A stretch of DNA of 64,000 nucleotides. It comes from Agrococcus sediminis (GTDB lineage Bacteria; Actinomycetota; Actinomycetes; Actinomycetales; Microbacteriaceae). The position numbers and the translations under genes were made by a program. Below the pieces are notes generated by a model that was given only the letters and a program-made list of their open reading frames with translations, did no database searches and was not told the origin of the DNA. Where the stretch lies: positions 1 to 64,000 of the forward strand of contig NZ_VOIR01000019.1 in NCBI RefSeq assembly GCF_007923295.1. The letters run 5' to 3'. Of the stretch, positions 1 to 64,000 are shown piece after piece. Position 1 is the stretch's first letter; each line of letters starts with the position of its first letter.

Positions 1-475
1 TGCGCCAGCCGCCTCCATCCGGGATGCGGCCGAGCTTCTTGATGTCGACGTGGACCAGCTGGCCCGGCGCGGTCGCCTCGTAGCGGATCGGTGTCGGCCG
101 CCGGGCCGGCAGCCCGGTCGCCTGATCCAGATGCGCCAGCGGCGGCATCCGGTAGCGGTGCAGCACCCGACCGACGGTCGAGCGCGGAACGCCCAAGTGG
201 TAGCCGATGCGGTGCGGACCCCAGCGGCGCGAGAACCGCAGGCTCACGATCCGATGCTCCAGGCGCATCGGCGTCCGGCCCGGCGACGAGCCCGGCCGGG
301 ACGAGCGGTCCGTCATCGGCTCGCCATCGCGGAACCGGCGCGACCACCGCGACGCTGTCGCCGGAGACACCTGGAACCGCTCCGCCGCGCGCCGGACCGG
401 CCAGCCCTGCTCGACGATCAGCCGAGCCAGCCGCTCCCTCCCAACCGCAGTCAAAGGAGCATTAGCGTGAACCAT
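1..475 (-). CDS. IS481-family transposase, N-terminal part (gene runs off the left edge)
   Basis: Read leftward from an ATG at 473-475, this gives about 158 residues of a DDE transposase that catalyses cut-and-paste or replicative insertion of its own element. The N-terminus (MVHANAPLTAVGRERLARLI) and the helix-turn-helix stretch with PVRRAAERFQVSPATASRW are typical of the IS481 family. The segment GQLVHVDIKKLGRIPDGGGW near the window edge contains the first catalytic Asp of the DDE triad. The other two acidic residues would lie beyond position 1, so whether the gene is intact cannot be judged. The family call is firm; the exact element name is unknown. Confidence 0.9.
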   Translation of the reverse strand, partial: MVHANAPLTAVGRERLARLIVEQGWPVRRAAERFQVSPATASRWSRRFRDGEPMTDRSSRPGSSPGRTPMRLEHRIVSLRFSRRWGPHRIGYHLGVPRSTVGRVLHRYRMPPLAHLDQATGLPARRPTPIRYEATAPGQLVHVDIKKLGRIPDGGGWR

Positions 476-552
476 GAAGGCCTCCGTTTGGAAGAGTGAG
501 CTTGGTAACCCACATCCTCCACGGAGGCCTTCACTCAACCCGAGCGTTCACA
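1..552 (-). mobile_element. IS481-family insertion sequence, one end only
   Basis: The transposase gene is followed outward by about 77 bp of non-coding end sequence. Read inward from 552, the terminus begins TGTGAACGCTCGGG, matching the TGT...ACA ends of IS481 elements. A subterminal palindrome (tgaaggcctccg at about 475 and its complement ending near 534) may belong to the element end. The other end and the target duplication lie outside the window. The element stops 33 bp before the ppk2 start codon. Confidence 0.8.
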
Positions 553-572
553 ACCTCCCGGGGAAGTACAGC

Positions 573-578
573 TAGTCT
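573..578 (+). promoter_or_regulatory. Likely -10 box of ppk2 (TAGTCT), leaderless geometry
   Basis: TAGTCT lies 7 nt before the ATG at 586, the spacing expected for a leaderless transcript. The matching -35 region would fall at about 549-556, on the IS junction at 552/553. The IS terminus offers TTCACA at 547-552, but the spacer to the -10 box would be 20 nt, longer than ideal. Confidence 0.5.
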
Positions 579-585
579 CTGGCCC

Positions 586-1527
586 ATGACAGCGATCACC
601 GACGCGCTCCGCATCACCCGCTCCGTCCGCCTCGACGAGGTGGATCCCGCATCCACGCCCGGCTTCGACGGCGACAAGCTCGCGGGGCGGGCGGCGCTCG
701 CGGCCGGCGCCGACCACCTCTCGCAGCTGCAGGAGCGGCTGTACGCCGCGAGCAAGGCGGGCGACGAGCGCTCGGTGCTGCTCGTCGTGCAGGGGATGGA
801 CACCGCCGGCAAGGGCGGCATCATGCGCCACGTGCTCGGCCAGGTCGACCCGCAGGGCGTGAAGATCACGTCGTTCAAGGCGCCCACCGACGCCGAGAAG
901 CGCCACGACTTCCTGTGGCGCTTCGAGCCGGCGCTGCCGACGGCCGGCCAGATCGCCGTCTTCGACCGCTCCCACTACGAGGACGTGCTGATCCACCGCG
1001 TGCGCGGCTTCTCGGCGCCCGACGTGATCCAGGAGCGCTACGGGAAGATCGTCGAGTTCGAGCGGGGGCTCGTGGAGCGCGGCATCGCGGTGGTCAAGGT
1101 GATGCTGCACGTCTCGTTCGAGGAGCAGGGCGCCCGCCTGCTCGAGCGTCTCGACCGCCCCGACAAGCACTGGAAGTACAACCCCAACGACGTCGAGGAG
1201 CGCACCCGCTTCCCCGACTACATGGAGGCGTACCAGATCGCCATCAACCGCACCGCGCGCGCCGCGGCGCCGTGGAACGTGGTGCCCGCCGACCGCAAGT
1301 GGTACGCGCGGCTCGCGGTGCAGGAGCTGCTCGTCGAGGCGCTCGAGGGCATCGACCCGCAGTGGCCCGAGGCCGACTTCGACGTCGCGGTCGAGCGCGA
1401 GAAGCTGATCGCCCTCGGCGGTACGCCGCCGACCGAGGAGGCGAAGGCCGAGGCGAAGGCGAAGGGCAAGGCCAAGGAGAAGCAGGCCAAGAAGGACAAG
1501 AAGCAGGCGAAGGCGGCGACCGAGTAG
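586..1527 (+). CDS. ppk2: Polyphosphate kinase 2 (polyphosphate:nucleotide phosphotransferase)
   Basis: A cytoplasmic enzyme of 313 residues that transfers phosphate between inorganic polyphosphate and nucleotides. The Walker A motif is at residues 70-78 (GMDTAGKGG) and the Walker B/lid region FDRSHYEDV is at about 126-134, both diagnostic of PPK2. I chose the ATG at 586 because a TAGTCT box sits 7 nt upstream; longer in-frame readings from 496 would start inside the IS element. The last 36 or so residues are a Lys/Ala-rich tail not needed for the fold. The next gene converges on it. Whether it favours ADP, GDP or AMP as acceptor cannot be told from sequence alone. Confidence 0.93.
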   Translation: MTAITDALRITRSVRLDEVDPASTPGFDGDKLAGRAALAAGADHLSQLQERLYAASKAGDERSVLLVVQGMDTAGKGGIMRHVLGQVDPQGVKITSFKAPTDAEKRHDFLWRFEPALPTAGQIAVFDRSHYEDVLIHRVRGFSAPDVIQERYGKIVEFERGLVERGIAVVKVMLHVSFEEQGARLLERLDRPDKHWKYNPNDVEERTRFPDYMEAYQIAINRTARAAAPWNVVPADRKWYARLAVQELLVEALEGIDPQWPEADFDVAVEREKLIALGGTPPTEEAKAEAKAKGKAKEKQAKKDKKQAKAATE

Positions 1528-1541
1528 GGCGCCGCCTCCGG

Positions 1542-2753
1542 CTACGGCAGCGGGTCGGCGAGCGCGTCGGTGATCGGCCGCAGCTTCACAGCGGTCTCGG
1601 CGAGCTCGGCCGCGGGATCGGAGCCCGCGACGATGCCGGCGCCCGCGAACGCGCGGATCGCGCCGTCGGGCGCGATCTCGGCGCCGCGCAGCGCGATCAC
1701 CCATTCGCCGCCGCCGTCGCCGTCGACCCAGCCGACCGGGCCCGCGTAGCGGCCGCGGTCGACGCCCTCGAGCTCGCGGATGATGCGCAGCGACGCCGCG
1801 CGCGGCGTGCCGGCGACCGCCGCGGTCGGGTGCAGCAGCGCGAGCACGTCGAGCGTCGAGCGCCCCTCGCCGAGCGTGCCGGTGATGTCGGTCGCGAGGT
1901 GCCAGAGGTTCGGCAGCCGCAGCGGGAACGGCTCCGACGCCCGCGCGTCGGGCGCGAGCTCGCGCAGCACCGCCATCGCCGAGTCGGCCGCGAACCGGTG
2001 CTCGCGCAGGTCCTTGTCGCCCGACGCGAGCGCCTCGGCGATCTCCGCATCGCGCGCCGGCGTCGCCCCGCGCGCCGCGGTGCCCGCGAGCACCCGCGAG
2101 AAGAAGTGCCCGCGGTGCGCCGCCACGAGCGTCTCCGGGCTCGCGCCGACGAGCCCGTCGACCGCGTACGTGACGGCATCGGGGTAGCGCTGCACGAGCC
2201 CGACCGCGACCGAGCGCACGTCGCCGTCGGGCGGCAGCTGCCCCACGCGGTCGCGCGCGACCACGAGCTTCTCGGCCTCGCCCGAGCGGATGCGCTCGGT
2301 CGCCTCGGCCACGACGGCCCGGTAGCGCTCGGCGTCGATCGCGCCGTCGGCCAGCTCCACGCGCACCTCGTCGACCGCTGTCGGGTGCAGGCGGCCCTCG
2401 TCGCCGATCCAGGTGATCCACTCGTCGTCGCCGCGGCGCCCCACCACCACCTGCGGCACGATGAGCACGCTCGTCGCCGCCGAGTCGTCGTCGAACGCGA
2501 AGGCGCCGAAGGCGACGAGCCCCGTGCCGGGCACGCCGACCGCGTCGTCGACGACCGCGTCCTGCGCGACCCGACGCCACGCATCCGCCGCGTCCGACAG
2601 CCGGGACGGGCCCGAGAACTCGAGCCGGAGCGCCTCGCCGCGGCCGACGATGCCGTCGACGCCGCGCCGGATCGCGAGCGGCGCGCGCGGGTCGGCGTGC
2701 TCCAGCAGGCGCCCGAGCTCCGCGCGCTCGGTGCGCACCCGCAGGCCTGGCAT
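1542..2753 (-). CDS. menF: Isochorismate synthase
   Basis: Chorismate-binding enzyme of 403 residues that converts chorismate to isochorismate, the entry step of menaquinone synthesis. The C-terminal half carries the family blocks: GEAEKLVVARD with the catalytic-region Lys, GASPETLV, LAGTAARG, HLATDITGTL, HPTAAVAGTP, and YAGPVGWVDGDG. The N-terminal third is the usual variable part. The start ATG at 2751-2753 lies 7 nt after a TAGGCT box. It is divergent from menG, and the two share a 75-bp promoter region. A siderophore-type EntC role is possible in principle, but the menG neighbour favours menaquinone. Confidence 0.9.
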   Translation of the reverse strand: MPGLRVRTERAELGRLLEHADPRAPLAIRRGVDGIVGRGEALRLEFSGPSRLSDAADAWRRVAQDAVVDDAVGVPGTGLVAFGAFAFDDDSAATSVLIVPQVVVGRRGDDEWITWIGDEGRLHPTAVDEVRVELADGAIDAERYRAVVAEATERIRSGEAEKLVVARDRVGQLPPDGDVRSVAVGLVQRYPDAVTYAVDGLVGASPETLVAAHRGHFFSRVLAGTAARGATPARDAEIAEALASGDKDLREHRFAADSAMAVLRELAPDARASEPFPLRLPNLWHLATDITGTLGEGRSTLDVLALLHPTAAVAGTPRAASLRIIRELEGVDRGRYAGPVGWVDGDGGGEWVIALRGAEIAPDGAIRAFAGAGIVAGSDPAAELAETAVKLRPITDALADPLP

Positions 2754-2760
2754 GCCTGCC

Positions 2761-2766
2761 AGCCTA
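2761..2766 (-). promoter_or_regulatory. Likely -10 box of menF (TAGGCT), leaderless geometry
   Basis: On the minus strand TAGGCT stands 7 nt before the menF ATG, too close for a leader with a ribosome binding site. Confidence 0.5.
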
Positions 2767-2815
2767 TGCCCGCGGAGCCTGGGCGGCGGCAGGGGAGCGG
2801 GCAGGCGGGGACGCC

Positions 2816-2821
2816 TAGGAT
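2816..2821 (+). promoter_or_regulatory. Likely -10 box of menG (TAGGAT), leaderless geometry
   Basis: TAGGAT ends 7 nt before the GTG at 2829. This spacing is the main reason for preferring that GTG over the ATG at 2820, which overlaps the box. Confidence 0.5.
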
Positions 2822-2828
2822 GGAGCAC

Positions 2829-3581
2829 GTGAGCCGAGCAGACATGCAGAAGGACCCGGACCAGGTCGCGGGCATGTTCGACGCGACGGCGAAGCGCTAC
2901 GACCTGCTGAACTCGCTGCTGTCGGGCGGCAACGACCGCTTGTGGCGCATCCACATGCAGCGCGCCGTCGCCCCGAAGCCGGGCGAGCGCATCCTCGACG
3001 TCGCCGCCGGCACCGGCGCCTCGTCGGCGCCGACGGCGAAGGCGGGCGCGCTCGTCACCGCCCTCGACATCAGCCACGGCATGCTCGAGGAGGGCCGCAG
3101 GCGCCACCCCGACATCGAGTTCGTGCACGGCTCGGCCGAGGAGCTGCCGTTCGACGACGACACCTTCGACGCCGTCACCATCTCGTTCGGGCTGCGCAAC
3201 GTGCAGCAGCCGCGCGCCGCGCTCAGCGAGTTCCACCGGGTGCTGAAGCCCGGCGGGCGCGTCATCGTGTGCGAGTTCTCCCAGCCGCCCGTGAACGTCG
3301 TGCGCAAGAGCTACGAGCTGTACCTGCGCACGGTGCTGCCGGGCCTCGCCAAGGCCGCCAGCAGCAACCCCGAGGCCTACCGCTACCTCGTCGAGTCGAT
3401 CGCCTCGTGGCCCGACCAGCAGACGCTCTCGCAGTGGATCCGCACCGCCGGCTTCATCCGCGTCGCCCACCGCAACCTCACGCTCGGCGTCGTCGCGCTG
3501 CACCGCGGGCGCAAGCCGAGCGAGCAGACCGCTGCCATGCGCCTCGCGCGCCACGCGCAGCCGGAGGAGCAGGGCTCCTGA
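2829..3581 (+). CDS. menG: Demethylmenaquinone methyltransferase
   Basis: SAM-dependent C-methyltransferase of the UbiE/MenG family, 250 residues, making the last step of menaquinone synthesis. The SAM-binding motif is ILDVAAGTG at about residues 55-63. The family signatures AGMFDATAKRYDLLNSLLS at the N-terminus and SFGLRNV with the region around PGGRVIVCEFS are present. Its stop codon overlaps the next ATG by one base (TGATG), so it is translationally coupled to the polyprenyl diphosphate synthase. Both products feed the quinone pathway: one makes the side chain, the other methylates the ring. An ATG nine bases upstream is the alternative start. Confidence 0.93.
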   Translation: MSRADMQKDPDQVAGMFDATAKRYDLLNSLLSGGNDRLWRIHMQRAVAPKPGERILDVAAGTGASSAPTAKAGALVTALDISHGMLEEGRRRHPDIEFVHGSAEELPFDDDTFDAVTISFGLRNVQQPRAALSEFHRVLKPGGRVIVCEFSQPPVNVVRKSYELYLRTVLPGLAKAASSNPEAYRYLVESIASWPDQQTLSQWIRTAGFIRVAHRNLTLGVVALHRGRKPSEQTAAMRLARHAQPEEQGS

Positions 3582-4591
3582 TGCCGACCATCGCCGAGGC
3601 CTTCGGGCTCAGGGGGCCGCGGTTCGCGTCGCCCGCCGACTGCCGCGTCGTCGACGCGGTCGAGCGCGGGCTCGACGACCTCGAGGGCCGGCTCGACGCG
3701 CACGTGCGCGTCGCCGACCCCGTCGCCGACGCGGCCACCCGCTACCTGCTCGAGGCCGGCGGCAAGCGCGCCCGGCCGCTGCTGCTGCTGCTCGCCGCCC
3801 ACCTCGGCTCCGGCATCGACGACCGCGTGCTCTCGGCGGCAGAGCTCGTCGAGATCACGCACCTCGCGAGCCTGTACCACGACGACGTGATGGACGAGGC
3901 CGACACCCGCCGCGGCGTGCCCTCGGCGCACACGGTGTGGGGCAACAGCGTCGCCATCCTCGCCGGCGACCTGCTGTTCGCGCGCGCCGGCCAGATCGCC
4001 GCGCCCCTCGGCTCGGAGGTCGCCGAGCTGCAGGCGCGCACCTTCGAGCGGCTGTGCCTCGGCCAGCTGCACGAGACGCTCGGCCCCGGCGACGCCGACC
4101 CGGTCGACCACTACCTGCAGGTGCTCTCCGACAAGACCGGCTCGCTCATCGCCGCCGCGGCGGAGCTCGGCGTCGTCGTGAGCGGCGCCGACGCCGCGCA
4201 CCGCGCTCCGCTGCGCGAGTTCGGCGAGCGCATCGGCGTCGCCTTCCAGCTCGTCGACGACGTGATCGACCTCTCCGCCGACCCCGAGACCGGCAAGGAC
4301 CAGGGCAACGACGTGCGCGCGGGCGTCGCCACCCTCCCGGTGCTGCTGCTCGCCCGACGCGACGACGACGCATCCGCGGCCCTGCTCGCGCGCCTGCGCG
4401 AGCCGGCCGACGACGACGACCTCGCCGCCGCCGTCGCCGAGCTCGCTCAGCACCCGGTGGTCGACGACACCGTGGCCGAGGCGGAGCGCTGGCAGCGCGA
4501 GGCGCTGCAGGCGCTCGCGTCGCTGCCCTCGGGCACCGTGCGGCGCGCGCTCGAGGCCTTCGCCGAGCACGTCGTCTCGCGCACCCGCTGA
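3581..4591 (+). CDS. Long-chain trans-polyprenyl diphosphate synthase
   Basis: Class I isoprenyl diphosphate synthase of 336 residues that chains isopentenyl diphosphate onto an allylic primer, most likely making the menaquinone side chain. The first aspartate-rich motif is DDVMD at 101-105, the second DDVID at 225-229. GGKRARP at about 60-66 and the SDKTG segment at about 182-186 are also family landmarks. It follows menG with a one-base overlap. Chain length cannot be fixed from sequence, though small residues before the first DDxxD and the menaquinone context favour a long-chain (heptaprenyl or longer) product. Confidence 0.92.
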   Translation: MPTIAEAFGLRGPRFASPADCRVVDAVERGLDDLEGRLDAHVRVADPVADAATRYLLEAGGKRARPLLLLLAAHLGSGIDDRVLSAAELVEITHLASLYHDDVMDEADTRRGVPSAHTVWGNSVAILAGDLLFARAGQIAAPLGSEVAELQARTFERLCLGQLHETLGPGDADPVDHYLQVLSDKTGSLIAAAAELGVVVSGADAAHRAPLREFGERIGVAFQLVDDVIDLSADPETGKDQGNDVRAGVATLPVLLLARRDDDASAALLARLREPADDDDLAAAVAELAQHPVVDDTVAEAERWQREALQALASLPSGTVRRALEAFAEHVVSRTR

Positions 4592-4640
4592 CTTCGCACC
4601 AGACCGGGCGGCGCGGCCGCCCCGCATCCCGAGGAGGACC

Positions 4641-5993
4641 GTGAGCGCTCCGCTCCGCATCGCCGTGGTCGGCGCCGGCCCCGCCGGCATCTACGCCGCC
4701 GACATCCTGAAGAAGTCGGTCGCCGAGGCCGGCGGCGACGTGCTCATCGACCTGTTCGAGCACCTGCCCGCGCCCTACGGGCTCGTCCGCTACGGCGTCG
4801 CGCCCGACCACCCGCGCATCAAGGGCATCATCGCGGCGCTCCGCGAGGTGCTCGAGTCGGGCGTCGTGCGCCTGTTCGGCAACGTGCGCTTCGGCGAGGA
4901 CATCCACGTGGCCGACCTCGAGCGGCTCTACCACGGCGTGATCTTCGCCACCGGCGCCACGAAGGACGCCCCGCTCGAGATCCCCGGCATCGACCTGCCC
5001 GGCTCCTACGGCGCCGCCGACTTCGTCTCCTGGTACGACGGCCACCCCGACGTGCCCCGCGAGTGGCCGCTCGAGGCGAAGGAGATCGCCGTCATCGGCA
5101 ACGGCAACGTCGCGCTCGACGTCGCCCGCATGCTGGTGAAGCACCCGGAGGACCTGCTGCCCACCGAGGTGCCCGCCAACGTCGTCGCCGGCCTCGAGGC
5201 ATCCCCGGTCACCGACGTGCACGTCTTCGGCCGCCGCGGCCCGCTCGGCGTGAAGTTCACGCCGCTCGAGCTGCGCGAGCTCGGCGAGCTGCGCGACGTC
5301 GACATGATCCTCCACGACGAGGACTTCGGCGTCGACCCGGACGAGGAGCAGCAGAAGCAGAACAAGCAGATCCTCGTCATCTCGCGCGTGCTCGACCAGT
5401 GGCGCCAGCGCGAGGTCGGCCACGCCTCCCGCCGCCTGCACCTGCACTTCTGGTCGCGGCCGGAGGCGGTGCTCGGCGACGGGCGGGTCGAGGCCCTGCG
5501 CGTCGAGCGCACGCGCCCGACCGAGCACGGCCTCGAGGGCACCGGCGAGCACCGGGAGATCCCCGTGCAGGCCGTCTACCGCGCAGTCGGCTACTTCTCG
5601 TCCCCGCTGCCGGAGGTGCCCTTCGACGAGCGCCGCGGCGTCATCCCGAACATCGCCGGCCGCGTGCAGGACGGCTCGCGCCCCGTGCCCGGCATGTACG
5701 CGACAGGCTGGATCAAGCGCGGACCGGTGGGCCTCATCGGCCACACGAAGTCCGACGCGAAGGAGACCATCGAGCAGCTGCTCTCGGACGAGCACTCGTG
5801 GTGGACGCCCGAGCCGTACGACGCGGATGCCGTGCCGCGGCTGCTCGCCGAGCGCGGCGTCGCCTGGACCGACATCGCCGGCTGGATCCGCCTCGACGAG
5901 CACGAGATGGCGCTCGGCGCCCCGCATGGCCGCGCCCGCGTCAAGATGGTGCCGCGCGACGAGATGATCGCCGTCTCGCGCGACGAGCGCTGA
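4641..5993 (+). CDS. fprA: Ferredoxin/adrenodoxin-type NADP reductase
   Basis: FAD- and NADP-binding oxidoreductase of 450 residues, related to mitochondrial adrenodoxin reductase and mycobacterial FprA; it passes electrons between NADPH and ferredoxin. The N-terminal dinucleotide motif is VVGAGPAGIYAA at about residues 9-20, followed by the family segment APYGLVRYGVAPDHP. A second nucleotide site is IAVIGNGNVALDVARML at about 150. The C-terminal block GWIKRGPVGLIGHTKSDA is strongly conserved in this family. The GTG start has a good GAGGAGG ribosome binding site at 4631-4637. It lies 49 bp after the polyprenyl synthase and may be cotranscribed with it. The electron acceptor is not encoded nearby. 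Confidence 0.92.
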   Translation: MSAPLRIAVVGAGPAGIYAADILKKSVAEAGGDVLIDLFEHLPAPYGLVRYGVAPDHPRIKGIIAALREVLESGVVRLFGNVRFGEDIHVADLERLYHGVIFATGATKDAPLEIPGIDLPGSYGAADFVSWYDGHPDVPREWPLEAKEIAVIGNGNVALDVARMLVKHPEDLLPTEVPANVVAGLEASPVTDVHVFGRRGPLGVKFTPLELRELGELRDVDMILHDEDFGVDPDEEQQKQNKQILVISRVLDQWRQREVGHASRRLHLHFWSRPEAVLGDGRVEALRVERTRPTEHGLEGTGEHREIPVQAVYRAVGYFSSPLPEVPFDERRGVIPNIAGRVQDGSRPVPGMYATGWIKRGPVGLIGHTKSDAKETIEQLLSDEHSWWTPEPYDADAVPRLLAERGVAWTDIAGWIRLDEHEMALGAPHGRARVKMVPRDEMIAVSRDER

Positions 5994-5994
5994 C

Positions 5995-6750
5995 TTGGAG
6001 CCCGCCGGGCTGCTGCTGATCGCGCTCGCCGCCGTCGGCGCGGGCGCGATCAACGCGGCGGCCGGCGGCGGCACGCTCATCACCTTCCCGGCGATGCTCG
6101 CGGCAGGCATGAGCCCGCTCGCGGCGAACATGACGTCGTCGATCGGCCTGCTGCTCGGCACGCTCGGCGGCGCGTGGAGCTACCGGCAGGAGCTGCGCCG
6201 CCAGCGTCGCCGGTTCCTCGTGAACGCGGCGGTCGGCGGCGCGGTCGGCGCGGTGCTGCTGCTGCTCACGCCCTCCGACGCGTTCACCGCGATCGTGCCC
6301 TGGCTCGTGCTCGCGGCGGCCGCGCTGTTCGCCGTGCAGCCGCTCATCGCCGCCCGGCTCGGGCGCTCGGCGGACGACGCCTACGACGTGGATGCGACGG
6401 GCGGCTGGGCGGCGAAGGTCGCGTTCGTGCTCATCGGCGTCTACGGCTCCTACTTCGGCGCCGGCATCGGCGTGATGATGCTCGCGATGCTCGGCCTCCT
6501 GATCCACGACTCGCTGCAGCACCACAACGCGCTGAAGAACGTCGTCGCGGGCGTCATCAACGGCACGGGCGCGCTCATCCTCGCCTTCTCGCCGCTCGTC
6601 GAGTGGGACGTCGTGGTCGTGATGCTCGGCGGCTCGCTGCTCGGCGGCATCGCCGGCGGGTGGCTGTCGCGGCGGGTGCCGTCGTGGCTGCTGCGCGCCG
6701 TCGTGATCGCCTTCGCGCTGGGGGTGGCGCTCGCGATGCTGCTCGGCTGA
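5995..6750 (+). CDS. TauE/SafE-family membrane permease
   Basis: Integral membrane protein of 251 residues with about eight hydrophobic segments in two repeated halves. The family hallmark GAGAINAAAGGGTLITFPAMLAAG near the N-terminus recurs in related form in the second half (GVYGSYFGAGIGVMMLAMLGL). Members move sulfonates, sulfite or other small organic anions; the substrate here is unknown. I take the TTG at 5995, one base after the fprA stop, because it gives the full first hydrophobic segment; this start is weakly supported by its ribosome binding site. Cotranscription with fprA is likely. Confidence 0.82.
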   Translation: MEPAGLLLIALAAVGAGAINAAAGGGTLITFPAMLAAGMSPLAANMTSSIGLLLGTLGGAWSYRQELRRQRRRFLVNAAVGGAVGAVLLLLTPSDAFTAIVPWLVLAAAALFAVQPLIAARLGRSADDAYDVDATGGWAAKVAFVLIGVYGSYFGAGIGVMMLAMLGLLIHDSLQHHNALKNVVAGVINGTGALILAFSPLVEWDVVVVMLGGSLLGGIAGGWLSRRVPSWLLRAVVIAFALGVALAMLLG

Positions 6751-6754
6751 GCGG

Positions 6755-8206
6755 CTACTGCAGCGCCGAGCTCAGGCGCGCGATGCTGTCGAACATCTGC
6801 GCCACCCGGTGCCGGGCCATCCACGCCTCGAGCGTGAGCTCGGTCGACTGCTGGCGGTACGCCTCGGCGATCCCCTCGAGCTGCGCCACCATCCCGTGGC
6901 CCTCGACGAGCATCGAGACCTCGAAGTTCAGGCCGAACGAGCGCATGTCGATGTTCGACGAGCCGATCACCGAGACCTGGTCGTCGAAGGTCATGAACTT
7001 CGAGTGCAGCACCGTCGGCTTCGCGAAGAGGGTGATGCGCACGCCCGCCCGCAGCAGCTCCTCGTAGTAGGAGCGCTGCGCGTGGTACGTCCAGAACTGG
7101 TCGCCGATCTCGCTCGCGAAGAGCTCGACGTCGACGCCGCGCATCGCCGCCGACGTGATCGCGTAGCGCATCGTCTCGTCGGGCACGAAGTAGGGGCTCA
7201 CGATCGTGATGCGCTCCTGCGCCGCGTGCACGAGCTCGACGAAGATGCGCAGGTTGATCTCGCCCTCGAAGCCGGGGCCGGAGGGCACGACGGATGCGTT
7301 GAGGTCGCCGTCGGGCGTCGTCGCGCTGGTCGCGAGCTCGGCGAGCTCGTTCGTCTCGGCCCACCAGTCCGACCAGAACAGCACGTCGAGGGCGCGCACG
7401 GGAGGCCCCGAGAACTCGAGCCAGGTGTCGCGCCACTGCAGGCCGCGGCGGAGGTTCTTGCGCAGCAGGTAGGAGGGGTCGACGAGGTTGAGCGAGCCCG
7501 TGAAGCCAACGGCGCCGTCGATGACGACGAGCTTGCGGTGGTTGCGCAGGTCGGGCCGCTGCCACTGCCGGCGGAGGGGGCGCAGCGGCAGCATGTCGCG
7601 CCACTCGGCGCCCATCGCCTCGAGCCTCGCGATGGTCTGCTTGCGGCGCGGGTAGCGGCGGCTCGTGAGGTGGTCGACGAGCACCCGCACGGTGACGCCG
7701 CGCGCGGTCGCGCGCTCGAGCGCGGCGAAGAACACCTCGGTGCGCTCGGAGGCGACGAGCAGGTAGAACTCGACGTGCACGAACGACTCGGCCTCGTCGA
7801 TGCGCCGCGCCATCGCCTCGAGCTGCGCGTCGAACTCGTCCCACACGATCGCCTCGGCCGGGCCGAGGTGCGGCATCGACGACAGGGAGCGGTTGAGCTG
7901 CAGGATGCCGCCGAGCCACTCCGGCCGGTCGCGGGGCGCGGGCGCGTCGTCGATGTCGAGCGTGCTCTCGCCGATGAGCTCCTGGATGGCGGCCATCTTC
8001 TCGCGCCGCCCCCGCGAGAGGCGGTTGTTGCCGAGCAGGCCGAACAGGATCCAGCCGAGGATGGGCTGGATCATGATGATGAGCAGCCACGCGATCGCCG
8101 AGGCGGGCCGCCGCTCGTAGGGGACGACGACGAGCGCGAGCAGGCGCAGCCCGATGTCGAGTGCGATGAAGAGCGCGCCGAGGACCTGCGCGACGGTCGG
8201 GTCCAC
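6755..8206 (-). CDS. cls: Cardiolipin synthase (phospholipase D superfamily)
   Basis: Membrane-bound phospholipid synthase of 483 residues. Two hydrophobic helices at the N-terminus (about 10-30 and 38-58) are followed by two phospholipase D domains. The HKD motifs are HRKLVVID at about 222 and HSKFMTFD at about 400, each followed by a conserved GSxN (GSLN and GSSN). The layout matches ClsA-type enzymes that join two phosphatidylglycerols into cardiolipin. It converges on the TauE-type gene with four bases between the stops and starts with GTG at 8204-8206. It follows yajQ on the same strand by 20 bp. Confidence 0.93.
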   Translation of the reverse strand: MDPTVAQVLGALFIALDIGLRLLALVVVPYERRPASAIAWLLIIMIQPILGWILFGLLGNNRLSRGRREKMAAIQELIGESTLDIDDAPAPRDRPEWLGGILQLNRSLSSMPHLGPAEAIVWDEFDAQLEAMARRIDEAESFVHVEFYLLVASERTEVFFAALERATARGVTVRVLVDHLTSRRYPRRKQTIARLEAMGAEWRDMLPLRPLRRQWQRPDLRNHRKLVVIDGAVGFTGSLNLVDPSYLLRKNLRRGLQWRDTWLEFSGPPVRALDVLFWSDWWAETNELAELATSATTPDGDLNASVVPSGPGFEGEINLRIFVELVHAAQERITIVSPYFVPDETMRYAITSAAMRGVDVELFASEIGDQFWTYHAQRSYYEELLRAGVRITLFAKPTVLHSKFMTFDDQVSVIGSSNIDMRSFGLNFEVSMLVEGHGMVAQLEGIAEAYRQQSTELTLEAWMARHRVAQMFDSIARLSSALQ

Positions 8207-8226
8207 CTGGTTCGCTCAGCCCGGCG

Positions 8227-8715
8227 TCAGCGGAAGTTGACGAACTGCAGGTCGATGTCGAGGTCGGCGCCCTTGAGCAGCTGGATCGTCGCCTGCAGGT
8301 CGTCGCGGCTCTTCGAGGTGACGCGCACCTCGTCGCCCTGGATCTGCGTCTTGACGGTCTTGGGGCCCTGCTCGCGGACGAGCTTCGTGACCTTCTTGGC
8401 GTCCTCGCTCGAGATGCCGTCCTTCAGGCCGATCTCGATGCGGAACTCCTTGCCCGAGGGGTAGGGGTCGCCCTGGTCGAGCATCTTCAGGTCGATGCCG
8501 CGCTTGATGAACTTCGACTGCACGACGTCGAGCACCGCCTTGACGCGCTCCTCGCTGGAGGCCTTCAGCAGCAGCTTCTCGCCGCTCCACGCGACATCCG
8601 CCCCGACGCCCTTGAAGTCGTAGCGCTGCTCGACCTCCTTGCGCGCCTGGTTGACGGCGTTGTCGGCCTCCATCTTGTCGACCTTGCTGACCACATCGAA
8701 CGAGGAATCTGCCAT
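8227..8715 (-). CDS. yajQ: YajQ-family nucleotide-binding protein
   Basis: A 162-residue cytoplasmic protein covering the whole YajQ family length. The start [20 protein letters not shown], the central RYDFKG and the end QFVNFR are near-invariant in the family. Some members bind cyclic di-GMP and affect transcription or phage regulation; the role in actinobacteria is not established. A TAGGAT box 6 nt upstream suggests a leaderless transcript that may continue into cls. Confidence 0.95.
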
Positions 8716-8721
8716 GCCCCG

Positions 8722-8727
8722 ATCCTA
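8722..8727 (-). promoter_or_regulatory. Likely -10 box of yajQ (TAGGAT), leaderless geometry
   Basis: On the minus strand TAGGAT stands 6 nt before the yajQ ATG. Confidence 0.5.
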
Positions 8728-8795
8728 GGCGTCCCCGCCCCTCCGCCCCATCCCTCGCCGAGCGGCGCCGCTCGGGAGAGGCCGCGGGGAACGAC

Positions 8796-8822
8796 GAAGC
8801 CCCGCCTCGAGGGCGGGGCTTC
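8796..8822 (-). terminator. GC-rich hairpin, probably the original tRNA-Tyr terminator
   Basis: An 11-bp perfect stem (gaagccccgcc with its complement) surrounds a 5-nt loop. It lies just beyond the first copy of the tRNA-Tyr 3' end sequence. Before the IS remnant inserted, it would have stood directly after the tRNA gene. There is only a weak T stretch after it on the minus strand. Confidence 0.6.
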
Positions 8823-8825
8823 CGG

Positions 8826-8840
8826 ATGTGGCGAGTGAGG
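8826..8840. repeat. 15-bp direct repeat, copy 1 (target-site duplication)
   Basis: The sequence atgtggcgagtgagg is identical to 9228-9242 and abuts the left terminus of the IS remnant. It reproduces the 3' acceptor strand of tRNA-Tyr. Confidence 0.85.
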
Positions 8841-8884
8841 TGTGCTGGTTCACGACATCGTTCACATCTGAGTCGGGACATCGT

Positions 8885-8986
8885 TCACATCGACGATGAG
8901 GCGTGTCGAAGTCGCGCCTCCTGCACGAGCCGCATGGCCCGCTCCCGCAACTCCTGCGGGTACTTCTTTGGTGCTGGCATGGCCAT
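8885..8986 (-). pseudogene. Fragment of an IS3-type OrfA transposase N-terminus
   Basis: On the minus strand, 33 codons read MAMPAPKKYPQELRERAMRL and a few more residues before a TGA inside the left terminal repeat. The first 24 or so residues match the start of IS3-family OrfA proteins (the KYPxELRERA segment). The rest of the helix-turn-helix and everything downstream is missing. It reads outward into the terminal repeat, opposite to the normal layout, so it came from a second element or a rearrangement. Confidence 0.65.
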
Positions 8987-9019
8987 CATCCTCTCGGGGA
9001 ATCAGACCCTCCACCAGAA

Positions 9020-9190
9020 CCGGGGCGATTCACCGTGCTCATCCTCGCCGACCGGCACACGGTCACGGTCACCGACAGCCACACCGGCGAAGTCCTCGCC
9101 ACCCACACCGTCGACCCGGACCGGCTCTACTGGCGCAACCAACAGAGAAGCCCCGGCCGATGGCCGGGGCTTCCCCAACAACAACGATGA
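9020..9190 (+). pseudogene. Fragment of an IS481-type transposase C-terminus
   Basis: The plus strand reads PGRFTVLILADRHTVTVTDS, then HTGEVLATHTVDPDRLYW and a short tail to a stop at 9188-9190. The pattern of a short beta-strand, then HTGE, then a DPxRxY-like segment resembles the extreme C-terminus of IS481-family transposases. It ends close to the right terminal repeat, as a native transposase gene would. No start codon or catalytic residues remain. Confidence 0.55.
9147..9173. other. Perfect 12-bp hairpin inside the IS remnant
   Basis: The arm gaagccccggcc and its complement surround a 3-nt loop. It resembles the hairpin at 8796-8822 in its outer arms (gaagcccc/ggggcttc). It could terminate transcription from tRNA-Tyr before the rest of the remnant is read. 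Confidence 0.6.
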
Positions 9191-9227
9191 CGCGGAACAT
9201 CTATCAACGATGTCCCGCGTCATCACA

Positions 9228-9242
9228 ATGTGGCGAGTGAGG
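9228..9242. repeat. 15-bp direct repeat, copy 2 (within tRNA-Tyr 3' end)
   Basis: Identical to 8826-8840. Most of it belongs to the intact tRNA-Tyr gene, so the insertion regenerated the tRNA end. Confidence 0.85.
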
Positions 9243-9312
9243 GATTCGAACCCCCGAAGTCGATGACAGCTGATTTACAGTCAGATCCCTTTGGCCGCTT
9301 GGGTAACTCGCC
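9231..9312 (-). tRNA. trnY: tRNA-Tyr (GTA anticodon)
   Basis: Read on the minus strand, the 82-nt gene begins GGCGAGTTACCCAAGCGGCC. The anticodon loop is CTGTAAA with GTA, and the T-arm has GGTTCGAATCC. The long variable arm expected of bacterial tRNA-Tyr is present. The acceptor strands GGCGAGT and ACTCGCC pair, with discriminator A. CCA is not encoded. Its last bases form one copy of the 15-bp repeat flanking the IS remnant. Confidence 0.96.
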
Positions 9313-9391
9313 GAGGCCGTGCAGGCCGTCGTCAAGGATACATGGCCCACAGGAGCGCCTGCGACCTCCGCGCGACCTCCGTCGCGTTCGG

Positions 9392-9397
9392 TAGGTT
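9392..9397 (+). promoter_or_regulatory. Likely -10 box of the inositol-phosphatase-like gene (TAGGTT)
   Basis: TAGGTT stands 6 nt before the ATG at 9404, giving leaderless geometry. Confidence 0.45.
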
Positions 9398-9403
9398 CGA
9401 GGC

Positions 9404-10207
9404 ATGCGCGAGCTCCACGAACTGAACGTCGGGCTCGCCGTCGAGGCGGCCGAGCTCGCGCGCACGCGCCGGGCCGAGGGCGTCGCGGTGGCCGCGAGCA
9501 AGTCGAGCCTCGTCGACATCGTCACCGAGGCCGACCGCGAGGTCGAGCGGCTCGTGGTCGACCGCATCCGCACCGCGCGCCCCGACGACGGCATCCTCGG
9601 CGAGGAGGGCACGAGCGTCGCGGGCACGTCGGGCCTCACGTGGGTCATCGACCCGATCGACGGCACCGTCAACTACTTCTACGACATCCCCGCGTACGCG
9701 GTCTCGATCGCGCTCGTCGAGGGCGAGCCCGACCCGACCACCTGGCGCGCCGTCTCCGCCGCCGTCGTCAACGCCGCGACGGGCGAGCGCTACGAGGCGC
9801 TCCGCGGCGGCGGCGCCCGCCGCGACGGCCGCGAGATCCGGGTGGCGGATGCGGTGCCCGCCGAGGTCGCGCTCGTCGCGACCGGCTTCGGTTACGACGC
9901 GGGCCGCCGGCAGCGGCAGGCGGCCGTCGTGCAGCGCCTGATCGGCTCGGTGCGCGACATCCGCCGGGGAGGCTCGGCCTCGCTCGACCTGGCCTGGGTG
10001 GCCAGCGGGAGGCTGAACGCCTACTACGAGATCGGGCTGCAGCCGTGGGACATGGCGGCCGGCGCCCTGCTCGTCGAAGAGGCCGGCGGAGTCGTGCGCG
10101 GATGGCAGGGGGCGCCGGCGAGCACCGCGTTCCTGTTGGCGGGACACGCTCAGGTCGCCGACGAGCTGGCCGTGCTGCTCGCAGACATGCGCCCCGACGA
10201 GATGTGA
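9404..10207 (+). CDS. Inositol monophosphatase family protein
   Basis: Mg-dependent phosphatase of 267 residues in the IMPase/SuhB superfamily. The metal-binding motifs are in order: DIVTEADREVE with its Asp near residue 45, the EE of ILGEEG near 67, and WVIDPIDGTVNYFY near 82-95, which carries the key Asp pair. LQPWDMAAGALLVEEAGG near 220 is the C-terminal signature. Members dephosphorylate inositol, histidinol or sugar phosphates; actinobacteria have several paralogues, so the substrate is open. It is likely a single-gene transcript. Confidence 0.88.
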   Translation: MRELHELNVGLAVEAAELARTRRAEGVAVAASKSSLVDIVTEADREVERLVVDRIRTARPDDGILGEEGTSVAGTSGLTWVIDPIDGTVNYFYDIPAYAVSIALVEGEPDPTTWRAVSAAVVNAATGERYEALRGGGARRDGREIRVADAVPAEVALVATGFGYDAGRRQRQAAVVQRLIGSVRDIRRGGSASLDLAWVASGRLNAYYEIGLQPWDMAAGALLVEEAGGVVRGWQGAPASTAFLLAGHAQVADELAVLLADMRPDEM

Positions 10208-10401
10208 CGATCGGACACGCCCTTGTCTCGCCGTTATCGATCCGTTACATTTGGTGGTCGGAGCGTGCGACGAGAGCATTCCCAGCGTGCCTTTGCACCT
10301 GACGTCCGGTTCATGCCACGATCGGTGACGGCAGGGCTGCCATTCCGCTGGATCCAGCGCTTCGCGAACCCTGTGACCACGACCTCTAGGACGGCCCCCG
10401 C

Positions 10402-11589
10402 GTGACCAACCCCACCCGACGAGCACTCCGCTCGTCTGCTGAGGACGTCAGGCGACCCGCCGAGCAGGGGCTCACCCGACGCCAGCTGCGCGAGCAGCAG
10501 CGCGCGGCCGAGTCGATCGCGCTCACCGCGAGCGAGGCGCGCGCCGCCGAGCGCGTCATGGTCGTCGAAGGCTCCGCTCCGCTCTACACGACCCGTCGCG
10601 CCATGCGCGAGGCGGCCACGCGCGTCGCCCACGAGCTGCCCGTGCAGATCGCCGAGCCGACCTTCACCGAGCCGCTCATCACCGTCGACGCCCCGTCGCT
10701 CGGCAACGGCGGCGACCAGGTGCCGGGCGTGCGCCAGCCGCGCGCGCTCGCACCCCGCGTCGTGCGGCAGACCGTCGCGATCGCGCCGCCGCCGCGCCGC
10801 ACCTCGAGCCTGCGCGGCATCGCGCGGAAGATCACCGCCGGCGGCGCGCTCTTGTTCATTGGCTCGCTGGTCGTCGTGACCTCGCTGCCCGCGCAGGCGG
10901 TGCAATCCCCGGAGGAGCTCTCGGCTGAGATCGCTCAGATCGACGCTGGGCAGCAGACGCTGGCGGGCAACGAAGCGGACTCCACGTCGTACTTCTCGCG
11001 AGACGACATCGTCGTCACTGACGAGATTGCCGAGGCGCGTATGTCGGCGGGTGAGCTTGCGGCATTCCAGGCCGTCGCCGATGCAGAGCCGACGGGCGCG
11101 TCCTACGGCGGCGACCCAGCTTTCCCACGTACGTGGAGCATGCTGCAGACCAGCGTGGCTCAGTCGCCATTCCCCTCGTTGGCTCAGCTTCCCGTGTCGA
11201 GCGGCTTCGGCAACCGTCCCGGCGGATTCCATGGGGGGACTGACATCCCCCTACCGCTGGGAACGGAGATCCGCCCGATCGCGAACGGCGTGGTATCAGC
11301 CGTATGGCAGGGCAACAACCCTGGTGGCGGGGGCTACGTCGTCTTCATCGACCACAACATCGACGGCCAGTTCGTGCAGTCCTGGTACGCGCACATGCTG
11401 CCCGGCTCGATCCAGGTCGAGGTCGGCCAGGTCGTCGACATCACGACCGTCGTCGGCCAGGTCGGCAGCTCCGGGCGCTCGACGGGCCCGCACCTGCACC
11501 TCGAGCTGAAGAACAGGGAGTACGTTTCGTTCGATCCGATGCTCTGGTTGCAGACGCGCGAGATGGACCTCGAGTACCGCGGCTACTGA
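10402..11589 (+). CDS. M23-family murein peptidase with N-terminal membrane anchor
   Basis: A 395-residue cell-wall peptidase of the LytM/peptidase M23 family. Residues 1-145 are a charged, Arg-rich cytoplasmic or linker part. A hydrophobic segment at about 147-168 (AGGALLFIGSLVVVTSLPAQA) acts as anchor or late signal peptide. The C-terminal zinc domain has FHGGTDIPLP near 275, with the H and D ligands, and HLHLEL near 363. It should cut peptidoglycan cross-bridges outside the membrane. The 194-bp upstream gap is AT-richer than its surroundings, with no known riboswitch recognised. Base and codon use from about 10880 to 11330 looks less GC-biased than either side. Confidence 0.88.
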   Translation: MTNPTRRALRSSAEDVRRPAEQGLTRRQLREQQRAAESIALTASEARAAERVMVVEGSAPLYTTRRAMREAATRVAHELPVQIAEPTFTEPLITVDAPSLGNGGDQVPGVRQPRALAPRVVRQTVAIAPPPRRTSSLRGIARKITAGGALLFIGSLVVVTSLPAQAVQSPEELSAEIAQIDAGQQTLAGNEADSTSYFSRDDIVVTDEIAEARMSAGELAAFQAVADAEPTGASYGGDPAFPRTWSMLQTSVAQSPFPSLAQLPVSSGFGNRPGGFHGGTDIPLPLGTEIRPIANGVVSAVWQGNNPGGGGYVVFIDHNIDGQFVQSWYAHMLPGSIQVEVGQVVDITTVVGQVGSSGRSTGPHLHLELKNREYVSFDPMLWLQTREMDLEYRGY

Positions 11590-11599
11590 CGCATCCGCG

Positions 11600-11637
11600 C
11601 GACGAAGGGCCCCGCCGAGCGGCGGGGCCCTTCGTCG
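11600..11637. terminator. Bidirectional hairpin terminator
   Basis: The arm cgacgaagggccccgcc pairs perfectly with ggcggggcccttcgtcg over 17 bp around a 4-nt loop. It sits between two convergent genes and can serve both. Confidence 0.88.
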
Positions 11638-11648
11638 TCGCCGGCGCG

Positions 11649-13295
11649 TCAGCCGGTGCGCACCCACACGACGTCGTCGGCCGAGAGCGAGGCGGAGTCG
11701 AGCGGCGACGACGACAGCAGGATCTCGCCGCGCGGCACGTCGACGGCGTCGTGCCCGAGGTTCGCCACCACGGTCACCCCTCCGTTCCGGAACGCGAGCG
11801 CGGTCGGGCCCACGTCGAGCCACTCGAGCGCGCCCGAGCCGAGCTGCAGCTCCTGCCGCAGCGCGAGGGCGCGCCGGTACATCTCGAGCGTCGAGCCGGC
11901 GACGCCCTCCTGCGCGTCGCGCGCGAGCTGCGCCCACAGCGGCGGCTGGGGGAGCCACGTCTCGCCCGTGCCGCTGAAGCCGTACGCGGGCGCGTCGGCC
12001 TCCCACGGGATCGGCACGCGGCACCCGTCGCGGCCCCACAGCTCGCCCTGCGTGCGCGCGAACGTCGGGTCCTGCCGCTGGTGCGGCTCGATCGCGGTGA
12101 CCTCGGGCAGCCCGAGCTCCTCGCCCTGGTACAGGTAGGCGCCGCCGGGCAGCGCCAGCATGAGCGCGGTCGCGGCGCGGCCGCGGCGCAGCGAGACGAC
12201 CGGGTCGGCCTTCGACTTCGAGGTCGGGCCGATGCCGGCGCCGTGGGGCGGCGGGGGCACGAGTGCGAGGCGCGTGCGGTGCCGGATCGTGTCGTGGTTC
12301 GAGAGCACCCAGGTGGGCGGGGCCCCGACCTCGCCGAAGGCGCGGATCGAGTCGTCGATCACCTGGCGCAGCAGGGTCGCGTCCCACGGCGTCTCGAGGT
12401 AGACGAAGTTGAAGGCTTGGTGCATCTCGTCGGGGCGCACGAACCGCGCCATCTTCTCGAGCGGGCTCACCCACGCCTCGGCGCACAGCACGCGGTCGCC
12501 CTCGTACTCCTCGAGCACCAGGCGCCAGCGGCGGTAGATCTCGTGCACGTGCTCCTGGCCGAAGAACGGTGAGTCCATCGAGCCGGCGGCGATGAGCTCC
12601 GCGTCGACGTCGGGCAGGCCCTCCGCCTTCGCGTTGCCGTGCGCCACGTCGACGCGGAAGCCGTCGACGCCCCGGTCGAGCCAGAAGCGCAGCACCTCGA
12701 CGAACATGTCGCCGACGACCGGGTTGTCCCAGTCGAAGTCGGGCTGCGAGGTGTCGAACAGGTGCAGGTACCACTGGCCGTCCGGCACGCGCGTCCAGGC
12801 GGGGCCGCCGAAGACGCTCTGCCAGTTGTTGGGCGGCAGCTCGCCCTGCTCGCCCTTGCCGTCGCGGAAGATGTAGCGCGAGCGGGCCTCGCTGCCGGGC
12901 GCCGAGCGGAGCGCCTCCTGGAACCACACGTGCTCGTTCGAGGAGTGGTTGGGCACCAGGTCGACGATCACCCGCAGGCCGAGCCTGTGGGCCGTCTCGA
13001 GCATCCGGTCGAAGTCGTCGAGCGTGCCGAACAGCGGGTCGACGTCCATGTAGTCGGCGACGTCGTAGCCGGCGTCGCGCTGGGGGGAGCGGTAGAAGGG
13101 GCTGAGCCACACGGCGTCGACCCCGAGCTCGGCGACCGCCGGCAGGCGGGACGCGATGCCGGCGAGGTCGCCGACACCGTCGCCGGATGCGTCGGCGAAG
13201 CTGCGCGGGTAGATCTGATAGATGACTGCGGAGCGCCACCACTCGCCGCCGGGGGCGGCCTGGAGCGCTGCGGACTGCGTCTGAGCGTCGGTCAT
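11649..13295 (-). CDS. GH13 alpha-glucosidase (oligo-1,6-glucosidase-like)
   Basis: Cytoplasmic glycoside hydrolase of 548 residues that releases glucose from short alpha-glucans. The start WWRSAVIYQIYPRSFADASG and the barrel motifs mark the GH13 oligoglucosidase group. Catalytic residues are the nucleophile Asp in GFRVDVAH near 213, the acid/base Glu in LCAEAW near 271, and the transition-state Asp in LSNHDT near 333. There is no signal peptide. It is divergent from malE, so the 182-bp gap holds both promoters. Together with malEFG it should take up and break down maltose-type sugars. Isomaltose versus maltose preference is not decided here. Confidence 0.92.
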   Translation of the reverse strand: MTDAQTQSAALQAAPGGEWWRSAVIYQIYPRSFADASGDGVGDLAGIASRLPAVAELGVDAVWLSPFYRSPQRDAGYDVADYMDVDPLFGTLDDFDRMLETAHRLGLRVIVDLVPNHSSNEHVWFQEALRSAPGSEARSRYIFRDGKGEQGELPPNNWQSVFGGPAWTRVPDGQWYLHLFDTSQPDFDWDNPVVGDMFVEVLRFWLDRGVDGFRVDVAHGNAKAEGLPDVDAELIAAGSMDSPFFGQEHVHEIYRRWRLVLEEYEGDRVLCAEAWVSPLEKMARFVRPDEMHQAFNFVYLETPWDATLLRQVIDDSIRAFGEVGAPPTWVLSNHDTIRHRTRLALVPPPPHGAGIGPTSKSKADPVVSLRRGRAATALMLALPGGAYLYQGEELGLPEVTAIEPHQRQDPTFARTQGELWGRDGCRVPIPWEADAPAYGFSGTGETWLPQPPLWAQLARDAQEGVAGSTLEMYRRALALRQELQLGSGALEWLDVGPTALAFRNGGVTVVANLGHDAVDVPRGEILLSSSPLDSASLSADDVVWVRTG

Positions 13296-13302
13296 GGCAC
13301 CA

Positions 13303-13308
13303 AGGCTA
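13303..13308 (-). promoter_or_regulatory. Likely -10 box of the alpha-glucosidase gene (TAGCCT)
   Basis: On the minus strand TAGCCT stands 7 nt before the ATG at 13293-13295. Confidence 0.45.
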
Positions 13309-13477
13309 GGGGAGGGCGCCCTCGGGCTCACCCGGGTGGCGAAGGTCACGACTTGCCAACGATTGCGCCGAGCGCGCCGCCCTCGGCTTGCATGACCGGG
13401 TGACGTCGGCCACGATGAGCCGGGCACTGCCGACGATGGCCGTCGGCGACGGAGCCCCACAAGCGAAAGAAGGCACC

Positions 13478-14740
13478 ATGAAGCACAGCGGCCTCATGAA
13501 GGCGGCCGGGGTCGGAGCGCTCGCGCTCACGCTCGCGGCCTGCGCCGGCGGCGGCACCCCCGCCCCCACGGAGGGCGGCAGCGAGAGCCCGGCGCCCCAG
13601 GGCGGCGGCGAGCTCGTCGTCTGGATGGACGAGAACCGCGCCGCGGCGCTCGAGGGCGTCGTCTCGACGTTCGAGGAGGAGACCGGCACGACCGTCGAGG
13701 TCGTCATCAAGGACTTCGGCACCATCCGCGACGACCTGACGACCCAGGCGCCCTCCGGCGAGGGCCCCGACGTGGTCCTCGGCGCCCACGACTGGATCGG
13801 CAAGCTCGTCCAGAACGGCGTCATCTCCCCGGTCGAGCTCGGCGAGATCGCCGGCGACTTCGAGGAGGTCTCGATCCAGGCCATGACCTACGAGGGCTCC
13901 GTCTACGGCGTGCCCGTCTCGATCGAGAACATCGCGCTCGTGCGCAACACGGCCCTCGCGCCCGAGGCGCCCGCGTCGTGGGACGACCTCGTCGCGACCG
14001 GCCAGGCCGCGGTGGAGTCCGGCGAGGCGGAGTTCCCGCTGCTCGTCGGCATCGACCCGAACAACGCCGACCCGTACCACCTGTACCCGATGCAGGCGTC
14101 GTTCGGCGGCCCCGTCTTCGGCATCAACGAGGACGGCTCGTACAACGCCGACGACCTGCAGCTCGGCAACGAGGGCAACGTCGCGTTCGCGACCGCGCTC
14201 GGCGAGTGGGGCGCGCAGGGCATCATCAACCCGAACATCTCGCAGGACATCGCCAAGGAGCAGTTCGCGAACGGCGCCTCGCCGTACACGATCACCGGTC
14301 CGTGGAACCTCAGCACCTTCCAGGACGCGGGCATCGAGTACGCGGTGAGCGAGATCCCCTCGGCCGGCGGGCAGCCCGCCACGCCGTTCGTCGGCGTGCA
14401 GGGCTTCATGGTCTCGGCCTACGCCAACAACCCGATCGTCGCGGCGCAGTTCATCACCGAGTACGTCGCCGGCGAGGAGGCCCAGACGGCCATCTTCGAG
14501 TCGGGCCAGCGCGCCCCCGCGCTGTCGTCGGCCTTCGAGGCCGCGCAGTCGAACGAGGACGTCGCAGCGTTCGGCGCCGTCGGCGCCGAGGGCGTCCCGA
14601 TGCCGAACATCCCCGAGATGGACGCGCTGTGGGCCGACTGGGGCACCACCGAGGCGCAGATCATCGCGCAGCAGGGCGGCGACCCCGCCGCGCTGTGGAC
14701 CGCGATGGCGGAGAAGATCCAGGGCAGCCTGGAGGGCTGA
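13478..14740 (+). CDS. malE: Maltose/maltodextrin ABC transporter binding lipoprotein
   Basis: Extracellular solute-binding protein of 420 residues. The N-terminus is a lipoprotein signal: basic MKHSG, a hydrophobic core, then LTLAAC with the lipidated Cys near residue 22. A Gly/Pro/Ser linker follows. GELVVWMDENRAAALEGVVS, the DVVLGAHDWIG block and ITGPWNLS are typical of MalE-like family 1 proteins. The start ATG follows a GAAAGAAGG ribosome binding site. It heads the malEFG operon and is followed by a strong hairpin at 14752-14782 before malF. Maltodextrin is inferred from the GH13 neighbours; other oligosaccharides are possible. Confidence 0.9.
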   Translation: MKHSGLMKAAGVGALALTLAACAGGGTPAPTEGGSESPAPQGGGELVVWMDENRAAALEGVVSTFEEETGTTVEVVIKDFGTIRDDLTTQAPSGEGPDVVLGAHDWIGKLVQNGVISPVELGEIAGDFEEVSIQAMTYEGSVYGVPVSIENIALVRNTALAPEAPASWDDLVATGQAAVESGEAEFPLLVGIDPNNADPYHLYPMQASFGGPVFGINEDGSYNADDLQLGNEGNVAFATALGEWGAQGIINPNISQDIAKEQFANGASPYTITGPWNLSTFQDAGIEYAVSEIPSAGGQPATPFVGVQGFMVSAYANNPIVAAQFITEYVAGEEAQTAIFESGQRAPALSSAFEAAQSNEDVAAFGAVGAEGVPMPNIPEMDALWADWGTTEAQIIAQQGGDPAALWTAMAEKIQGSLEG

Positions 14741-14751
14741 TCCCCTCATGG

Positions 14752-14782
14752 CGGCGGCCGGCCCTGCTGGGGCCGGCCGCCG
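14752..14782 (+). other. Intercistronic hairpin after malE
   Basis: The 13-bp perfect stem cggcggccggccc/gggccggccgccg surrounds a 5-nt loop, 11 bp after the malE stop. It lacks a T-run, so it more likely stabilises the malE message or dampens readthrough than fully terminates. Confidence 0.75.
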
Positions 14783-14828
14783 TCCCATCCCATCGGCCGC
14801 GCCCATCCGGGGCGCAGAGGAGATCCGT

Positions 14829-16427
14829 GTGACGACGAAGTCCGCCCCGAAGGCGCCCGCGAAGGCCCCGAAGCGGGGCATCCACCACCAGCCGCCGAGC
14901 ATGCGCGTGCTCGCCGTGAAGATCGTGCTGCTCTCGCTCGTCGACGCCGTCGCCGTGTTCGCGATGTCGGCGCTCTTCTTCAAGGGCGACTACGCGGTCG
15001 CCGGCATCGTGCTCATCGTCACGCTGCTGGTCAACTGGATCTACCTCAGCCCGGGCCTGCTGCCCGCGAAGTACCTCACGCCGGGCCTCATCTTCCTCGG
15101 CATCTTCCAGATCTTCGTGATCGTCTACTCGATGATCATCGCCTTCACGAACTACGGCGACGGCCACAACTCCACCAAGGAGGACGCCGTCGCATCGATC
15201 GTGCTGCAGAACACGCAGCGAGTGGAGGGCTCGCCCGCCTACCGCGTCACCGTCGTCGACGGCCTGGGCGGACTCGGCCTGCTCGCGACCTCCCCCGAGG
15301 GCGAGGTGCTCGTCGGCACCCAGGAGGAGCCGCTCGAGCCCGTCGACCCGGGCGCCGTCACGCTCGAGGGCGAGCGCGCCGTCGCCGTCGAGGGCTGGAC
15401 GAGCCTCGCCATGCAGGACATCCTGCAGCGCCAGCAGGAGATCGCCGCGCTGCAGGTGCCGCTCTCCGACGACCTCGCCGACGGCTTCCTGCGCACCACC
15501 GACGCGGTGAACGCCTACGTCTTCGAGTCGACCTTCGTCTACGACGAGGCCGCCGGCACCATGACCGACACGCTCACCGGCACGGTCTACGAGGATCGGG
15601 GCAACGGCGCCTTCGAGTCCGCCGACGGCCAGCAGCTCGGCACCGGCTGGCAGATCTTCGTCGGCGGCCAGAACTTCCTCTACCCGTTCGAGAACCCCCG
15701 CTACGGCGGTGCGCTGCTGTCGGTGATGGCCTGGACGTTCGCGTTCGCGATCCTGTCGGTCGGCATCTCGTTCTTCCTCGGCCTCTTCCTCGCGATCGCG
15801 CTCAACGACCCGCGCATGAGGTCGAAGCAGGTCTACCGGGTGCTGTCGATCCTCCCGTACGCGTTCCCGTCGTTCCTCGGCGCGCTCGTGTGGCTGGGCC
15901 TGCTCAACACCGAGTTCGGCTTCGTCAACAACGCCATCTTCGGCTCCGCCGACATCCCGTGGCTCACCGATCCGTGGCTCGCGAAGGTCTCGATGATCGT
16001 CGTGAACGTCTGGCTCGGCTTCCCCTACATGTTCCTCATCTGCCTCGGCGCGCTGCAGTCGATCCCGGAGGAGCTCACCGAGGCGGCCGCGGTCGACGGC
16101 GCGACGGGCTGGCAGGTGTTCGGCCGCATCAAGTTCCCGCTGCTGCTCGTCTCGACGGCGCCGCTGCTGATCTCGTCGTTCGCGTTCAACTTCAACAACT
16201 TCAACACCATCTACATGCTCACGCGCGGCGGCCCGCGCATGCAGGGCATCGAGGAGAACGTCGGGCACACCGACCTGCTCATCACCCTCGTCTACAAGAC
16301 CGCGTTCGAGGGCGGCACCCGCGACTACGGCCTCGCGGCCGCGCTCTCGATCATCATCTTCATCGTCGTCGCGACCGTCTCCGCGATCGCGTTCCGTCGC
16401 ACCAAGGCGCTGGAGGATCTCAACTGA
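14829..16427 (+). CDS. malF: Maltose-type ABC transporter permease MalF
   Basis: Inner-membrane permease of 532 residues. Three hydrophobic segments between about 30 and 110 are followed by a large extracytoplasmic domain (about 115-290), the long second periplasmic loop characteristic of MalF. The permease core follows, with the EAA motif EELTEAAAVDGATGWQVFGR that contacts the ATPase. The GTG at 14829 is preceded by GAGGAGATCC; an ATG at 14748 would begin next to the hairpin and is rejected. The stop overlaps the malG ATG by one base. No MalK-type ATPase is encoded in the window. Confidence 0.9.
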   Translation: MTTKSAPKAPAKAPKRGIHHQPPSMRVLAVKIVLLSLVDAVAVFAMSALFFKGDYAVAGIVLIVTLLVNWIYLSPGLLPAKYLTPGLIFLGIFQIFVIVYSMIIAFTNYGDGHNSTKEDAVASIVLQNTQRVEGSPAYRVTVVDGLGGLGLLATSPEGEVLVGTQEEPLEPVDPGAVTLEGERAVAVEGWTSLAMQDILQRQQEIAALQVPLSDDLADGFLRTTDAVNAYVFESTFVYDEAAGTMTDTLTGTVYEDRGNGAFESADGQQLGTGWQIFVGGQNFLYPFENPRYGGALLSVMAWTFAFAILSVGISFFLGLFLAIALNDPRMRSKQVYRVLSILPYAFPSFLGALVWLGLLNTEFGFVNNAIFGSADIPWLTDPWLAKVSMIVVNVWLGFPYMFLICLGALQSIPEELTEAAAVDGATGWQVFGRIKFPLLLVSTAPLLISSFAFNFNNFNTIYMLTRGGPRMQGIEENVGHTDLLITLVYKTAFEGGTRDYGLAAALSIIIFIVVATVSAIAFRRTKALEDLN

Positions 16428-17344
16428 TGAGCATCGACTCGAACCCGGTCGCCCCGCCGAAGGAGCGCACCCCCGTCCCGCAGCCCCGCATGCGGTTCGG
16501 CAAGTGGATGCGCGAGCTCGGCTGGCGGCACCTCGTCGGCATCGCGGTGGTCATCTTCGCGACCTTCCCGCTCGTCTACGTGCTGAGCGCCTCCCTCAAC
16601 CCCGGCGGCACCCTCACCGGCTCGAACGTGCTGTTCCGCGAGCTGTCGGTGCAGAACTACGTCGACCTCTTCAGCGACCCTCGCCGGCCCTACGGCGCCT
16701 GGTTCGCGAACACCATGATCGTCGGCATCGCGACGTCGATCGGCACGGTGTTCCTCGGTGCGCTCGCCGCCTACGCGTTCAGCCGGATGCGCTTCACCGG
16801 CAGGCGGCCGGGCCTCCTCGCGCTCATCATCGTGCAGATGTTCCCGCAGCTGCTCGCGGTGGTCGCGATCTACCTGCTCATGCGCGGCATCGGCGAGGTG
16901 TTCCCCGCGATCGGCCTCGACTCGCTCATCGGCCTGATCATGGTCTACCTGGGCGGCGCGCTGGGCGTGAACACCTACCTGATGTACGGCTTCTTCAACA
17001 CCGTGCCCGCGTCGATCGACGAGGCGGCGAAGCTCGACGGGGCCGGCCACGCCCGCATCTTCTTCACGATCATCCTGCGGCTCGTGGCGCCCATCCTCGC
17101 CGTCATCGGCCTGCTGTCGTTCATCGGCACGACGAGCGACTTCGTGCTGTCGTCGGTCATCCTCACGAGCCCTGACAAGCTGACGCTCGCGGTGGGCCTG
17201 TTCCGCTACGTCTCGGAGGAGACGAGCACCAACTACCCGGTCTTCGCGGCCGGCGCGGTGCTCGCGGCCATCCCCGTGATGGTGCTCTTCCTCTGGCTGC
17301 AGAAGTACATCGTCAGCGGCCTCACCGCGGGCGCCGTCAAGTAG
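16427..17344 (+). CDS. malG: Maltose-type ABC transporter permease MalG
   Basis: Second permease of the importer, 305 residues with six predicted membrane segments, the first at about 35-55. The EAA motif SIDEAAKLDGAGHARIFFTI is near 198-217. MalG pairs with MalF to form the channel, powered by a shared ATPase encoded elsewhere. The ATG at 16427 overlaps the malF stop. It ends the maltose operon, although the next gene follows on the same strand after 39 bp. Confidence 0.9.
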   Translation: MSIDSNPVAPPKERTPVPQPRMRFGKWMRELGWRHLVGIAVVIFATFPLVYVLSASLNPGGTLTGSNVLFRELSVQNYVDLFSDPRRPYGAWFANTMIVGIATSIGTVFLGALAAYAFSRMRFTGRRPGLLALIIVQMFPQLLAVVAIYLLMRGIGEVFPAIGLDSLIGLIMVYLGGALGVNTYLMYGFFNTVPASIDEAAKLDGAGHARIFFTIILRLVAPILAVIGLLSFIGTTSDFVLSSVILTSPDKLTLAVGLFRYVSEETSTNYPVFAAGAVLAAIPVMVLFLWLQKYIVSGLTAGAVK

Positions 17345-17383
17345 GGCGTGCCGCGGCGCGCCGCGGTGTGGCACGGTAGGGGC

Positions 17384-18916
17384 ATGTCCCAGACGCGTGC
17401 GCCGATCGACCGAGGCCGGTTCTCGAACAAGACGGTCTTCATCATGGCCGCGATCGGCTCCGCCGTCGGGCTCGGCAACATCTGGCGCTTCCCCTACGTG
17501 GCCTACGAGGGCGGCGGCGGAGCGTTCATCCTGCCCTACCTCGTGGCGCTGCTCGTGGCCGGCATCCCGCTGCTCCTGCTCGACTACGCGATCGGCCACT
17601 CGCAGCGCGGCTCGGCGCCGCTGTCGTTCGCGCGGCTGTCGCGGCGGCTCGAGTTCATCGGCTGGTGGCAGGTCGCCATCTGCGTCGTCATCTCGGTCTA
17701 CTACGCGGCGATCCTCGCCTGGTCGGTGCAGTACGTCGGCTTCTCGTTCACGCAGGCGTGGGGCGACGACCCCGAGACCTTCTTCTTCGCCGACTTCCTG
17801 CAGGCCGCCGAGACGGGCGTCACGCTCGACTTCGTGCCGGCCGTGCTCATCCCGATGGTCATCATCTGGGCGGTGGCCATCGCGGTCATGGCGCTCGGCG
17901 TCCAGAAGGGCATCGGCGCGACCGCGGTCATCTTCATCCCGGTGCTGCTGATCGCCTTCGGCGCGCTCGTCGTGCAGGCGCTCACGCTCCCGGGCGCGAT
18001 CGACGGCCTCCAGACCCTCTTCGAGCCCAACTGGGCGGCGCTGCTCGATCCGGCCGTCTGGGCGAGCGCCTTCGGCCAGATCTTCTTCTCGCTCTCGGTC
18101 GGCTTCGGCATCATGATCACCTACGCCTCGTACGTGGGCCGCAAGATCGACATGACGGGCTCCGGCTTCGTCGTCGGCTTCGCCAACTCCGGCTTCGAGC
18201 TGCTCGCCGGCATCGGCGTGTTCGCGGCGCTCGGCTTCCTCGCACAGGCATCGGGCGCGGCGGTCGCCGACGTGGTGGCCGGCGGCATCGGCCTCGCCTT
18301 CATCGCCTTCCCGGCGATCATCTCCGAGGCCCCGTTCGGGGCGCTGCTCGGCGTGCTCTTCTTCGTCTCGCTCGTGCTCGCCGGCTTCACGTCGCTCGTG
18401 AGCATCCTCGAGGTCGTCATCTCGGCCGTGCGCGACAAGCTCGAGATGAGCCGCATCGCCGCGACGCTCGCCGTGACCGTGCCGATGGCGGCCATCAGCA
18501 TCCTGCTCTTCACGACCACGAGCGGCATCCTCGTGCTCGACATCGCCGACTACTTCATCAACCGCTTCGGCATCCTGCTCGTCGCGCTCGTCGCCATGCT
18601 GGCCGTGGCGTGGGCGGTGCGGCGCGTGCCGTGGTTCGCCGACCACATGAGCCGCTACGGCTCGGTGCGCCTCGGCCGCTGGTGGGTCGTGCTCGTCACG
18701 TTCGTCACGCCGGTGCTGCTCGCGATCATGCTCGTGCTCGAGCTCGTGACCGCGATCGGCGAGCCCTACGGCGGGTTCCCGGCGTGGATGCTCGGCGTGT
18801 TCGGGTGGGGAGTCGCGGGCGCCGCGCTCGTGGCCGGCATCCTGCTCTCGATCCCGAAGTGGAAGGCGACGACGCCGCTCGAGGCGCCGGAGCACGACGA
18901 GGAGGTGATCCGATGA
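17384..18916 (+). CDS. metP: Neurotransmitter:sodium symporter family transporter (MetP-like)
   Basis: Sodium-coupled amino acid importer of 510 residues with about 11-12 membrane helices. The N-terminal family signature is IGSAVGLGNIWRFPYVAYEGGGGAF, covering the unwound helix 1 with the sodium and substrate site. The next gene overlaps it by four bases and encodes a tiny membrane protein of the MetS type. In Corynebacterium glutamicum the MetP-MetS pair imports methionine and alanine; the assignment here rests on that pairing and is by family, not proven. The ATG at 17384 follows a weak TAGGGG box. Confidence 0.85.
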   Translation: MSQTRAPIDRGRFSNKTVFIMAAIGSAVGLGNIWRFPYVAYEGGGGAFILPYLVALLVAGIPLLLLDYAIGHSQRGSAPLSFARLSRRLEFIGWWQVAICVVISVYYAAILAWSVQYVGFSFTQAWGDDPETFFFADFLQAAETGVTLDFVPAVLIPMVIIWAVAIAVMALGVQKGIGATAVIFIPVLLIAFGALVVQALTLPGAIDGLQTLFEPNWAALLDPAVWASAFGQIFFSLSVGFGIMITYASYVGRKIDMTGSGFVVGFANSGFELLAGIGVFAALGFLAQASGAAVADVVAGGIGLAFIAFPAIISEAPFGALLGVLFFVSLVLAGFTSLVSILEVVISAVRDKLEMSRIAATLAVTVPMAAISILLFTTTSGILVLDIADYFINRFGILLVALVAMLAVAWAVRRVPWFADHMSRYGSVRLGRWWVVLVTFVTPVLLAIMLVLELVTAIGEPYGGFPAWMLGVFGWGVAGAALVAGILLSIPKWKATTPLEAPEHDEEVIR

Positions 18917-19041
18917 CCGCCGGAGCGATCGTGATGATGGTCGCGGCCATGGTCGTCCTGTGGGGCGGTCTCGCCGCGGCGATCGTGAACATCGTCCGCT
19001 TCCAGGGCGAGGAGCCCGCCGACTCGGGGCGCGACCTCTGA
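18913..19041 (+). CDS. metS: MetS-like small subunit of methionine/alanine importer
   Basis: A 42-residue protein with one membrane helix (about 5-28) in the pattern MTAGAIVMMVAAMVVLWGGL, followed by a short polar tail rich in Glu and Asp. This matches the MetS small-subunit family, which always sits after an NSS transporter. Its ATG overlaps the metP stop (ATGA), so it is translationally coupled and probably made in a fixed ratio. It is easily missed by gene callers because of its size. It probably stabilises or activates MetP in the membrane. Confidence 0.85.
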   Translation: MTAGAIVMMVAAMVVLWGGLAAAIVNIVRFQGEEPADSGRDL

Positions 19042-19046
19042 GCCCG

Positions 19047-19107
19047 GTCGAGCTTCCCCGAACCCCGCGGCTCCGGGCCGAGACCCCGCGGTTTCGGGAA
19101 GCTCGAC
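19047..19107. terminator. Large imperfect hairpin after metS
   Basis: The outer arms gtcgagcttccc and gggaagctcgac pair perfectly. Inner parts (ccgaaccccgcgg against ccgcggtttcgg) pair with small mismatches, giving a stem of more than 20 bp. It could terminate the mal/met transcript. It is bigger than most terminators here and might be a repeated palindromic element. Confidence 0.65.
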
Positions 19108-19115
19108 GCGTGCCC

Positions 19116-19121
19116 TAGCGT
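19116..19121 (+). promoter_or_regulatory. Likely -10 box of the second GH13 gene (TAGCGT)
   Basis: TAGCGT stands 6 nt before the GTG at 19128. Confidence 0.45.
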
Positions 19122-19127
19122 GGTCGG

Positions 19128-21098
19128 GTGCTCCAGCCCCACCACGACGGCTCCGCCCTCCACGTCTCGACCCTGACGCCCTCGCTCGGCGACACGGTGC
19201 GGGTGCGCCTGCGCATCCCGATCGCCCACGACGAGCCGCTCGAGGTGCTCGTGCGGTCGAACCCCGACCGCGAGCCGTTCTTCAACAAGGCCGTGCACAT
19301 CGGGACCGCGGGCGCCTACCACTGGTGGGAGGCCGAGATCCGGGTCGCGAACCCCGTGCACCGCTACCGCTGGCTCGTGCACTGGCAGTCGGGGCAGACC
19401 GACTGGATCAACCAGGAGGGCGTGCACCGCATCGAGACGCGCGACGACGCCGACTTCGCGCTCGTCGCGCACGAGCCGCCGCCGGCGTGGGCGACGGATG
19501 CGGTGCTCTACCAGGTGTTTCCCGACCGGTTCGCGCGCTCGGCGCAGGCCGACGAGCACCCCACGCCCGCGTGGGCGGTCGCGGCGGCCTGGGACGACCC
19601 GGTGGTCGGCTCCGGCCCGGGCGTCTCCGAGCAGCTCTACGGCGGCGACCTGCCGGGCGTCGAGGCGCACCTCGACCACCTCGTCGACCTGGGCGCGACG
19701 GTGCTGTACCTGACCCCCGTCTTCCCGGGCGACTCCAACCACCGGTACAACGCATCCACCTTCGACGTCGTCGACCCGCTGCTCGGCGGCGACGAGGCGC
19801 TCGTCTCGCTCGTCGAGGCGGCCCACGCGCGCGGCCTGAAGGTGATGGGCGACCTCACCAGCAACCACACGGGCGACACCCACGCGTGGTTCCGCGCCGC
19901 CGCGGCGTCGGAGGATGCGCCGGAGCGGGAGTTCTACTACTTCCATGAGGGCGGCACCTACGCCTCGTGGCTCGGCCACGCCTCGCTGCCGAAGCTCAAC
20001 TGGAACAGCCAGGAGCTGCGCGACCGCTTCATCGAGGGCCCCGACTCGGTGGTGGGGCGGTGGCTGCGCCCGCCGTTCTCGCTCGACGGGTGGCGCATCG
20101 ATGTGGCCAACATGACCGGCCGCTACGAGGGCGACGACCTCAACGCCGAGGTGCGCCAGATCATCCGGCGCACGATGCTCGACATCAACCCCGACACCCT
20201 GCTGCTCGGCGAGTCGACGAACGACGCGACCGACGACTTCCAGGGCGACGCGTGGCACGGCGCGATGACCTACGCCAACTTCACGCGGCCCGTGTGGGGC
20301 TGGCTGTCGGTGCCGGGCTCCGCGGCGTTCGGGGGCCTCGGCATGGCGCGCTCGGTGATCCCGTCGTACACCGGCGTCGACCTGCACGCGCAGCACCAGC
20401 GCTTCGTCGCGGGCATCCCGTGGCGCACGCGGCTGCACAACATGAACGCGCTCGACACGCACGACACGCCCCGCTTCGCGACGAACGCGCTCCCCGGTGC
20501 CGTGCCCGTTGCGCTCGGCATGGCGGTGTCGCTGCCGGGCATCCCGGTGGTGTGGGCCGGCGACGAGCTGGGCCTCACCGGCGTCAACGGCGAGGACTCC
20601 CGCACCCCGATGCCCTGGGCGACGCTCGACGAGCACGCCGGCACGATCGCCCTGCACCGCGAGCTGCTCGCGCTGCGCGCCGACCAGCCGGCGCTGCGGG
20701 GCGGGGGGATGCGCTGGGTCCACGTGGGCGAGGAGGTGCTCGTCTGGGTGCGCGAGAGCGCCGAGTCGAGCGTGCTGTGCGTCGCCGCGCGCGGCTTCTA
20801 CGACGTGGTCGTCGAGGAGGGCGTGCTGAGCCTCGAGGGCGAGCCGGCGCCGCTGTTCGGCGACGGCGGAGCGAGCACCTTCGGCTTCGGCGGCCTGCGC
20901 CTCACCGGCTCCGGGCCCTCGTTCGCCGCGTGGTCGCTCCCGGGTGTCGAGGTGCCGCGCACCGACGACGAGGAGGAGCGGGAGCTGCTGGCGCTGCTCG
21001 ACGAGAACGCCTCGCAGGACGCCGCGCTCGCGCACGGCGAGCCGGCCGCGCCGACGCTCACCGCCGCCTGGAGCAAGGACACGCTGCACGAGGACTGA
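19128..21098 (+). CDS. GH13 neopullulanase/maltogenic-amylase-like enzyme
   Basis: Glycoside hydrolase of 656 residues with no signal peptide, so intracellular. Residues 1-130 form a beta-rich N-terminal domain like those of cyclomaltodextrinases. The barrel begins at AVLYQVFPDRFARS. Catalytic residues are the nucleophile Asp in GWRIDVAN near 324, the Glu in LLLGEST near 360 and the Asp in DTHDTPR near 445. A short C-terminal beta domain follows. It probably cuts longer alpha-glucans or dextrins brought in by the transporter. Its ending (acidic, about 40 residues) is not recognised. It has its own likely leaderless promoter. Confidence 0.88.
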   Translation: MLQPHHDGSALHVSTLTPSLGDTVRVRLRIPIAHDEPLEVLVRSNPDREPFFNKAVHIGTAGAYHWWEAEIRVANPVHRYRWLVHWQSGQTDWINQEGVHRIETRDDADFALVAHEPPPAWATDAVLYQVFPDRFARSAQADEHPTPAWAVAAAWDDPVVGSGPGVSEQLYGGDLPGVEAHLDHLVDLGATVLYLTPVFPGDSNHRYNASTFDVVDPLLGGDEALVSLVEAAHARGLKVMGDLTSNHTGDTHAWFRAAAASEDAPEREFYYFHEGGTYASWLGHASLPKLNWNSQELRDRFIEGPDSVVGRWLRPPFSLDGWRIDVANMTGRYEGDDLNAEVRQIIRRTMLDINPDTLLLGESTNDATDDFQGDAWHGAMTYANFTRPVWGWLSVPGSAAFGGLGMARSVIPSYTGVDLHAQHQRFVAGIPWRTRLHNMNALDTHDTPRFATNALPGAVPVALGMAVSLPGIPVVWAGDELGLTGVNGEDSRTPMPWATLDEHAGTIALHRELLALRADQPALRGGGMRWVHVGEEVLVWVRESAESSVLCVAARGFYDVVVEEGVLSLEGEPAPLFGDGGASTFGFGGLRLTGSGPSFAAWSLPGVEVPRTDDEEERELLALLDENASQDAALAHGEPAAPTLTAAWSKDTLHED

Positions 21099-21147
21099 CC
21101 GGCGCCGGCCCCGCCCCGGCAGGTGTCGAGGGGCCCGCGCGCGGTGC

Positions 21148-21153
21148 TATGAT
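21148..21153 (+). promoter_or_regulatory. -10 box for tRNA-Thr/tRNA-Met (TATGAT)
   Basis: A near-perfect TATGAT lies 23 nt before the tRNA. A weak -35 (TGTCGA, 21124-21129) is 18 bp upstream. Confidence 0.7.
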
Positions 21154-21176
21154 TTTCCGGTTGCCTACGAGGCAGC

Positions 21177-21248
<72 letters not shown>

Positions 21249-21286
21249 CGCGTTCGCTTGATGCTTCGTGCTTGGGTGGGCGTCCT

Positions 21287-21360
21287 GGCGGGGTAGCTCA
21301 GTTGGTGAGAGCGCACGACTCATAATCGTGAGGTCGCGGGTTCGAACCCCGCCCTCGCTA
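21287..21360 (+). tRNA. trnM: tRNA-Met (CAT anticodon), elongator type
   Basis: A 74-nt cloverleaf beginning GGCGGGGTAGCTCAGTTGGT. The anticodon loop is CTCATAA with CAT. The T-arm is GCGGGTTCGAACCCCGC and discriminator A is at 21360. It lacks the three G-C pairs of an initiator anticodon stem, so it is an elongator type. A Lys-modified Ile-decoding tRNA (lysidine) is less likely but not fully excluded. Confidence 0.9.
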
Positions 21361-21370
21361 CCGCCAGTCG

Positions 21371-21403
21371 GAAGGGGATCGGGCCATCGGCCCGGTCCCC
21401 TTC
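21371..21403 (+). terminator. Terminator after the tRNA pair
   Basis: The outer arms gaagggga/tccccttc and inner tcgggcc/ggcccgg form a stem of about 15 bp around a 3-nt loop. Confidence 0.8.
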
Positions 21404-21428
21404 GCTGTCCCCGGCGCCGCTCGCTGGC

Positions 21429-21434
21429 TAGCCT
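21429..21434 (+). promoter_or_regulatory. Likely -10 box of the membrane-protein gene (TAGCCT)
   Basis: TAGCCT stands 6 nt before the ATG at 21441. Confidence 0.45.
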
Positions 21435-21440
21435 CGGGGC

Positions 21441-22025
21441 ATGCGCTCGCGCTTCGTGCGACGGTGGATCGCCTGGGTCTCGATCGGCGAGGCCTGCGGC
21501 TTCGCGGTCGCGGCCGCCGCGGGCGTGCTCGCCGAGGCGCTGCGCCTCGGCGACGCCGAGCGGCTGGTGCTGCTCGTCGCCGCGGGCGCGGTCGAGGGCG
21601 CGGCGCTCGCGACCGGCCAGCACGCGGCGATGGAGCGCGACCGGCCGCGACGGGCCGCCTGGGTCGGCGCGACCGCGGCGGCGGCGTCGCTCGCGTGGCT
21701 GCTCGGCATGCTGCCGAGCACGGTGGGGCTGCCGGAGGGGCCGTGGACGGTCGTGCTGCTGGTCGTGGGCGGCGTCGTGCTGCTCGCGACCATCCCGGTC
21801 GCGCAGTGGCTCGTGCTGCGCCGCCCCGGCGCGGGCCGGTGGGTGCCGATCAGCATGGGCGCCTGGCTCGTGGCCATCCTGTGGACCGCGGCGCCGTCGC
21901 CGTTCGTGGACGAGTCGAGCCCGGTGCTGCTCGTGGTCGCGCTCTACGTCGTGGCGGGCGCGCTCATGGCGGTGACGGTCGCGGCGCTCACGGCGCCGCT
22001 CGCCCGCTCGCTCTTCGCGCGCTGA
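21441..22025 (+). CDS. Hypothetical membrane protein
   Basis: I do not recognise a family. The 194-residue product has an Arg-rich start (MRSRFVRRW) and about five to six hydrophobic segments, at roughly 10-30, 42-58, 74-92, 100-122, 136-152 and 160-185. The second segment region carries EGAALATGQHAA. No catalytic motif is visible. Its 3' end overlaps the 3' end of the convergent TetR gene by 38 bp, an arrangement that could allow antisense interference between the two messages. Confidence 0.7.
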   Translation: MRSRFVRRWIAWVSIGEACGFAVAAAAGVLAEALRLGDAERLVLLVAAGAVEGAALATGQHAAMERDRPRRAAWVGATAAAASLAWLLGMLPSTVGLPEGPWTVVLLVVGGVVLLATIPVAQWLVLRRPGAGRWVPISMGAWLVAILWTAAPSPFVDESSPVLLVVALYVVAGALMAVTVAALTAPLARSLFAR

Positions 22026-22647
22026 GCTGCTCCGCGACGCCCCCGGGCGCCGACGGCCCGCTCGCGAGCACCGCGGCGACGGCGGTGCGCAGCACACCGA
22101 GCTGCTCGCGCAGGTGCTCCGTGCCGCCGGTGGCGCGCGCCAGGAGCTGCGCGCCCTCGAGGGTCACGAACACGTGGTCGGCCCACGCCTCCGCATCGAG
22201 GTGCGCCGCTGGGCGTGCGGCCGCCGCCGCGCGCAGCAGCCCGAGCACGACCGCGCGAGAAGCCTGGGCGGCGCGCTGCACGGGCGCGACCGCCGCGGCG
22301 CCCAGCAGCTCGTGCTCGGCGAGCGCCGACGCGGCGAGCGAGCCCGGGCGCGCTGCGGCGCGCTCGAGCTCCGCGAGGAACGCGTCCACGCGCTCCACGG
22401 GATCGTCGACGGATGCGGTGCGGTCGTGGGCGCGCAGCAGCAGGGCGACGAGGTGGTCGGCGTGGCGGTCGAGCAGCGTGCGCGCGAGCTCCCGCTTCGA
22501 CGGGAAGTGGTGGAAGAACGCGCCCTTGCTGGTGCCGGCCGCGCCGATCACCTCGTCGAGCGCGGTGCCGGAGAAGCCGCGGCGCAGCACGAGCCGCTCG
22601 GCGGCGTCGAGGATGCGCTGGCGGTTGGAGGAGCCGTCCCGAGGCAT
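21988..22647 (-). CDS. TetR-family transcriptional regulator
   Basis: A 219-residue repressor-type protein. The N-terminal helix-turn-helix is clear: RQRILDAAERLVLRRGFSGT, then ALDEVIGAAGTSKGAFFHHF at about 25-45. The C-terminal ligand domain is divergent, so the effector is unknown. It is divergent from the homocysteine methyltransferase gene with 77 bp between starts. That gap holds a palindrome (22661-22676) that fits a TetR operator, making this gene and its neighbour the natural targets. Confidence 0.92.
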   Translation of the reverse strand: MPRDGSSNRQRILDAAERLVLRRGFSGTALDEVIGAAGTSKGAFFHHFPSKRELARTLLDRHADHLVALLLRAHDRTASVDDPVERVDAFLAELERAAARPGSLAASALAEHELLGAAAVAPVQRAAQASRAVVLGLLRAAAAARPAAHLDAEAWADHVFVTLEGAQLLARATGGTEHLREQLGVLRTAVAAVLASGPSAPGGVAEQLSARRASGRAAP

Positions 22648-22660
22648 GGACGGACCGTAC

Positions 22661-22676
22661 CAGACCGAGTAGTCTG
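22661..22676. promoter_or_regulatory. Candidate TetR operator palindrome
   Basis: CAGACCGAGTAGTCTG has perfect 5-bp arms CAGAC/GTCTG around six bases. It lies 13 bp upstream of the TetR ATG and 48 bp upstream of the methyltransferase ATG. The assignment is inferred from position and symmetry. Confidence 0.45.
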
Positions 22677-22724
22677 CTACCCGCGGGCGAGCCCGCTCGC
22701 ACCTCTCGACCGAGGAGGCCCCCG

Positions 22725-23729
22725 ATGGCCGAGCTCGCGCCCCGGTCCATGGCTCCCACCATCGCCGCGAAGCCCTCGCACCACCACCACCGCGTGCCCG
22801 TGCGCGCCGGCCTCGCCTGGCCGAGCCCGGCGCATCCGTTCGTCACCGACGGCGGGCTCGAGACCGACCTCATCTACAACCGCGGCGAGCGGCTGCGTGA
22901 GTTCGCCGCCTACCCGCTGCTGCGCACCGAGCGCGGGCGCGCGGTGCTCGACGACTACTACGACGGCTACGCCGCGGTGGCACGGGCCCACGGGGCCGGG
23001 CTCCTGCTCGAGACGCCCACCTGGCGGGCGAGCGCCGACTGGGGCGCGAGGCTCGGCGACGACCGGCGCGCGCTCTACGACGTCAACGTGCTGGCGGTGC
23101 ACCACCTGCTGGCGCTGCGCGAGCGCTACGCCGACATCCGCGACGTGCTCGTCAGCGGCGCGATCGGCCCGCGCGCCGACGCGTACGCCGACATCCCGCC
23201 CGTCGACCCCGACGACGCGCACACGTACCACGAGCCGCAGATCGGCGCCTTCGCCGAGGGCGGCGCGCACCTCGTGACCGGCTTCACGCTCTCCGACCCC
23301 GGCGAGGCGATCGGCATCGCCCGCGCCGCCTTCTTCCACGGGCTGCCGGCGGTCATCGGCTTCACCGTGGAGGAGGACGGCCGGCTCCGCGGCGGCATGC
23401 CGCTGCGCGAGGCGATCGAGCTCGTCGACGCCGAGACCGACACCGTGCACTACATGGTCAACTGCGCGCATCCGCAGCACGTCCTCCGCGGGCTGGGGGA
23501 GGGCGGCGCCTGGCTCGGACGCATCGCGAGCGTGCGGTGCAACGCGTCGACCCGCACCCACGCCGAGCTCGACCGCGCGACCCGCCTCGACGCCGGCGAC
23601 ATCGACGAGCTGCGGCGCGGGCACGACGCGCTCCGCGAGCGCCTGCCCGGCCTGTCGGTGATCGGCGGCTGCTGCGGCACCGACGCGAGCCACGTCGCCG
23701 CCCTCTGGGAGGAGCGCCGCTCTGCCTAG
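22725..23729 (+). CDS. mmuM: Homocysteine S-methyltransferase family protein
   Basis: Zinc-dependent methyltransferase of 334 residues making methionine from homocysteine with a donor such as S-methylmethionine. The zinc Cys pair is in the C-terminal GGCCGTDASH near 310-319, and the third Cys is in YMVNCAHPQH near 240. The start of the barrel reads TDGGLETDLIYNRG. The ATG at 22725 has a GAGGAGG site upstream. The first 30 residues contain an unusual SHHHHR run that precedes the conserved fold. Regulation by the adjacent TetR protein is plausible. The methyl donor is not settled. Confidence 0.88.
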   Translation: MAELAPRSMAPTIAAKPSHHHHRVPVRAGLAWPSPAHPFVTDGGLETDLIYNRGERLREFAAYPLLRTERGRAVLDDYYDGYAAVARAHGAGLLLETPTWRASADWGARLGDDRRALYDVNVLAVHHLLALRERYADIRDVLVSGAIGPRADAYADIPPVDPDDAHTYHEPQIGAFAEGGAHLVTGFTLSDPGEAIGIARAAFFHGLPAVIGFTVEEDGRLRGGMPLREAIELVDAETDTVHYMVNCAHPQHVLRGLGEGGAWLGRIASVRCNASTRTHAELDRATRLDAGDIDELRRGHDALRERLPGLSVIGGCCGTDASHVAALWEERRSA

Positions 23730-23732
23730 ACT
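23727..23732 (+). promoter_or_regulatory. Likely -10 box of the hydratase-like gene (TAGACT)
   Basis: TAGACT stands 6 nt before the GTG at 23739. Its TAG is also the stop codon of the preceding methyltransferase gene. Confidence 0.45.
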
Positions 23733-23738
23733 GGCCGG

Positions 23739-24182
23739 GTGCCAGTGAACCCCGAGATCCAGGGCAGGCAGTATCCGCCCACGGCCCCCTACCTGGTCGG
23801 CCGCGAGAAGGTGCGCGAGTTCGCGCGCGCCGTGCAGGCCGCGCACCCCGAGCACCTCGACGTCGAGGCCGCCCGCGCCGCCGGCCACGCCGACGTCGTC
23901 GCGCCGCCCACGTTCCCGATCGTCATCCAGGAGCTCACCCTGCGGCAGCTGCTCGACGACGACAGCGCCGGCGTCGACTTCACGCGCGTCGTGCACGGTG
24001 ACCAGCGCTTCACCGCGTCGCGGCCGATCGTGGCCGGCGACGAGCTCTCGGCGCAGCTCACCGTCACGAGCGTCAAGTCGCTCGGCGGCAACGACATGGT
24101 GACGAGCGAGAGCGTCATCACGGATGCGCGGGGCCGGCACGTGGTCACGGCCACGTCGACGCTCGTGGTGCGGGGGGAGTGA
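23739..24182 (+). CDS. MaoC-like hot-dog protein, FAS1-type dehydratase N-terminal (HadA-like)
   Basis: A 147-residue single hot-dog domain resembling the non-catalytic HadA/HadC subunits of mycobacterial 3-hydroxyacyl-ACP dehydratase. The segment VAPPTFPIVIQE and the HGDQRFTASRPIVAGDEL block fit the MaoC N-terminal dehydratase family. It overlaps the end of the GTGA start/stop region of the next, catalytic-type hot-dog gene, and the two probably form a heterodimer. The GTG at 23739 is used, with another GTG two codons later possible. The order with murB downstream recurs in actinobacteria. The acyl substrate is unknown. Confidence 0.82.
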   Translation: MPVNPEIQGRQYPPTAPYLVGREKVREFARAVQAAHPEHLDVEAARAAGHADVVAPPTFPIVIQELTLRQLLDDDSAGVDFTRVVHGDQRFTASRPIVAGDELSAQLTVTSVKSLGGNDMVTSESVITDARGRHVVTATSTLVVRGE

Positions 24183-24184
24183 CG

Positions 24185-24589
24185 ATGGAGCAGCTCGAGA
24201 TCGGGCAGGTCGTCGCCGAGCGCGACCTGCACCTCACCCGCGACTCGCTCGTGCGCTACGCGGGCGCCTCCGGCGACTTCAACCCCATCCACTACCGCGA
24301 CGACGTCGCCGCCGCCGTCGGGCTGCCCGGCGTGCTCGCGCACGGGATGCTGACGATGGGCGCGGCGGTGCAGCCGGTCGTCGACTGGGCCGGCCCCGCG
24401 CGCATCCTCGACTACCAGGTGCGCTTCACCCGGCCGGTGGTCGTCGACCCGGAGGCGGGCGCGCAGCTGCACGTCGTCGCCGCGGTCGGCCAGCTCGGCG
24501 AGGGCACGGCGCGCATCGACCTCACGGTGACGGCCGAGGGCCGCACGGTGCTCGGCAAGGCGCAGGTCGTCGTGGCGACGGACCGATGA
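24185..24589 (+). CDS. MaoC-family hydratase (HadB-like)
   Basis: A 134-residue hot-dog hydratase. The hydratase-2 motif ASGDFNPIHYRDDVAAAVGL, with catalytic Asp and His, lies near residues 29-48, followed by PGVLAHGMLTMG. It should add water to, or remove it from, acyl thioesters as partner of the upstream subunit. I prefer the ATG at 24185 because GGGGGGAG is 5 nt upstream; a GTG at 24179 overlapping the previous stop is the alternative. Its stop overlaps the murB ATG by four bases. Confidence 0.85.
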   Translation: MEQLEIGQVVAERDLHLTRDSLVRYAGASGDFNPIHYRDDVAAAVGLPGVLAHGMLTMGAAVQPVVDWAGPARILDYQVRFTRPVVVDPEAGAQLHVVAAVGQLGEGTARIDLTVTAEGRTVLGKAQVVVATDR

Positions 24590-25731
24590 GCAGCCGCACG
24601 CTCGCCGAGGCGACCACGATGCGGGTCGGCGGCGAGGCGCAGCGCTGGATCGACGCGGCGACGCGCGAGGAGGTCGCGGCGGCCTACGCCGAGGCGCTCG
24701 CCGACGACCACGAGCCGCTGCTGCTGCTCGGCGGCGGCTCCAACACGGTCGCGTCGTCCGAGCCCTTCGAGGGCACCGTGCTCCGGGTCGCGACCCGCGG
24801 CATCCGCACGCTGCCCGCGGCACCGACGCCGCACCGCCCGGCCGGCGAGGAGCCGCCCGTCGACGACTCGGTCGTGCTGCGCATCGAGGCGGGGGAGCCG
24901 TGGGACGAGGTCGTCGCGCGCGCGGTCGCAGACGGCCTCACCGGCATCGAGGCGCTGAGCGGCATCCCCGGGTCGACGGGCGCAGCCCCGATCCAGAACA
25001 TCGGCGCCTACGGGCAGGAGATCGCGTCGACGCTCGTCGGCATCGAGCTGCTCGAGGCGGAGACGCTCGAGGTGCGCGAGGTGCCGGCCTCCGAGCTGCG
25101 GCTCGGCTACCGCGACTCCGCCATCAAGCGCGGCATCCTGCAGGGCGTCGTGCTGTCGGTCGACCTGCGCCTGCGCCGCTCGCCCGACGGCCGCAGCCAG
25201 CCGGTGGCCTACCAGCAGCTCGCGACGGCGCTCGGCGTCGAGCTCGGCACGCGCGTGCCGCTCACCGACGTGCGTGACTCGGTGCTGGCGCTCCGCGGCT
25301 CGAAGGGCATGGTGCTCTCGGAGGACCCCGACTCCGTGAGCGCCGGCTCGTTCTTCACCAACCCCATCGTCTCGGCCCGCTTCGCCTCGCAGCTGCCGAA
25401 GGAGCTACCGAGCTGGTCGGTCTCGCCCGAGCCGCAGGCCACCGTGCTGCCGCTCGACGCCGACACGCTTGTGCCGTCGCTCGAGCGGCCCGTGCCGCGC
25501 GTGAAGCTCTCGGCCGCCTGGCTCATCGAGCACTCCGGCATCTCGCGCGGCTTCTCGCTTCCCGGATCGCGCGCGGCGATCTCGTCGAAGCACACGCTCG
25601 CGCTCACGAACCGCGGCGGCGCGACCGGCGAGGAGATCGCCGAGCTCGCCCGCTTCGTGCAGGCGCGCGTCGAGAACCAGTTCGGCGTGCACCTCGTGCC
25701 CGAGCCCGTGATGGTGGGGCTGACGCTCTGA
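24586..25731 (+). CDS. murB: UDP-N-acetylenolpyruvoylglucosamine reductase
   Basis: FAD-dependent reductase of 381 residues that makes UDP-N-acetylmuramate for peptidoglycan. The FAD-binding part has TTMRVGGEAQRWIDA and LLLGGGSNTV. IEALSGIPGSTGAAPIQNIG and the YGQE that follows are diagnostic. The active-site Ser lies in SVSAGSFFTNP near 247-257 and the final Glu is in the VHLVPEPVMVG end. Its length fits the actinobacterial (type I-like) form. The four-base overlap with the hydratase gene implies coupled translation. Confidence 0.95.
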   Translation: MSSRTLAEATTMRVGGEAQRWIDAATREEVAAAYAEALADDHEPLLLLGGGSNTVASSEPFEGTVLRVATRGIRTLPAAPTPHRPAGEEPPVDDSVVLRIEAGEPWDEVVARAVADGLTGIEALSGIPGSTGAAPIQNIGAYGQEIASTLVGIELLEAETLEVREVPASELRLGYRDSAIKRGILQGVVLSVDLRLRRSPDGRSQPVAYQQLATALGVELGTRVPLTDVRDSVLALRGSKGMVLSEDPDSVSAGSFFTNPIVSARFASQLPKELPSWSVSPEPQATVLPLDADTLVPSLERPVPRVKLSAAWLIEHSGISRGFSLPGSRAAISSKHTLALTNRGGATGEEIAELARFVQARVENQFGVHLVPEPVMVGLTL

Positions 25732-25769
25732 CGGCGGAATGGCGCTCGCCCGAGGGCGTTGCACCCGGC

Positions 25770-26195
25770 ATGACCGATGCACCCGTGCAGCTGCGCCTCG
25801 TCGTCGAGGCCGAGGACTTCGAAGCCGCGCTCGCGTTCTACCGCGACGCGCTCGGCCTGCCCGAGCTCGCCGCCTTCGAGGGCGACGGCGACGCGCGCGT
25901 CGCGATCCTCGACGCGGGCAGGGCCACGCTCGAGCTCGCCAACTCCGCGCAGAAGCGCATGATCGACCGCATCGAGGCCGGCGGCCGGCCGAGCCCCCGC
26001 ATCCGCGTCGCCTTCGAGGTCGCCGACGCGCAGGGCGCCACCCGGCGGCTCGAGGGCGCCGGCGCCACCGTCGTGGCGGAGCCCGTCGAGACGCCGTGGC
26101 GCTCGCTGAACGCGCGGCTCGAGGCGCCCGCCGACCTCACGCTGACCCTGTTCGAGGAGCTCGACGGCGAGGAGCGCTTCGTCCCGCTCGCTTGA
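25770..26195 (+). CDS. VOC (glyoxalase/bleomycin-resistance) family protein
   Basis: A 141-residue protein with the paired beta-alpha-beta-beta-beta folds of the vicinal oxygen chelate family. The first half has LRLVVEAEDFEAALAFYRDA and the second begins near RIRVAFEVADAQGATRRLEG. These proteins bind a metal and act on varied small molecules, so the substrate cannot be given. The Glu of LFEELDGEE near the end could be a metal ligand. It follows murB by 38 bp and is probably a separate unit. Confidence 0.8.
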   Translation: MTDAPVQLRLVVEAEDFEAALAFYRDALGLPELAAFEGDGDARVAILDAGRATLELANSAQKRMIDRIEAGGRPSPRIRVAFEVADAQGATRRLEGAGATVVAEPVETPWRSLNARLEAPADLTLTLFEELDGEERFVPLA

Positions 26196-26246
26196 TCGAC
26201 CGCCCGCCACGTGCGAGAGTCGAGAGTCGACACGGTGGGGGACAGC

Positions 26247-26714
26247 ATGGATGAGCACGACGTCGCGCAGCCCGCGGCAGGGCACGGCACGGCACCGATC
26301 GAGCACGAGCTCGACGTGGCGGTGAGCCGGGCCAGAGCCTGGGACGCCTACGTGCACGGCATGACCGACTGGTGGCACGCGGGCTGGACCACGAGCGGCT
26401 CCGGCCTCGACCACATCGAGGTCGACCCGCACGTCGGCGGCCGCATCGTCGAGCGCAACCGCGACGGGCGCGAGCGCGAGTGGGGCACGGTCACGGATGC
26501 CGTCCCGGGCGAGCGCTTCGAGCACACGTTCCACCTGTTCCACGAGGGCGACCACACGACCGTCACCGTCGAGTTCGCCGACCTGCCGCACGGCGGCACG
26601 CACGTGCGCTTCTCGCACCACGGCTGGAACGAGAGCAACGCGGGCGACCGCGCGGGCCACCTCGACTGGGCGGCCCTGCTGCAGCGCTACAAGTCGTACG
26701 CGCAGCACATCTAG
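26247..26714 (+). CDS. SRPBCC/AHSA1-type ligand-binding protein
   Basis: A 155-residue helix-grip protein related to Aha1/START-like proteins. IEHELDVAVSRARAWDAYVH is the first strand and helix; GGRIVERNRDGREREWGTVT and ERFEHTFHLF follow as strands; the C-terminal helix is GHLDWAALLQRYKSY. The function is likely binding of a hydrophobic ligand. I chose the ATG at 26247, with a purine-rich GTGGGGGA upstream; a GTG at 26211 is an alternative. It converges on the ABC exporter permease. Confidence 0.75.
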   Translation: MDEHDVAQPAAGHGTAPIEHELDVAVSRARAWDAYVHGMTDWWHAGWTTSGSGLDHIEVDPHVGGRIVERNRDGREREWGTVTDAVPGERFEHTFHLFHEGDHTTVTVEFADLPHGGTHVRFSHHGWNESNAGDRAGHLDWAALLQRYKSYAQHI

Positions 26715-26732
26715 CCTGCGGCCGGGGCGGGC

Positions 26733-27581
26733 TCAGCTGCGCCGGATCCAGCGGAAGGTGACGGCCGCGACGACCGTGCCGACGACCGCCCAGATGCCGA
26801 GCACGAGCGCGACCATCGGCAGGTTCCACGCCTCGCCGACCTCCATGTACCGGCCGATGTCGGGCAGCAGCGCGTAGCGCATGCCGTGCCCGACCCACGC
26901 GAGCGGGAAGAGGTTCGCGATCGTCTGCAGCCACTCCGGCAGCGCCGGGAAGGCGAGGTAGATGCCCGAGATGAACTGCAGCAGCAGCGCGAGCGGGATC
27001 ACCACGGCGGATGCGCTGTTGACGGTGCGCGGGATCTGGGCGATCACGACGCCCAGCACCGCGAAGCAGATGAGCGCGGCGAAGAAGACCCAGGCGAGCG
27101 TCAGCCAGCGCTCCGGCTCCGTCGGCAGCTCGATGCCGAACACGCCCACCGCGACCGCGAGCAGCAGCCCCGCCTGCGCGAGCGACGTCACGAGCAGCTG
27201 CCCGAGCTTGCCGAGGAAGTACGACAGCACGGGCAGCGGCGTCGCGGCGAGCCGCTGCAGCGTGCCGTCGTTGCGCTCGACCGCGATCTCGATGCCGAGG
27301 TTCTGCACGCCCGAGAGGAACACGCCCGCGGCGAGCATGGCGGGCAGGTAGTACTGCGGCTGCGTCACCTGCTGGCCCTCGAGCTCGATCATCGGCGGCA
27401 GGGCGCCGAACGCGCTCGCGAAGATCGCGAAGAGCAGCACCGGGAACAGGAACGTGAAGACGAGCGCGTCGCTGCGGCGGAAGTACTGCAGCAGCTCGAT
27501 GCGCACGCGGTCGGCGGCGCACCGCAGCACGTGACCGGGGCGGATGCCCCGGCGCGGCGGAGCGGGAGCGGTGGCGGTCAT
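26733..27581 (-). CDS. ABC-2 type exporter permease
   Basis: Integral membrane protein of 282 residues with six hydrophobic segments, first at about 40-60 (ALVFTFLFPVLLFAIFASAF). The ABC-2 signature region is GIEIAVERNDGTLQRLAATPL near 95-115, followed by the membrane core. It starts with ATG overlapping the stop of the ATPase gene by four bases, so the two form an exporter complex. Substrate unknown; drugs, lipids or cell-wall precursors are typical for the class. Confidence 0.88.
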   Translation of the reverse strand: MTATAPAPPRRGIRPGHVLRCAADRVRIELLQYFRRSDALVFTFLFPVLLFAIFASAFGALPPMIELEGQQVTQPQYYLPAMLAAGVFLSGVQNLGIEIAVERNDGTLQRLAATPLPVLSYFLGKLGQLLVTSLAQAGLLLAVAVGVFGIELPTEPERWLTLAWVFFAALICFAVLGVVIAQIPRTVNSASAVVIPLALLLQFISGIYLAFPALPEWLQTIANLFPLAWVGHGMRYALLPDIGRYMEVGEAWNLPMVALVLGIWAVVGTVVAAVTFRWIRRS

Positions 27582-28432
27582 GCTGCGGCCTCCTCGGCCT
27601 CGACGGCGCCGATGAGGCTCAGGTAGACGTCCTCGAGCGAGGGGCGGATGACCTCGAGGTCGGTCGGCTCGCCGGGGAGCGACCGCACCACCGACGCCGG
27701 CTCGCGCGTGCGCACCTCGTGGCGGCCCGACGCATCCGTCCACCGCACGACGGGGGTGCGCGACTCGGCGCCGCCGATGCGGTCGACCTCGTCGAGCGCG
27801 AGCAGCCGGCCGTCGGCGATGATGCCGGCGCGATGCGCGAGCTGCTCGGCCTCCTCGAGGTAGTGGGTCGTGAGCAGGATCGTGGTGCCGTCGGCGGCGA
27901 CGTCGCGGATGAGCTGCCAGAAGGCGCGGCGGGCCTGCGGGTCGAAGCCGGTGGTGGGCTCGTCGAGGAAGAGCACCTCGGGCCGGCCGATGATGCCGAG
28001 CGCCACGTCGACGCGGCGCTGCTGGCCGCCCGAGCGGCTTCCGATGCGCCGCGACGCGTGCTCGGCGAGCCCCACCGCCTCGATCGTCTCGTCGACGTCG
28101 CGGGCGTTCGGGAACACGCGCGCGAGGTGGGTGAGCATCTCGCGCACCGTGAGCGCACCCGCCTGCCCGGTCGGCTGCAGCACGACGCCGATGCGGCTGC
28201 GCCAGTCGCGGTCGGCGCGCTGCGGGTCGGCGCCGAGCACGCGCGCGGTGCCGGAGGTGGGCACGCGGAAGCCCTCGAGCATCTCGACGGTCGTCGACTT
28301 GCCGGCGCCGTTCGGGCCGAGCAGCGCGAAGGCCTCGCCCTCGGCGATCTCGAACGAGACGTCGTCGACGACGGTGCGCGCGCCGTAGCGCTTGGTCAGG
28401 CCGTCCGCGACGACCGCTGGTGCGTGCTGCAT
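27578..28432 (-). CDS. ABC exporter ATP-binding protein
   Basis: ATPase of 284 residues. Walker A GPNGAGKST is at 39-47, the signature is SRSGGQQRR near 137-145 and Walker B is VLFLDEPTTGFDP near 158-170. The C-terminal 70 residues are the extension usual in DrrA/CcmA-like exporters. It is the first gene of a two-gene operon with the permease. The signature starts SRSGGQ rather than the usual LSGGQ; this is a common variant of the subfamily. Confidence 0.9.
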   Translation of the reverse strand: MQHAPAVVADGLTKRYGARTVVDDVSFEIAEGEAFALLGPNGAGKSTTVEMLEGFRVPTSGTARVLGADPQRADRDWRSRIGVVLQPTGQAGALTVREMLTHLARVFPNARDVDETIEAVGLAEHASRRIGSRSGGQQRRVDVALGIIGRPEVLFLDEPTTGFDPQARRAFWQLIRDVAADGTTILLTTHYLEEAEQLAHRAGIIADGRLLALDEVDRIGGAESRTPVVRWTDASGRHEVRTREPASVVRSLPGEPTDLEVIRPSLEDVYLSLIGAVEAEEAAA

Positions 28433-28523
28433 GGCTCCAGGCTGGCCCTGTTCGGGCGCGCCGTCATCCCCCCCATCGGCGGAGCGGCGCCGGACGTCGG
28501 GCGGCCGGGCGCGAGGCGCCGGG

Positions 28524-29717
28524 TCAGGCGCCGAAGAGCCGCTGCAGCCGCTGCACGCCCTCGAGCAGCGCGTCGTCGCCGAGCGCGTACGAGAAGCGCA
28601 GGTAGCCGGAGGGCCCGAACGCCTCGCCCGGGACCGCGGCGACATCCGCCTGCTCGAGCATGAGGTCGGCGAGCTCGAGGCTCGTCGTGGGCGTCGTGCC
28701 GCCCCACTCCCTGCCCAGCAGCCCCGAGACATCCGCGTACGCGTAGAACGCGCCCTTCGGCGTCGGCACCGAGACGCCGGGGATGCGCGAGAGCTCGCGG
28801 ACGATCGTCTGGCGGCGGCGGTCGAAGGCGGCGAGCATGTCGGCGACCGCGTCCTGCGGGCCGGTGAGCGCCTCGAGGGCGCCGCGCTGCGCGACGTTGT
28901 TGACGTTGCTCGTCAGGTGCGACTGCAGGTTGCCGGCGGCCTTGATGACGTCGGCCGGGCCGACCATCCAGCCCACGCGCCAGCCGGTCATGGCGTAGGT
29001 CTTCGCGACGCCGTTCACGAGGATCGTGCGGTCGGCGAGCGAGGGCACGGCCTCGACGACCGAGACGGCGCGCTCGGCGTCGTAGACGAGGTTCTGGTAG
29101 ATCTCGTCGCTGATGACCCACAGCCCGTTGGCGTCGGCCCACTCGGCGATCTCGCCGATGCGCTCGGGCGGGTAGACGGCGCCGGTCGGGTTCGAGGGGC
29201 TCACCATGAGCAGCGCCTTGGTGCGGCCCGTGCGGGCGGCCTCGAGCTGGTCGACGGTGACGAGGTAGCCCTGGTCGGCGCCGGCGAAGACGTCGACCTG
29301 CACGCCGCCGGTGAGGGCGATCGCCTCGGGGTACGTCGTCCAGTACGGGGTCGGCACGAGCACCTCGTCGCCCGGGTCGAGGATCGTCTGGAACGCCTGG
29401 TAGACCGACTGCTTGCCGCCGTTCGTGACGAGTGTCTGGCTCGCCTCGACCTCGAGGCCCGAGTCGCGCGCGGTCTTCGCGGCGATCGCCTCGCGCAGCT
29501 CCGGCAGGCCGGGGGCCGGCGTGTACCGGTAGTTCCTCGGGTCGGCGAGCGCGCGCTGCGCGGCCTCGACGATGTTCGGGGGCGTGGCGAAGTCGGGCTC
29601 GCCCGCGGCGTAGGAGATCACGTCGCGGCCGGCGGCCTTGAGTGCCTTGGCCTTCGCGTCGACCTTCAGGGTCGCGGATTCGTTGATGGCGGCGATGCGC
29701 GCGGCGATGCGGTTCAC
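28524..29717 (-). CDS. aspC: Aspartate/aromatic aminotransferase, class I
   Basis: PLP-dependent aminotransferase of 397 residues. The start has [20 protein letters not shown], and AGEPDFATP near 40-48 is typical of the Ib subgroup. The PLP Lys is in [16 protein letters not shown] near 234, and the carboxylate-binding Arg is in [10 protein letters not shown] near the end. It interconverts amino acids with 2-oxo acids, probably aspartate with oxaloacetate. GTG start at 29715-29717. It is divergent from tRNA-Trp; that order is conserved in actinobacteria. Confidence 0.9.
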
Positions 29718-29724
29718 GGCACCA

Positions 29725-29730
29725 AGCCTA
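29725..29730 (-). promoter_or_regulatory. Likely -10 box of the aminotransferase gene (TAGGCT)
   Basis: On the minus strand TAGGCT stands 7 nt before the GTG at 29715-29717. Confidence 0.45.
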
Positions 29731-29759
29731 CGGCGGCGCGCGTGCGCCGGGCGGCGAAG

Positions 29760-29789
29760 TGGACAGCACGCGCCCCGTCCCCGTATGCT
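29760..29789 (+). promoter_or_regulatory. Promoter of tRNA-Trp-secE-nusG
   Basis: TGGACA at 29760-29765 (5/6 to TTGACA) and TATGCT at 29784-29789 are 18 bp apart. Transcription would start near 29796, about 70 nt before the tRNA. Confidence 0.7.
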
Positions 29790-29866
29790 GTTCCCTTGGT
29801 GGTTGACGACCGCCATGATGTCGCATGCCCTTGCCGGGGCCGGCGCGCATGGCACTCCACCCGCCC

Positions 29867-29939
29867 AGGGCGGTGGCGCAATTGGTAGCGCAGCGGTCTC
29901 CAAAACCGCAGGTTGCAGGTTCGAGTCCTGTCCGCCCTG
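29867..29939 (+). tRNA. trnW: tRNA-Trp (CCA anticodon)
   Basis: A 73-nt cloverleaf beginning AGGGCGGTGGCGCAATTGGT. The anticodon stem GCGGT/ACCGC encloses CTCCAAA with CCA. The T-arm is GCAGGTTCGAGTCCTGT and the acceptor AGGGCGG pairs with CCGCCCT, discriminator G. It lies 68 bp before secE, the classic actinobacterial arrangement. Confidence 0.97.
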
Positions 29940-30007
29940 CTCGAGGCGCCCGTGAGGGCGCCTGATGGGCCTCGGCATTCGCCGGGCCGAACGAACGAAG
30001 GGTCACC

Positions 30008-30277
30008 GTGGCTGAGAACGCGATCGAGGAGGCACCCCGCACGCGCGAGGGTGCGTCTCGCAACCCGTTCGTGCGCCTGTGGACCTTCCTCAAGGAAGTC
30101 CTGGTCGAGCTCCGCAAGGTCGTCACCCCGACCCGCAAGGAGCTGGTCCGCTACACGCTCGTCGTGCTGGTGTTCGTCGTGCTGATGATGCTGCTGGTGG
30201 TCGCCTTCGACACCGTGTTCTACGGCCTGGCCGGGTGGATCTTCGGTGACATCCCGCCGTTCGGCCTCGCGGGCTGA
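30008..30277 (+). CDS. secE: Preprotein translocase subunit SecE
   Basis: An 89-residue protein of the SecYEG channel. A charged N-terminus is followed by NPFVRLWTFLKEVLVELRKV, the conserved amphipathic helix, and one membrane helix (about 48-75). The GTG at 30008 follows a weak GAAGG. It is 32 bp before nusG and is transcribed with it. Confidence 0.95.
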   Translation: MAENAIEEAPRTREGASRNPFVRLWTFLKEVLVELRKVVTPTRKELVRYTLVVLVFVVLMMLLVVAFDTVFYGLAGWIFGDIPPFGLAG

Positions 30278-30309
30278 GCCCGACCGAGACGTGAAGGAGA
30301 AGGTGGACT

Positions 30310-31002
30310 GTGTCTGACGTCAACGACCTCGACATCGAGCTGAACAAGGCGCTCGACGACCTCGTCCCTGCCGACGAGAAGCCGGCCGAGCCGGAGGCCG
30401 ACCCGTACGAGGAGTTCAAGCGCGAGCTGCGCCTGAAGCCCGGCCGCTGGTACGTCATCCACTCGTACGCCGGCTACGAGAAGAAGGTCAAGGCCAACAT
30501 CGCCTCGCGTGCCGAGAACATGCAGGTCGACGGCATCTACGAGATCCAGGTCCCCACGGAGGACGTGCTCGAGACGAAGAACGGCCAGGCGAAGCGCGTC
30601 AACCGCGTGCGCGTCCCCGGCTACGTGCTCGTGCGCATGGAGCTCGACGAGGACACCTGGTCGGTCGTCCGCCACACGCCCGGCGTCACCGGCTTCGTCG
30701 GCAACGCCCACAACCCCGCCCCGCTGCGCTTCGACGAGGCCTTCACGATGCTGAAGCCGATCGCCGACGAGCAGCTCGCCGAGCAGCAGAAGTCGGCGCC
30801 CTCGCAGCAGCCCAGCCAGGTCGCGGTCGAGGTCGACTTCGAGGTGGGCGAGACCATCACGATCACCGAGGGCTCGTTCGCGGGCTTCCCCGGCACGATC
30901 AGCGAGATCCAGCCGGCGAGCCGCAAGCTCACCGTGCTCGTCAGCCTGTTCGAGCGCGAGACTCCGGTCGAGCTCGGCTTCGGTCAGGTCAGCAAGCTCT
31001 AG
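30310..31002 (+). CDS. nusG: Transcription antitermination factor NusG
   Basis: RNA-polymerase-binding elongation factor of 230 residues. An acidic N-terminal extension of about 45 residues precedes the NGN domain ([19 protein letters not shown]). The C-terminal KOW domain starts near [20 protein letters not shown] and binds ribosomal S10 or Rho. The insertion [12 protein letters not shown] links the two. GTG start with GGAGAAGGTGG upstream. The order secE-nusG-rplK is near universal. Confidence 0.97.
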
Positions 31003-31077
31003 TCCCTCTCAAGAGGGCTGGATGCGGTCCCGCGCGTCGGTGGACGCGCGGCCGCGACACACCAAGAAGGAAGAGAC

Positions 31078-31509
31078 ATGGCACCCAAGAAGAAGGTCAC
31101 GGGTCTGATCAAGCTGCAGATCCAGGCCGGCGCCGCCAACCCCGCGCCGCCGGTCGGTCCGGCGCTCGGCCAGCACGGCGTCAACATCATGGAGTTCTGC
31201 AAGGCGTACAACGCTGCGACGGAGAACCAGCGCGGCAACGTCATCCCGGTCGAGATCACCGTCTACGAGGACCGCTCGTTCGACTTCGTGCTCAAGACCC
31301 CGCCGGCCGCAGAGCTCATCAAGAAGGCCGCAGGCGTCAAGAAGGGCTCCGGCGTCCCGCACACGACGAAGGTCGGCAAGCTCACGATGGCGCAGGTCGA
31401 GGAGATCGCGCAGCAGAAGCTGCCCGACCTCAACGCGAACGACATCGAGGGCGCGAAGAAGATCGTCGCCGGCACCGCCCGCTCCATGGGCATCACCGTC
31501 GAGGGCTGA
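31078..31509 (+). CDS. rplK: 50S ribosomal protein L11
   Basis: A 143-residue protein of the GTPase-associated centre on 23S rRNA. The start [20 protein letters not shown] with [16 protein letters not shown] is the L11 signature. The C-terminal RNA-binding domain ends at [24 protein letters not shown] before the ATG is a strong ribosome binding site. Cotranscribed with rplA. Confidence 0.98.
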
Positions 31510-31586
31510 CCTCGACCGAGCCGCTCGGCTCACCAGTGGGAGCGCCTGCCAGGCGCGCACCGCGAACTCTGGAACAGGAGAAGAAC

Positions 31587-32276
31587 ATGGCACAGAAGTC
31601 CAAGGCCTACCGGGCCGCAGCCGCGAAGATCGAGGCTGACAAGCAGTACACCCCCGCCGAGGCCGTCGCGCTCGCCCGCGAGACCGGCTCGAGCAAGACC
31701 GACTCCACCGTCGAGGTCGCGCTCAAGCTCGGCGTCGACCCCCGCAAGGCAGACCAGATGGTCCGCGGTACCGTTTCTCTTCCTCACGGCACCGGCAAGA
31801 CCGCTCGCGTCATCGTCTTCGCGCAGGGTCCGGCCGCCGAGGCCGCCATCGCCGCCGGCGCCGACGAGGTCGGCTCCGACGAGCTCATCGAGAAGGTGGC
31901 CGCGGGCTGGACGCAGTTCGACGCCGCCGTCGCGAGCCCCGAGCTCATGGGCAAGGTCGGCCGCCTCGGCAAGGTGCTCGGCCCGCGCGGCCTGATGCCG
32001 AACCCGAAGACGGGCACCGTCACGCCGAACGTGGCGCAGGCCGTGACCGACATCAAGGGCGGCCGCATCGAGTTCCGCGTCGACAAGCACGCCAACGTGC
32101 ACTTCATCGTCGGCAAGGCCTCGTTCTCTCAGGAGCAGCTGACCGACAACATCACGGCAGCGCTCGACGAGGTCGTCCGCCTCAAGCCGTCGTCGTCGAA
32201 GGGCCGCTACATCCAGAAGGCCACCGTCTCGACGACGTTCGGCCCCGGCGTCCCGGTCGACGTCACCTCGATCTGA
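31587..32276 (+). CDS. rplA: 50S ribosomal protein L1
   Basis: A 229-residue protein of the L1 stalk. The [31 protein letters not shown] block is the family signature. In many bacteria L1 represses its own operon by binding its mRNA; I could not confirm such a site here. AACAGGAG lies before the ATG. It closes the secE-nusG-rplK-rplA unit, with a strong terminator 15 bp later. The usual rplJ-rplL pair does not follow directly. Confidence 0.98.
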
Positions 32277-32290
32277 CCGATCGCATCCTC

Positions 32291-32316
32291 GAGAGCCCCG
32301 CTTCGGCGGGGCTCTC
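32291..32316 (+). terminator. Terminator after rplA
   Basis: The perfect 11-bp stem gagagccccgc/gcggggctctc has a stable TTCG loop. It is followed at once by two more hairpins. Confidence 0.85.
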
Positions 32317-32321
32317 GTCGT
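32299..32321. repeat. 23-bp direct repeat, copy 1
   Basis: The right half of the rplA terminator plus flank is repeated exactly 101 bp later at 32400-32422. Confidence 0.85.
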
Positions 32322-32325
32322 ATCC

Positions 32326-32383
32326 GGCGCCCGAGACGGGCGCCGGCGCTGGCGTCGCAGTGGAGGCGCGAAAGCGCCTCCAC
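32326..32383. other. Two further tandem hairpins
   Basis: 32326-32344 folds as ggcgccc/gggcgcc with a 5-nt loop. 32360-32383 is a perfect 10-bp stem gtggaggcgc/gcgcctccac with a GAAA tetraloop. With the rplA terminator they make three hairpins in a row. No protein-coding potential is apparent in this gap. Confidence 0.75.
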
Positions 32384-32399
32384 CCTCAGCTCCAGCGCG

Positions 32400-32422
32400 C
32401 GCTTCGGCGGGGCTCTCGTCGT
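32400..32422. repeat. 23-bp direct repeat, copy 2
   Basis: Identical to 32299-32321; here the left stem of the terminator is missing, so it cannot fold by itself. Confidence 0.85.
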
Positions 32423-32571
32423 CTGCGGGGGCGCCGGCCGGGATGCGCGAAACCGGATCGTGATGCGCCCGTGACATCGGCGGCGCCTATGAGCGGCTAG
32501 GTTGTCCCTACGCACGCTCACGGCCGAGCCGCGCGGTGTGCGAACAGTCCCAAGAGGAAAGGTCCAGCACC

Positions 32572-34245
32572 GTGATCCCATCCCCGAAGCGACGCCTGCT
32601 CGCAGGCCTCGCAGGTGGCGCAGCCCTGACGCTCGTGCTCACCGGATGCATCCAGAGCGAGCGCGACTCCGGCACCGACGGCGGCGACACCGCCGCGCCG
32701 AGCGACGTCGACTCGACGTTCGTGTTCGCCGCGTCGTCCGACCCGTCGGGCCTCGACCCGGCGTTCGCGTCCGACGGCGAGACGTTCCGCGTCTCCCGCC
32801 AGATCTTCGAGGGCCTCGTCGGCGTCGAGCCGGGCACCGCCGACCCCGCCCCGCTGCTCGCCGAGAGCTGGGAGCCGAGCGAGGACGGCACGTCGTACAC
32901 GTTCACACTGAAGAGCGACGTGATGTTCCACGACGGCACCCCGTTCGACGCCGAGGCCGTCTGCGCCAACTTCGACCGCTGGTACAACTGGACCGGCCTC
33001 ACCGCGACCGAGAGCCTCTCGTACTACTACGGCTCGCTCTACGGCGGCTTCGCCGGCGACGACGACGCGCTCTACGAGTCGTGCACCGCCGACGACGAGA
33101 CGACCGCGACGATCAACCTGACGCGCCCCTTCTCGGGCTTCATCGCATCCCTCTCGCTCCCGGCGTTCGCGATGCAGAGCCCGACCGCGATGGAGGAGTA
33201 CGGCGCCGACGAGGTGGGCGGCTCCGAGGAGGCCCCCGAGTACAGCGAGTACGGCGAGGCGCACCCGACGGGCACCGGCCCGTTCGTGTTCGAGTCGTGG
33301 TCGCCCGGCGAGGAGGTCGTGCTCGCGGCCAACCCCGACTACTGGGGCGAGCAGGGCCAGGTGCAGGAGATCGTCTTCCGCATCATCGACGACCCGACCG
33401 CTCGCCGCCAGGCGCTCGAGTCGGGCGACGTCGACGGCTACGACCTCGTCGCGCCGGCCGACACCGCCGCCCTCGAGGAGGCCGGCTTCAACGTGATGCA
33501 GCGCGACCCGTTCACGATCCTCTACCTCGGCTTCAACCAGACGGTGCCCGAGCTGCAGGACATCCGGGTGCGCCAGGCGATCGCCCACGCGATCGACCGC
33601 GAGGCGCTCGTGACGCAGGTGCTCCCCGAGGGCACCGAGGTCGCGTCGCAGTTCATCCCGGATGTCGTGAACGGCTACAACGACGGCGTGACCGACTACG
33701 AGTACGACCCCGAGCGCGCGCAGGAGCTGCTCGCCGAGGCCGGCTTCGAGGACGGGCTGACGCTGCAGTTCAACTACCCGGTCAACATCTCGCGGCCGTA
33801 CATGCCGAACCCGGAGGACATCTTCACGACGCTCTCCTCGCAGCTGCAGGAGGTCGGCATCACCGTCGAGCCCGTCTCGGACGAGTGGACCGACTACCTC
33901 GACCGCATGCGCGGCACCGACGACCACGGCATCCACCTGCTCGGCTGGACCGGTGACTACAACGACACCGACAACTTCGTCGGCGTCTTCTTCAACGGCT
34001 ACTCCAACGAGTGGGGCTTCGAGAACGAGGAGCTGTTCTCGGCGCTGAGCGAGGCCCGCCAGCTGCCCGACCCCGAGGAGGCCGGCGCCGCCTACGAGGA
34101 GATCAACGAGCAGATCGCCCAGTTCGTGCCCGGCGTGCCGCTCGCGCACCCGGCGCCGTCGCTGGCGTTCGACCCGCGGGTCACCTCCTACCCGGCGAGC
34201 CCCGTCAACGACGAGGTGTTCAACATGATCGAGCTGAGCGAGTAG
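32572..34245 (+). CDS. Oligopeptide/dipeptide ABC transporter binding lipoprotein (SBP family 5)
   Basis: Extracellular binding protein of 557 residues. The N-terminus (IPSPKRRLLAGLAGGAAL) runs to the lipobox LVLTGC with its Cys near 24. Then comes a Ser/Asp/Gly-rich linker. The family 5 landmarks are PSGLDPAFASDGETFRVSRQ, DVMFHDGTPFDAEAV and the domain around RVRQAIAHAIDREALV. It delivers peptides to the permeases that follow. The GTG at 32572 is chosen because AAGAGGAAAGG lies upstream. A perfect 16-bp hairpin separates it from the first permease. Confidence 0.92.
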   Translation: MIPSPKRRLLAGLAGGAALTLVLTGCIQSERDSGTDGGDTAAPSDVDSTFVFAASSDPSGLDPAFASDGETFRVSRQIFEGLVGVEPGTADPAPLLAESWEPSEDGTSYTFTLKSDVMFHDGTPFDAEAVCANFDRWYNWTGLTATESLSYYYGSLYGGFAGDDDALYESCTADDETTATINLTRPFSGFIASLSLPAFAMQSPTAMEEYGADEVGGSEEAPEYSEYGEAHPTGTGPFVFESWSPGEEVVLAANPDYWGEQGQVQEIVFRIIDDPTARRQALESGDVDGYDLVAPADTAALEEAGFNVMQRDPFTILYLGFNQTVPELQDIRVRQAIAHAIDREALVTQVLPEGTEVASQFIPDVVNGYNDGVTDYEYDPERAQELLAEAGFEDGLTLQFNYPVNISRPYMPNPEDIFTTLSSQLQEVGITVEPVSDEWTDYLDRMRGTDDHGIHLLGWTGDYNDTDNFVGVFFNGYSNEWGFENEELFSALSEARQLPDPEEAGAAYEEINEQIAQFVPGVPLAHPAPSLAFDPRVTSYPASPVNDEVFNMIELSE

Positions 34246-34260
34246 CCTGCATCGATCACC

Positions 34261-34296
34261 CGGATGCCGCGGGCCGGTCTCGGCCCGCGGCATCCG
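34261..34296 (+). other. Intercistronic hairpin after the peptide-binding protein gene
   Basis: The perfect 16-bp stem cggatgccgcgggccg/cggcccgcggcatccg has a 4-nt loop. It lies 15 bp after the stop and would stabilise the binding-protein message or reduce readthrough. Confidence 0.8.
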
Positions 34297-34359
34297 CCAC
34301 GCACGGCGCGCATCCGCGCCGCATGCCAGACCCCTGACCGCCCACCCGGAGAGACCCAC

Positions 34360-35364
34360 GTGCTGAGAACCATCGGCAGACGCCTGCTGCTGCTGATCCC
34401 GACCCTGTTCGGCCTGACCGTGCTGCTGTTCTTCTGGGTGCGGGCGCTGCCCGGCGGGCCCGCCGCGGCGCTGCTCGGCGAGCGCGCGACGCCCGAGGCG
34501 ATCGAGCGCATCAACGAGGCGTACGGCTTCAACCGGCCGCTGCCCGAGCAGTACATCACCTGGCTCGGCCGCCTGCTGCAGGGCGACTTCGGCAACTCGA
34601 TCGAGACGCGCCGGCCCGTGCTCGAGGAGTTCGCCAACCGCTTCCCCGCGACGGTCGAGCTCGCGGTGATGGCGCTCATCCTCGCCGTCGGCATCGGCAT
34701 CCCGCTCGGCTACTGGGCCGCGCGCAACCACGGCAGGCTCCTCGACCACCTGTCGGTGACGGGCAGCCTCATCGGCATCACGATCCCGGTCTTCTTCCTC
34801 GCCTTCATGCTCAAGTGGGTCTTCGCCGTGCAGCTGGGCTGGCTGCCCTCCACCGGCAGGCAGAGCAGAGGCGTCGATGCGACGCATGCGACGAACTTCT
34901 ACGTGCTCGACGGCATCCTCACCGGCGAGCTCGACGCGGCGCTCAACGCGATCGTGCACCTGCTGCTGCCGGCGATCGCGCTCGCCACGATCCCGCTCGC
35001 GATCATCGTGCGCATCACCCGCGCATCCGTGCTCGAGGTCGTGAACGCCGACTACGTGCGCACCGGCCGCGCGAAGGGCGTCTCGAAGCAGGTCATCCGC
35101 AACCGCTTCGTGCTGCGGAACGCGATGCTCCCCGTCGTCACGACGATCGGCCTGCAGGCCGGCCTGCTCATCTCGGGCGCGGTGCTCACCGAGACCGTCT
35201 TCGCCTTCCCCGGCATCGGCGCCTTCCTCGCCGACGCGATCTTCGCCCGGGACTTCCCGGTGCTGCAGGGCTTCGTGCTCTTCATCGCCGTGTCGTACGC
35301 GCTCATCAACCTGCTCGTCGACATCTCCTACTCGTTCATCGACCCGAGAGTGAGGATCCAGTGA
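34360..35364 (+). CDS. Peptide ABC transporter permease (DppB/OppB-like)
   Basis: Inner-membrane permease of 334 residues with six membrane segments. The N-terminal ILRTIGRR-like start, first helix LLLLIPTLFGLTVLLFFWV and LPGGPAAALLG are typical of OppB. The C-terminal half carries the transmembrane domain with YVRTGRAKGVSKQVIRNRFV near 225-245, which is the EAA-type contact. GTG start at 34360, overlapping stop with the next gene by four bases (GTGA). Confidence 0.93.
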   Translation: MLRTIGRRLLLLIPTLFGLTVLLFFWVRALPGGPAAALLGERATPEAIERINEAYGFNRPLPEQYITWLGRLLQGDFGNSIETRRPVLEEFANRFPATVELAVMALILAVGIGIPLGYWAARNHGRLLDHLSVTGSLIGITIPVFFLAFMLKWVFAVQLGWLPSTGRQSRGVDATHATNFYVLDGILTGELDAALNAIVHLLLPAIALATIPLAIIVRITRASVLEVVNADYVRTGRAKGVSKQVIRNRFVLRNAMLPVVTTIGLQAGLLISGAVLTETVFAFPGIGAFLADAIFARDFPVLQGFVLFIAVSYALINLLVDISYSFIDPRVRIQ

Positions 35365-36296
35365 GCGCCGCCGAAGCGATCCCGACCGTCCCCGTCCCCG
35401 AGGGCGACGCCGGGCAGCCCCGCCGCTCCGGGAGCTTCTGGGGCGACGTGCTGCGGCGGCTGCGCCGCAACCCCGCCGCCTGGATCGGCGCGGTCGTCGT
35501 CAGCCTGTTCGTGCTCGTCGCGCTGCTCGCGCCGGTGCTCGCGCCCTACCCCGAGCTCGCGACCCCGGGCGCGGGCCTCCGGCTGCCGACCTACCTGCCC
35601 GGCCCGGGCGAGGTGCCCGACTTCCCGCTCGGCATCGACCGCTTCGGCGGCGACGTGCTCTCGAAGCTCATCTGGGGCGCGCAGGCGTCGCTGCTCATCG
35701 GCGTGGCCTCGACCTTCTTCGGCCTGCTCGGCGGCATGGTGCTGGGCGCCCTGGCGGGCGCGTTCGGCGGATGGGTCGACACCCTCATCATGCGGGTGGT
35801 CGACATCCTGCTGTCGGTGCCGCACCTGCTGCTCGCGGTCTCGATCGCCGCGGTGCTCGGCCGCACGCCGCTCGCGGTGATGATCGCCATCGGCGTCGCG
35901 CAGGTGCCGATCTTCGCGCGCCTGCTGCGCTCGTCGATGCTGCAGCAGCGCGGGTCCGACTACGTGCTCGCCGCCCGCACCCTGGGCCTCGGCACCGGTC
36001 GCATCACGATGACGCACCTGCTGCCGAACTCGGTGGGCCCGGTGATCGTGCAGGCGACGCTCACGCTCGCGACCGCGGTCATCGACGCGGCGGCGCTGTC
36101 GTTCCTCGGCCTCGGCGGCGGGCGGCCCGAGACGGCCGAATGGGGCCGCATGCTCACCTACGCGCAGGCGGAGCTCGCGATCGCGCCGTGGCTCGCGTTC
36201 CTGCCCGGCATCTGCATCATGATCGCCGCGCTCGGCTTCACGCTCCTCGGCGAGGCGCTGCGCGAGGCGATGGACCCCCGCACCCGCAAGCGCTGA
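35361..36296 (+). CDS. Peptide ABC transporter permease (DppC/OppC-like)
   Basis: Second permease, 311 residues with six membrane segments. The first helix is IGAVVVSLFVLVALLAPVLAP. FPLGIDRFGGDVLSKLIWGAQASLLIG and YVLAARTLGLGTGRITMTHL are OppC landmarks. It converges on the fused ATPase gene; the hairpin at 36308-36330 lies between. Together with DppB it forms the channel. Confidence 0.93.
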   Translation: MSAAEAIPTVPVPEGDAGQPRRSGSFWGDVLRRLRRNPAAWIGAVVVSLFVLVALLAPVLAPYPELATPGAGLRLPTYLPGPGEVPDFPLGIDRFGGDVLSKLIWGAQASLLIGVASTFFGLLGGMVLGALAGAFGGWVDTLIMRVVDILLSVPHLLLAVSIAAVLGRTPLAVMIAIGVAQVPIFARLLRSSMLQQRGSDYVLAARTLGLGTGRITMTHLLPNSVGPVIVQATLTLATAVIDAAALSFLGLGGGRPETAEWGRMLTYAQAELAIAPWLAFLPGICIMIAALGFTLLGEALREAMDPRTRKR

Positions 36297-36307
36297 GCGG
36301 CCCAACT

Positions 36308-36330
36308 CCGGGGGCCGTCCCGGCCCCCGG
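36308..36330. terminator. Hairpin between permease and ATPase genes
   Basis: A perfect 10-bp stem ccgggggccg/cggcccccgg with a 3-nt loop, serving two convergent genes. Confidence 0.8.
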
Positions 36331-36354
36331 TCTGCCAGCGCCCGCTGCGGGGGC

Positions 36355-38001
36355 TCAGCTCGCGATCTGCAGCTCGTTGCCGGGGATCGAGGCGAGGAGC
36401 CTCCGCGTGTACGGGTCGCGCGGGTTCGTGAAGATCTCCTCGCTCGTGGCCGCCTCGACGAGCCTGCCGTTCTGCATCACCGCGACGTAGTCGCTGATGA
36501 GCCGCACGACGGCGAGGTCGTGCGAGATGAAGAGGTAGCTGAGCCCGAGGTCGCGCTGCAGGTCGCCGAGCAGCCGCAGGATCTGGTCCTGCACGAGCAC
36601 GTCGAGCGCCGACACCGGCTCGTCGCAGACGATCACGTCGGGGGAGAGGGCGAGCGCGCGGGCGATCGCGACGCGCTGGCGCTGACCGCCGGAGAGCTCC
36701 GACGGGTAGCGGCGCGCCATGTCGGCCGGCAGGGCCACCTGGTCGAGCAGCTCGCGCACGCGGCGCTGGCGCTCGAGCTTCGACCCCTTGCCGTAGAACG
36801 ACAGCGGCTCCTCGACGATGCGCTCGATCGTGAACATCGGGTTGAGCGACGAGTACGGGTCCTGGAACACCGGCTGCACGCGCTGGCGGAACTCCTTCTG
36901 CTCGTCGCGGGAGAGCGCGAAGACGTCCTTGCCCTCGAAGCGCACCGTGCCGCTCGTCGGCTCGAACGCCTTCAGCAGCATCCGCGCCGTCGTCGTCTTG
37001 CCGGAGCCGGACTCGCCGACGATGGAGACGGTCTTCCCGCGCGGCACCGAGAGCGACACGTCGTCGACGGCCTTGAAGGGCTCGCGCCGGCCGCGCACGT
37101 GGAACTCCTTGGTCACGTGCTCGAACTCGACGATCGTGTCGGGCGCCTCCGAGGCATCCGCCCCGCCGTGGCTCGCGAAGTCCTCGGGCCGCAGCCGCGC
37201 CATCGCGACCGACGGCGCCGCCTTCACGAGCGACTGCGTGTACGGGTGCTGCGGCGCCTCGAGGATCTGCTTCGCCGGGCCCTGCTCGACGACGCGGCCG
37301 CGGTGCATGACGACGACGCGCTGGGCGCGCTCGGCGGCGAGCCCCAGGTCGTGCGTGATGAGGAGCACCGCGGTGCCGAGCTCCTCGGTCATCTGCTGCA
37401 GCTGGTCGAGGATGGTGCGCTGCACGGTCACGTCGAGCGCGCTCGTGGGCTCGTCGGCGATGAGCAGCTGCGGGCGGCACGCGAGGCCGATGGCGATGAG
37501 CGCGCGCTGGCGCATGCCGCCCGAGAACTCGTGCGGGTACGACTTCGCGCGCTCGGCGGCATCGGGCAGCCCGGCCGCCTCGAGCGTCTCGACGACCTTC
37601 TGGTCGACGGTGCGGCGGTCGGCGAGCCCGTGCGCGAGCAGCGTCTCGGCGACCTGCGTGCCGATGCGCGCGACCGGGTTGAGGTTCGACATCGGGTCCT
37701 GCGGCACGAGCCCGATGCGGCGGCCGCGCACCTTGCGCATGGCGCTCTCGCTCGCGCCGACGAGCTCCTCGCCGTCGAGCCGGATGCTGCCCGCCGTGAC
37801 GCGGCCGTTGCCCGACAGCAGGCCGATCACGGCCATCGCGGTGGTCGACTTGCCCGAGCCCGACTCGCCCACGATCGCGAGCGTCTCGCCCGCGGCGAGC
37901 GAGAGGCTCGCCTCGTGCACTGCCGTGACCGTGCCGTCCTGGGTCGTGAACTCCACCTTGAGTCCGGAGACCTCCAGCAGCGGCTTCTTCGCGTCGCTCA
38001 T
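36355..38001 (-). CDS. Fused dual-domain peptide ABC transporter ATPase (DppD-DppF-like)
   Basis: A 548-residue protein with two complete ATPase domains in one chain. Domain 1 has Walker A GESGSGKST at 45-53 and signature FSGGMRQR; domain 2 has Walker A GESGSGKTT near 331 and signature LSGGQRQR. Each has its own DEPTSALD or DEPVSALD Walker B, and each ends with the peptide-importer C-terminal extension. It should power the DppBC channel as an internally fused heterodimer. It is on the opposite strand to the permeases, so it has its own promoter. The start ATG is at 37999-38001; five residues upstream another ATG is possible. Confidence 0.93.
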   Translation of the reverse strand: MSDAKKPLLEVSGLKVEFTTQDGTVTAVHEASLSLAAGETLAIVGESGSGKSTTAMAVIGLLSGNGRVTAGSIRLDGEELVGASESAMRKVRGRRIGLVPQDPMSNLNPVARIGTQVAETLLAHGLADRRTVDQKVVETLEAAGLPDAAERAKSYPHEFSGGMRQRALIAIGLACRPQLLIADEPTSALDVTVQRTILDQLQQMTEELGTAVLLITHDLGLAAERAQRVVVMHRGRVVEQGPAKQILEAPQHPYTQSLVKAAPSVAMARLRPEDFASHGGADASEAPDTIVEFEHVTKEFHVRGRREPFKAVDDVSLSVPRGKTVSIVGESGSGKTTTARMLLKAFEPTSGTVRFEGKDVFALSRDEQKEFRQRVQPVFQDPYSSLNPMFTIERIVEEPLSFYGKGSKLERQRRVRELLDQVALPADMARRYPSELSGGQRQRVAIARALALSPDVIVCDEPVSALDVLVQDQILRLLGDLQRDLGLSYLFISHDLAVVRLISDYVAVMQNGRLVEAATSEEIFTNPRDPYTRRLLASIPGNELQIAS

Positions 38002-38038
38002 CCGACCATCTTGCACTGCCGCCGGGAACTTCGCTGGA

Positions 38039-38992
38039 TCAGCGCACCCGCAGCACGAGCTTGCCCCGCACGTGCCCGCCCTGCAGCACGCCGAAGGCCT
38101 CGTGCACGCGGTCGAGCGGGTAGACGCGCTGCACCTCGACGCGCACGTCGCCGGCGTCGATGAGGCGGCCGATGATGCCGAGGTTCGAGCCGTCTGCCTC
38201 GACCTTCACCGACGACGCGCGCATCCCGCGCTCGGCGGCGGCGGATGCGTAGTCGGGCCAGGAGCCGGTCGGCACGTTGAGGTAGAGCCCGCCGTGCTTC
38301 AGCGCGTCGAGCGAGCGCGTGCCCGTCTCGTCGGCCACGTTGCCGACGAGGTCGACGACCACGTCGACCTTCTGCAGCACGTCCTCGAAGCGCTCGCTCG
38401 TGTAGTCGATGACCTCGTCGGCGCCGAGCGACCTGGCGAAGTCGACGTTGCGGGTCGAGACCGTCGTGGCGACGTGGGCGCCGAAGTACTTCGCGAACTG
38501 CACGGCGAAGTGGCCGACGCCGCCGGCGCCGGCGTGGATGAGGATGCGCTGGCCCGCGCGCGCCTTCGCGACGCGCACGACCGCGTCCCACGCGGTGAGC
38601 GCCGCGCACGGCACCGCCGCCGCCTCCTCGAAGGTGAGCGACTCGGGCTTCGGGGCGAGCGCGAGGCTCGGCACGATCGCCTGCTCGGCGTACGACCCGC
38701 GGGTGCGCCAGTGGTTGACGATGCCGTACACGGCGTCGCCGGGCTGCACGTCGTGCGCCTCGTAGGGCGACTCGGCGACGATGCCGGCGACGTCGCCGCC
38801 CGGCACCCACGGCAGCAGCGGCTCGACGGCCTTCGCGGCGCCCTTGCCGATGACCGTCTTGTAGTCGATCGGGTTCATGCCGGCCGCGTGGACGTCGACG
38901 AGCACCTCGGTCCCGAGCTTGAGCGGAGCGTCGATGTCGCCGATCTCCACCTGGTCCGTCGGCCCGAACTCCCGCACCAGCACTGCGCGCAT
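38039..38992 (-). CDS. NADPH:quinone-type oxidoreductase (MDR zinc-less alcohol dehydrogenase family)
   Basis: Medium-chain reductase of 317 residues. The GroES-like N-terminal domain reads MRAVLVREFGPTDQVEIGDI and HAAGMNPIDYKTVIGKG. The nucleotide-binding motif is AGAGGVGHFAVQFAKYFGA near 150-168. The zinc-binding Cys residues of classical alcohol dehydrogenases are absent. It likely reduces quinones or enones with NADPH. GGAGGGAAG precedes the ATG at 38990-38992. Upstream, a divergent gene starts at 39096. Confidence 0.88.
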   Translation of the reverse strand: MRAVLVREFGPTDQVEIGDIDAPLKLGTEVLVDVHAAGMNPIDYKTVIGKGAAKAVEPLLPWVPGGDVAGIVAESPYEAHDVQPGDAVYGIVNHWRTRGSYAEQAIVPSLALAPKPESLTFEEAAAVPCAALTAWDAVVRVAKARAGQRILIHAGAGGVGHFAVQFAKYFGAHVATTVSTRNVDFARSLGADEVIDYTSERFEDVLQKVDVVVDLVGNVADETGTRSLDALKHGGLYLNVPTGSWPDYASAAAERGMRASSVKVEADGSNLGIIGRLIDAGDVRVEVQRVYPLDRVHEAFGVLQGGHVRGKLVLRVR

Positions 38993-39083
38993 CGCACTTC
39001 CCTCCACGTCGCCTCGACGCTAGCGCACGCGTGTGACGCCCAGATGTCGAGATGACGACATGTGACCGCAGGGCCGCCGCGGC

Positions 39084-39089
39084 TACAGT
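39084..39089 (+). promoter_or_regulatory. Likely -10 box of the DUF998-like gene (TACAGT)
   Basis: TACAGT stands 6 nt before the GTG at 39096. Confidence 0.45.
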
Positions 39090-39095
39090 GCTCGT

Positions 39096-39806
39096 GTGCT
39101 CCAGCGCCCCCGGACCGCCGACGTCGCCGTCGCCGCCCTCGCCGTCGCGAGCCTCGTCGCGGGCGCGGTCGTCATCGGCGACGCGCGCGCGATCTACGAG
39201 CGCCACCTCTACATCTCCGAGCTCGGCGCCGAACACATGCGCTCGGCCGCGCAGTTCCAGGCCGGGTTCGTGCTCGTCATCGCCGGCATCCTGCTCGTGG
39301 CCGTGTCGGTGCGCGACGTGCGCACCCGGCTGCCGGTGCTGCGGCTGTGGGCGCCGTCGGCGGCGCTCGTGGTCGCGGCGACGCTCTTCCTCGTCGCCGC
39401 GGCCGTGCCGTGCTCGCCCGGCTGCCCGTCGCTGCTCGGCTCGGAGGCCGAGCCGCGCGACTGGGTGCACATCGTCGCGGCGGTGCTCGGGTTCGTCGCG
39501 GGCTGCCTCGCGATGCTGCAGTTCGCCACCGCGCGCGACCGCTGGGTCGCCCGGCTCTCGACGGCGGGCGGGCTCGCGGTCGGCGTGATCGCCGCGACCG
39601 GCGGCATCATCTCGCTCGCGCGCGGCAACACCGACATCGGCTCGGCCATGGAGTTCGTCGCGGCGGGGCTCGGGGTGCTGTGGATGATCGCGGTGACGGT
39701 CGTGCACACGCTGCCGCACGCGGCGGCGGATGCGTCGGAGCCGGTGCGCGCGCGGTCCCGCGGCGGCGCGGTGCCGGTGGGGGCGGCCGCGCGCCTCGAG
39801 GACTAG
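39096..39806 (+). CDS. DUF998-like membrane protein
   Basis: A 236-residue membrane protein with six hydrophobic segments, at about 8-28, 52-72, 85-105, 125-145, 155-172 and 185-205. The pattern SELGAEHMRSAAQFQAGFVL with a following VPCSPGC and WVHIVAAVLGFV fits the DUF998 family, for which no function is known. The last 30 residues are a charged tail. Its stop overlaps the convergent hydrolase stop (shared CTAG). Confidence 0.7.
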   Translation: MLQRPRTADVAVAALAVASLVAGAVVIGDARAIYERHLYISELGAEHMRSAAQFQAGFVLVIAGILLVAVSVRDVRTRLPVLRLWAPSAALVVAATLFLVAAAVPCSPGCPSLLGSEAEPRDWVHIVAAVLGFVAGCLAMLQFATARDRWVARLSTAGGLAVGVIAATGGIISLARGNTDIGSAMEFVAAGLGVLWMIAVTVVHTLPHAAADASEPVRARSRGGAVPVGAAARLED

Positions 39807-40546
39807 CCGATCCCCACCAGGAAGCTCGCCAGCTGCTGCCGGAACCACGCGTACATCGCGGCCTCGCCGTCGTCCCGCGCGGGCGAGACGAGCATCCGGC
39901 ATCCCAGCTCGTCGCGCCACGCCTCGGCGACGTGCAGCGGATGCACGGGGTCGCGGGGGCTCGCGAGCACGACCGTCGGCGCGGGGATGCGCAGCTCGCC
40001 CGGGCGGTAGGCGATGTTCCGCGGGATCTCGAGCAGGCGGATGCGCCGCTCGGCCGCGAGCGGCTGCGTCAGCTGCGCCTCGAGGCCGCGCGCGTGCGCG
40101 AGCGACTCGTGCGCGACCGCGCGCCAGGCGCCCGAGCGGTGCAGCTCGTCGAGCGCCCGCTGCGGCCGGTGCTCCTCGAGCAGCCGCCCGAGCAGCGGGA
40201 AGATCGCGAGGTTCGGCGGCAGCGGCTCGGTCGTGAAGGCGGGGCGGATGAGCGCGACGCGGTCGAGCGGGAACCGCCCGGAGCGCGCGATGCTCGCGGC
40301 GAGCGCCGCGCCGAGCGAGACGCCGACGATCGTCACGGGGGAGCCGTCGCCGACGCGCACGAGCTCGTCGGCCACCTCCGCGGCGAGCGCCTCGAGCGCG
40401 AAGCGATCCGGCTCGCCGATCAGCGTGCTCGCGCCGTGCGCGCGCAGGTCGGGCGCGAGCACGCGCACGCCCGCGGGCACGGCTCCCTCGAGGTAGGCGC
40501 GCATCGCGCCGGCGTCGGAGCCGAGGCCGTGGATCGCGAGCAGCAT
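39803..40546 (-). CDS. Alpha/beta hydrolase
   Basis: A 247-residue esterase-like protein. The oxyanion region is LLAIHGLGSD at the start, the nucleophile elbow is VGVSLGAALA near residue 75, and a possible acid/His pair lies near ASPRDPVHPLHVAEAW. It begins with ATG overlapping the stop of the upstream nuclease gene by one base. Substrate unknown. The convergent DUF998-like gene shares its stop region. Confidence 0.82.
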   Translation of the reverse strand: MLLAIHGLGSDAGAMRAYLEGAVPAGVRVLAPDLRAHGASTLIGEPDRFALEALAAEVADELVRVGDGSPVTIVGVSLGAALAASIARSGRFPLDRVALIRPAFTTEPLPPNLAIFPLLGRLLEEHRPQRALDELHRSGAWRAVAHESLAHARGLEAQLTQPLAAERRIRLLEIPRNIAYRPGELRIPAPTVVLASPRDPVHPLHVAEAWRDELGCRMLVSPARDDGEAAMYAWFRQQLASFLVGIG

Positions 40547-41142
40547 CAGCCGCGCAGGAGCTCGAGCAGCCGATCCGCGCGGTCGACGAGCATCGCGATC
40601 TCGTCCTCGTCGCGCTCGACCCAGACGTGCCTGGGCGGGCCGACGGGCACGAAGTGGCTGTGCTGCTCCCAGACGAAGAGGGTGCGCTCGGCGCCGAGCA
40701 CGTACTGCTGCCACCAGATCTGGCGCAGGTACTGCTTCGGCACCCGGTCGAACGCCTTCGAGGTCGTCTTGATCTCGGCGAGCACCGTGCCGTCGTCGCT
40801 CACGCAGTCGGGCGTCGCGAGGTGGTCGCGCTGGCGCACGGAGTGGAAGAGCGCATCCGACGGCACGAGCGAGAAGTGGTCGTGCACCCAGCGGGCGATG
40901 TGCGGCTCGCGGGCGCGGCCGTGGTCGGTGAAGGCGTTGCCGGAGAAGCCGCGGAGGCCGAGCTTCTCGCGCGCGACGGCGGCGACGGCGGCCGAGGTGC
41001 TGAGCCTCGCCGCGTCGGTCGCGGTGACGCCGCGCGAGCGGGCGCGCAGCCACGCGATGCGGTCGCTCGAGCGGGCGACGATGCGGCTCGTGTGCCCCAA
41101 CAGCGACGGCTCGTCGCCGAAGATGTCGAGCTGGAGCTGCAT
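40546..41142 (-). CDS. YqaJ-type PD-(D/E)XK exonuclease with clamp-binding-like N-terminus
   Basis: A 198-residue nuclease of the YqaJ/lambda-exonuclease group. The catalytic residues are all visible: Glu in GRAREPHIARW near 76-86, Asp in HLATPDCVSD near 110, Glu-x-Lys in VLAEIKTT near 120-127 and Gln in QYLRQIWWQQYV near 137-148. The first ten residues, MQLQLDIFGD, contain QLDIF, close to the sliding-clamp consensus QL(S/D)LF. There is no annealing protein or other phage gene beside it. It forms a one-base TGATG overlap with the hydrolase gene. A housekeeping role in DNA repair is an inference. Confidence 0.85.
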   Translation of the reverse strand: MQLQLDIFGDEPSLLGHTSRIVARSSDRIAWLRARSRGVTATDAARLSTSAAVAAVAREKLGLRGFSGNAFTDHGRAREPHIARWVHDHFSLVPSDALFHSVRQRDHLATPDCVSDDGTVLAEIKTTSKAFDRVPKQYLRQIWWQQYVLGAERTLFVWEQHSHFVPVGPPRHVWVERDEDEIAMLVDRADRLLELLRG

Positions 41143-41227
41143 GGCTCCATCGTCCCACGCGGGGCCCACCCGGCTCGCCGCCATGCCGCGTCCGCGCGCC
41201 CGGCTCCCGACGTGGTGGGATGACCCC

Positions 41228-42232
41228 ATGGCAGACCGCTACGACGAGCGCGACGAGGCCGAGCAGGTCGAGGCGCTGCGGCCGATCGCGCTGCGGGCCG
41301 CGGAGGCGTTCGGGCTCGACGTGGCGCGCATGGAGGTGGTGCTGCACGCCTACAACACCACCTTCGCGGTCGACGACGCCGGCGGGCGCCGGTTCGCCGT
41401 GCGGGTCGGCACGAACTCCGGCAGCACGCCGGCGAACGCCATCGCGCAGCAGGCGTGGGTGCGCGCGATCGCCGAGCAGACCGACGTCGTGGTGCCGGTG
41501 CCGCTGCGCACCCGGGACGGCGCATGGTTCGTCGAGTCGGATGCGCAGGTGCTGGGCCGCCCGGTGCTCGTCACGATCGCGAGCTGGCTCGAGGGCGACG
41601 ACGCCGACGCGCTCACCGCGGACGCCGCTCGTGCGCTCGGGCGGACGATGGCGGCGCTCCATGCGCACGCCGGAGGATGGACGCTGCCGCCCGGCGGCGA
41701 GCTGCCACGCTTCGACCGGCCGCTCTTCGGCGATGAGGACGCGCTGGATCGTGCGCCGGGGCTCTCCGCGGTCGACCGCGCCGTGCTCGCCGATGCCCGG
41801 GCTCGCGCGGAGGAGGTGTTCGAGCGCCTGCACCGGGGCGCCGAGCTGCGACCGCTGCACGCCGACCTCCATGGCGGCAACCTCAAGTGGCATCGCGGGC
41901 GGCTCGCCGTGTTCGACTTCGACGATGCCGGCCTCGGGCTGCCCGTGCTCGACCTCGCGATCTCGGCCTTCTACCTGCGCGCCGACGAGCCGGTGCAGGA
42001 GGAGGCGATGCTCGAGGGCTACGCCGAGGTGGCGCCGCTGCCGGACATCCTGCGGGCCGACTTCGAGGCGCTCGTCGCCGCGCGCCAGCTGCTGCTCGCC
42101 AACAGCCTGCTCGTCACCACGACCGCAGACCTCCGCGCGCAGTCGGGCGAGTACACCCGCGTCTCCGTCGCGAGGCTCCGGCACTGGCTCGAGACCGGGG
42201 TGTTCACGAGAGCGCTGCCCGACGCGGCGTGA
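41228..42232 (+). CDS. Aminoglycoside phosphotransferase-fold kinase
   Basis: A 334-residue APH/choline-kinase-fold protein. The catalytic loop is LRPLHADLHGGNLKWHRG near 214-231 with the HxDxxxxN core, and AVFDFDDAGLG near 234-244 carries the metal Asp. The N-terminal region (YNTTFAVDDAGGRRFAVRVG) is the ATP-binding sheet. Substrate is unknown; homoserine, sugars, choline and antibiotics are all used by the superfamily, and no resistance context is seen. It is divergent from the YqaJ nuclease, with 85 bp between starts. Confidence 0.8.
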   Translation: MADRYDERDEAEQVEALRPIALRAAEAFGLDVARMEVVLHAYNTTFAVDDAGGRRFAVRVGTNSGSTPANAIAQQAWVRAIAEQTDVVVPVPLRTRDGAWFVESDAQVLGRPVLVTIASWLEGDDADALTADAARALGRTMAALHAHAGGWTLPPGGELPRFDRPLFGDEDALDRAPGLSAVDRAVLADARARAEEVFERLHRGAELRPLHADLHGGNLKWHRGRLAVFDFDDAGLGLPVLDLAISAFYLRADEPVQEEAMLEGYAEVAPLPDILRADFEALVAARQLLLANSLLVTTTADLRAQSGEYTRVSVARLRHWLETGVFTRALPDAA

Positions 42233-42302
42233 TCGCGTGAGGGCAAGCGCACAGGAAGCGCAAAGGATAAGGTCGGATCGACCCACAGGAGACTCTGGCG
42301 GA

Positions 42303-43055
42303 ATGGATGGCATGACCGACACCGCTCAGCAGCAGCTGCGGGCACAGCCCCGCCTCACCCGCCCGGATGGCTCGCCCATCCGCGTCGTCGTCGTCGACGA
42401 CGAGCAGAGCCTCGCTGACCTCGTCGCCATGGGCCTCAAGTACGAGGGCTGGGACGTGAAGACCGCCGCCAACGGCCAGCAGGCGCTGCAGGCGGTGCGC
42501 GAGTTCCGCCCCGACGCGGTGGTGCTCGACATCATGCTCCCCGACATCGACGGCCTCACCGTGCTGCAGCGCCTGCGCTCGGCCGGCTTCGACGTGCCGG
42601 TGCTCTTCCTCACGGCCAAGGACTCGCTCGACGACCGCGTCGCCGGGCTCACCGCCGGCGGCGACGACTACGTCACGAAGCCCTTCGGGCTCGAGGAGGT
42701 CGTCGCGCGCCTCCGCGGCCTGATCCGCCGCACCGCCCAGACCGCCGAGGAGTCGAGCGTGCTCTGGGTCGGCGACCTCATGATGGACGAGGACTCCTAC
42801 GAGGTGCGCCGCGGCGGCCAGCAGGTCGACCTCACCGCCACCGAGTTCGAGCTGCTGCGCTACCTCATGCGCAACCCGCGCCGCGTGCTCTCGAAGGCGC
42901 AGATCCTCGACCGCGTCTGGTCGTACGACTTCGGCGGGCGCGCGAGCGTCGTCGAGCTGTACATCTCCTACCTGCGCAAGAAGATCGACACGCTCGGCCC
43001 GCCCATGATCCACACCGTGCGCGGCGTCGGCTACCAGCTGCGCGCGGCTGAGTGA
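42303..43055 (+). CDS. Response regulator, OmpR/PhoB family
   Basis: A two-domain regulator of 250 residues. The receiver has RVVVVDDEQSLADLV near 26-40, phospho-acceptor Asp in AVVLDIMLPDIDG near 76, and Lys in VTKPFGLEE. The winged-helix DNA-binding domain starts near SVLWVGDLMMDEDSYEVRRG and ends GVGYQLRAAE. It is followed after 34 bp by its sensor kinase. The start at 42303 has AGGAG upstream; an ATG at 42312 is equally possible. Target genes unknown. Confidence 0.93.
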   Translation: MDGMTDTAQQQLRAQPRLTRPDGSPIRVVVVDDEQSLADLVAMGLKYEGWDVKTAANGQQALQAVREFRPDAVVLDIMLPDIDGLTVLQRLRSAGFDVPVLFLTAKDSLDDRVAGLTAGGDDYVTKPFGLEEVVARLRGLIRRTAQTAEESSVLWVGDLMMDEDSYEVRRGGQQVDLTATEFELLRYLMRNPRRVLSKAQILDRVWSYDFGGRASVVELYISYLRKKIDTLGPPMIHTVRGVGYQLRAAE

Positions 43056-43089
43056 GCCGGCGCCCGCAGCGCACCCGCCTCCTGCACCC

Positions 43090-44610
43090 GTGACCCAGCC
43101 CGCAGCCGCGACGCCCCAGACCCGACGCATCCAGAACCCGTCGTCGTGGTCGCTGCGCCGACGGCTGCTGGTGGTCGTCGTGGCGCTGTTCGCCCTGCTC
43201 ACCGCGGCGGTGGCGATCGCGAGCGTCATGACGATGCGCGTCGTGCTCGAGACGCGCGTCGACGAGCAGCTGACCGAGATCGCGAGCCGCACCGCGACCG
43301 ACGTCGAGCGCGCGCTCGCGACCGGCACGCAGGCGCCGCTCGACCCGCGCACGGCGCCGACCGCCACGCTCATCGCCATCGAGCAGGGCGGCGACCTGCG
43401 CCAGGCGTTCATCCTCACGAGCATCGGGCAGCAGCTCGCGCTCTCGGCCGCCGACGAGCGGGTCGTGCTCGGCACCGGCTCCGACGGCATCGTCAACGAG
43501 TCGCTGCCGACCTACGGCTCCTACCGCGTGATCGCGCACGACGTCGGCGGCGGGGCGCGGGTGATCGTCGGGCTGTCGATGTCCGAGACCAACCAGACGC
43601 TCGCGGCGCTCGCCTTCGTGATCGCGGTCGCGGCGTTCGCCGCGGTCACGATCGTGCTGCTGCTCGGCGACATGATCATCCGGCGCGCGCTGCGGCCGCT
43701 CACCTCCGTCATCGCCACCACCGAGCGCATCTCGCAGCTGCCGCTCGCCTCGGGCACCGCGCAGCTGACCAACCGGGTGCGCATCGAGGAGCCGGCCTCG
43801 GAGGTCGGCCGCGTGCAGGAGAGCATGAACCGCATGCTCAACCACATCGAGCAGGCGTTCGAGGCGCGCTCGGCGAGCGAGCGCCGCGTGCGCCAGTTCG
43901 TCGCCGACGCCTCGCACGAGCTGCGCACGCCGCTCGCCGCGGTGCGCGGCTACGCCGAGATCACGCGCAAGCACGACGGCGACCTGCGCCCCGACACCCG
44001 AGAGTCGCTCGAGCGCATCGAGGCTGCCGCGCAGCGCATGCAGGCGCTCGTCGACGACCTGCTGCTGCTGGCGCGGCTCGACGAGGGCCGCGAGCTCGAG
44101 CGGGGCGAGGTCGACCTGTCGCTGCTCGTCATCGAGGCGGTCGCCGACGCGCAGGCCGCGGGCCGCTCCCACCCGATCGCGCTCGAGCTGCCCGAGGAGC
44201 CCGTGGTGGTCGCCGGCGACCCGCTGCGGCTGCAGCAGGTCGTGGCGAACCTGCTCGCGAACGCCCGCGTGCACACGCCCGAGGGCACGCCCGTCGACGT
44301 GTCGCTGCGCACCGAGGGGGAGGAGGCCGTGGTCGAGATCGTCGACGCGGGCCCCGGCATCCCCGACGAGCTGCAGCAGACGGTCTTCCAGCGCTTCGCG
44401 CGCGGCGACACCTCGCGCTCGCGCGCGACGGGCTCGTCGGGGCTCGGGCTCGCGATCGTCGAGGCGCTCGTCGACGCGCACGGGGGCACCATCGCGCTCG
44501 AGAGCGAGCCGGGGCGCACAGCGTTCACCGTGCGCCTGCCGCTGTGGGGACGGGCGGCGGGGTCGGATGCGCCGGACGCCGAGGGCGCGGAGCTCCGGCA
44601 GCCGTCGTGA
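43090..44610 (+). CDS. Sensor histidine kinase
   Basis: Membrane sensor of 506 residues. Two hydrophobic segments (about 24-52 and 174-197) flank an extracytoplasmic domain of about 125 residues with no recognised fold. The HAMP linker follows, then the H-box FVADASHELRTPLAAV with His near 276, the N-box LLANARVHT near 396-404, and DAGPGIPDEL and GSSGLGLAIV of the ATP lid. It partners the upstream regulator. The C-terminal 25 residues are an acidic tail. The pair resembles the TcrXY/MprAB type, but the stimulus is unknown. Confidence 0.93.
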   Translation: MTQPAAATPQTRRIQNPSSWSLRRRLLVVVVALFALLTAAVAIASVMTMRVVLETRVDEQLTEIASRTATDVERALATGTQAPLDPRTAPTATLIAIEQGGDLRQAFILTSIGQQLALSAADERVVLGTGSDGIVNESLPTYGSYRVIAHDVGGGARVIVGLSMSETNQTLAALAFVIAVAAFAAVTIVLLLGDMIIRRALRPLTSVIATTERISQLPLASGTAQLTNRVRIEEPASEVGRVQESMNRMLNHIEQAFEARSASERRVRQFVADASHELRTPLAAVRGYAEITRKHDGDLRPDTRESLERIEAAAQRMQALVDDLLLLARLDEGRELERGEVDLSLLVIEAVADAQAAGRSHPIALELPEEPVVVAGDPLRLQQVVANLLANARVHTPEGTPVDVSLRTEGEEAVVEIVDAGPGIPDELQQTVFQRFARGDTSRSRATGSSGLGLAIVEALVDAHGGTIALESEPGRTAFTVRLPLWGRAAGSDAPDAEGAELRQPS

Positions 44611-44624
44611 CCGACGGGGCCGGC

Positions 44625-44654
44625 TTGCGCCGCGCATCCGTCGTGCCGTAGTCT
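44625..44654 (+). promoter_or_regulatory. Promoter of the rplJ-rplL operon
   Basis: TTGCGC (44625-44630) and TAGTCT (44649-44654) are separated by 18 bp and precede the L10 leader directly. Confidence 0.6.
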
Positions 44655-44660
44655 TGCCGC

Positions 44661-44802
44661 ATACCAAAGACCGCTGGTCGTCGGCGTGTGCCCGCAAGGG
44701 GATGTGCCGACCGAAGGCTCGCTCGAGGAGCGTCGTCCCGCGCAGGTGCTGAAAGATCCGTCGAGATCCCAGAGCTCCGTGCGCGTGCGCCGGAGCTCTT
44801 TT
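44661..44802 (+). ncRNA. L10 leader with attenuator-like hairpin
   Basis: The 5' leader of rplJ matches the actinobacterial ribosomal protein L10 leader: accaaagaccgctggtcg, a central stem with cccgcaagggg, and gcgcaggtgctgaaagatc near 44739-44757. L10 bound to L12 grips this RNA to repress its own operon. It ends with an agagctccg/cggagctct hairpin (44771-44799) followed by TTTT, rare in so GC-rich a genome, pointing to transcriptional attenuation as well. I judge this from sequence similarity, not a covariance search. Confidence 0.85.
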
Positions 44803-44845
44803 GCATGAGTGGGCCAGGGAAGCCGGCAACGACGCAAGGAGCACC

Positions 44846-45364
44846 ATGGCGAACAAGGAAGCTGCGGTCGCCGAGCTCTCGAACCTCTTCGAGACCTCGA
44901 ACGCCGTTCTGCTGACCGAGTACCGCGGTCTCACCGTCGGCCAGCTGAAGACGCTGCGCCGATCGATCAGTGAGCACGCGACGTACGCCGTGGTGAAGAA
45001 CACGCTCACCAAGATCGCAGCCAACAACGCCGGCATCACGGCGTTCGACGAGTCGCTTGCCGGCCCGTCCGCGATCGCATTCGTGCACGGCGACCCTGTC
45101 GCCGTCGCGAAGGAGCTGCGTGCCTTCGCCAAGGCGAACCCGGCGCTCGTGGTCAAGAACGGTTTCTTCGACGGGAACCCGCTCACGGCCGACGACGTCA
45201 ACAAGCTCGCCGACCTCGAGTCGCGGGAGGTGCTGCTGGCCAAGCTGGCAGGTGCCTTCAAGGCCTCGCTGTTCGGCGCTGCATACATGTTCAACGCCCC
45301 GCTCGCCCAGGCCGCTCGCGCGGTCGACGCGCTGCGGGTCAAGCAGGAGTCCGCGGCCGAGTAG
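44846..45364 (+). CDS. rplJ: 50S ribosomal protein L10
   Basis: A 172-residue stalk-base protein. [20 protein letters not shown] and [16 protein letters not shown] are diagnostic. The C-terminal helices bind L12 dimers. AAGGAG lies before the ATG. It is the first gene of rplJL, downstream of the L10 leader. Confidence 0.98.
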
Positions 45365-45397
45365 GCAGCGGTCGGTACCAGAAACAAGGAGAAGACG

Positions 45398-45781
45398 ATG
45401 GCAAAGCTGTCGACTGACGAGCTGCTCGAGCAGTTCAAGGAGCTCACCCTCATCGAGCTCAGCGAGTTCGTGAAGAAGTTCGAGGAGACCTTCGAGGTCA
45501 CCGCCGCCGCTCCCGTCGCCGCCGCTGCAGCCCCCGCTGCCGCTGCTGCTGCGGAGGAGGTCGAGGAGAAGACGGACTTCGACGTCATCCTCGAGTCCGC
45601 CGGCTCGGCGAAGATCCAGGTCATCAAGGTCGTCCGTTCGCTGACGTCCCTCGGCCTCGGCGAGGCCAAGGCGCTCGTCGACGGCGCTCCCGCCCCCGTG
45701 CTCGAGGGCGCCAAGAAGGAGGACGCCGAGAAGGCCAAGGCCGACCTCGAGGAGGCCGGCGCGACGGTCACGCTCAAGTAG
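45398..45781 (+). CDS. rplL: 50S ribosomal protein L7/L12
   Basis: A 127-residue stalk protein. An N-terminal dimerisation helix is followed by an Ala-rich hinge (about 35-53), then the C-terminal domain with [20 protein letters not shown] and [13 protein letters not shown] that recruits translation GTPases. GGAGAAG precedes the ATG. A strong terminator follows. Confidence 0.98.
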
Positions 45782-45798
45782 CGTTCCCCGCACCATCG

Positions 45799-45832
45799 CG
45801 AAGGGCCGCTCCCGTGAGGGGGCGGCCCTTCG
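45799..45832 (+). terminator. Terminator after rplL
   Basis: The arms cgaagggccgc and gcggcccttcg pair, with ccc/ggg inside, around a GTGA-type loop. Confidence 0.85.
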
Positions 45833-45872
45833 TCATGCGCCTGCGGCGCGCTGCCGCGCAGGCGCGACGGGA

Positions 45873-45878
45873 TACCGT
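45873..45878 (+). promoter_or_regulatory. Likely -10 box of the ABC exporter gene (TACCGT)
   Basis: TACCGT stands 6 nt before the GTG at 45885. Confidence 0.45.
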
Positions 45879-45884
45879 GGCCAC

Positions 45885-47741
45885 GTGAGCATGGGCATGG
45901 GCGGCGGTCGCCGGGGCGGGGTCGGCATGCGCGACGAGTCGGCGCAGCGCGCCGCCAACGCGAGCGCTCCCCGCGTGCCCGACCTCGGCAAGCGCATCCT
46001 GGGCCTCTTCCGCCCCCACCGGCCGCAGATCGTGCTGACGATCGTGCTCGTGCTGATCGTCGCGACGATCGCGGTGTTCCCGCCGCTGCTGACCCAGCGC
46101 GTCTTCGACGAGGCGCTGTTCCCGCCCGAGGGCGGCCCCGATCTGCGGCTGCTCTGGATGCTCGTCGGCACGATGGTGGCGCTGTGGATCTCGTCGAGCC
46201 TGCTCGGCATCTGGCAGACGCTCATCACGTCGAAGGTCGGCAACCGCGTCATGGGGCAGCTGCGCGACTCGCTGTTCGACCGGCTGCAGAGCATGGAGCT
46301 CGCGTTCTTCACCCGCACGAAGACGGGCGTCATCCAGTCGCGGCTGCAGAACGACGTCGGCGGCGTCGCGAACGTGCTCTCCAACACCGTCTCGTCGGTC
46401 GTCGGCAACACCGTCACGGTGATCGCGAGCCTCGTGACGATGCTCATCCTCTCGTGGCAGCTGACGGTCATGGCGGTGCTGCTCACGCCCGTGCTCGTGC
46501 TGCTGCAGCGCCGCGTCGGCCAGGTGCGCGCCCGCATCGCGACGCAGACGCAGGAGTCGCTGAGCGAGATGACGGCGATCACGCAGGAGTCGCTGTCGGT
46601 GTCAGGCATCCTGCTCGCGAAGGCGTTCGGCCGGCAGGCCGACGAGTCGCGCCGCTACGCCGCCGAGAACGAGCGCCAGGTCGACCTGCAGGTGCGGCTG
46701 ACGATGAGCGGCCAGACTTTCTTCGCGCTCGTGTCGGTCTTCATCTCGATCCTGCCCGCCGTCGTCTACGTGCTCGCCGGCTACCTGATCGCCGGCGGCG
46801 ACACCGGCGTCACGGCCGGCACGCTCGTCGCGTTCACGACCGTGCAGGCGCGGCTGCTCATGCCGCTCATGGGCCTGCTGCGCGTGGGGCTCGACCTGCA
46901 GACCTCCGGCGCGCTCTTCGCCCGCATCTTCGAGTACCTCGACCTGCAGCCGGCGATCGAGCCGCCGACGTCGCCGCGCCCGCTCGACCGCTCGCGCCTC
47001 GGCGAGGTGGAGTTCGACGACGTGCGCTTCCACTACCCGGATGCGCGCGAGGGCGAGCGGGCGACGCTCGACGGCGTCTCGTTCCGGCTCGAGCCGAGCA
47101 CCTTCGCGGCCTTCGTCGGTCCCTCGGGCGCGGGCAAGACGACGATCGGGTACCTGCTGCCGCGCCTGCACGAGGCGAGCGGCGGAGCGGTGCGCTTCGC
47201 GGGCACCGACGTGCGCGAGCTCGACCCGGCGGCCCTCACCGACCACATCGGCATCGTGAGCCAGGAGCCGTACCTGTTCCACGCGTCCATCGCCGAGAAC
47301 CTGCGCTACGCCAAGCCCGACGCGACCGACGTCGAGCTCGACGCCGCCACGCGCGCCGCGAGCATCTACGACACCATCCACCGGTTCCCCGACGGCTACG
47401 ACACGATCGTGGGCGAGCGCGGCTACCGGCTCTCGGGCGGCGAGAAGCAGCGCATCGCGATCGCGCGGGTGCTGCTGAAGGACCCGGCGGTGCTCGTGCT
47501 CGACGAGGCCACGAGCGCGCTCGACACCGTCTCGGAGCGCGTCGTGCAGGGCGCGCTCGACGAGGCGGCGCGCGGCCGCACGACGCTCGCGATCGCGCAC
47601 CGGCTCTCGACCATCCGGCACGCCGACGTCATCTTCGTCATCGACGCCGGCCGCATCGTCGAGCAGGGCGCGCACGACGAGCTGCTCGCGCTCGGCGGCA
47701 CCTATGCGACGCTCTTCGCGCAGCAGGCCTCGCGGGTCTGA
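45885..47741 (+). CDS. ABC exporter, fused membrane and ATPase domains
   Basis: A 618-residue half-transporter. A Gly-rich N-terminus (MSMGMGGGRRGG) precedes the membrane domain of six helices (about 48-330). The ATPase has Walker A GPSGAGKTT near 414, signature LSGGEKQR near 516 and Walker B VLVLDEATSALD. It should act as a homodimer, exporting lipids, peptides or drugs. The GTG at 45885 is supported by the -10 box. No partner gene is next to it. Confidence 0.9.
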   Translation: MSMGMGGGRRGGVGMRDESAQRAANASAPRVPDLGKRILGLFRPHRPQIVLTIVLVLIVATIAVFPPLLTQRVFDEALFPPEGGPDLRLLWMLVGTMVALWISSSLLGIWQTLITSKVGNRVMGQLRDSLFDRLQSMELAFFTRTKTGVIQSRLQNDVGGVANVLSNTVSSVVGNTVTVIASLVTMLILSWQLTVMAVLLTPVLVLLQRRVGQVRARIATQTQESLSEMTAITQESLSVSGILLAKAFGRQADESRRYAAENERQVDLQVRLTMSGQTFFALVSVFISILPAVVYVLAGYLIAGGDTGVTAGTLVAFTTVQARLLMPLMGLLRVGLDLQTSGALFARIFEYLDLQPAIEPPTSPRPLDRSRLGEVEFDDVRFHYPDAREGERATLDGVSFRLEPSTFAAFVGPSGAGKTTIGYLLPRLHEASGGAVRFAGTDVRELDPAALTDHIGIVSQEPYLFHASIAENLRYAKPDATDVELDAATRAASIYDTIHRFPDGYDTIVGERGYRLSGGEKQRIAIARVLLKDPAVLVLDEATSALDTVSERVVQGALDEAARGRTTLAIAHRLSTIRHADVIFVIDAGRIVEQGAHDELLALGGTYATLFAQQASRV

Positions 47742-47768
47742 CGCGCCGCGCCGGCGGTGCCGGCGACG

Positions 47769-48146
47769 TCAGGCGGATGCGTCGGCGTCGACCTCGTCGA
47801 GGCCCGGCAGGTCGGCGGTCGCCTCGCGCCACCGCCGCTCGAGCTCCTCCATGTCGGCCGCGTAGTCGCTGTAGCGGCAGCCGAGCCCGTTGGGCTTCAC
47901 GCGGATGCCCTCCTCGCGCCAGTGGGGGAGCGCGCGCTGCAGCAGGTCGCCGCCGAAGTCGCCGGCGTGGCTCGTGATGCGCCACCACGGCAGGCCGTCG
48001 CTGTAGTGGCGGAGGATCGAGCCGACCTGCCGCGGACCGATGCCGCAGATGCGGGCGACGGCGCCGTACGAGGCGACGCGGCCGGGCGGCACGAGCTCGA
48101 CGCAGCGCAGCACGCGCTCGATCACGAGCTCCCGTCTGGCGTCCAC
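47769..48146 (-). CDS. Alkyltransferase-like protein (MGMT family without catalytic Cys)
   Basis: A 125-residue protein of the O6-alkylguanine DNA transferase C-terminal domain fold. The DNA-binding helix-turn-helix is PPGRVASYGAVARICGIGPR near 20-40. In MGMT the motif is PCHR; here it reads LPWWRITSHAG near 53-63, with Trp where the reactive Cys would be. Such ATL proteins bind alkylated guanine and flag it for nucleotide excision repair. GTG at 48144-48146 preferred (GAGGA upstream); another GTG at 48164 adds six residues. Divergent from cbs. Confidence 0.85.
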   Translation of the reverse strand: MDARRELVIERVLRCVELVPPGRVASYGAVARICGIGPRQVGSILRHYSDGLPWWRITSHAGDFGGDLLQRALPHWREEGIRVKPNGLGCRYSDYAADMEELERRWREATADLPGLDEVDADASA

Positions 48147-48214
48147 CGCCCCATCCTCGCCCACCGGGCGCCCGCCCGCTCGACGGTAGGCTCGAGCGTC
48201 AGGCAGGAGGCAGG

Positions 48215-49585
48215 ATGCGCTACGCGGAGTCGATCCTCGAGACGATCGGCGACACGCCGCTCGTGAGGCTCTCGAAGGTCACCGAGGGCGTCGCGGCGAC
48301 GGTGCTCGCGAAGGTCGAGTTCCTCAACCCGGGCGGGTCGGTGAAGGACCGCATCGCGCTCGCGATGATCGAGGACGCCGAGCGCCGGGGGCTCATCGGG
48401 CCCGGCGGCACGATCGTCGAGCCGACGAGCGGCAACACCGGGGTCGGGCTCGCGCTCGTCGCGCAGCAGAAGGGCTACCGCTGCGTCTTCGTCTGCCCCG
48501 ACAAGGTGTCCGAGGACAAGCGCGCGACGCTGCGCGCGTACGGCGCCGAGGTCGTCGTGACGCCCACCGCCGTCGCGCCCGACAGCCCCGAGTCCTACTA
48601 CGGCGTCGCGAACCGCCTGACCGACGAGATCGAGGGCGCCTACCAGCCCAACCAGTTCTTCAACCCCGCCGCGCCCGCGGCCCACGAGGCGTCGACCGGG
48701 CCCGAGATCTGGCGCGACACCGACGGCCGCATCACGCACTTCGTGGCCGGCGTCGGCACCGGCGGCACGATCACCGGCACCGCCCGGTACCTCAAGCGCG
48801 CCTCCGACGGCCGCGTCGAGGCCATCGGCGCCGACCCGGAGGGCTCGATCTACTCCGGCGGCACCGGCCGGCCGTACCTCGTCGAGGGCGTCGGCGAGGA
48901 CATGTGGCCCGGCAACTACGACCCGAGCGTCGTCGACCGGGTGCTCGCGGTGAACGACGCCGAGTCGTTCGCGATGACCCGCAGGCTCGCCCGCGAGGAG
49001 GGCCTGCTCGTCGGCGGCTCGAGCGGCATGGCGGTCGTCGCCGCGCTGCGCGTCGCCCGCGAGCTGCCCGCCGACGCTGTCGTCGTCGTGCTGCTGCCCG
49101 ACTCGGGCCGCGGCTACCTGCAGAAGGTCTACTCCGACGCCTGGATGCGCTCCTACGGCTTCGCCGCGCCCGAGGCCGGCACGACGGTCGGCGACGTGCT
49201 CACCGGCAAGGCGGGCGGCGTGCCCGACCTCGTGCACGCGCACCCCGCCGACACCGTGCACGACGCGATCGAGATCATGCGCGAGTACGGCGTGAGCCAG
49301 CTGCCGGTGCTCACCGCCGAGCCGCCCGTCGTGGTCGGCGAGGTCGCGGGCTCGGTCGACGAGCGCTCGCTGCTCGACGCCGTCTTCGCCGACCGCGCCG
49401 AGCTCGCCGACACCGTCGCGCAGCACCTCGGCCCGCGCCTGCCGCACATCGGCATCACGGAGTCGGTGGATGCGCTGCGCTCGGCCCTGCGGGAGGCCGA
49501 CGCGCTGCTCGTGCTCGACCGCGCGAAGCCGGTGGGCGTCGTGACGCGCACCGACCTGCTGACCCACCTCGCGAAGGAGGCATGA
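48215..49585 (+). CDS. cbs: Cystathionine beta-synthase
   Basis: PLP enzyme of 456 residues joining serine and homocysteine in transsulfuration. The PLP Lys is in LNPGGSVKDR near 42, and TSGNTGVGLA and GTGGTITGTARY bind the cofactor phosphate. The C-terminal third (from about 325) holds two CBS repeats that may sense adenosyl ligands. AGGAGG precedes the ATG. It is followed by metB, with which it is cotranscribed. O-acetylserine-type cysteine synthase activity is possible but the CBS domains and neighbour favour this call. Confidence 0.92.
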   Translation: MRYAESILETIGDTPLVRLSKVTEGVAATVLAKVEFLNPGGSVKDRIALAMIEDAERRGLIGPGGTIVEPTSGNTGVGLALVAQQKGYRCVFVCPDKVSEDKRATLRAYGAEVVVTPTAVAPDSPESYYGVANRLTDEIEGAYQPNQFFNPAAPAAHEASTGPEIWRDTDGRITHFVAGVGTGGTITGTARYLKRASDGRVEAIGADPEGSIYSGGTGRPYLVEGVGEDMWPGNYDPSVVDRVLAVNDAESFAMTRRLAREEGLLVGGSSGMAVVAALRVARELPADAVVVVLLPDSGRGYLQKVYSDAWMRSYGFAAPEAGTTVGDVLTGKAGGVPDLVHAHPADTVHDAIEIMREYGVSQLPVLTAEPPVVVGEVAGSVDERSLLDAVFADRAELADTVAQHLGPRLPHIGITESVDALRSALREADALLVLDRAKPVGVVTRTDLLTHLAKEA

Positions 49586-49587
49586 CG

Positions 49588-50745
49588 ATGACCGCATCGA
49601 CGACCGACGGGTTCTCGACCCGGGCCATCCACGACGGGCAGGACTTCGACCCGCGCACGGGCGCCGTCATCCCGCCCATCTTCATGACCTCGACGTTCGT
49701 GCAGGACGGCGTGGGCGGGTTCCGCGACGGCTACGAGTACTCGCGCGGCGGCAACCCCAGCCGCGACGCGCTGCAGCTGCAGCTCGCGAGCCTCGAGGGC
49801 GGCACGCACGCCTTCGCGTTCGGCTCAGGCCTCGCCGCCGAGGACGCGGTGCTGCGCGCCGCCCTGCAGCCCGGCGACCACGTGCTCATGGGCAACGACG
49901 TCTACGGCGGCACCCACCGGCTCGTCTCGAAGATCTGGGAGCGCTGGGGCATCGAGCTGTCGACCGCCGACGCCTCCGACCTCGACGCGGTGCGCGCCGC
50001 GATGCGGCCCAGCACGCGGATGCTGTGGGTCGAGACGCCGTCGAACCCGCTCATGAAGGTGGCCGACCTCCCGGCGCTCGCCGAGCTCGGCCACGACGCG
50101 GGCGCGCTCGTCGTCGCCGACAACACGTTCGCCACGCCCTACCTGCAGCAGCCGCTCGGGCTCGGCGCCGACGTCGTCGTGCACTCGACGACGAAGTACA
50201 TCGGCGGCCACTCCGACCTCGTCGGCGGCGCCGCGATCACGGGCGACGCCGAGCTGGCCGAGCGCATCGGCTTCCAGCAGTTCGCGGTCGGCGCGGTCAA
50301 CAGCCCCTTCGACGCGTGGCTCACCTCGCGGTCGCTCAAGACGCTCGCGGTGCGCGTCGAGCGGCACTGCACCAACGCGCAGGCCGTCGCCGAGTCGCTC
50401 GTCGGCCACCCGGCGGTCTCGGCCGTGCACTACCCGGGCCTGCCCGACCACCCGCAGCACGCGCTCGCGGCGCGGCAGATGCGCGGCTTCGGCGGCATGG
50501 TGTCGCTGCAGCTCGCAGGCGGCGCGCAAGCGGCGCTCGAGCTCGTGCGGCACACGCGGCTGTTCCAGCTCGCGGAGTCGCTCGGCGGCGTCGAGTCGCT
50601 CGTCTGCTACCCCTCCGAGATGACGCACGCGTCGGTGCGGGGCACCGAGCTCGAGGTGCCGGCCGACCTCCTGCGGCTCTCGGTGGGCCTCGAGGAGGCC
50701 GACGACCTGATCGCCGACCTGCAGCAGGCGCTCGGGCGCCTCTAG
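49588..50745 (+). CDS. metB: Cystathionine gamma-synthase (or gamma-lyase)
   Basis: PLP enzyme of 385 residues of the Cys/Met metabolism family. The PLP Lys is in VHSTTKYIGGHSD near 199. TRAIHDGQ near the start, EYSRGGNP and NTFATPYLQQPL are family landmarks. Next to cbs, a reverse transsulfuration lyase is as likely as a synthase; sequence alone does not decide. GGAGG sits 7 nt before the ATG at 49588; an ATG at 49582 overlaps the cbs stop but is too close to the ribosome binding site. Its stop shares CTAG with the convergent DeoR gene. Confidence 0.88.
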   Translation: MTASTTDGFSTRAIHDGQDFDPRTGAVIPPIFMTSTFVQDGVGGFRDGYEYSRGGNPSRDALQLQLASLEGGTHAFAFGSGLAAEDAVLRAALQPGDHVLMGNDVYGGTHRLVSKIWERWGIELSTADASDLDAVRAAMRPSTRMLWVETPSNPLMKVADLPALAELGHDAGALVVADNTFATPYLQQPLGLGADVVVHSTTKYIGGHSDLVGGAAITGDAELAERIGFQQFAVGAVNSPFDAWLTSRSLKTLAVRVERHCTNAQAVAESLVGHPAVSAVHYPGLPDHPQHALAARQMRGFGGMVSLQLAGGAQAALELVRHTRLFQLAESLGGVESLVCYPSEMTHASVRGTELEVPADLLRLSVGLEEADDLIADLQQALGRL

Positions 50746-51566
50746 GCGACGATCAGGCGGCCGACCGCGCGGCGGGCGGCGCGGGCGGATGCCTCGGGCA
50801 CGGCACGGTCGGTGACGAGCACGTCGAGCTCGTCGAGGGTCGCGAACGAGGCGAGCGCCTGCACGCCCCACTTCGAGGCGTCGACGAGCGCGACCGTCGT
50901 GCGGGCGGCGGCCATGAGGGCGCGGTTCGTCTCGGCCTCGGCGAGGGTGGGGGAGGTGCAGCCCCGTTCGGCGTCGATGCCGTGCGCGCCGAGGAAGAGC
51001 GCGTCGAGCCCGATCATCGCCGCGGCGCGGTTGGCGACCGGGCCGACGAGCGCGTCGGAGCGGGTGCGCTCGCCGCCGGTGAGCACGACGCCGTCGCGGT
51101 CGGGCAGCGCGAGCGCGACGGGCAGCGAGTTGGTGACGATCGTGACGCCGGGCACCGCGGCGGCGAGCCGCGCGAGGGCGAGCGCGGTCGTGCCGCCGCC
51201 GATGCCGATCGCGGTGCCGGGCCGCACGAGCGCGAGCGCCGCCTGGGCGATGCGCTGCTTCTCGTCGCGGTGCAGCGCCGCCTTCGCGAGCGGCGCGGGC
51301 TCGTCGGTGACGGGCGGCCTGCGCAGCCGCACGCCGCCGCGCACGCGCTCGATGCGGCCGTCGGCGTCGAGGCGGTCGGCGTCGCGCCGCACGGTCATGG
51401 GCGAGACGCCGAGCGCCGAGGCGAGGTCGGCGACGCGGGCGGTGCCGGCGCCGGCCAGGTGGGCGAGGATGCGCTCGCGCCGCTCGACGTCGAGCAGCCC
51501 GGCCTCGAGCGGGCCGGACTCGGGCCGCTCGCCGCGCGCCAGCCGGGGTGTGCGTTCCTCGACCAT
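50742..51566 (-). CDS. DeoR-family transcriptional regulator of the galactose genes
   Basis: A 274-residue repressor. The N-terminal helix-turn-helix is ERRERILAHLAGAGTARVAD followed by LASALGVSPMTVRRDADRLD near 28-65, the DeoR signature. The C-terminal sugar-phosphate sensor domain has GIGGGTTALALA and TLAEAETNRALM. It is divergent from galT, so galactose or a derived phosphate is the likely inducer. The start ATG lies at 51564-51566, within a candidate operator, suggesting autoregulation. Confidence 0.9.
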   Translation of the reverse strand: MVEERTPRLARGERPESGPLEAGLLDVERRERILAHLAGAGTARVADLASALGVSPMTVRRDADRLDADGRIERVRGGVRLRRPPVTDEPAPLAKAALHRDEKQRIAQAALALVRPGTAIGIGGGTTALALARLAAAVPGVTIVTNSLPVALALPDRDGVVLTGGERTRSDALVGPVANRAAAMIGLDALFLGAHGIDAERGCTSPTLAEAETNRALMAAARTTVALVDASKWGVQALASFATLDELDVLVTDRAVPEASARAARRAVGRLIVA

Positions 51567-51581
51567 GCGAACACTTTCGCA
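51566..51581. promoter_or_regulatory. Candidate DeoR operator
   Basis: TGCGAACACTTTCGCA is an inverted repeat with perfect 6-bp arms and a 4-bp centre. It begins at the first base of the deoR start codon and lies 42 bp upstream of galT. Confidence 0.5.
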
Positions 51582-51611
51582 CAGGAGCGCGCATGAGCGC
51601 ACGCGTTCGGG

Positions 51612-51617
51612 CATGAT
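51612..51617 (+). promoter_or_regulatory. Likely -10 box of galT (CATGAT)
   Basis: CATGAT stands 6 nt before the GTG at 51624. Confidence 0.45.
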
Positions 51618-51623
51618 CGAGGC

Positions 51624-52785
51624 GTGACCGGCATCCGACAGACCAGCGCGCGCCTCGCCGACGGGCGCGAGATCGTCTACTTCGACGACCCGGGCACGCC
51701 GGCCCGCGAGCGCCGCCTCGACGTGCGCGCGCTCGACCCCCGCCCCGCGACGCCGACGATGCGGTACGACGCGCTCGCCGGCGACTGGATCACCGTCGCC
51801 ACCGCCCGGCAGGGCCGCGTGCACCTGCCGCCCGCCGACGCCGACCCGCTCGCGCCGCAGTCGCCCGGCAACCCGAGCGAGATCCCCGACGACTACGACG
51901 TCGCCGTCTTCGAGAACCGGTCGCCCTCGTTCGGGCCCGGCACCGCATTCGACCTCCCCGGCGCCTCCGCGCCCACCGAGGGCGAGCGCGAGGCGCTCAC
52001 CGCGATCGGCGCCACCCGCCCCGCCGTCGGCCGCTGCGAGGTCGTGAGCTTCAGCCCCGACCACGCGGGCTCGTTCGGCACCCAGCCGACGCTCCGCGCC
52101 CGCACGGTCGTCGAGGCGTGGGCGTCGCGCACCGCCGCGCTCAGCGTCGTGCCGGGCGTCGAGCACGTCTTCCCGTTCGAGAACCGCGGCGTCGAGATCG
52201 GCGTGACGCTGCCGCACCCGCACGGCCAGGTCTACGCCTATCCCTTCGTGCCCCCGCGCATCCGCCGCATCTGCGCCGCCGTCGACGAGCACGGGCCCGG
52301 CCTCTTCGCCGAGCTGCTCGACGCCGAGCGTGAGGGCCCGCGCGTGCTCATCGCCGGCGAGCGCTTCACCGCCTTCGTGCCCTTCGCGGCACGCTGGCCG
52401 GTCGAGGTGCAGCTCATGGCGCACCGCCACGTGCCCGACCTCGCCGCGACCACCAGCGCGGAGCGCGACGAGCTCGCGACGCTGACGCTGCGCATCGCGC
52501 GCGCGCTCGACGCGCTCTACGACGCCCCGCTGCCCTACATCGCCGCCTGGGTGCAGGCGCCGGTCCACGAGCACCGCGACGACGTGCGGCTGCACTGGCA
52601 CGTGACGAGCCCGCGCCGGGCGGCCGACAAGCTGAAGTTCCTCGCCGGCAGCGAGGCCGCGATGGGCGCGTGGGTGGGCGACATCAGCCCGGAGGACGGC
52701 GCGGCTCGCCTGCGCGACGCGATCGCGCGTGCCGACGAGCAGCACCCGGTGGAGCCGCTCGCGCGCACGCAGGAGGAGACGACGG

Positions 52786-52793
<8 letters not shown>
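51624..52793 (+). CDS. galT: Galactose-1-phosphate uridylyltransferase
   Basis: A 389-residue Leloir-pathway enzyme that swaps UMP between UDP-glucose and galactose-1-phosphate. The HIT-like active site is TLPHPHGQVYAYPFVPP near 193-209, with the nucleophilic His in HPHGQ. ENRSPSFGPG near 95 and HRHVPDL near 275 are also family blocks. The GTG start at 51624 follows the -10 box. It overlaps galK by 8 bp. Confidence 0.95.
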
Positions 52794-53930
<1,137 letters not shown>

Positions 53931-53934
<4 letters not shown>

Positions 53935-54902
53935 CGCACTGGCTCGTCACCGGCGGCGCCGGGTACATCGGCGCCCACGTCGCCGAGGCGCTGCTCGCGA
54001 GCGGCCGCGAGGTGACGGTGCTCGACGACCTCTCGAGCGGGCAGCGCGGCTTCGCGCCGGCCGGCGCGCGGCTCGTCGTCGGCTCGATCCTCGACCGCGG
54101 CGACCTCGACGCGGCGCTCGCGGGCGTCGACGGCGTCGTGCACCTCGCGGGCTACAAGTACGCGGGGGAGTCGGTGCGCCGGCCGCTCCACACGTGGCGG
54201 CAGAACGTCAGCGGCACGATCGAGCTGCTCGAGGCGATGCGCGCGCACGGCGTGCACCGCATCGTCTTCTCGTCGAGCGCCGGCGTCTACGGCACGCCCG
54301 ACGTCGACCGCGTCACCGAGGCCACGCCGCCCGCGCCCGAGTCGCCGTACGGCGAGACGAAGCTCGCGGGCGAGCTGCTGCTCGCCGACGAGCGCCGCCG
54401 CGCCGAGCTCGAGGGCTCGACGATGCAGGCCGTGGCCCTGCGCTACTTCAACGTCATCGGCTCGGCGACCGACCGCATCCGCGACACGAGCCCGCACAAC
54501 CTCGTGCCGAAGGTGCTCGACGCGCTCGCCCGCGGCGAGGCGCCGCAGATCAACGGCGACGACTACCCGACGCCCGACGGCACGTGCGTGCGCGACTGGG
54601 TGCACGTCGGCGACGTCGCCCTCGCGCACGTCGCCGCCGCCGGGCGCATGGAGCGCGGCGAGCCGCTCGAGCCGGTCTACAACCTCGGCAGCGGCGACGG
54701 AGCCTCGGTGCGCGAGGTGCTCGCCGCGATCGGCCGGGCGGCCGGCGTCGACGTCGAGCCCCGCGTCACCGCGCGACGGCCCGGCGACCCCGCGCGCATC
54801 GTCGCCGACGGCGCGCTCGCGGCGCGCGACCTCGACTGGCGCATGCGCCACTCGCTCGACGCGATGGTGGCGTCGGCCGTGCGCTCGGCCCGCTCGGGCT
54901 GA
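53931..54902 (+). CDS. galE: UDP-glucose 4-epimerase
   Basis: NAD-dependent epimerase of 323 residues. The NAD motif VTGGAGYIGAHVAEAL is at 6-21; catalytic SSSAGVYG is near 115-122 and YGETK near 139-143. It closes the Leloir pathway by turning UDP-galactose into UDP-glucose. The last gene of galTKE, whose end is followed by a large palindrome. Confidence 0.95.
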
Positions 54903-54964
54903 GCCGCAGCACCCGCCCCTCCCGCCCGCATCCGCGCCGCCCCTCTCAGCTCGCCCGGGTCGCT

Positions 54965-55058
54965 GGCACAACGCAAGCCGCGGCGCGCGCTTCCGCGGCG
55001 GATCCGGCGGGAGTGGCGGATCCGCCGCTGCATTCTCCGCGCGGGCTTGCGTTGTGCC
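54965..55058. repeat. Large nested palindrome between galE and the MFS gene
   Basis: The outer arms ggcacaacgcaagcc (54965-54979) and ggcttgcgttgtgcc (55044-55058) are perfect 15-bp inverted copies. Inside, gcggcggatccg (54995-55006) and cggatccgccgc (55017-55028) form a perfect 12-bp inner stem. It lies between two convergent genes. It is larger than a plain terminator and could be a repeated palindromic element. No other feature is visible in the 207-bp gap. Confidence 0.85.
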
Positions 55059-55109
55059 GGGGCCGGGTGGCGGCCCGAGGGGCAGACGGTGCGGGAGGCG
55101 CCCCGAGGC

Positions 55110-56456
55110 CTACTCGAGCGCCTTGCCGCGCTGCTCGGGCAGCGTCCACGCGGCGACCGCGGCGATCGCGAACGCCGCGGCGAAGACGCCGAACAGCAGC
55201 ATCGAGCCGCCGGCGCCGAGCAGCAGCGGCACCGCGAGCGGCGCGAGGATCGACGCGATGCGCCCGAACCCGGCGGCCGCGCCGGTGCCCGTGCCGCGCA
55301 CGTTCGTCGGGTACAGCTCCGGACCGATGGCGTAGAGCGCGCCCCACGCACCCAGGTTGAAGAACGAGAGCGTGCAGCCCGCGGCGATGATCATCGCCTC
55401 CGTCGACGCCGTGCCGTACCAGGCGGCGGCGAGGGCCGAGCCGATGAGGAAGACGGTGAGCGTCGGGCGGCGGCCCCACTTCTCGATGAGGAACGCGGCG
55501 GCCGCGTAGCCCGGCAGCTGCGCCACGGTGATGATGAGCGTGAACTCGAAGGAGCGCACGAGCGAGAAGCCCTGCTCGACGAGCAGCGACGGGATCCAGA
55601 TGAACGTCCCGTAGTACGAGAAGTTGATGCCGAACCAGACGATCCAGAGCGCGATCGTGCGGCGGCGGAGCGCCGACGACCAGATCGACACCGAGGGCTC
55701 GGCCGGCGCGCCCGCCGGCGCATCCGCCACAGGCTCGGCAGCCGGCGATGACGGCGCGCGCACGCCCGCGGCCTCCTCGAAGCGACGCACGGTGCGCTCT
55801 GCCTCCGCGACGCGGCCCTTCGACTCGAGGTAGCGCACCGACTCGGGCATGCCGAAGCGCACCACCGCCGAGAAGAGCGCCGGCGCCATGCCGATCGCGA
55901 GGCCCCAGCGCCAGCCGTCGTCGGAGGCCCCGATGACGAAGGTGCCGATCACGGCGGCCGCGATCCAGCCGACCGCCCAGAACGCCTCGAGCCACACGAC
56001 CACGCGGCCGCGGATGCGCCGGGGCGCGAACTCGCTCACGAGCGTCGACGCGACGGGCAGCTCGCCGCCGAGCCCAAGCCCCACCACGAAGCGCAGCGCC
56101 AGCAGCGCCGCGAGCGAGCCGACGAGCGCCGAGGCGCCGGTCGCGAGCCCGTAGACGAGGAGCGTGAGCGCGAAGACGCTGCGGCGCCCGATGCGGTCGG
56201 CGAGCAGGCCGCCGACGGTCGCGCCGATCGCCATGCCGACGAAGCCGATCGACGCGATCCAGCTCGTCTCGGTGCGGTCGAGGCTCCACTGCTGCGCGAG
56301 CGCGGCGATCACGAACGAGACGAGGCCGACGTCCATGGCGTCGAGCGCCCAGCCGATGCCGGAGGTGCCGAGCAGGCGTCCGTGCCGGCGGGTGAAGGGC
56401 AGGCGGTCGAGCCGCTCGGAGCGGGTGGCGCCGTCGGCTGGCGGGAGGGCGGTCAT
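55110..56456 (-). CDS. MFS transporter, sugar/organic-acid porter type
   Basis: A 448-residue proton-coupled transporter with 12 predicted helices in two halves. LLADRIGRRSVF after helix 2 and RFVVGLGLGGELPVASTLVSEF are porter signatures; LIEKWGRRPT recurs in the second half. A charged loop of about 60 residues joins the halves. The substrate is unknown; aromatic acids and sugars are both common for this subfamily. It converges on galE across the palindrome. Confidence 0.88.
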   Translation of the reverse strand: MTALPPADGATRSERLDRLPFTRRHGRLLGTSGIGWALDAMDVGLVSFVIAALAQQWSLDRTETSWIASIGFVGMAIGATVGGLLADRIGRRSVFALTLLVYGLATGASALVGSLAALLALRFVVGLGLGGELPVASTLVSEFAPRRIRGRVVVWLEAFWAVGWIAAAVIGTFVIGASDDGWRWGLAIGMAPALFSAVVRFGMPESVRYLESKGRVAEAERTVRRFEEAAGVRAPSSPAAEPVADAPAGAPAEPSVSIWSSALRRRTIALWIVWFGINFSYYGTFIWIPSLLVEQGFSLVRSFEFTLIITVAQLPGYAAAAFLIEKWGRRPTLTVFLIGSALAAAWYGTASTEAMIIAAGCTLSFFNLGAWGALYAIGPELYPTNVRGTGTGAAAGFGRIASILAPLAVPLLLGAGGSMLLFGVFAAAFAIAAVAAWTLPEQRGKALE

Positions 56457-56530
56457 GCGGGGCCTCTCGTCGGTGGCGCAGCGGCGGCGCCGAACGCGTC
56501 CACGATAGTGCGGGGCGCATCCCGCGCGGA

Positions 56531-56536
56531 TACCGT
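56531..56536 (+). promoter_or_regulatory. Likely -10 box of the SRPBCC gene (TACCGT)
   Basis: TACCGT stands 6 nt before the ATG at 56543. Confidence 0.45.
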
Positions 56537-56542
56537 GGGCGC

Positions 56543-56995
56543 ATGACCGACACCCCCGAGATCCCCGAGATACCCGCCGATGCCGAGACGGTCGAGGTCG
56601 ACGCCTTCGTGACGGCGTCGACGGATGCGGTGTGGGAGCTCTTCACGACGGCCGCCGGCCTCGAGCAGTGGTGGTGGCCGATGTTCGACGACACCCGCTA
56701 CGAGGTCGACGCGCAGGAGGGCGGCTGGTACCGCATCCGCACGTCGACCGGCGGCTTCGGCGTGCAGGGCCGCTACCTGCAGCTCGACGAGGGCAAGCGG
56801 ATCGTGCAGAGCTGGGACTGGCTCGGCGGCGCCGAGGAGGGGGAGCGCTTCGAGCAGCTCGTGGTGGTCGACTTCGCCGAGACCGGCGACGGCACGCACA
56901 TCCGCGTGACGCAGACCGCGGCCCTCGACGAGGTCGACGACCTGCGCGACGGCTGGCAGGACACGCTCACGCGCCTGGAGGAGCTGCTCGACTGA
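56543..56995 (+). CDS. SRPBCC/AHSA1-type ligand-binding protein
   Basis: A 150-residue helix-grip protein. VEVDAFVTASTDAVWELFTT and the helix AGLEQWWWPMFDDT open the fold; GGWYRIRTSTGGFGVQGRYL and RIVQSWDWLGG are strands, and the C-terminal helix is GWQDTLTRLEELLD. A hydrophobic pocket is likely. Unrelated in sequence detail to the SRPBCC protein at 26247. The gene stands between the MFS transporter and the arabinose regulator. Confidence 0.78.
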   Translation: MTDTPEIPEIPADAETVEVDAFVTASTDAVWELFTTAAGLEQWWWPMFDDTRYEVDAQEGGWYRIRTSTGGFGVQGRYLQLDEGKRIVQSWDWLGGAEEGERFEQLVVVDFAETGDGTHIRVTQTAALDEVDDLRDGWQDTLTRLEELLD

Positions 56996-57000
56996 CCCTA

Positions 57001-57012
57001 CGAAACGGTCAC
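57001..57012. promoter_or_regulatory. Candidate LacI-family operator upstream of its own gene
   Basis: cgaaacggtcac is found exactly, in inverted form, at 58156-58167 before araB. It lies 47 bp before the LacI ATG. Confidence 0.55.
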
Positions 57013-57059
57013 GCCGTGGGATGCTGTGATGACAGGGCAGCCCGAGGGGCGGAGGCGAG

Positions 57060-58070
57060 ATGGCGGAGGGCGCAGTGCGGCGGCCGAACATCCGCGACGT
57101 CGCGGCGCGCGCGGGCGTGAGCTACCAGACCGTCTCGCGGGCCCTCAACGGCCACCCGAACGTGCGGCCCGAGACGCTCGCGAAGGTCGAGGCGGCCATC
57201 GTCGAGCTCGGCTTCCGCCCGAACGCCGCGGCGCGCGCGCTCGTGCGGCGCAGCTCGCGCACCATCGGCCTGCTGACGCTCCCGACCACCGACTACGGCC
57301 CGCAGACGCAGGCGATCGCCATCGAGACCGCCGCCCGGGACGCCGGCTACCGCATCGTGCTGACGAACGCGGCGTCGACGAGCGTCGACGACCTCGCGGC
57401 GGGCCTGCGCTTCCTGCGCGAGACGAGCGTCGACGCGCTCGTGGTGAGCGTCGCCGAGACGTCGATGCTCGAGGCGCTCGCGCAGCTGTCGGTGGGCGTG
57501 CCGTACGTCACGCTCGAGCCGACCGGGCTCGCGTTCGGGCACAGCGTCGCCATCGACCAGCGGGTCGGGGCGCGGCTCGCGGTCGAGCACCTCGCCGGCC
57601 TCGGGCACCATCGCCTGTGGCACCTGCGCGGCCCCGACGGCTCGATCGACGCCGGCGCGCGCGCCCGCGGCTTCGCGGAGCGCACGGGCGAGCTGGGGCT
57701 CGCGAGCGAGGGCACCATGGTGGGCGACTGGAGCGCCGACTCGGGCTACGCGATCGGGCGGCGGATGCTCGCCGACGGCGCGCGGGCGGTGGTCGTCGCG
57801 AACGACCAGATGGCCCTCGGCCTCATGCACGCGTGCCGCGACGCGGGGCTCTCGGTGCCGGGCGACGTGTCGATCGTCGGCTTCGACGACGTGCCGGAGG
57901 CGGCGCACTACCCGACGGCGCTCACGACCGTGCGGCAGGAGTTCGAGCAGGTCGGCACGGCCGCGATGCGGGTGCTGCTCGACGACCTCGCCGGCCGCGC
58001 CGGCCTCGTGCACCTGCGCATCCCGCCGGTGCTCATCGAGCGCGGCTCGACCGCCGCGCCCGCGCCCTGA
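57060..58070 (+). CDS. araR: LacI-family regulator of the arabinose genes
   Basis: A 336-residue repressor. The helix-turn-helix is RDVAARAGVSYQTVSRALNG near 12-31, with the hinge helix FRPNAAARALVRRSS. The C-terminal sugar-binding domain includes SIVGFDDVPEAAHY near 285. It is followed by araBDA and has matching 12-bp sequences before itself and araB, so L-arabinose or a relative is the inferred effector. GGAGGCGAG precedes the ATG. Confidence 0.88.
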   Translation: MAEGAVRRPNIRDVAARAGVSYQTVSRALNGHPNVRPETLAKVEAAIVELGFRPNAAARALVRRSSRTIGLLTLPTTDYGPQTQAIAIETAARDAGYRIVLTNAASTSVDDLAAGLRFLRETSVDALVVSVAETSMLEALAQLSVGVPYVTLEPTGLAFGHSVAIDQRVGARLAVEHLAGLGHHRLWHLRGPDGSIDAGARARGFAERTGELGLASEGTMVGDWSADSGYAIGRRMLADGARAVVVANDQMALGLMHACRDAGLSVPGDVSIVGFDDVPEAAHYPTALTTVRQEFEQVGTAAMRVLLDDLAGRAGLVHLRIPPVLIERGSTAAPAP

Positions 58071-58155
58071 CCGCACGCCGCTGCTGCCGCGTGCCGTCGC
58101 GCCGGCGGCATCCCCGTGCCCGAAAGGTCACGATTCGATCACGACGTAGCGAATT

Positions 58156-58167
58156 GTGACCGTTTCG
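58156..58167. promoter_or_regulatory. Candidate LacI-family operator upstream of araB
   Basis: gtgaccgtttcg is the exact reverse complement of 57001-57012. A related ggtcacgattcg lies at about 58125-58136. Both are in the araB promoter region. Confidence 0.6.
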
Positions 58168-58239
58168 CATACAGTGGCGTCACTGCACCGCGGCAGCCGT
58201 CGCGAGCGCAGCCCGAAGCCACGACGACGGAGTCAGCGA

Positions 58240-59979
58240 ATGAGCGCAGCGAGCGAGACCTCGAGCAGCCCGGCGGGCATCCCCGCGGCCGCCGCCGCAG
58301 GCGATCAGCACGTCATCGGCATCGACTTCGGCACGCTGAGCGGGCGGGCGATCGTCGTCCGCGTCGCCGACGGCGCCGAGCTCGGCACCGCGGTGCACGA
58401 GTACGCCAACGCCGTGATCGACGACCGGCTCCCGGCGACCGGCGACCGCCTGCCGCCGGAATGGGCGCTGCAGGAGCCCAACGACTGGCTCGAGGTGCTG
58501 CGCCGCGCCGTCCCGGCCGCGCTCCACGCATCCGGCATCGACCCCGCGACCGTGATCGGCGTCGGCACCGACTTCACCGCATCCACCCCCATGCCCGTCA
58601 CGGCCGACGGCACGCCGCTGTGCCGCGTCGACGGCCTCGCCGGCCGGCCGCACGCCTACCCGAAGCTCTGGAAGCACCACGCCGCGCAGGCCCAGGCCGA
58701 CCGCATCAACGCCCTCGCCGAGGAGCGCGGGGAGCCGTGGCTCGCGCGCTACGGCGGCGCCATCTCGAGCGAGTGGGAGTTCGCCAAGGCGCTGCAGATC
58801 CTGGAGGAGGACCCGGAGGTCTACGCCGGCATCGACCACTGGGTCGAGGCGGCCGACTGGATCGTCTGGCAGCTCACCGGCGACTACGTGCGCAACGCCT
58901 GCACCGCCGGCTACAAGGGCATCCTGCAGGACGGCGCCTACCCGAGCCGCGACTACCTCGCCGCGCTCAACCCCGGCTTCGCCGACTTCGAGCGCAAGCT
59001 CGACGCGCACATCGGGCAGCTCGGCGAGCGCGCGGGCACGCTCACCGACGCCGCCGCCGCGCTCATGGGCCTGCCCGCCGGCATCGCCGTCGCGGTGGGC
59101 AACGTCGACGCGCACGTCACCGCGCCCGCCGCGAAGGCGACGGCACCCGGCGACATGCTCGCGATCATGGGCACGAGCACGTGCCACGTCATGTCGAGCG
59201 AGACGCTCACCGAGGTGCCCGGCATGTGCGGCGTCGTCGACGGCGGCATCGTCGCCGGCCAGTGGGGCTACGAGGCGGGCCAGTCGGGCGTCGGCGACAT
59301 CCTCGCCTGGTACGTCGCCAACCAGGTGCCGCCCGCGATCCACGACGCCGCGCGCGCCGCGGGGCGGAGCGTGCACGAGCACCTCACCGAGCTCGCGTGG
59401 GCCGAGCCGGTCGGCGCGCACGGGCTCATCGCGCTCGACTGGCACAACGGCAACCGCTCGGTGCTCGTCGACGCCAACCTCTCCGGGCTGCTCGTGGGCA
59501 CCACGATCGCGACCCGCGCCGAGCAGGTCTACCGCGCGCTCGTGGAGGCCACCGCCTTCGGCACGCGCGTGATCGTCGAGGCGTTCGCGGGGGCCGGCGT
59601 GCCCGTGCAGCGCTTCTTCGCCGCCGGCGGGCTGCTGCGCAACCGCCACCTCATGCAGACCTACGCCGACGTGCTCGGCATGCCGATCTCGGTGATCGGC
59701 AGCGAGCAGGGCCCCGCGCTCGGCTCGGCGATCCACGCCGCGGTCGCGGCCGGCGCCTACCCCGACACCGTCGCGGCCGGTGAGGCGATGGGCAACGTCG
59801 TGCACGACGCGTACGTGCCCGGTCCCGAGGCCGAGCCGTACGACGCCCTCTACCGCGAGTACCGAGAGCTGCACGACCTCTTCGGCCGCGGCGGCAGCGA
59901 CGTCATGCGGCGCCTCAAGGCCATCCGCCGCCAGGCGCTCGCGGGGGCCCAGCAGCCGGCCGCCGAGGTGCCCGCATGA
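58240..59979 (+). CDS. araB: Ribulokinase
   Basis: FGGY-family kinase of 579 residues phosphorylating L-ribulose. The first ATPase motif is [20 protein letters not shown] near 25-44; [12 protein letters not shown] and [12 protein letters not shown] follow. The C-terminal [20 protein letters not shown] block closes the fold. The ATG at 58240 has CGGAG upstream; a longer reading from 58156 would begin inside the operator and is rejected. It overlaps araD by four bases. Confidence 0.94.
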
Positions 59980-60674
59980 GCCGCGACGCCGCGATCCGCG
60001 CCGTCCGCGAGGAGGTCGCGGCGCTCCACGGCGAGCTCGTCCGCTACGGCCTCGTGGTCTGGACGGGCGGCAACGTCTCGGGCCGCGTGCCCGGCGAGGA
60101 GCTCTTCGTCATCAAGCCCTCCGGCGTCTCCTACGACGACCTCACCCCCGAGTCGATGATCCTGTGCGACCTCGACGGCCGCGTCGTGCCCGGCTCCCAG
60201 GGCTCCGAGCGCTCGCCGTCGAGCGACACCGCCGCCCACGCGCATGTCTACCGCCACATGCCCGAGGTGGGCGGCGTCGTGCACACGCACTCGACCTACG
60301 CGACCGCATGGGCGGCGCGCGGCGAGGCGATCCCGTGCCACATCACCGCGATGGCCGACGAGTTCGGCGGCGAGATCCCGATCGGCCCGTTCGCGATCAT
60401 CGGCGACGACTCGATCGGCCGCGGCATCGTCGAGACGCTCGCCGGGCACCGCTCGCGCGCCGTGCTCATGCAGAACCACGGCCCCTTCACGATCGGCCGC
60501 GACACGCGCGACGCCGTCAAGGCGGCCGTCATGTGCGAGGACGTCGCGCGCACCATGCACATCGCCCGCGCCGGCGGCGCCACGATCCCCATCGACCCCG
60601 CCGCGATCGATGCGCTCTTCGACCGCTACCAGCACGTCTACGGCCAGCAGGCCACGCAGGAGGACCACCAGTGA
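59976..60674 (+). CDS. araD: L-ribulose-5-phosphate 4-epimerase
   Basis: Class II aldolase-fold enzyme of 232 residues. [14 protein letters not shown] near 29-42, [10 protein letters not shown], and the zinc ligands in [11 protein letters not shown] near 102-112 with a later His (QNHGPFTIG) are typical. It makes D-xylulose-5-phosphate from L-ribulose-5-phosphate. Overlaps araB and araA by four bases each. Confidence 0.94.
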
Positions 60675-62191
60675 CGAGCATCATCCCCGATCCCGCGTCG
60701 AAGGTCGTCTGGTTCCTCACCGGCAGCCAGGGCCTCTACGGCGAGGAGACGCTCGCGCAGGTCGCGTCGCAGTCGCGCGAGGTCGCCGCCCTGCTGTCGG
60801 AGGCGGCAGACATCCCCGTCACGATCGAGTGGCGCCCCGTGCTCACCTCGGCCGACGCCATCCGCCGCGCCGCGCTCGAGGCCAACGCCGACGACGACGT
60901 GGTCGGCGTGATCGCGTGGATGCACACCTTCAGCCCCGCCAAGATGTGGATCGCGGGTCTCGAGGCGCTCGCGAAGCCGATGCTGCACCTGCACACGCAG
61001 CACAACGTCGCCCTGCCGTGGAGCGAGATCGACTTCGACTTCATGAACCTCAACCAGGCCGCGCACGGCGACCGCGAGTTCGGCTACCTCGCCGCGCGCC
61101 TCGGCGTGCCCCGCACGATCGTCGTCGGTCACGCATCCGCACCGCGCGTCCGCGCGCAGGTCGGCACGTGGTCGCGCGCCGCGCTCGGCACCGCGGCGCT
61201 GCGGTCGCTCAAGGTCGCGCGGTTCGGCGACAACATGCGCTTCGTGGCCGTCACCGAGGGCGACAAGACCGAGGCCGAGATCCGCCTCGGCACCCAGATC
61301 AACACGTGGGGCGTGACCGAGCTGGCGGATGCGGTGGCGGCGGCTGACGAGGCGGCGGTCGCCGCGCTCGTCGACGAGTACGTCGCGAGCTACGACGTCG
61401 CCCCCGAGCTGCTCCCCGGCGGCGACCGCCACGCGTCGCTCGTCGACGGCGCGCGCATCGAGGCGGGCCTGCGCGGCTTCCTCGAGGAGGGCGGCTTCGG
61501 CGCCTTCACCACGAGCTTCGAGGATCTCGGGTCGCTGCCGCAGCTGCCGGGCCTCGCGGTGCAGCGGCTCATGGCCGACGGCTACGGCTTCGGCGCCGAG
61601 GGCGACTGGAAGACCGCGATCCTCGTGCACGCCGCCGCCCACATGGGCGCCGGGCTGCCGGGCGGCGCGAGCCTCATGGAGGACTACACGTACCACCTGG
61701 TCGACGGCGAGGAGGTCATCCTCGGCGCGCACATGCTCGAGGTGAGCCCGTCGCTCACGACCTCCCGCCCCAGGCTCGAGGTGCACCCGCTCGGCATCGG
61801 CGGCAAGGACGACCCCGTCCGCCTGGTCTTCACGGCCGACGCGGGCGCCGCGGTCGTGGTGGCGCTCAGCGACATGCGCGAGCGCTTCCGCATGACGGCG
61901 AACGCCGTCGAGAACGTGGCGCTGCCCGAGCCGATGCCGAAGCTCCCCGTCGGGCACGCCGTCTGGCGGCCTGCGCCCGACCTCGCCACGTCGGCGACCG
62001 CCTGGCTCACCGCGGGCGCAGCCCACCACACGGTCATGTCGACCCAGGTCGGCATCGACGCCTTCCGCGAGCTCGCCCGCCAGTCGGGCATCGAGTTCCT
62101 CGCCATCGACGAGGCCACCACGACCGAGGGCTTCGAGCGCGAGGTGCGCTGGAACGCCGCCTACCACCGACTCGCACAGGGGCTGGGCTGA
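60671..62191 (+). CDS. araA: L-arabinose isomerase
   Basis: Metal-dependent isomerase of 506 residues converting L-arabinose to L-ribulose. [20 protein letters not shown] at the start, [12 protein letters not shown] and [13 protein letters not shown] are diagnostic. Active-site Glu residues lie in [17 protein letters not shown] near 276-292. GTG start overlapping the araD stop. Together araBDA completes L-arabinose breakdown. Confidence 0.95.
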
Positions 62192-62267
62192 CGCCCGACC
62201 CCTCGCCGCGGCCCTCCCGGCCGCACCAACCCCCGCCGCATCGCGGCACCCCAGGAAAGGAAACACA

Positions 62268-63389
62268 GTGAAGAAGCACCGCATCCTCGGCGCTGTCGCT
62301 GCAGCGGGAGTCATCGCGCTCCTCGCCACCGGCTGCGGCCGTGGCGGCACGGCAGAGCCCGCCGCGAGCGACGGCGCCGACACCGGCGGCCAGGGCCAGA
62401 TCGTGGGCGTCGCCATGCCGACGCAGCAGTCGGAGCGCTGGATCGCCGACGGCGCGAACGTGCAGTCGCAGCTCGAGGAGCTCGGCTACACGGTCGACCT
62501 GCAGTACGCGAACGACGACATCCCGACCCAGGTCTCGCAGATCGAGAACATGATCTCCTCGGGCGCCGAGGCCCTGATCATCGCCTCGATCGACGGCACG
62601 ACCCTGACCGACGTCCTCGCGCAGGCGGGCGACGCCGGCATCCCCGTCATCGCCTACGACCGCCTCATCAACGGCAGCCCGAACGTCGACTACTACACGA
62701 CGTTCGACAACTACCAGGTGGGCGTGCAGCAGGCGACGAGCCTCCTGACCGGCCTCGGCGTGCTCGACGAGAGCGGCGAGCGCACCGACGAGGCGGGCCC
62801 GTTCAACATCGAGCTCTTCGCGGGCAGCCCCGACGACAACAACGCGACGTTCTTCTGGAACGGCGCGATGGACACGCTGCAGCCGCTCATCGACGAGGGC
62901 GTGCTCGAGGTGCCCAGCGGCCAGGTCGAGTTCGAGCAGGCGGCGATCCTCCGCTGGCTGCCCGAGACCGCGCAGGAGCGCATGGAGAACATCCTCACCG
63001 TCATCGGCGACACCCGCCTCGACGGCGTGCTCTCGCCCTACGACGGCCTGTCGATCGGCATCATCTCGGCGCTCACGTCGGGCGGCTACTCGACCGACGC
63101 CCTGCCGGTCATCACCGGCCAGGACGCGGAGGTCGGCTCGGTGCAGTCGATCATCGCCGGCGAGCAGTACTCGACGATCTTCAAGGACACGCGACTGCTC
63201 GCCGAGCAGGCCGTGGCCATGGTTGACGCGCTGCTGAGCGGCGAGGAGCCCGAGGTCAACGACACGGAGACCTACGACAACGGCGAGCTCATCGTGCCGT
63301 CGTACCTCCTCGAGTCGACCATCGTGACGGTCGACAACTACGAAGAGGTGCTCATCGAGTCGGGCTACTACGACGAGGGCGACCTCTAG
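62268..63389 (+). CDS. chvE: Multiple-monosaccharide ABC binding lipoprotein (ChvE-like)
   Basis: A 373-residue sugar-binding lipoprotein. The signal [20 protein letters not shown] ends with the lipobox ATGC (Cys near 24). The [20 protein letters not shown] block, [22 protein letters not shown] and [16 protein letters not shown] fit the ChvE/family 2 group that binds arabinose, xylose and glucose. It follows araA by 76 bp. GTG start with AGGAAAGG upstream. A hairpin separates it from the ATPase gene. Confidence 0.9.
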
Positions 63390-63398
63390 GAACGGTCC

Positions 63399-63424
63399 GG
63401 GGCGGGGGCGCGAGCCCCCGCCCC
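63399..63424 (+). other. Intercistronic hairpin after the sugar-binding protein gene
   Basis: The perfect 11-bp stem ggggcgggggc/gcccccgcccc has a GCGA tetraloop and begins 9 bp after the stop codon. Confidence 0.8.
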
Positions 63425-63466
63425 GCACCGCCGCTCCGGCGGCGAGAAACGGAAGGAGGGACGACC

Positions 63467-64000
63467 GTGACGGCGATCCTCGAGATGCGCGGCATCACCA
63501 AGGAGTTCCCCGGCGTGAAGGCGCTCGCCGACGTGAACCTCACCGTCGAGCGCGGCGAGGTGCACGCCATCTGCGGCGAGAACGGCGCAGGCAAGTCCAC
63601 GCTCATGAAGGTGCTCTCGGGCGTCTACCCGCACGGCACCTACGGCGGCGAGATCGTCTTCGAGGCCGAGCCGGTCGAGTTCCGCTCGATCACCGACTCC
63701 GAGCACAAGGGGATCGTGATCATCCACCAGGAGCTGGCGCTCAGCCCGCACCTGTCGCTGGCCGAGAACATCTTCCTCGGCAACGAGATCGTCGGCCGCG
63801 GCGGCCTCATCGACTGGCACGCCACGAACACCGAGGCGCAGCGCCTGCTCGCCCGCGTCGGGCTCGGCGACAACCCCGCCGTGCGCGCGAACGAGGTGGG
63901 CGTCGGCAAGCAGCAGCTCGTCGAGATCGCGAAGGCGCTCTCGAAGGACGTCAAGCTGCTCATCCTCGACGAGCCGACGGCCGCCCTCAACGACGAGGAC
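63467..64000 (+). CDS. gguA: Multiple-monosaccharide ABC transporter ATPase (GguA-like), N-terminal part
   Basis: The window ends after 178 codons of a sugar-importer ATPase. Walker A is [10 protein letters not shown] near 36-45, the Q-loop IHQELALS near 88-95, and Walker [14 protein letters not shown] is at the edge. The family normally has two such ATPase domains in about 500 residues. GAAGGAGGG precedes the GTG. It should pair with a permease beyond the window. Confidence 0.93.

Follow-up and report, generated by a model that had tools for sequence, protein, structure and literature searches.

A chromosomal lambda-exonuclease-fold nuclease of Microbacteriaceae with a clamp-like N-terminal peptide

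Does an exonuclease of phage type, standing alone in a bacterial chromosome, work from the replication sliding clamp? The question is raised by a gene in the window, by which we mean the whole 64,000-nucleotide stretch of Agrococcus sediminis DNA analysed here. The original prediction described its product as a lone YqaJ-type nuclease with a clamp-binding motif at a free N-terminus, and suggested that it might act in repair or against foreign DNA.

Fold, active site and gene layout

The product, translated from the minus-strand frame (Table 1), begins MQLQLDIFGDEPSLLGHTSRIVARSSDRIAWLRAR, the MQLQLDIFGD start that had been predicted. Its assignment as a YqaJ-type nuclease holds, with a match to Pfam YqaJ (PF09588) above the curated cut-off (25.8 bits against 22). 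PHROG 434 (RecE-like exonuclease) also matches (76.2 bits, 5.3e-21), and NCBIfam TIGR03033 (lambda-exonuclease) gives 24.5 bits, below its cut-off of 68.05. The nuclease site is complete, as predicted: E79, D112, E123 and K125 (PD-(D/E)XK site), which we take to be the equivalents of the lambda exonuclease active-site residues, are unchanged across all 95 aligned homologues. In an AlphaFold monomer model built from these 95 homologues, pLDDT is 93.9 for the whole nuclease and averages 55 for residues 1–10, and the N-terminus is predicted to be disordered, with residues 1–10 unpacked. The solved fold closest to the model is LHK-Exo (Z 19.4, rmsd 2.4, 167 aligned); lambda exonuclease gives Z 17.5 and rmsd 2.9 (177 aligned). 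A sequence search against solved structures was uninformative, with a single match at E 0.9.

The nuclease is a single-copy gene in its own genome, among genes for a phosphotransferase, a response regulator, a sensor kinase, an alpha/beta hydrolase, a DUF998 protein and an alcohol dehydrogenase. As read from the sequence, its overlap with the hydrolase start spans window positions 40544–40548, which suggests translational coupling of the two genes in this genome, where they are likely co-transcribed.

Table 1. Features of the nuclease locus (window coordinates)
Feature	Position	Strand	Remarks
Chromosomal YqaJ/lambda-exonuclease-fold nuclease, 198 aa	40546..41142	-	Including stop codon
QLDIF, clamp-binding-like motif, residues 4–8	41119..41133	-	CAGCTCGACATCTTC, same in 15 distinct Agrococcus-type sequences
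Motif-bearing N-terminal peptide of the Agrococcus nuclease			MQLQLDIFGDEP, aromatic residue F8
Linker and first turn, residues 9–26, between motif and conserved core (D27)	41065..41118	-	
Span of invariant catalytic residues E79, D112, E123, K125	40768..40908	-	95-sequence alignment
Block 5′ of nuclease start, probable -10 box (leaderless mRNA; inferred)	41147..41157	-	TGGGACGATGG
Alpha/beta hydrolase	39803..40546	-	Its ATG overlaps the nuclease stop (TGATG)

Phylogenetic range and gene context

Microbacteriaceae are a family of soil and plant bacteria. Matches at E 0.001 or better occur in 340/398 Microbacteriaceae genomes and 79/85 genera, and orthologues (E below 1e-50) in 321/398 genomes and 74/85 genera, the rest of the 340 being distant paralogues or split matches. 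Beyond the family, no orthologue was found in at most 184 other-family genomes of the order (a sample of 198 with 14 in the family; 153 genomes without a match were unlisted, so that 184 is a maximum), and 11 of these other-family genomes hold only a distant homologue (35–47% identity, 72–109 bits). In the phylum sample, 0/197 other genomes match at 1e-10. One genome carries a 39-aa match (62%) on the opposite strand, adjoining its orthologue, that resembles a partial inverted copy (G296:C19:150068-150184, orthologue at 149501-150046).

The surroundings of the gene are also widely shared. Among the 91 of 122 loci with at least 5 kb on each side, 66 have at least one of nusG, rplK, rplA, rplJ and rplL near the nuclease, as do 24/35 genus representatives. 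By counts of occurrences, rplJ lies upstream of the nuclease in 34/37 loci and rplL in 26/27, while rplA (54/55), rplK (53/54) and nusG (46/47) lie downstream. The window copies of rplJ and rplL occupy approximately 44843–45781.

Lambda exonuclease works with an annealing partner. Here the nuclease is on its own: RecT and ERF each have 0 matches in its genome, in line with the prediction that no phage recombination genes surround it. Across 30 genomes RecT was found in 2 and ERF in 1, and all three adjoin a distant paralogue rather than the orthologue. A Red/RecET-type pair of exonuclease and annealase was rejected as an account of the orthologue, which does not lie beside RecT or ERF, the families searched. 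The three paralogues next to RecT or ERF (G035:C1 ~1358758-1360391, G057:C7 ~508888-510856 and G017:C1 ~139359-140347) are arranged as in phage recombination modules, and among phage homologues ERF or RecT is the next gene in 5/6.

That the gene is a relic recently left by a phage, with no function in the cell, is scarcely tenable. Although the family is of phage type, as the PHROG 434 match indicates, and 85 phage records have homologues, the best phage identity is 38.5%, against 49–91% among Microbacteriaceae orthologues. Furthermore, the catalytic residues are invariant, the gene is family-wide and no plasmid homologue was found. Window positions 36158–48000 have no near match among phage records. 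The nuclease is a host gene, not phage cargo.

The same observations bear on defence. One possibility is that the enzyme acts against phages or plasmids, locating foreign DNA during its replication by way of the clamp, as a nuclease at the fork could do; overexpressed Mpr exonuclease, which may or may not be kin to this family, leads to phage resistance in M. smegmatis (PMC11504140). However, PADLOC gave no match for the nuclease or for 5/6 neighbours, and the sixth, the response regulator, matched SduA only weakly (18.1 bits), a match that Pfam accounts for; this was all that the proposed check for defence genes nearby brought up. Moreover, unlike mobile defence genes, this one is present in nearly all of the family and mostly keeps its neighbourhood. 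We dismissed anti-phage defence on these grounds, and the suggested role against foreign DNA is very improbable.

The N-terminal peptide and the start codon

The position of the peptide depends on where translation starts. The block TGGGA(C/G)(C/G)ATG ends 5 bases before an ATG/GTG in 18 Agrococcus-type loci with 15 distinct sequences, and this ATG/GTG coincides with the window nuclease ATG. A related block followed by ATG/GTG precedes the nuclease in 45/73 genera, in the nuclease frame in 45/45; shuffled controls average 0.19 and never exceed 2. In these 45/73 orthologues the conserved block is of the type (G/C)A(G/C)(A/G)AT(A/G)G and lies 3–6 bases 5′ of the start. This block is likely a -10 box from which a leaderless mRNA would be transcribed. 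With the start codon so placed, only a few residues precede the motif. Neither an SOS box nor a PafBC box was found at a shared place upstream of the orthologues, loose matches occurring in 6 and 9 of 73, respectively, so damage induction is not indicated and a damage-inducible promoter found no support.

For the peptide itself, 73 genera were read with one orthologue each: the window plus the 72/80 other genera that yielded an orthologue (at least 179 bits). These 80 came from 84 other sampled genera; g11, g16 and g81 (first genome without a match) and g84 (orthologue) were left out, and for g6, g14, g54 and g74 a first genome without a match was replaced by one with a match. A clamp-like core (LxL[FW], QPxLW, LxFPW or QLDIF) lies near the N-terminus in 43/73 genera, compared with ~1 by shuffling. 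With one regular expression in a fixed 48-residue stretch the count is 42/73 rather than the 43/73 of the longer stretch (shuffle mean 1.09, maximum 6 in 1000 shuffles), and narrow LxL[FW] alone occurs in 29/73 (shuffle mean 0.44, maximum 3). An earlier pattern had also given 42, with one false match, that of L131, which lies upstream of the start and was removed by hand. Because we broadened the patterns with the N-terminal sequences already in view, and because the genera are related, these counts are not independent trials. In same-length windows of neighbouring proteins, the broad motif occurs in 100/4444. The motif occurs within 78 residues in 49/80 named loci, a set collected in part with the pattern MQLQLDIF; one of the loci, L035, also has QLDIFG farther upstream.

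The forms met include QLDIF, QPTLDLW, QPMLSLW, QPMLPLW, MLSLF, LLDLF, LxFPW, QPALW and FALF. Among the 43 genera, 23 have forms ending in W, 11 end in F and 9 have LxFPW, for which we know of no clamp-binding precedent. The distance from the motif to the conserved core (D27) ranges from 16 to 56 residues, and D or E directly follows the aromatic residue in 37/43. Within Agrococcus, the five motif codons are identical in the 15 distinct sequences while flanking residues and linker length vary; the identical nucleotides could also reflect codon preference or constraint at the DNA level. The motif was found in none of 17 prophage-type paralogues (L183, whose frame is unreadable, and L221, a repeat of L189, were left out), none of 11 homologues from other families and none of 6 phage homologues, and thus goes with the domesticated gene.

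Conversely, 30/73 genera have no motif and retain the gene, so the motif is not required for every function. On a tree with many weak branches (36/70 drawn open), its absence is clustered (7 changes compared with 23.5 for shuffled labels), which fits loss in a few lineages, gain and loss being indistinguishable by this measure; on the same tree its form changes 17 times among four classes. A C-terminal clamp motif is no general substitute in the genera without an N-terminal one, appearing in only 1/73 (L138), where REPLLSLDF resembles a clamp hexapeptide relocated from the N-terminus. Other orthologues have the C-termini YYRPGPLA, YYRPSVLA and VYRPGALA, or (F/Y)RALAL(A/S/V)(D/E) (L149, L197, L199, L200, L204; L173, L198, L201-L203, L205-L207); in a Leifsonia-type group that lacks LxLF, ELYRPGVLADL lies close to the N-terminus (L125, L048, L049, L055). 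These YRPG- and RALAL-type stretches look like a second short motif that switched ends.

Invariance of the pentapeptide, which an alignment of orthologues was to reveal, is not what we found. Literal QLxx[FW] occurs in 2/43 motif-bearing genera, and the published consensus beginning with Q is matched by a pentapeptide in 0/73 genera, by a hexapeptide in 1/73 and, with W or I allowed, in 2/73; with 0 to 2 of 73 genera, the strict pentapeptide was dismissed as the conserved unit. Of the predicted clamp motif at a free N-terminus, what stands is a clamp-like peptide in more than half of the genera on a poorly ordered tail, and what falls is the conservation of QLxxF. As far as comparison of orthologues can tell, the clamp-like finding is real and better than chance, and the motif is variable rather than an invariant pentapeptide. 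An alternative in which the motif of a host exonuclease is a functionless hydrophobic patch, arisen by chance or drifting, is improbable; the 30 genera without a motif and the frequent shifts of form are what it would lead one to expect, but the count in the fixed stretch far exceeds the maximum of the shuffles, the motif is kept ahead of a linker of very different lengths, and altered forms retain the hydrophobic-aromatic pattern.

Known clamp clients give a measure of how far a clamp motif may vary. In the clamp consensus the last two positions weigh most and Q is not absolutely required, according to a portion of PMC13254535. In the same genera, 24 DinB sites (recovered from 30) have xxxLW in 23 and LF in 1, just after the little-finger domain, a place that leads us to infer that this stretch is the DinB clamp site. 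Q comes first in 7/24 of these sites, and 13/24 match the full pattern set used for the nuclease (for example, QLSLWDPDEDW). NucS is present in 30/30 genomes searched, and its tails end in LF in 26/26 recovered from 30 (RLF in 24).

These comparisons also bear on a further alternative, in which the peptide is a real conserved motif that binds another partner, either a repair protein or the nuclease's own core in an oligomer. The canonical Q is lacking in nearly all rows, the acidic residue after the aromatic is outside what the clamp consensus requires, and the AlphaFold model is a monomer, all of which leave room for such a partner. However, the core LxL(F/W) matches QLPLWG of ImuB (seen in part of PMC10421592), the DinB site of the same genera also has acidic residues after LW, and residues 1–10 are unpacked in the monomer model. 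We regard another partner as unlikely, although it is an alternative to be taken seriously.

Possible function and comparison with known systems

Together, our results suggest that a lambda-type exonuclease was domesticated in Microbacteriaceae and in many lineages became linked to the sliding clamp, where it would trim DNA ends in replication-linked repair; judged from sequence, this is probably the best explanation. A role at the replication fork or in repair is plausible. The N-terminal peptide would sit in the hydrophobic pocket of DnaN, as the peptides of ImuB, NucS and RecB do, and the tail would keep the exonuclease at clamps left on newly made DNA. So tethered, the enzyme could trim 5′ ends at gaps, nicks or breaks and leave 3′ tails, and these tails or gaps might pass to RecA or a polymerase. 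Lineages without the peptide would keep the enzyme untethered or tether it otherwise.

Our most specific guess is that the nuclease resects breaks that clamp-bound NucS makes at mismatches. The exonuclease, wired to the clamp and domesticated in the ancestor of Microbacteriaceae, would then be the end-resection step after NucS, both on the same clamp ring, a proposal that is tentative and, as it stands, doubtful. Repair of NucS-made breaks is called unknown in a section of a 2021 review (PMC8228993); if true, our proposal offers a concrete candidate for the step after the NucS mismatch cut, within one bacterial family only.

The nuclease appears to be an addition and not a replacement, because its host genomes also have PDDEXK_1 (PF12705) proteins, probably of the AdnAB type. 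These were matched in 20/20 genomes with the gene and in 18/20 without it, where the two genomes lacking a match have a completeness of 78% and 84%, and on these counts we dismissed a substitute for a missing RecBCD/AdnAB-type enzyme.

Clamp-linked nucleases (RecB, NucS) and lambda-type exonucleases are each known; searches of the open PMC literature gave no paper on a YqaJ nuclease together with the bacterial clamp. Should the tail bind DnaN, one short extra peptide would have made a fork-associated repair enzyme out of a phage recombination enzyme, and Microbacteriaceae offer natural variants with and without it.

In fold, catalytic residues and core size the nuclease is like lambda exonuclease and LHK-Exo (YqaJ, PF09588). 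Those enzymes belong to phages or prophages, whereas the Microbacteriaceae nuclease is chromosomally encoded family-wide, lacks a RecT or ERF partner and carries a clamp-like tail at its N-terminus. The likeness to RecBCD lies in a DNA-end nuclease bearing a short clamp-type motif, since E. coli RecB is linked to the sliding clamp by QVEMEF; that motif is internal, in a helicase-nuclease, whereas the Microbacteriaceae motif lies in a free tail at the N-terminus of a nuclease that stands alone (RecB as described in a portion of PMC13254535). NucS/EndoMS of Actinobacteria is likewise an actinobacterial nuclease with a short terminal clamp-type peptide that does not need an initial Q, binding the clamp via a tail of the form [E/K][L/Y][T/R]LF, but it is a mismatch endonuclease of another family and its motif is C-terminal (from part of PMC8228993). 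Finally, mycobacterial ImuB binds the clamp by QLPLWG, a motif with W as the last aromatic residue, as in MLPLWDEP and QLPLWGEE among the nucleases; unlike the nuclease, ImuB is a polymerase-like scaffold with an internal motif (from part of PMC10421592).
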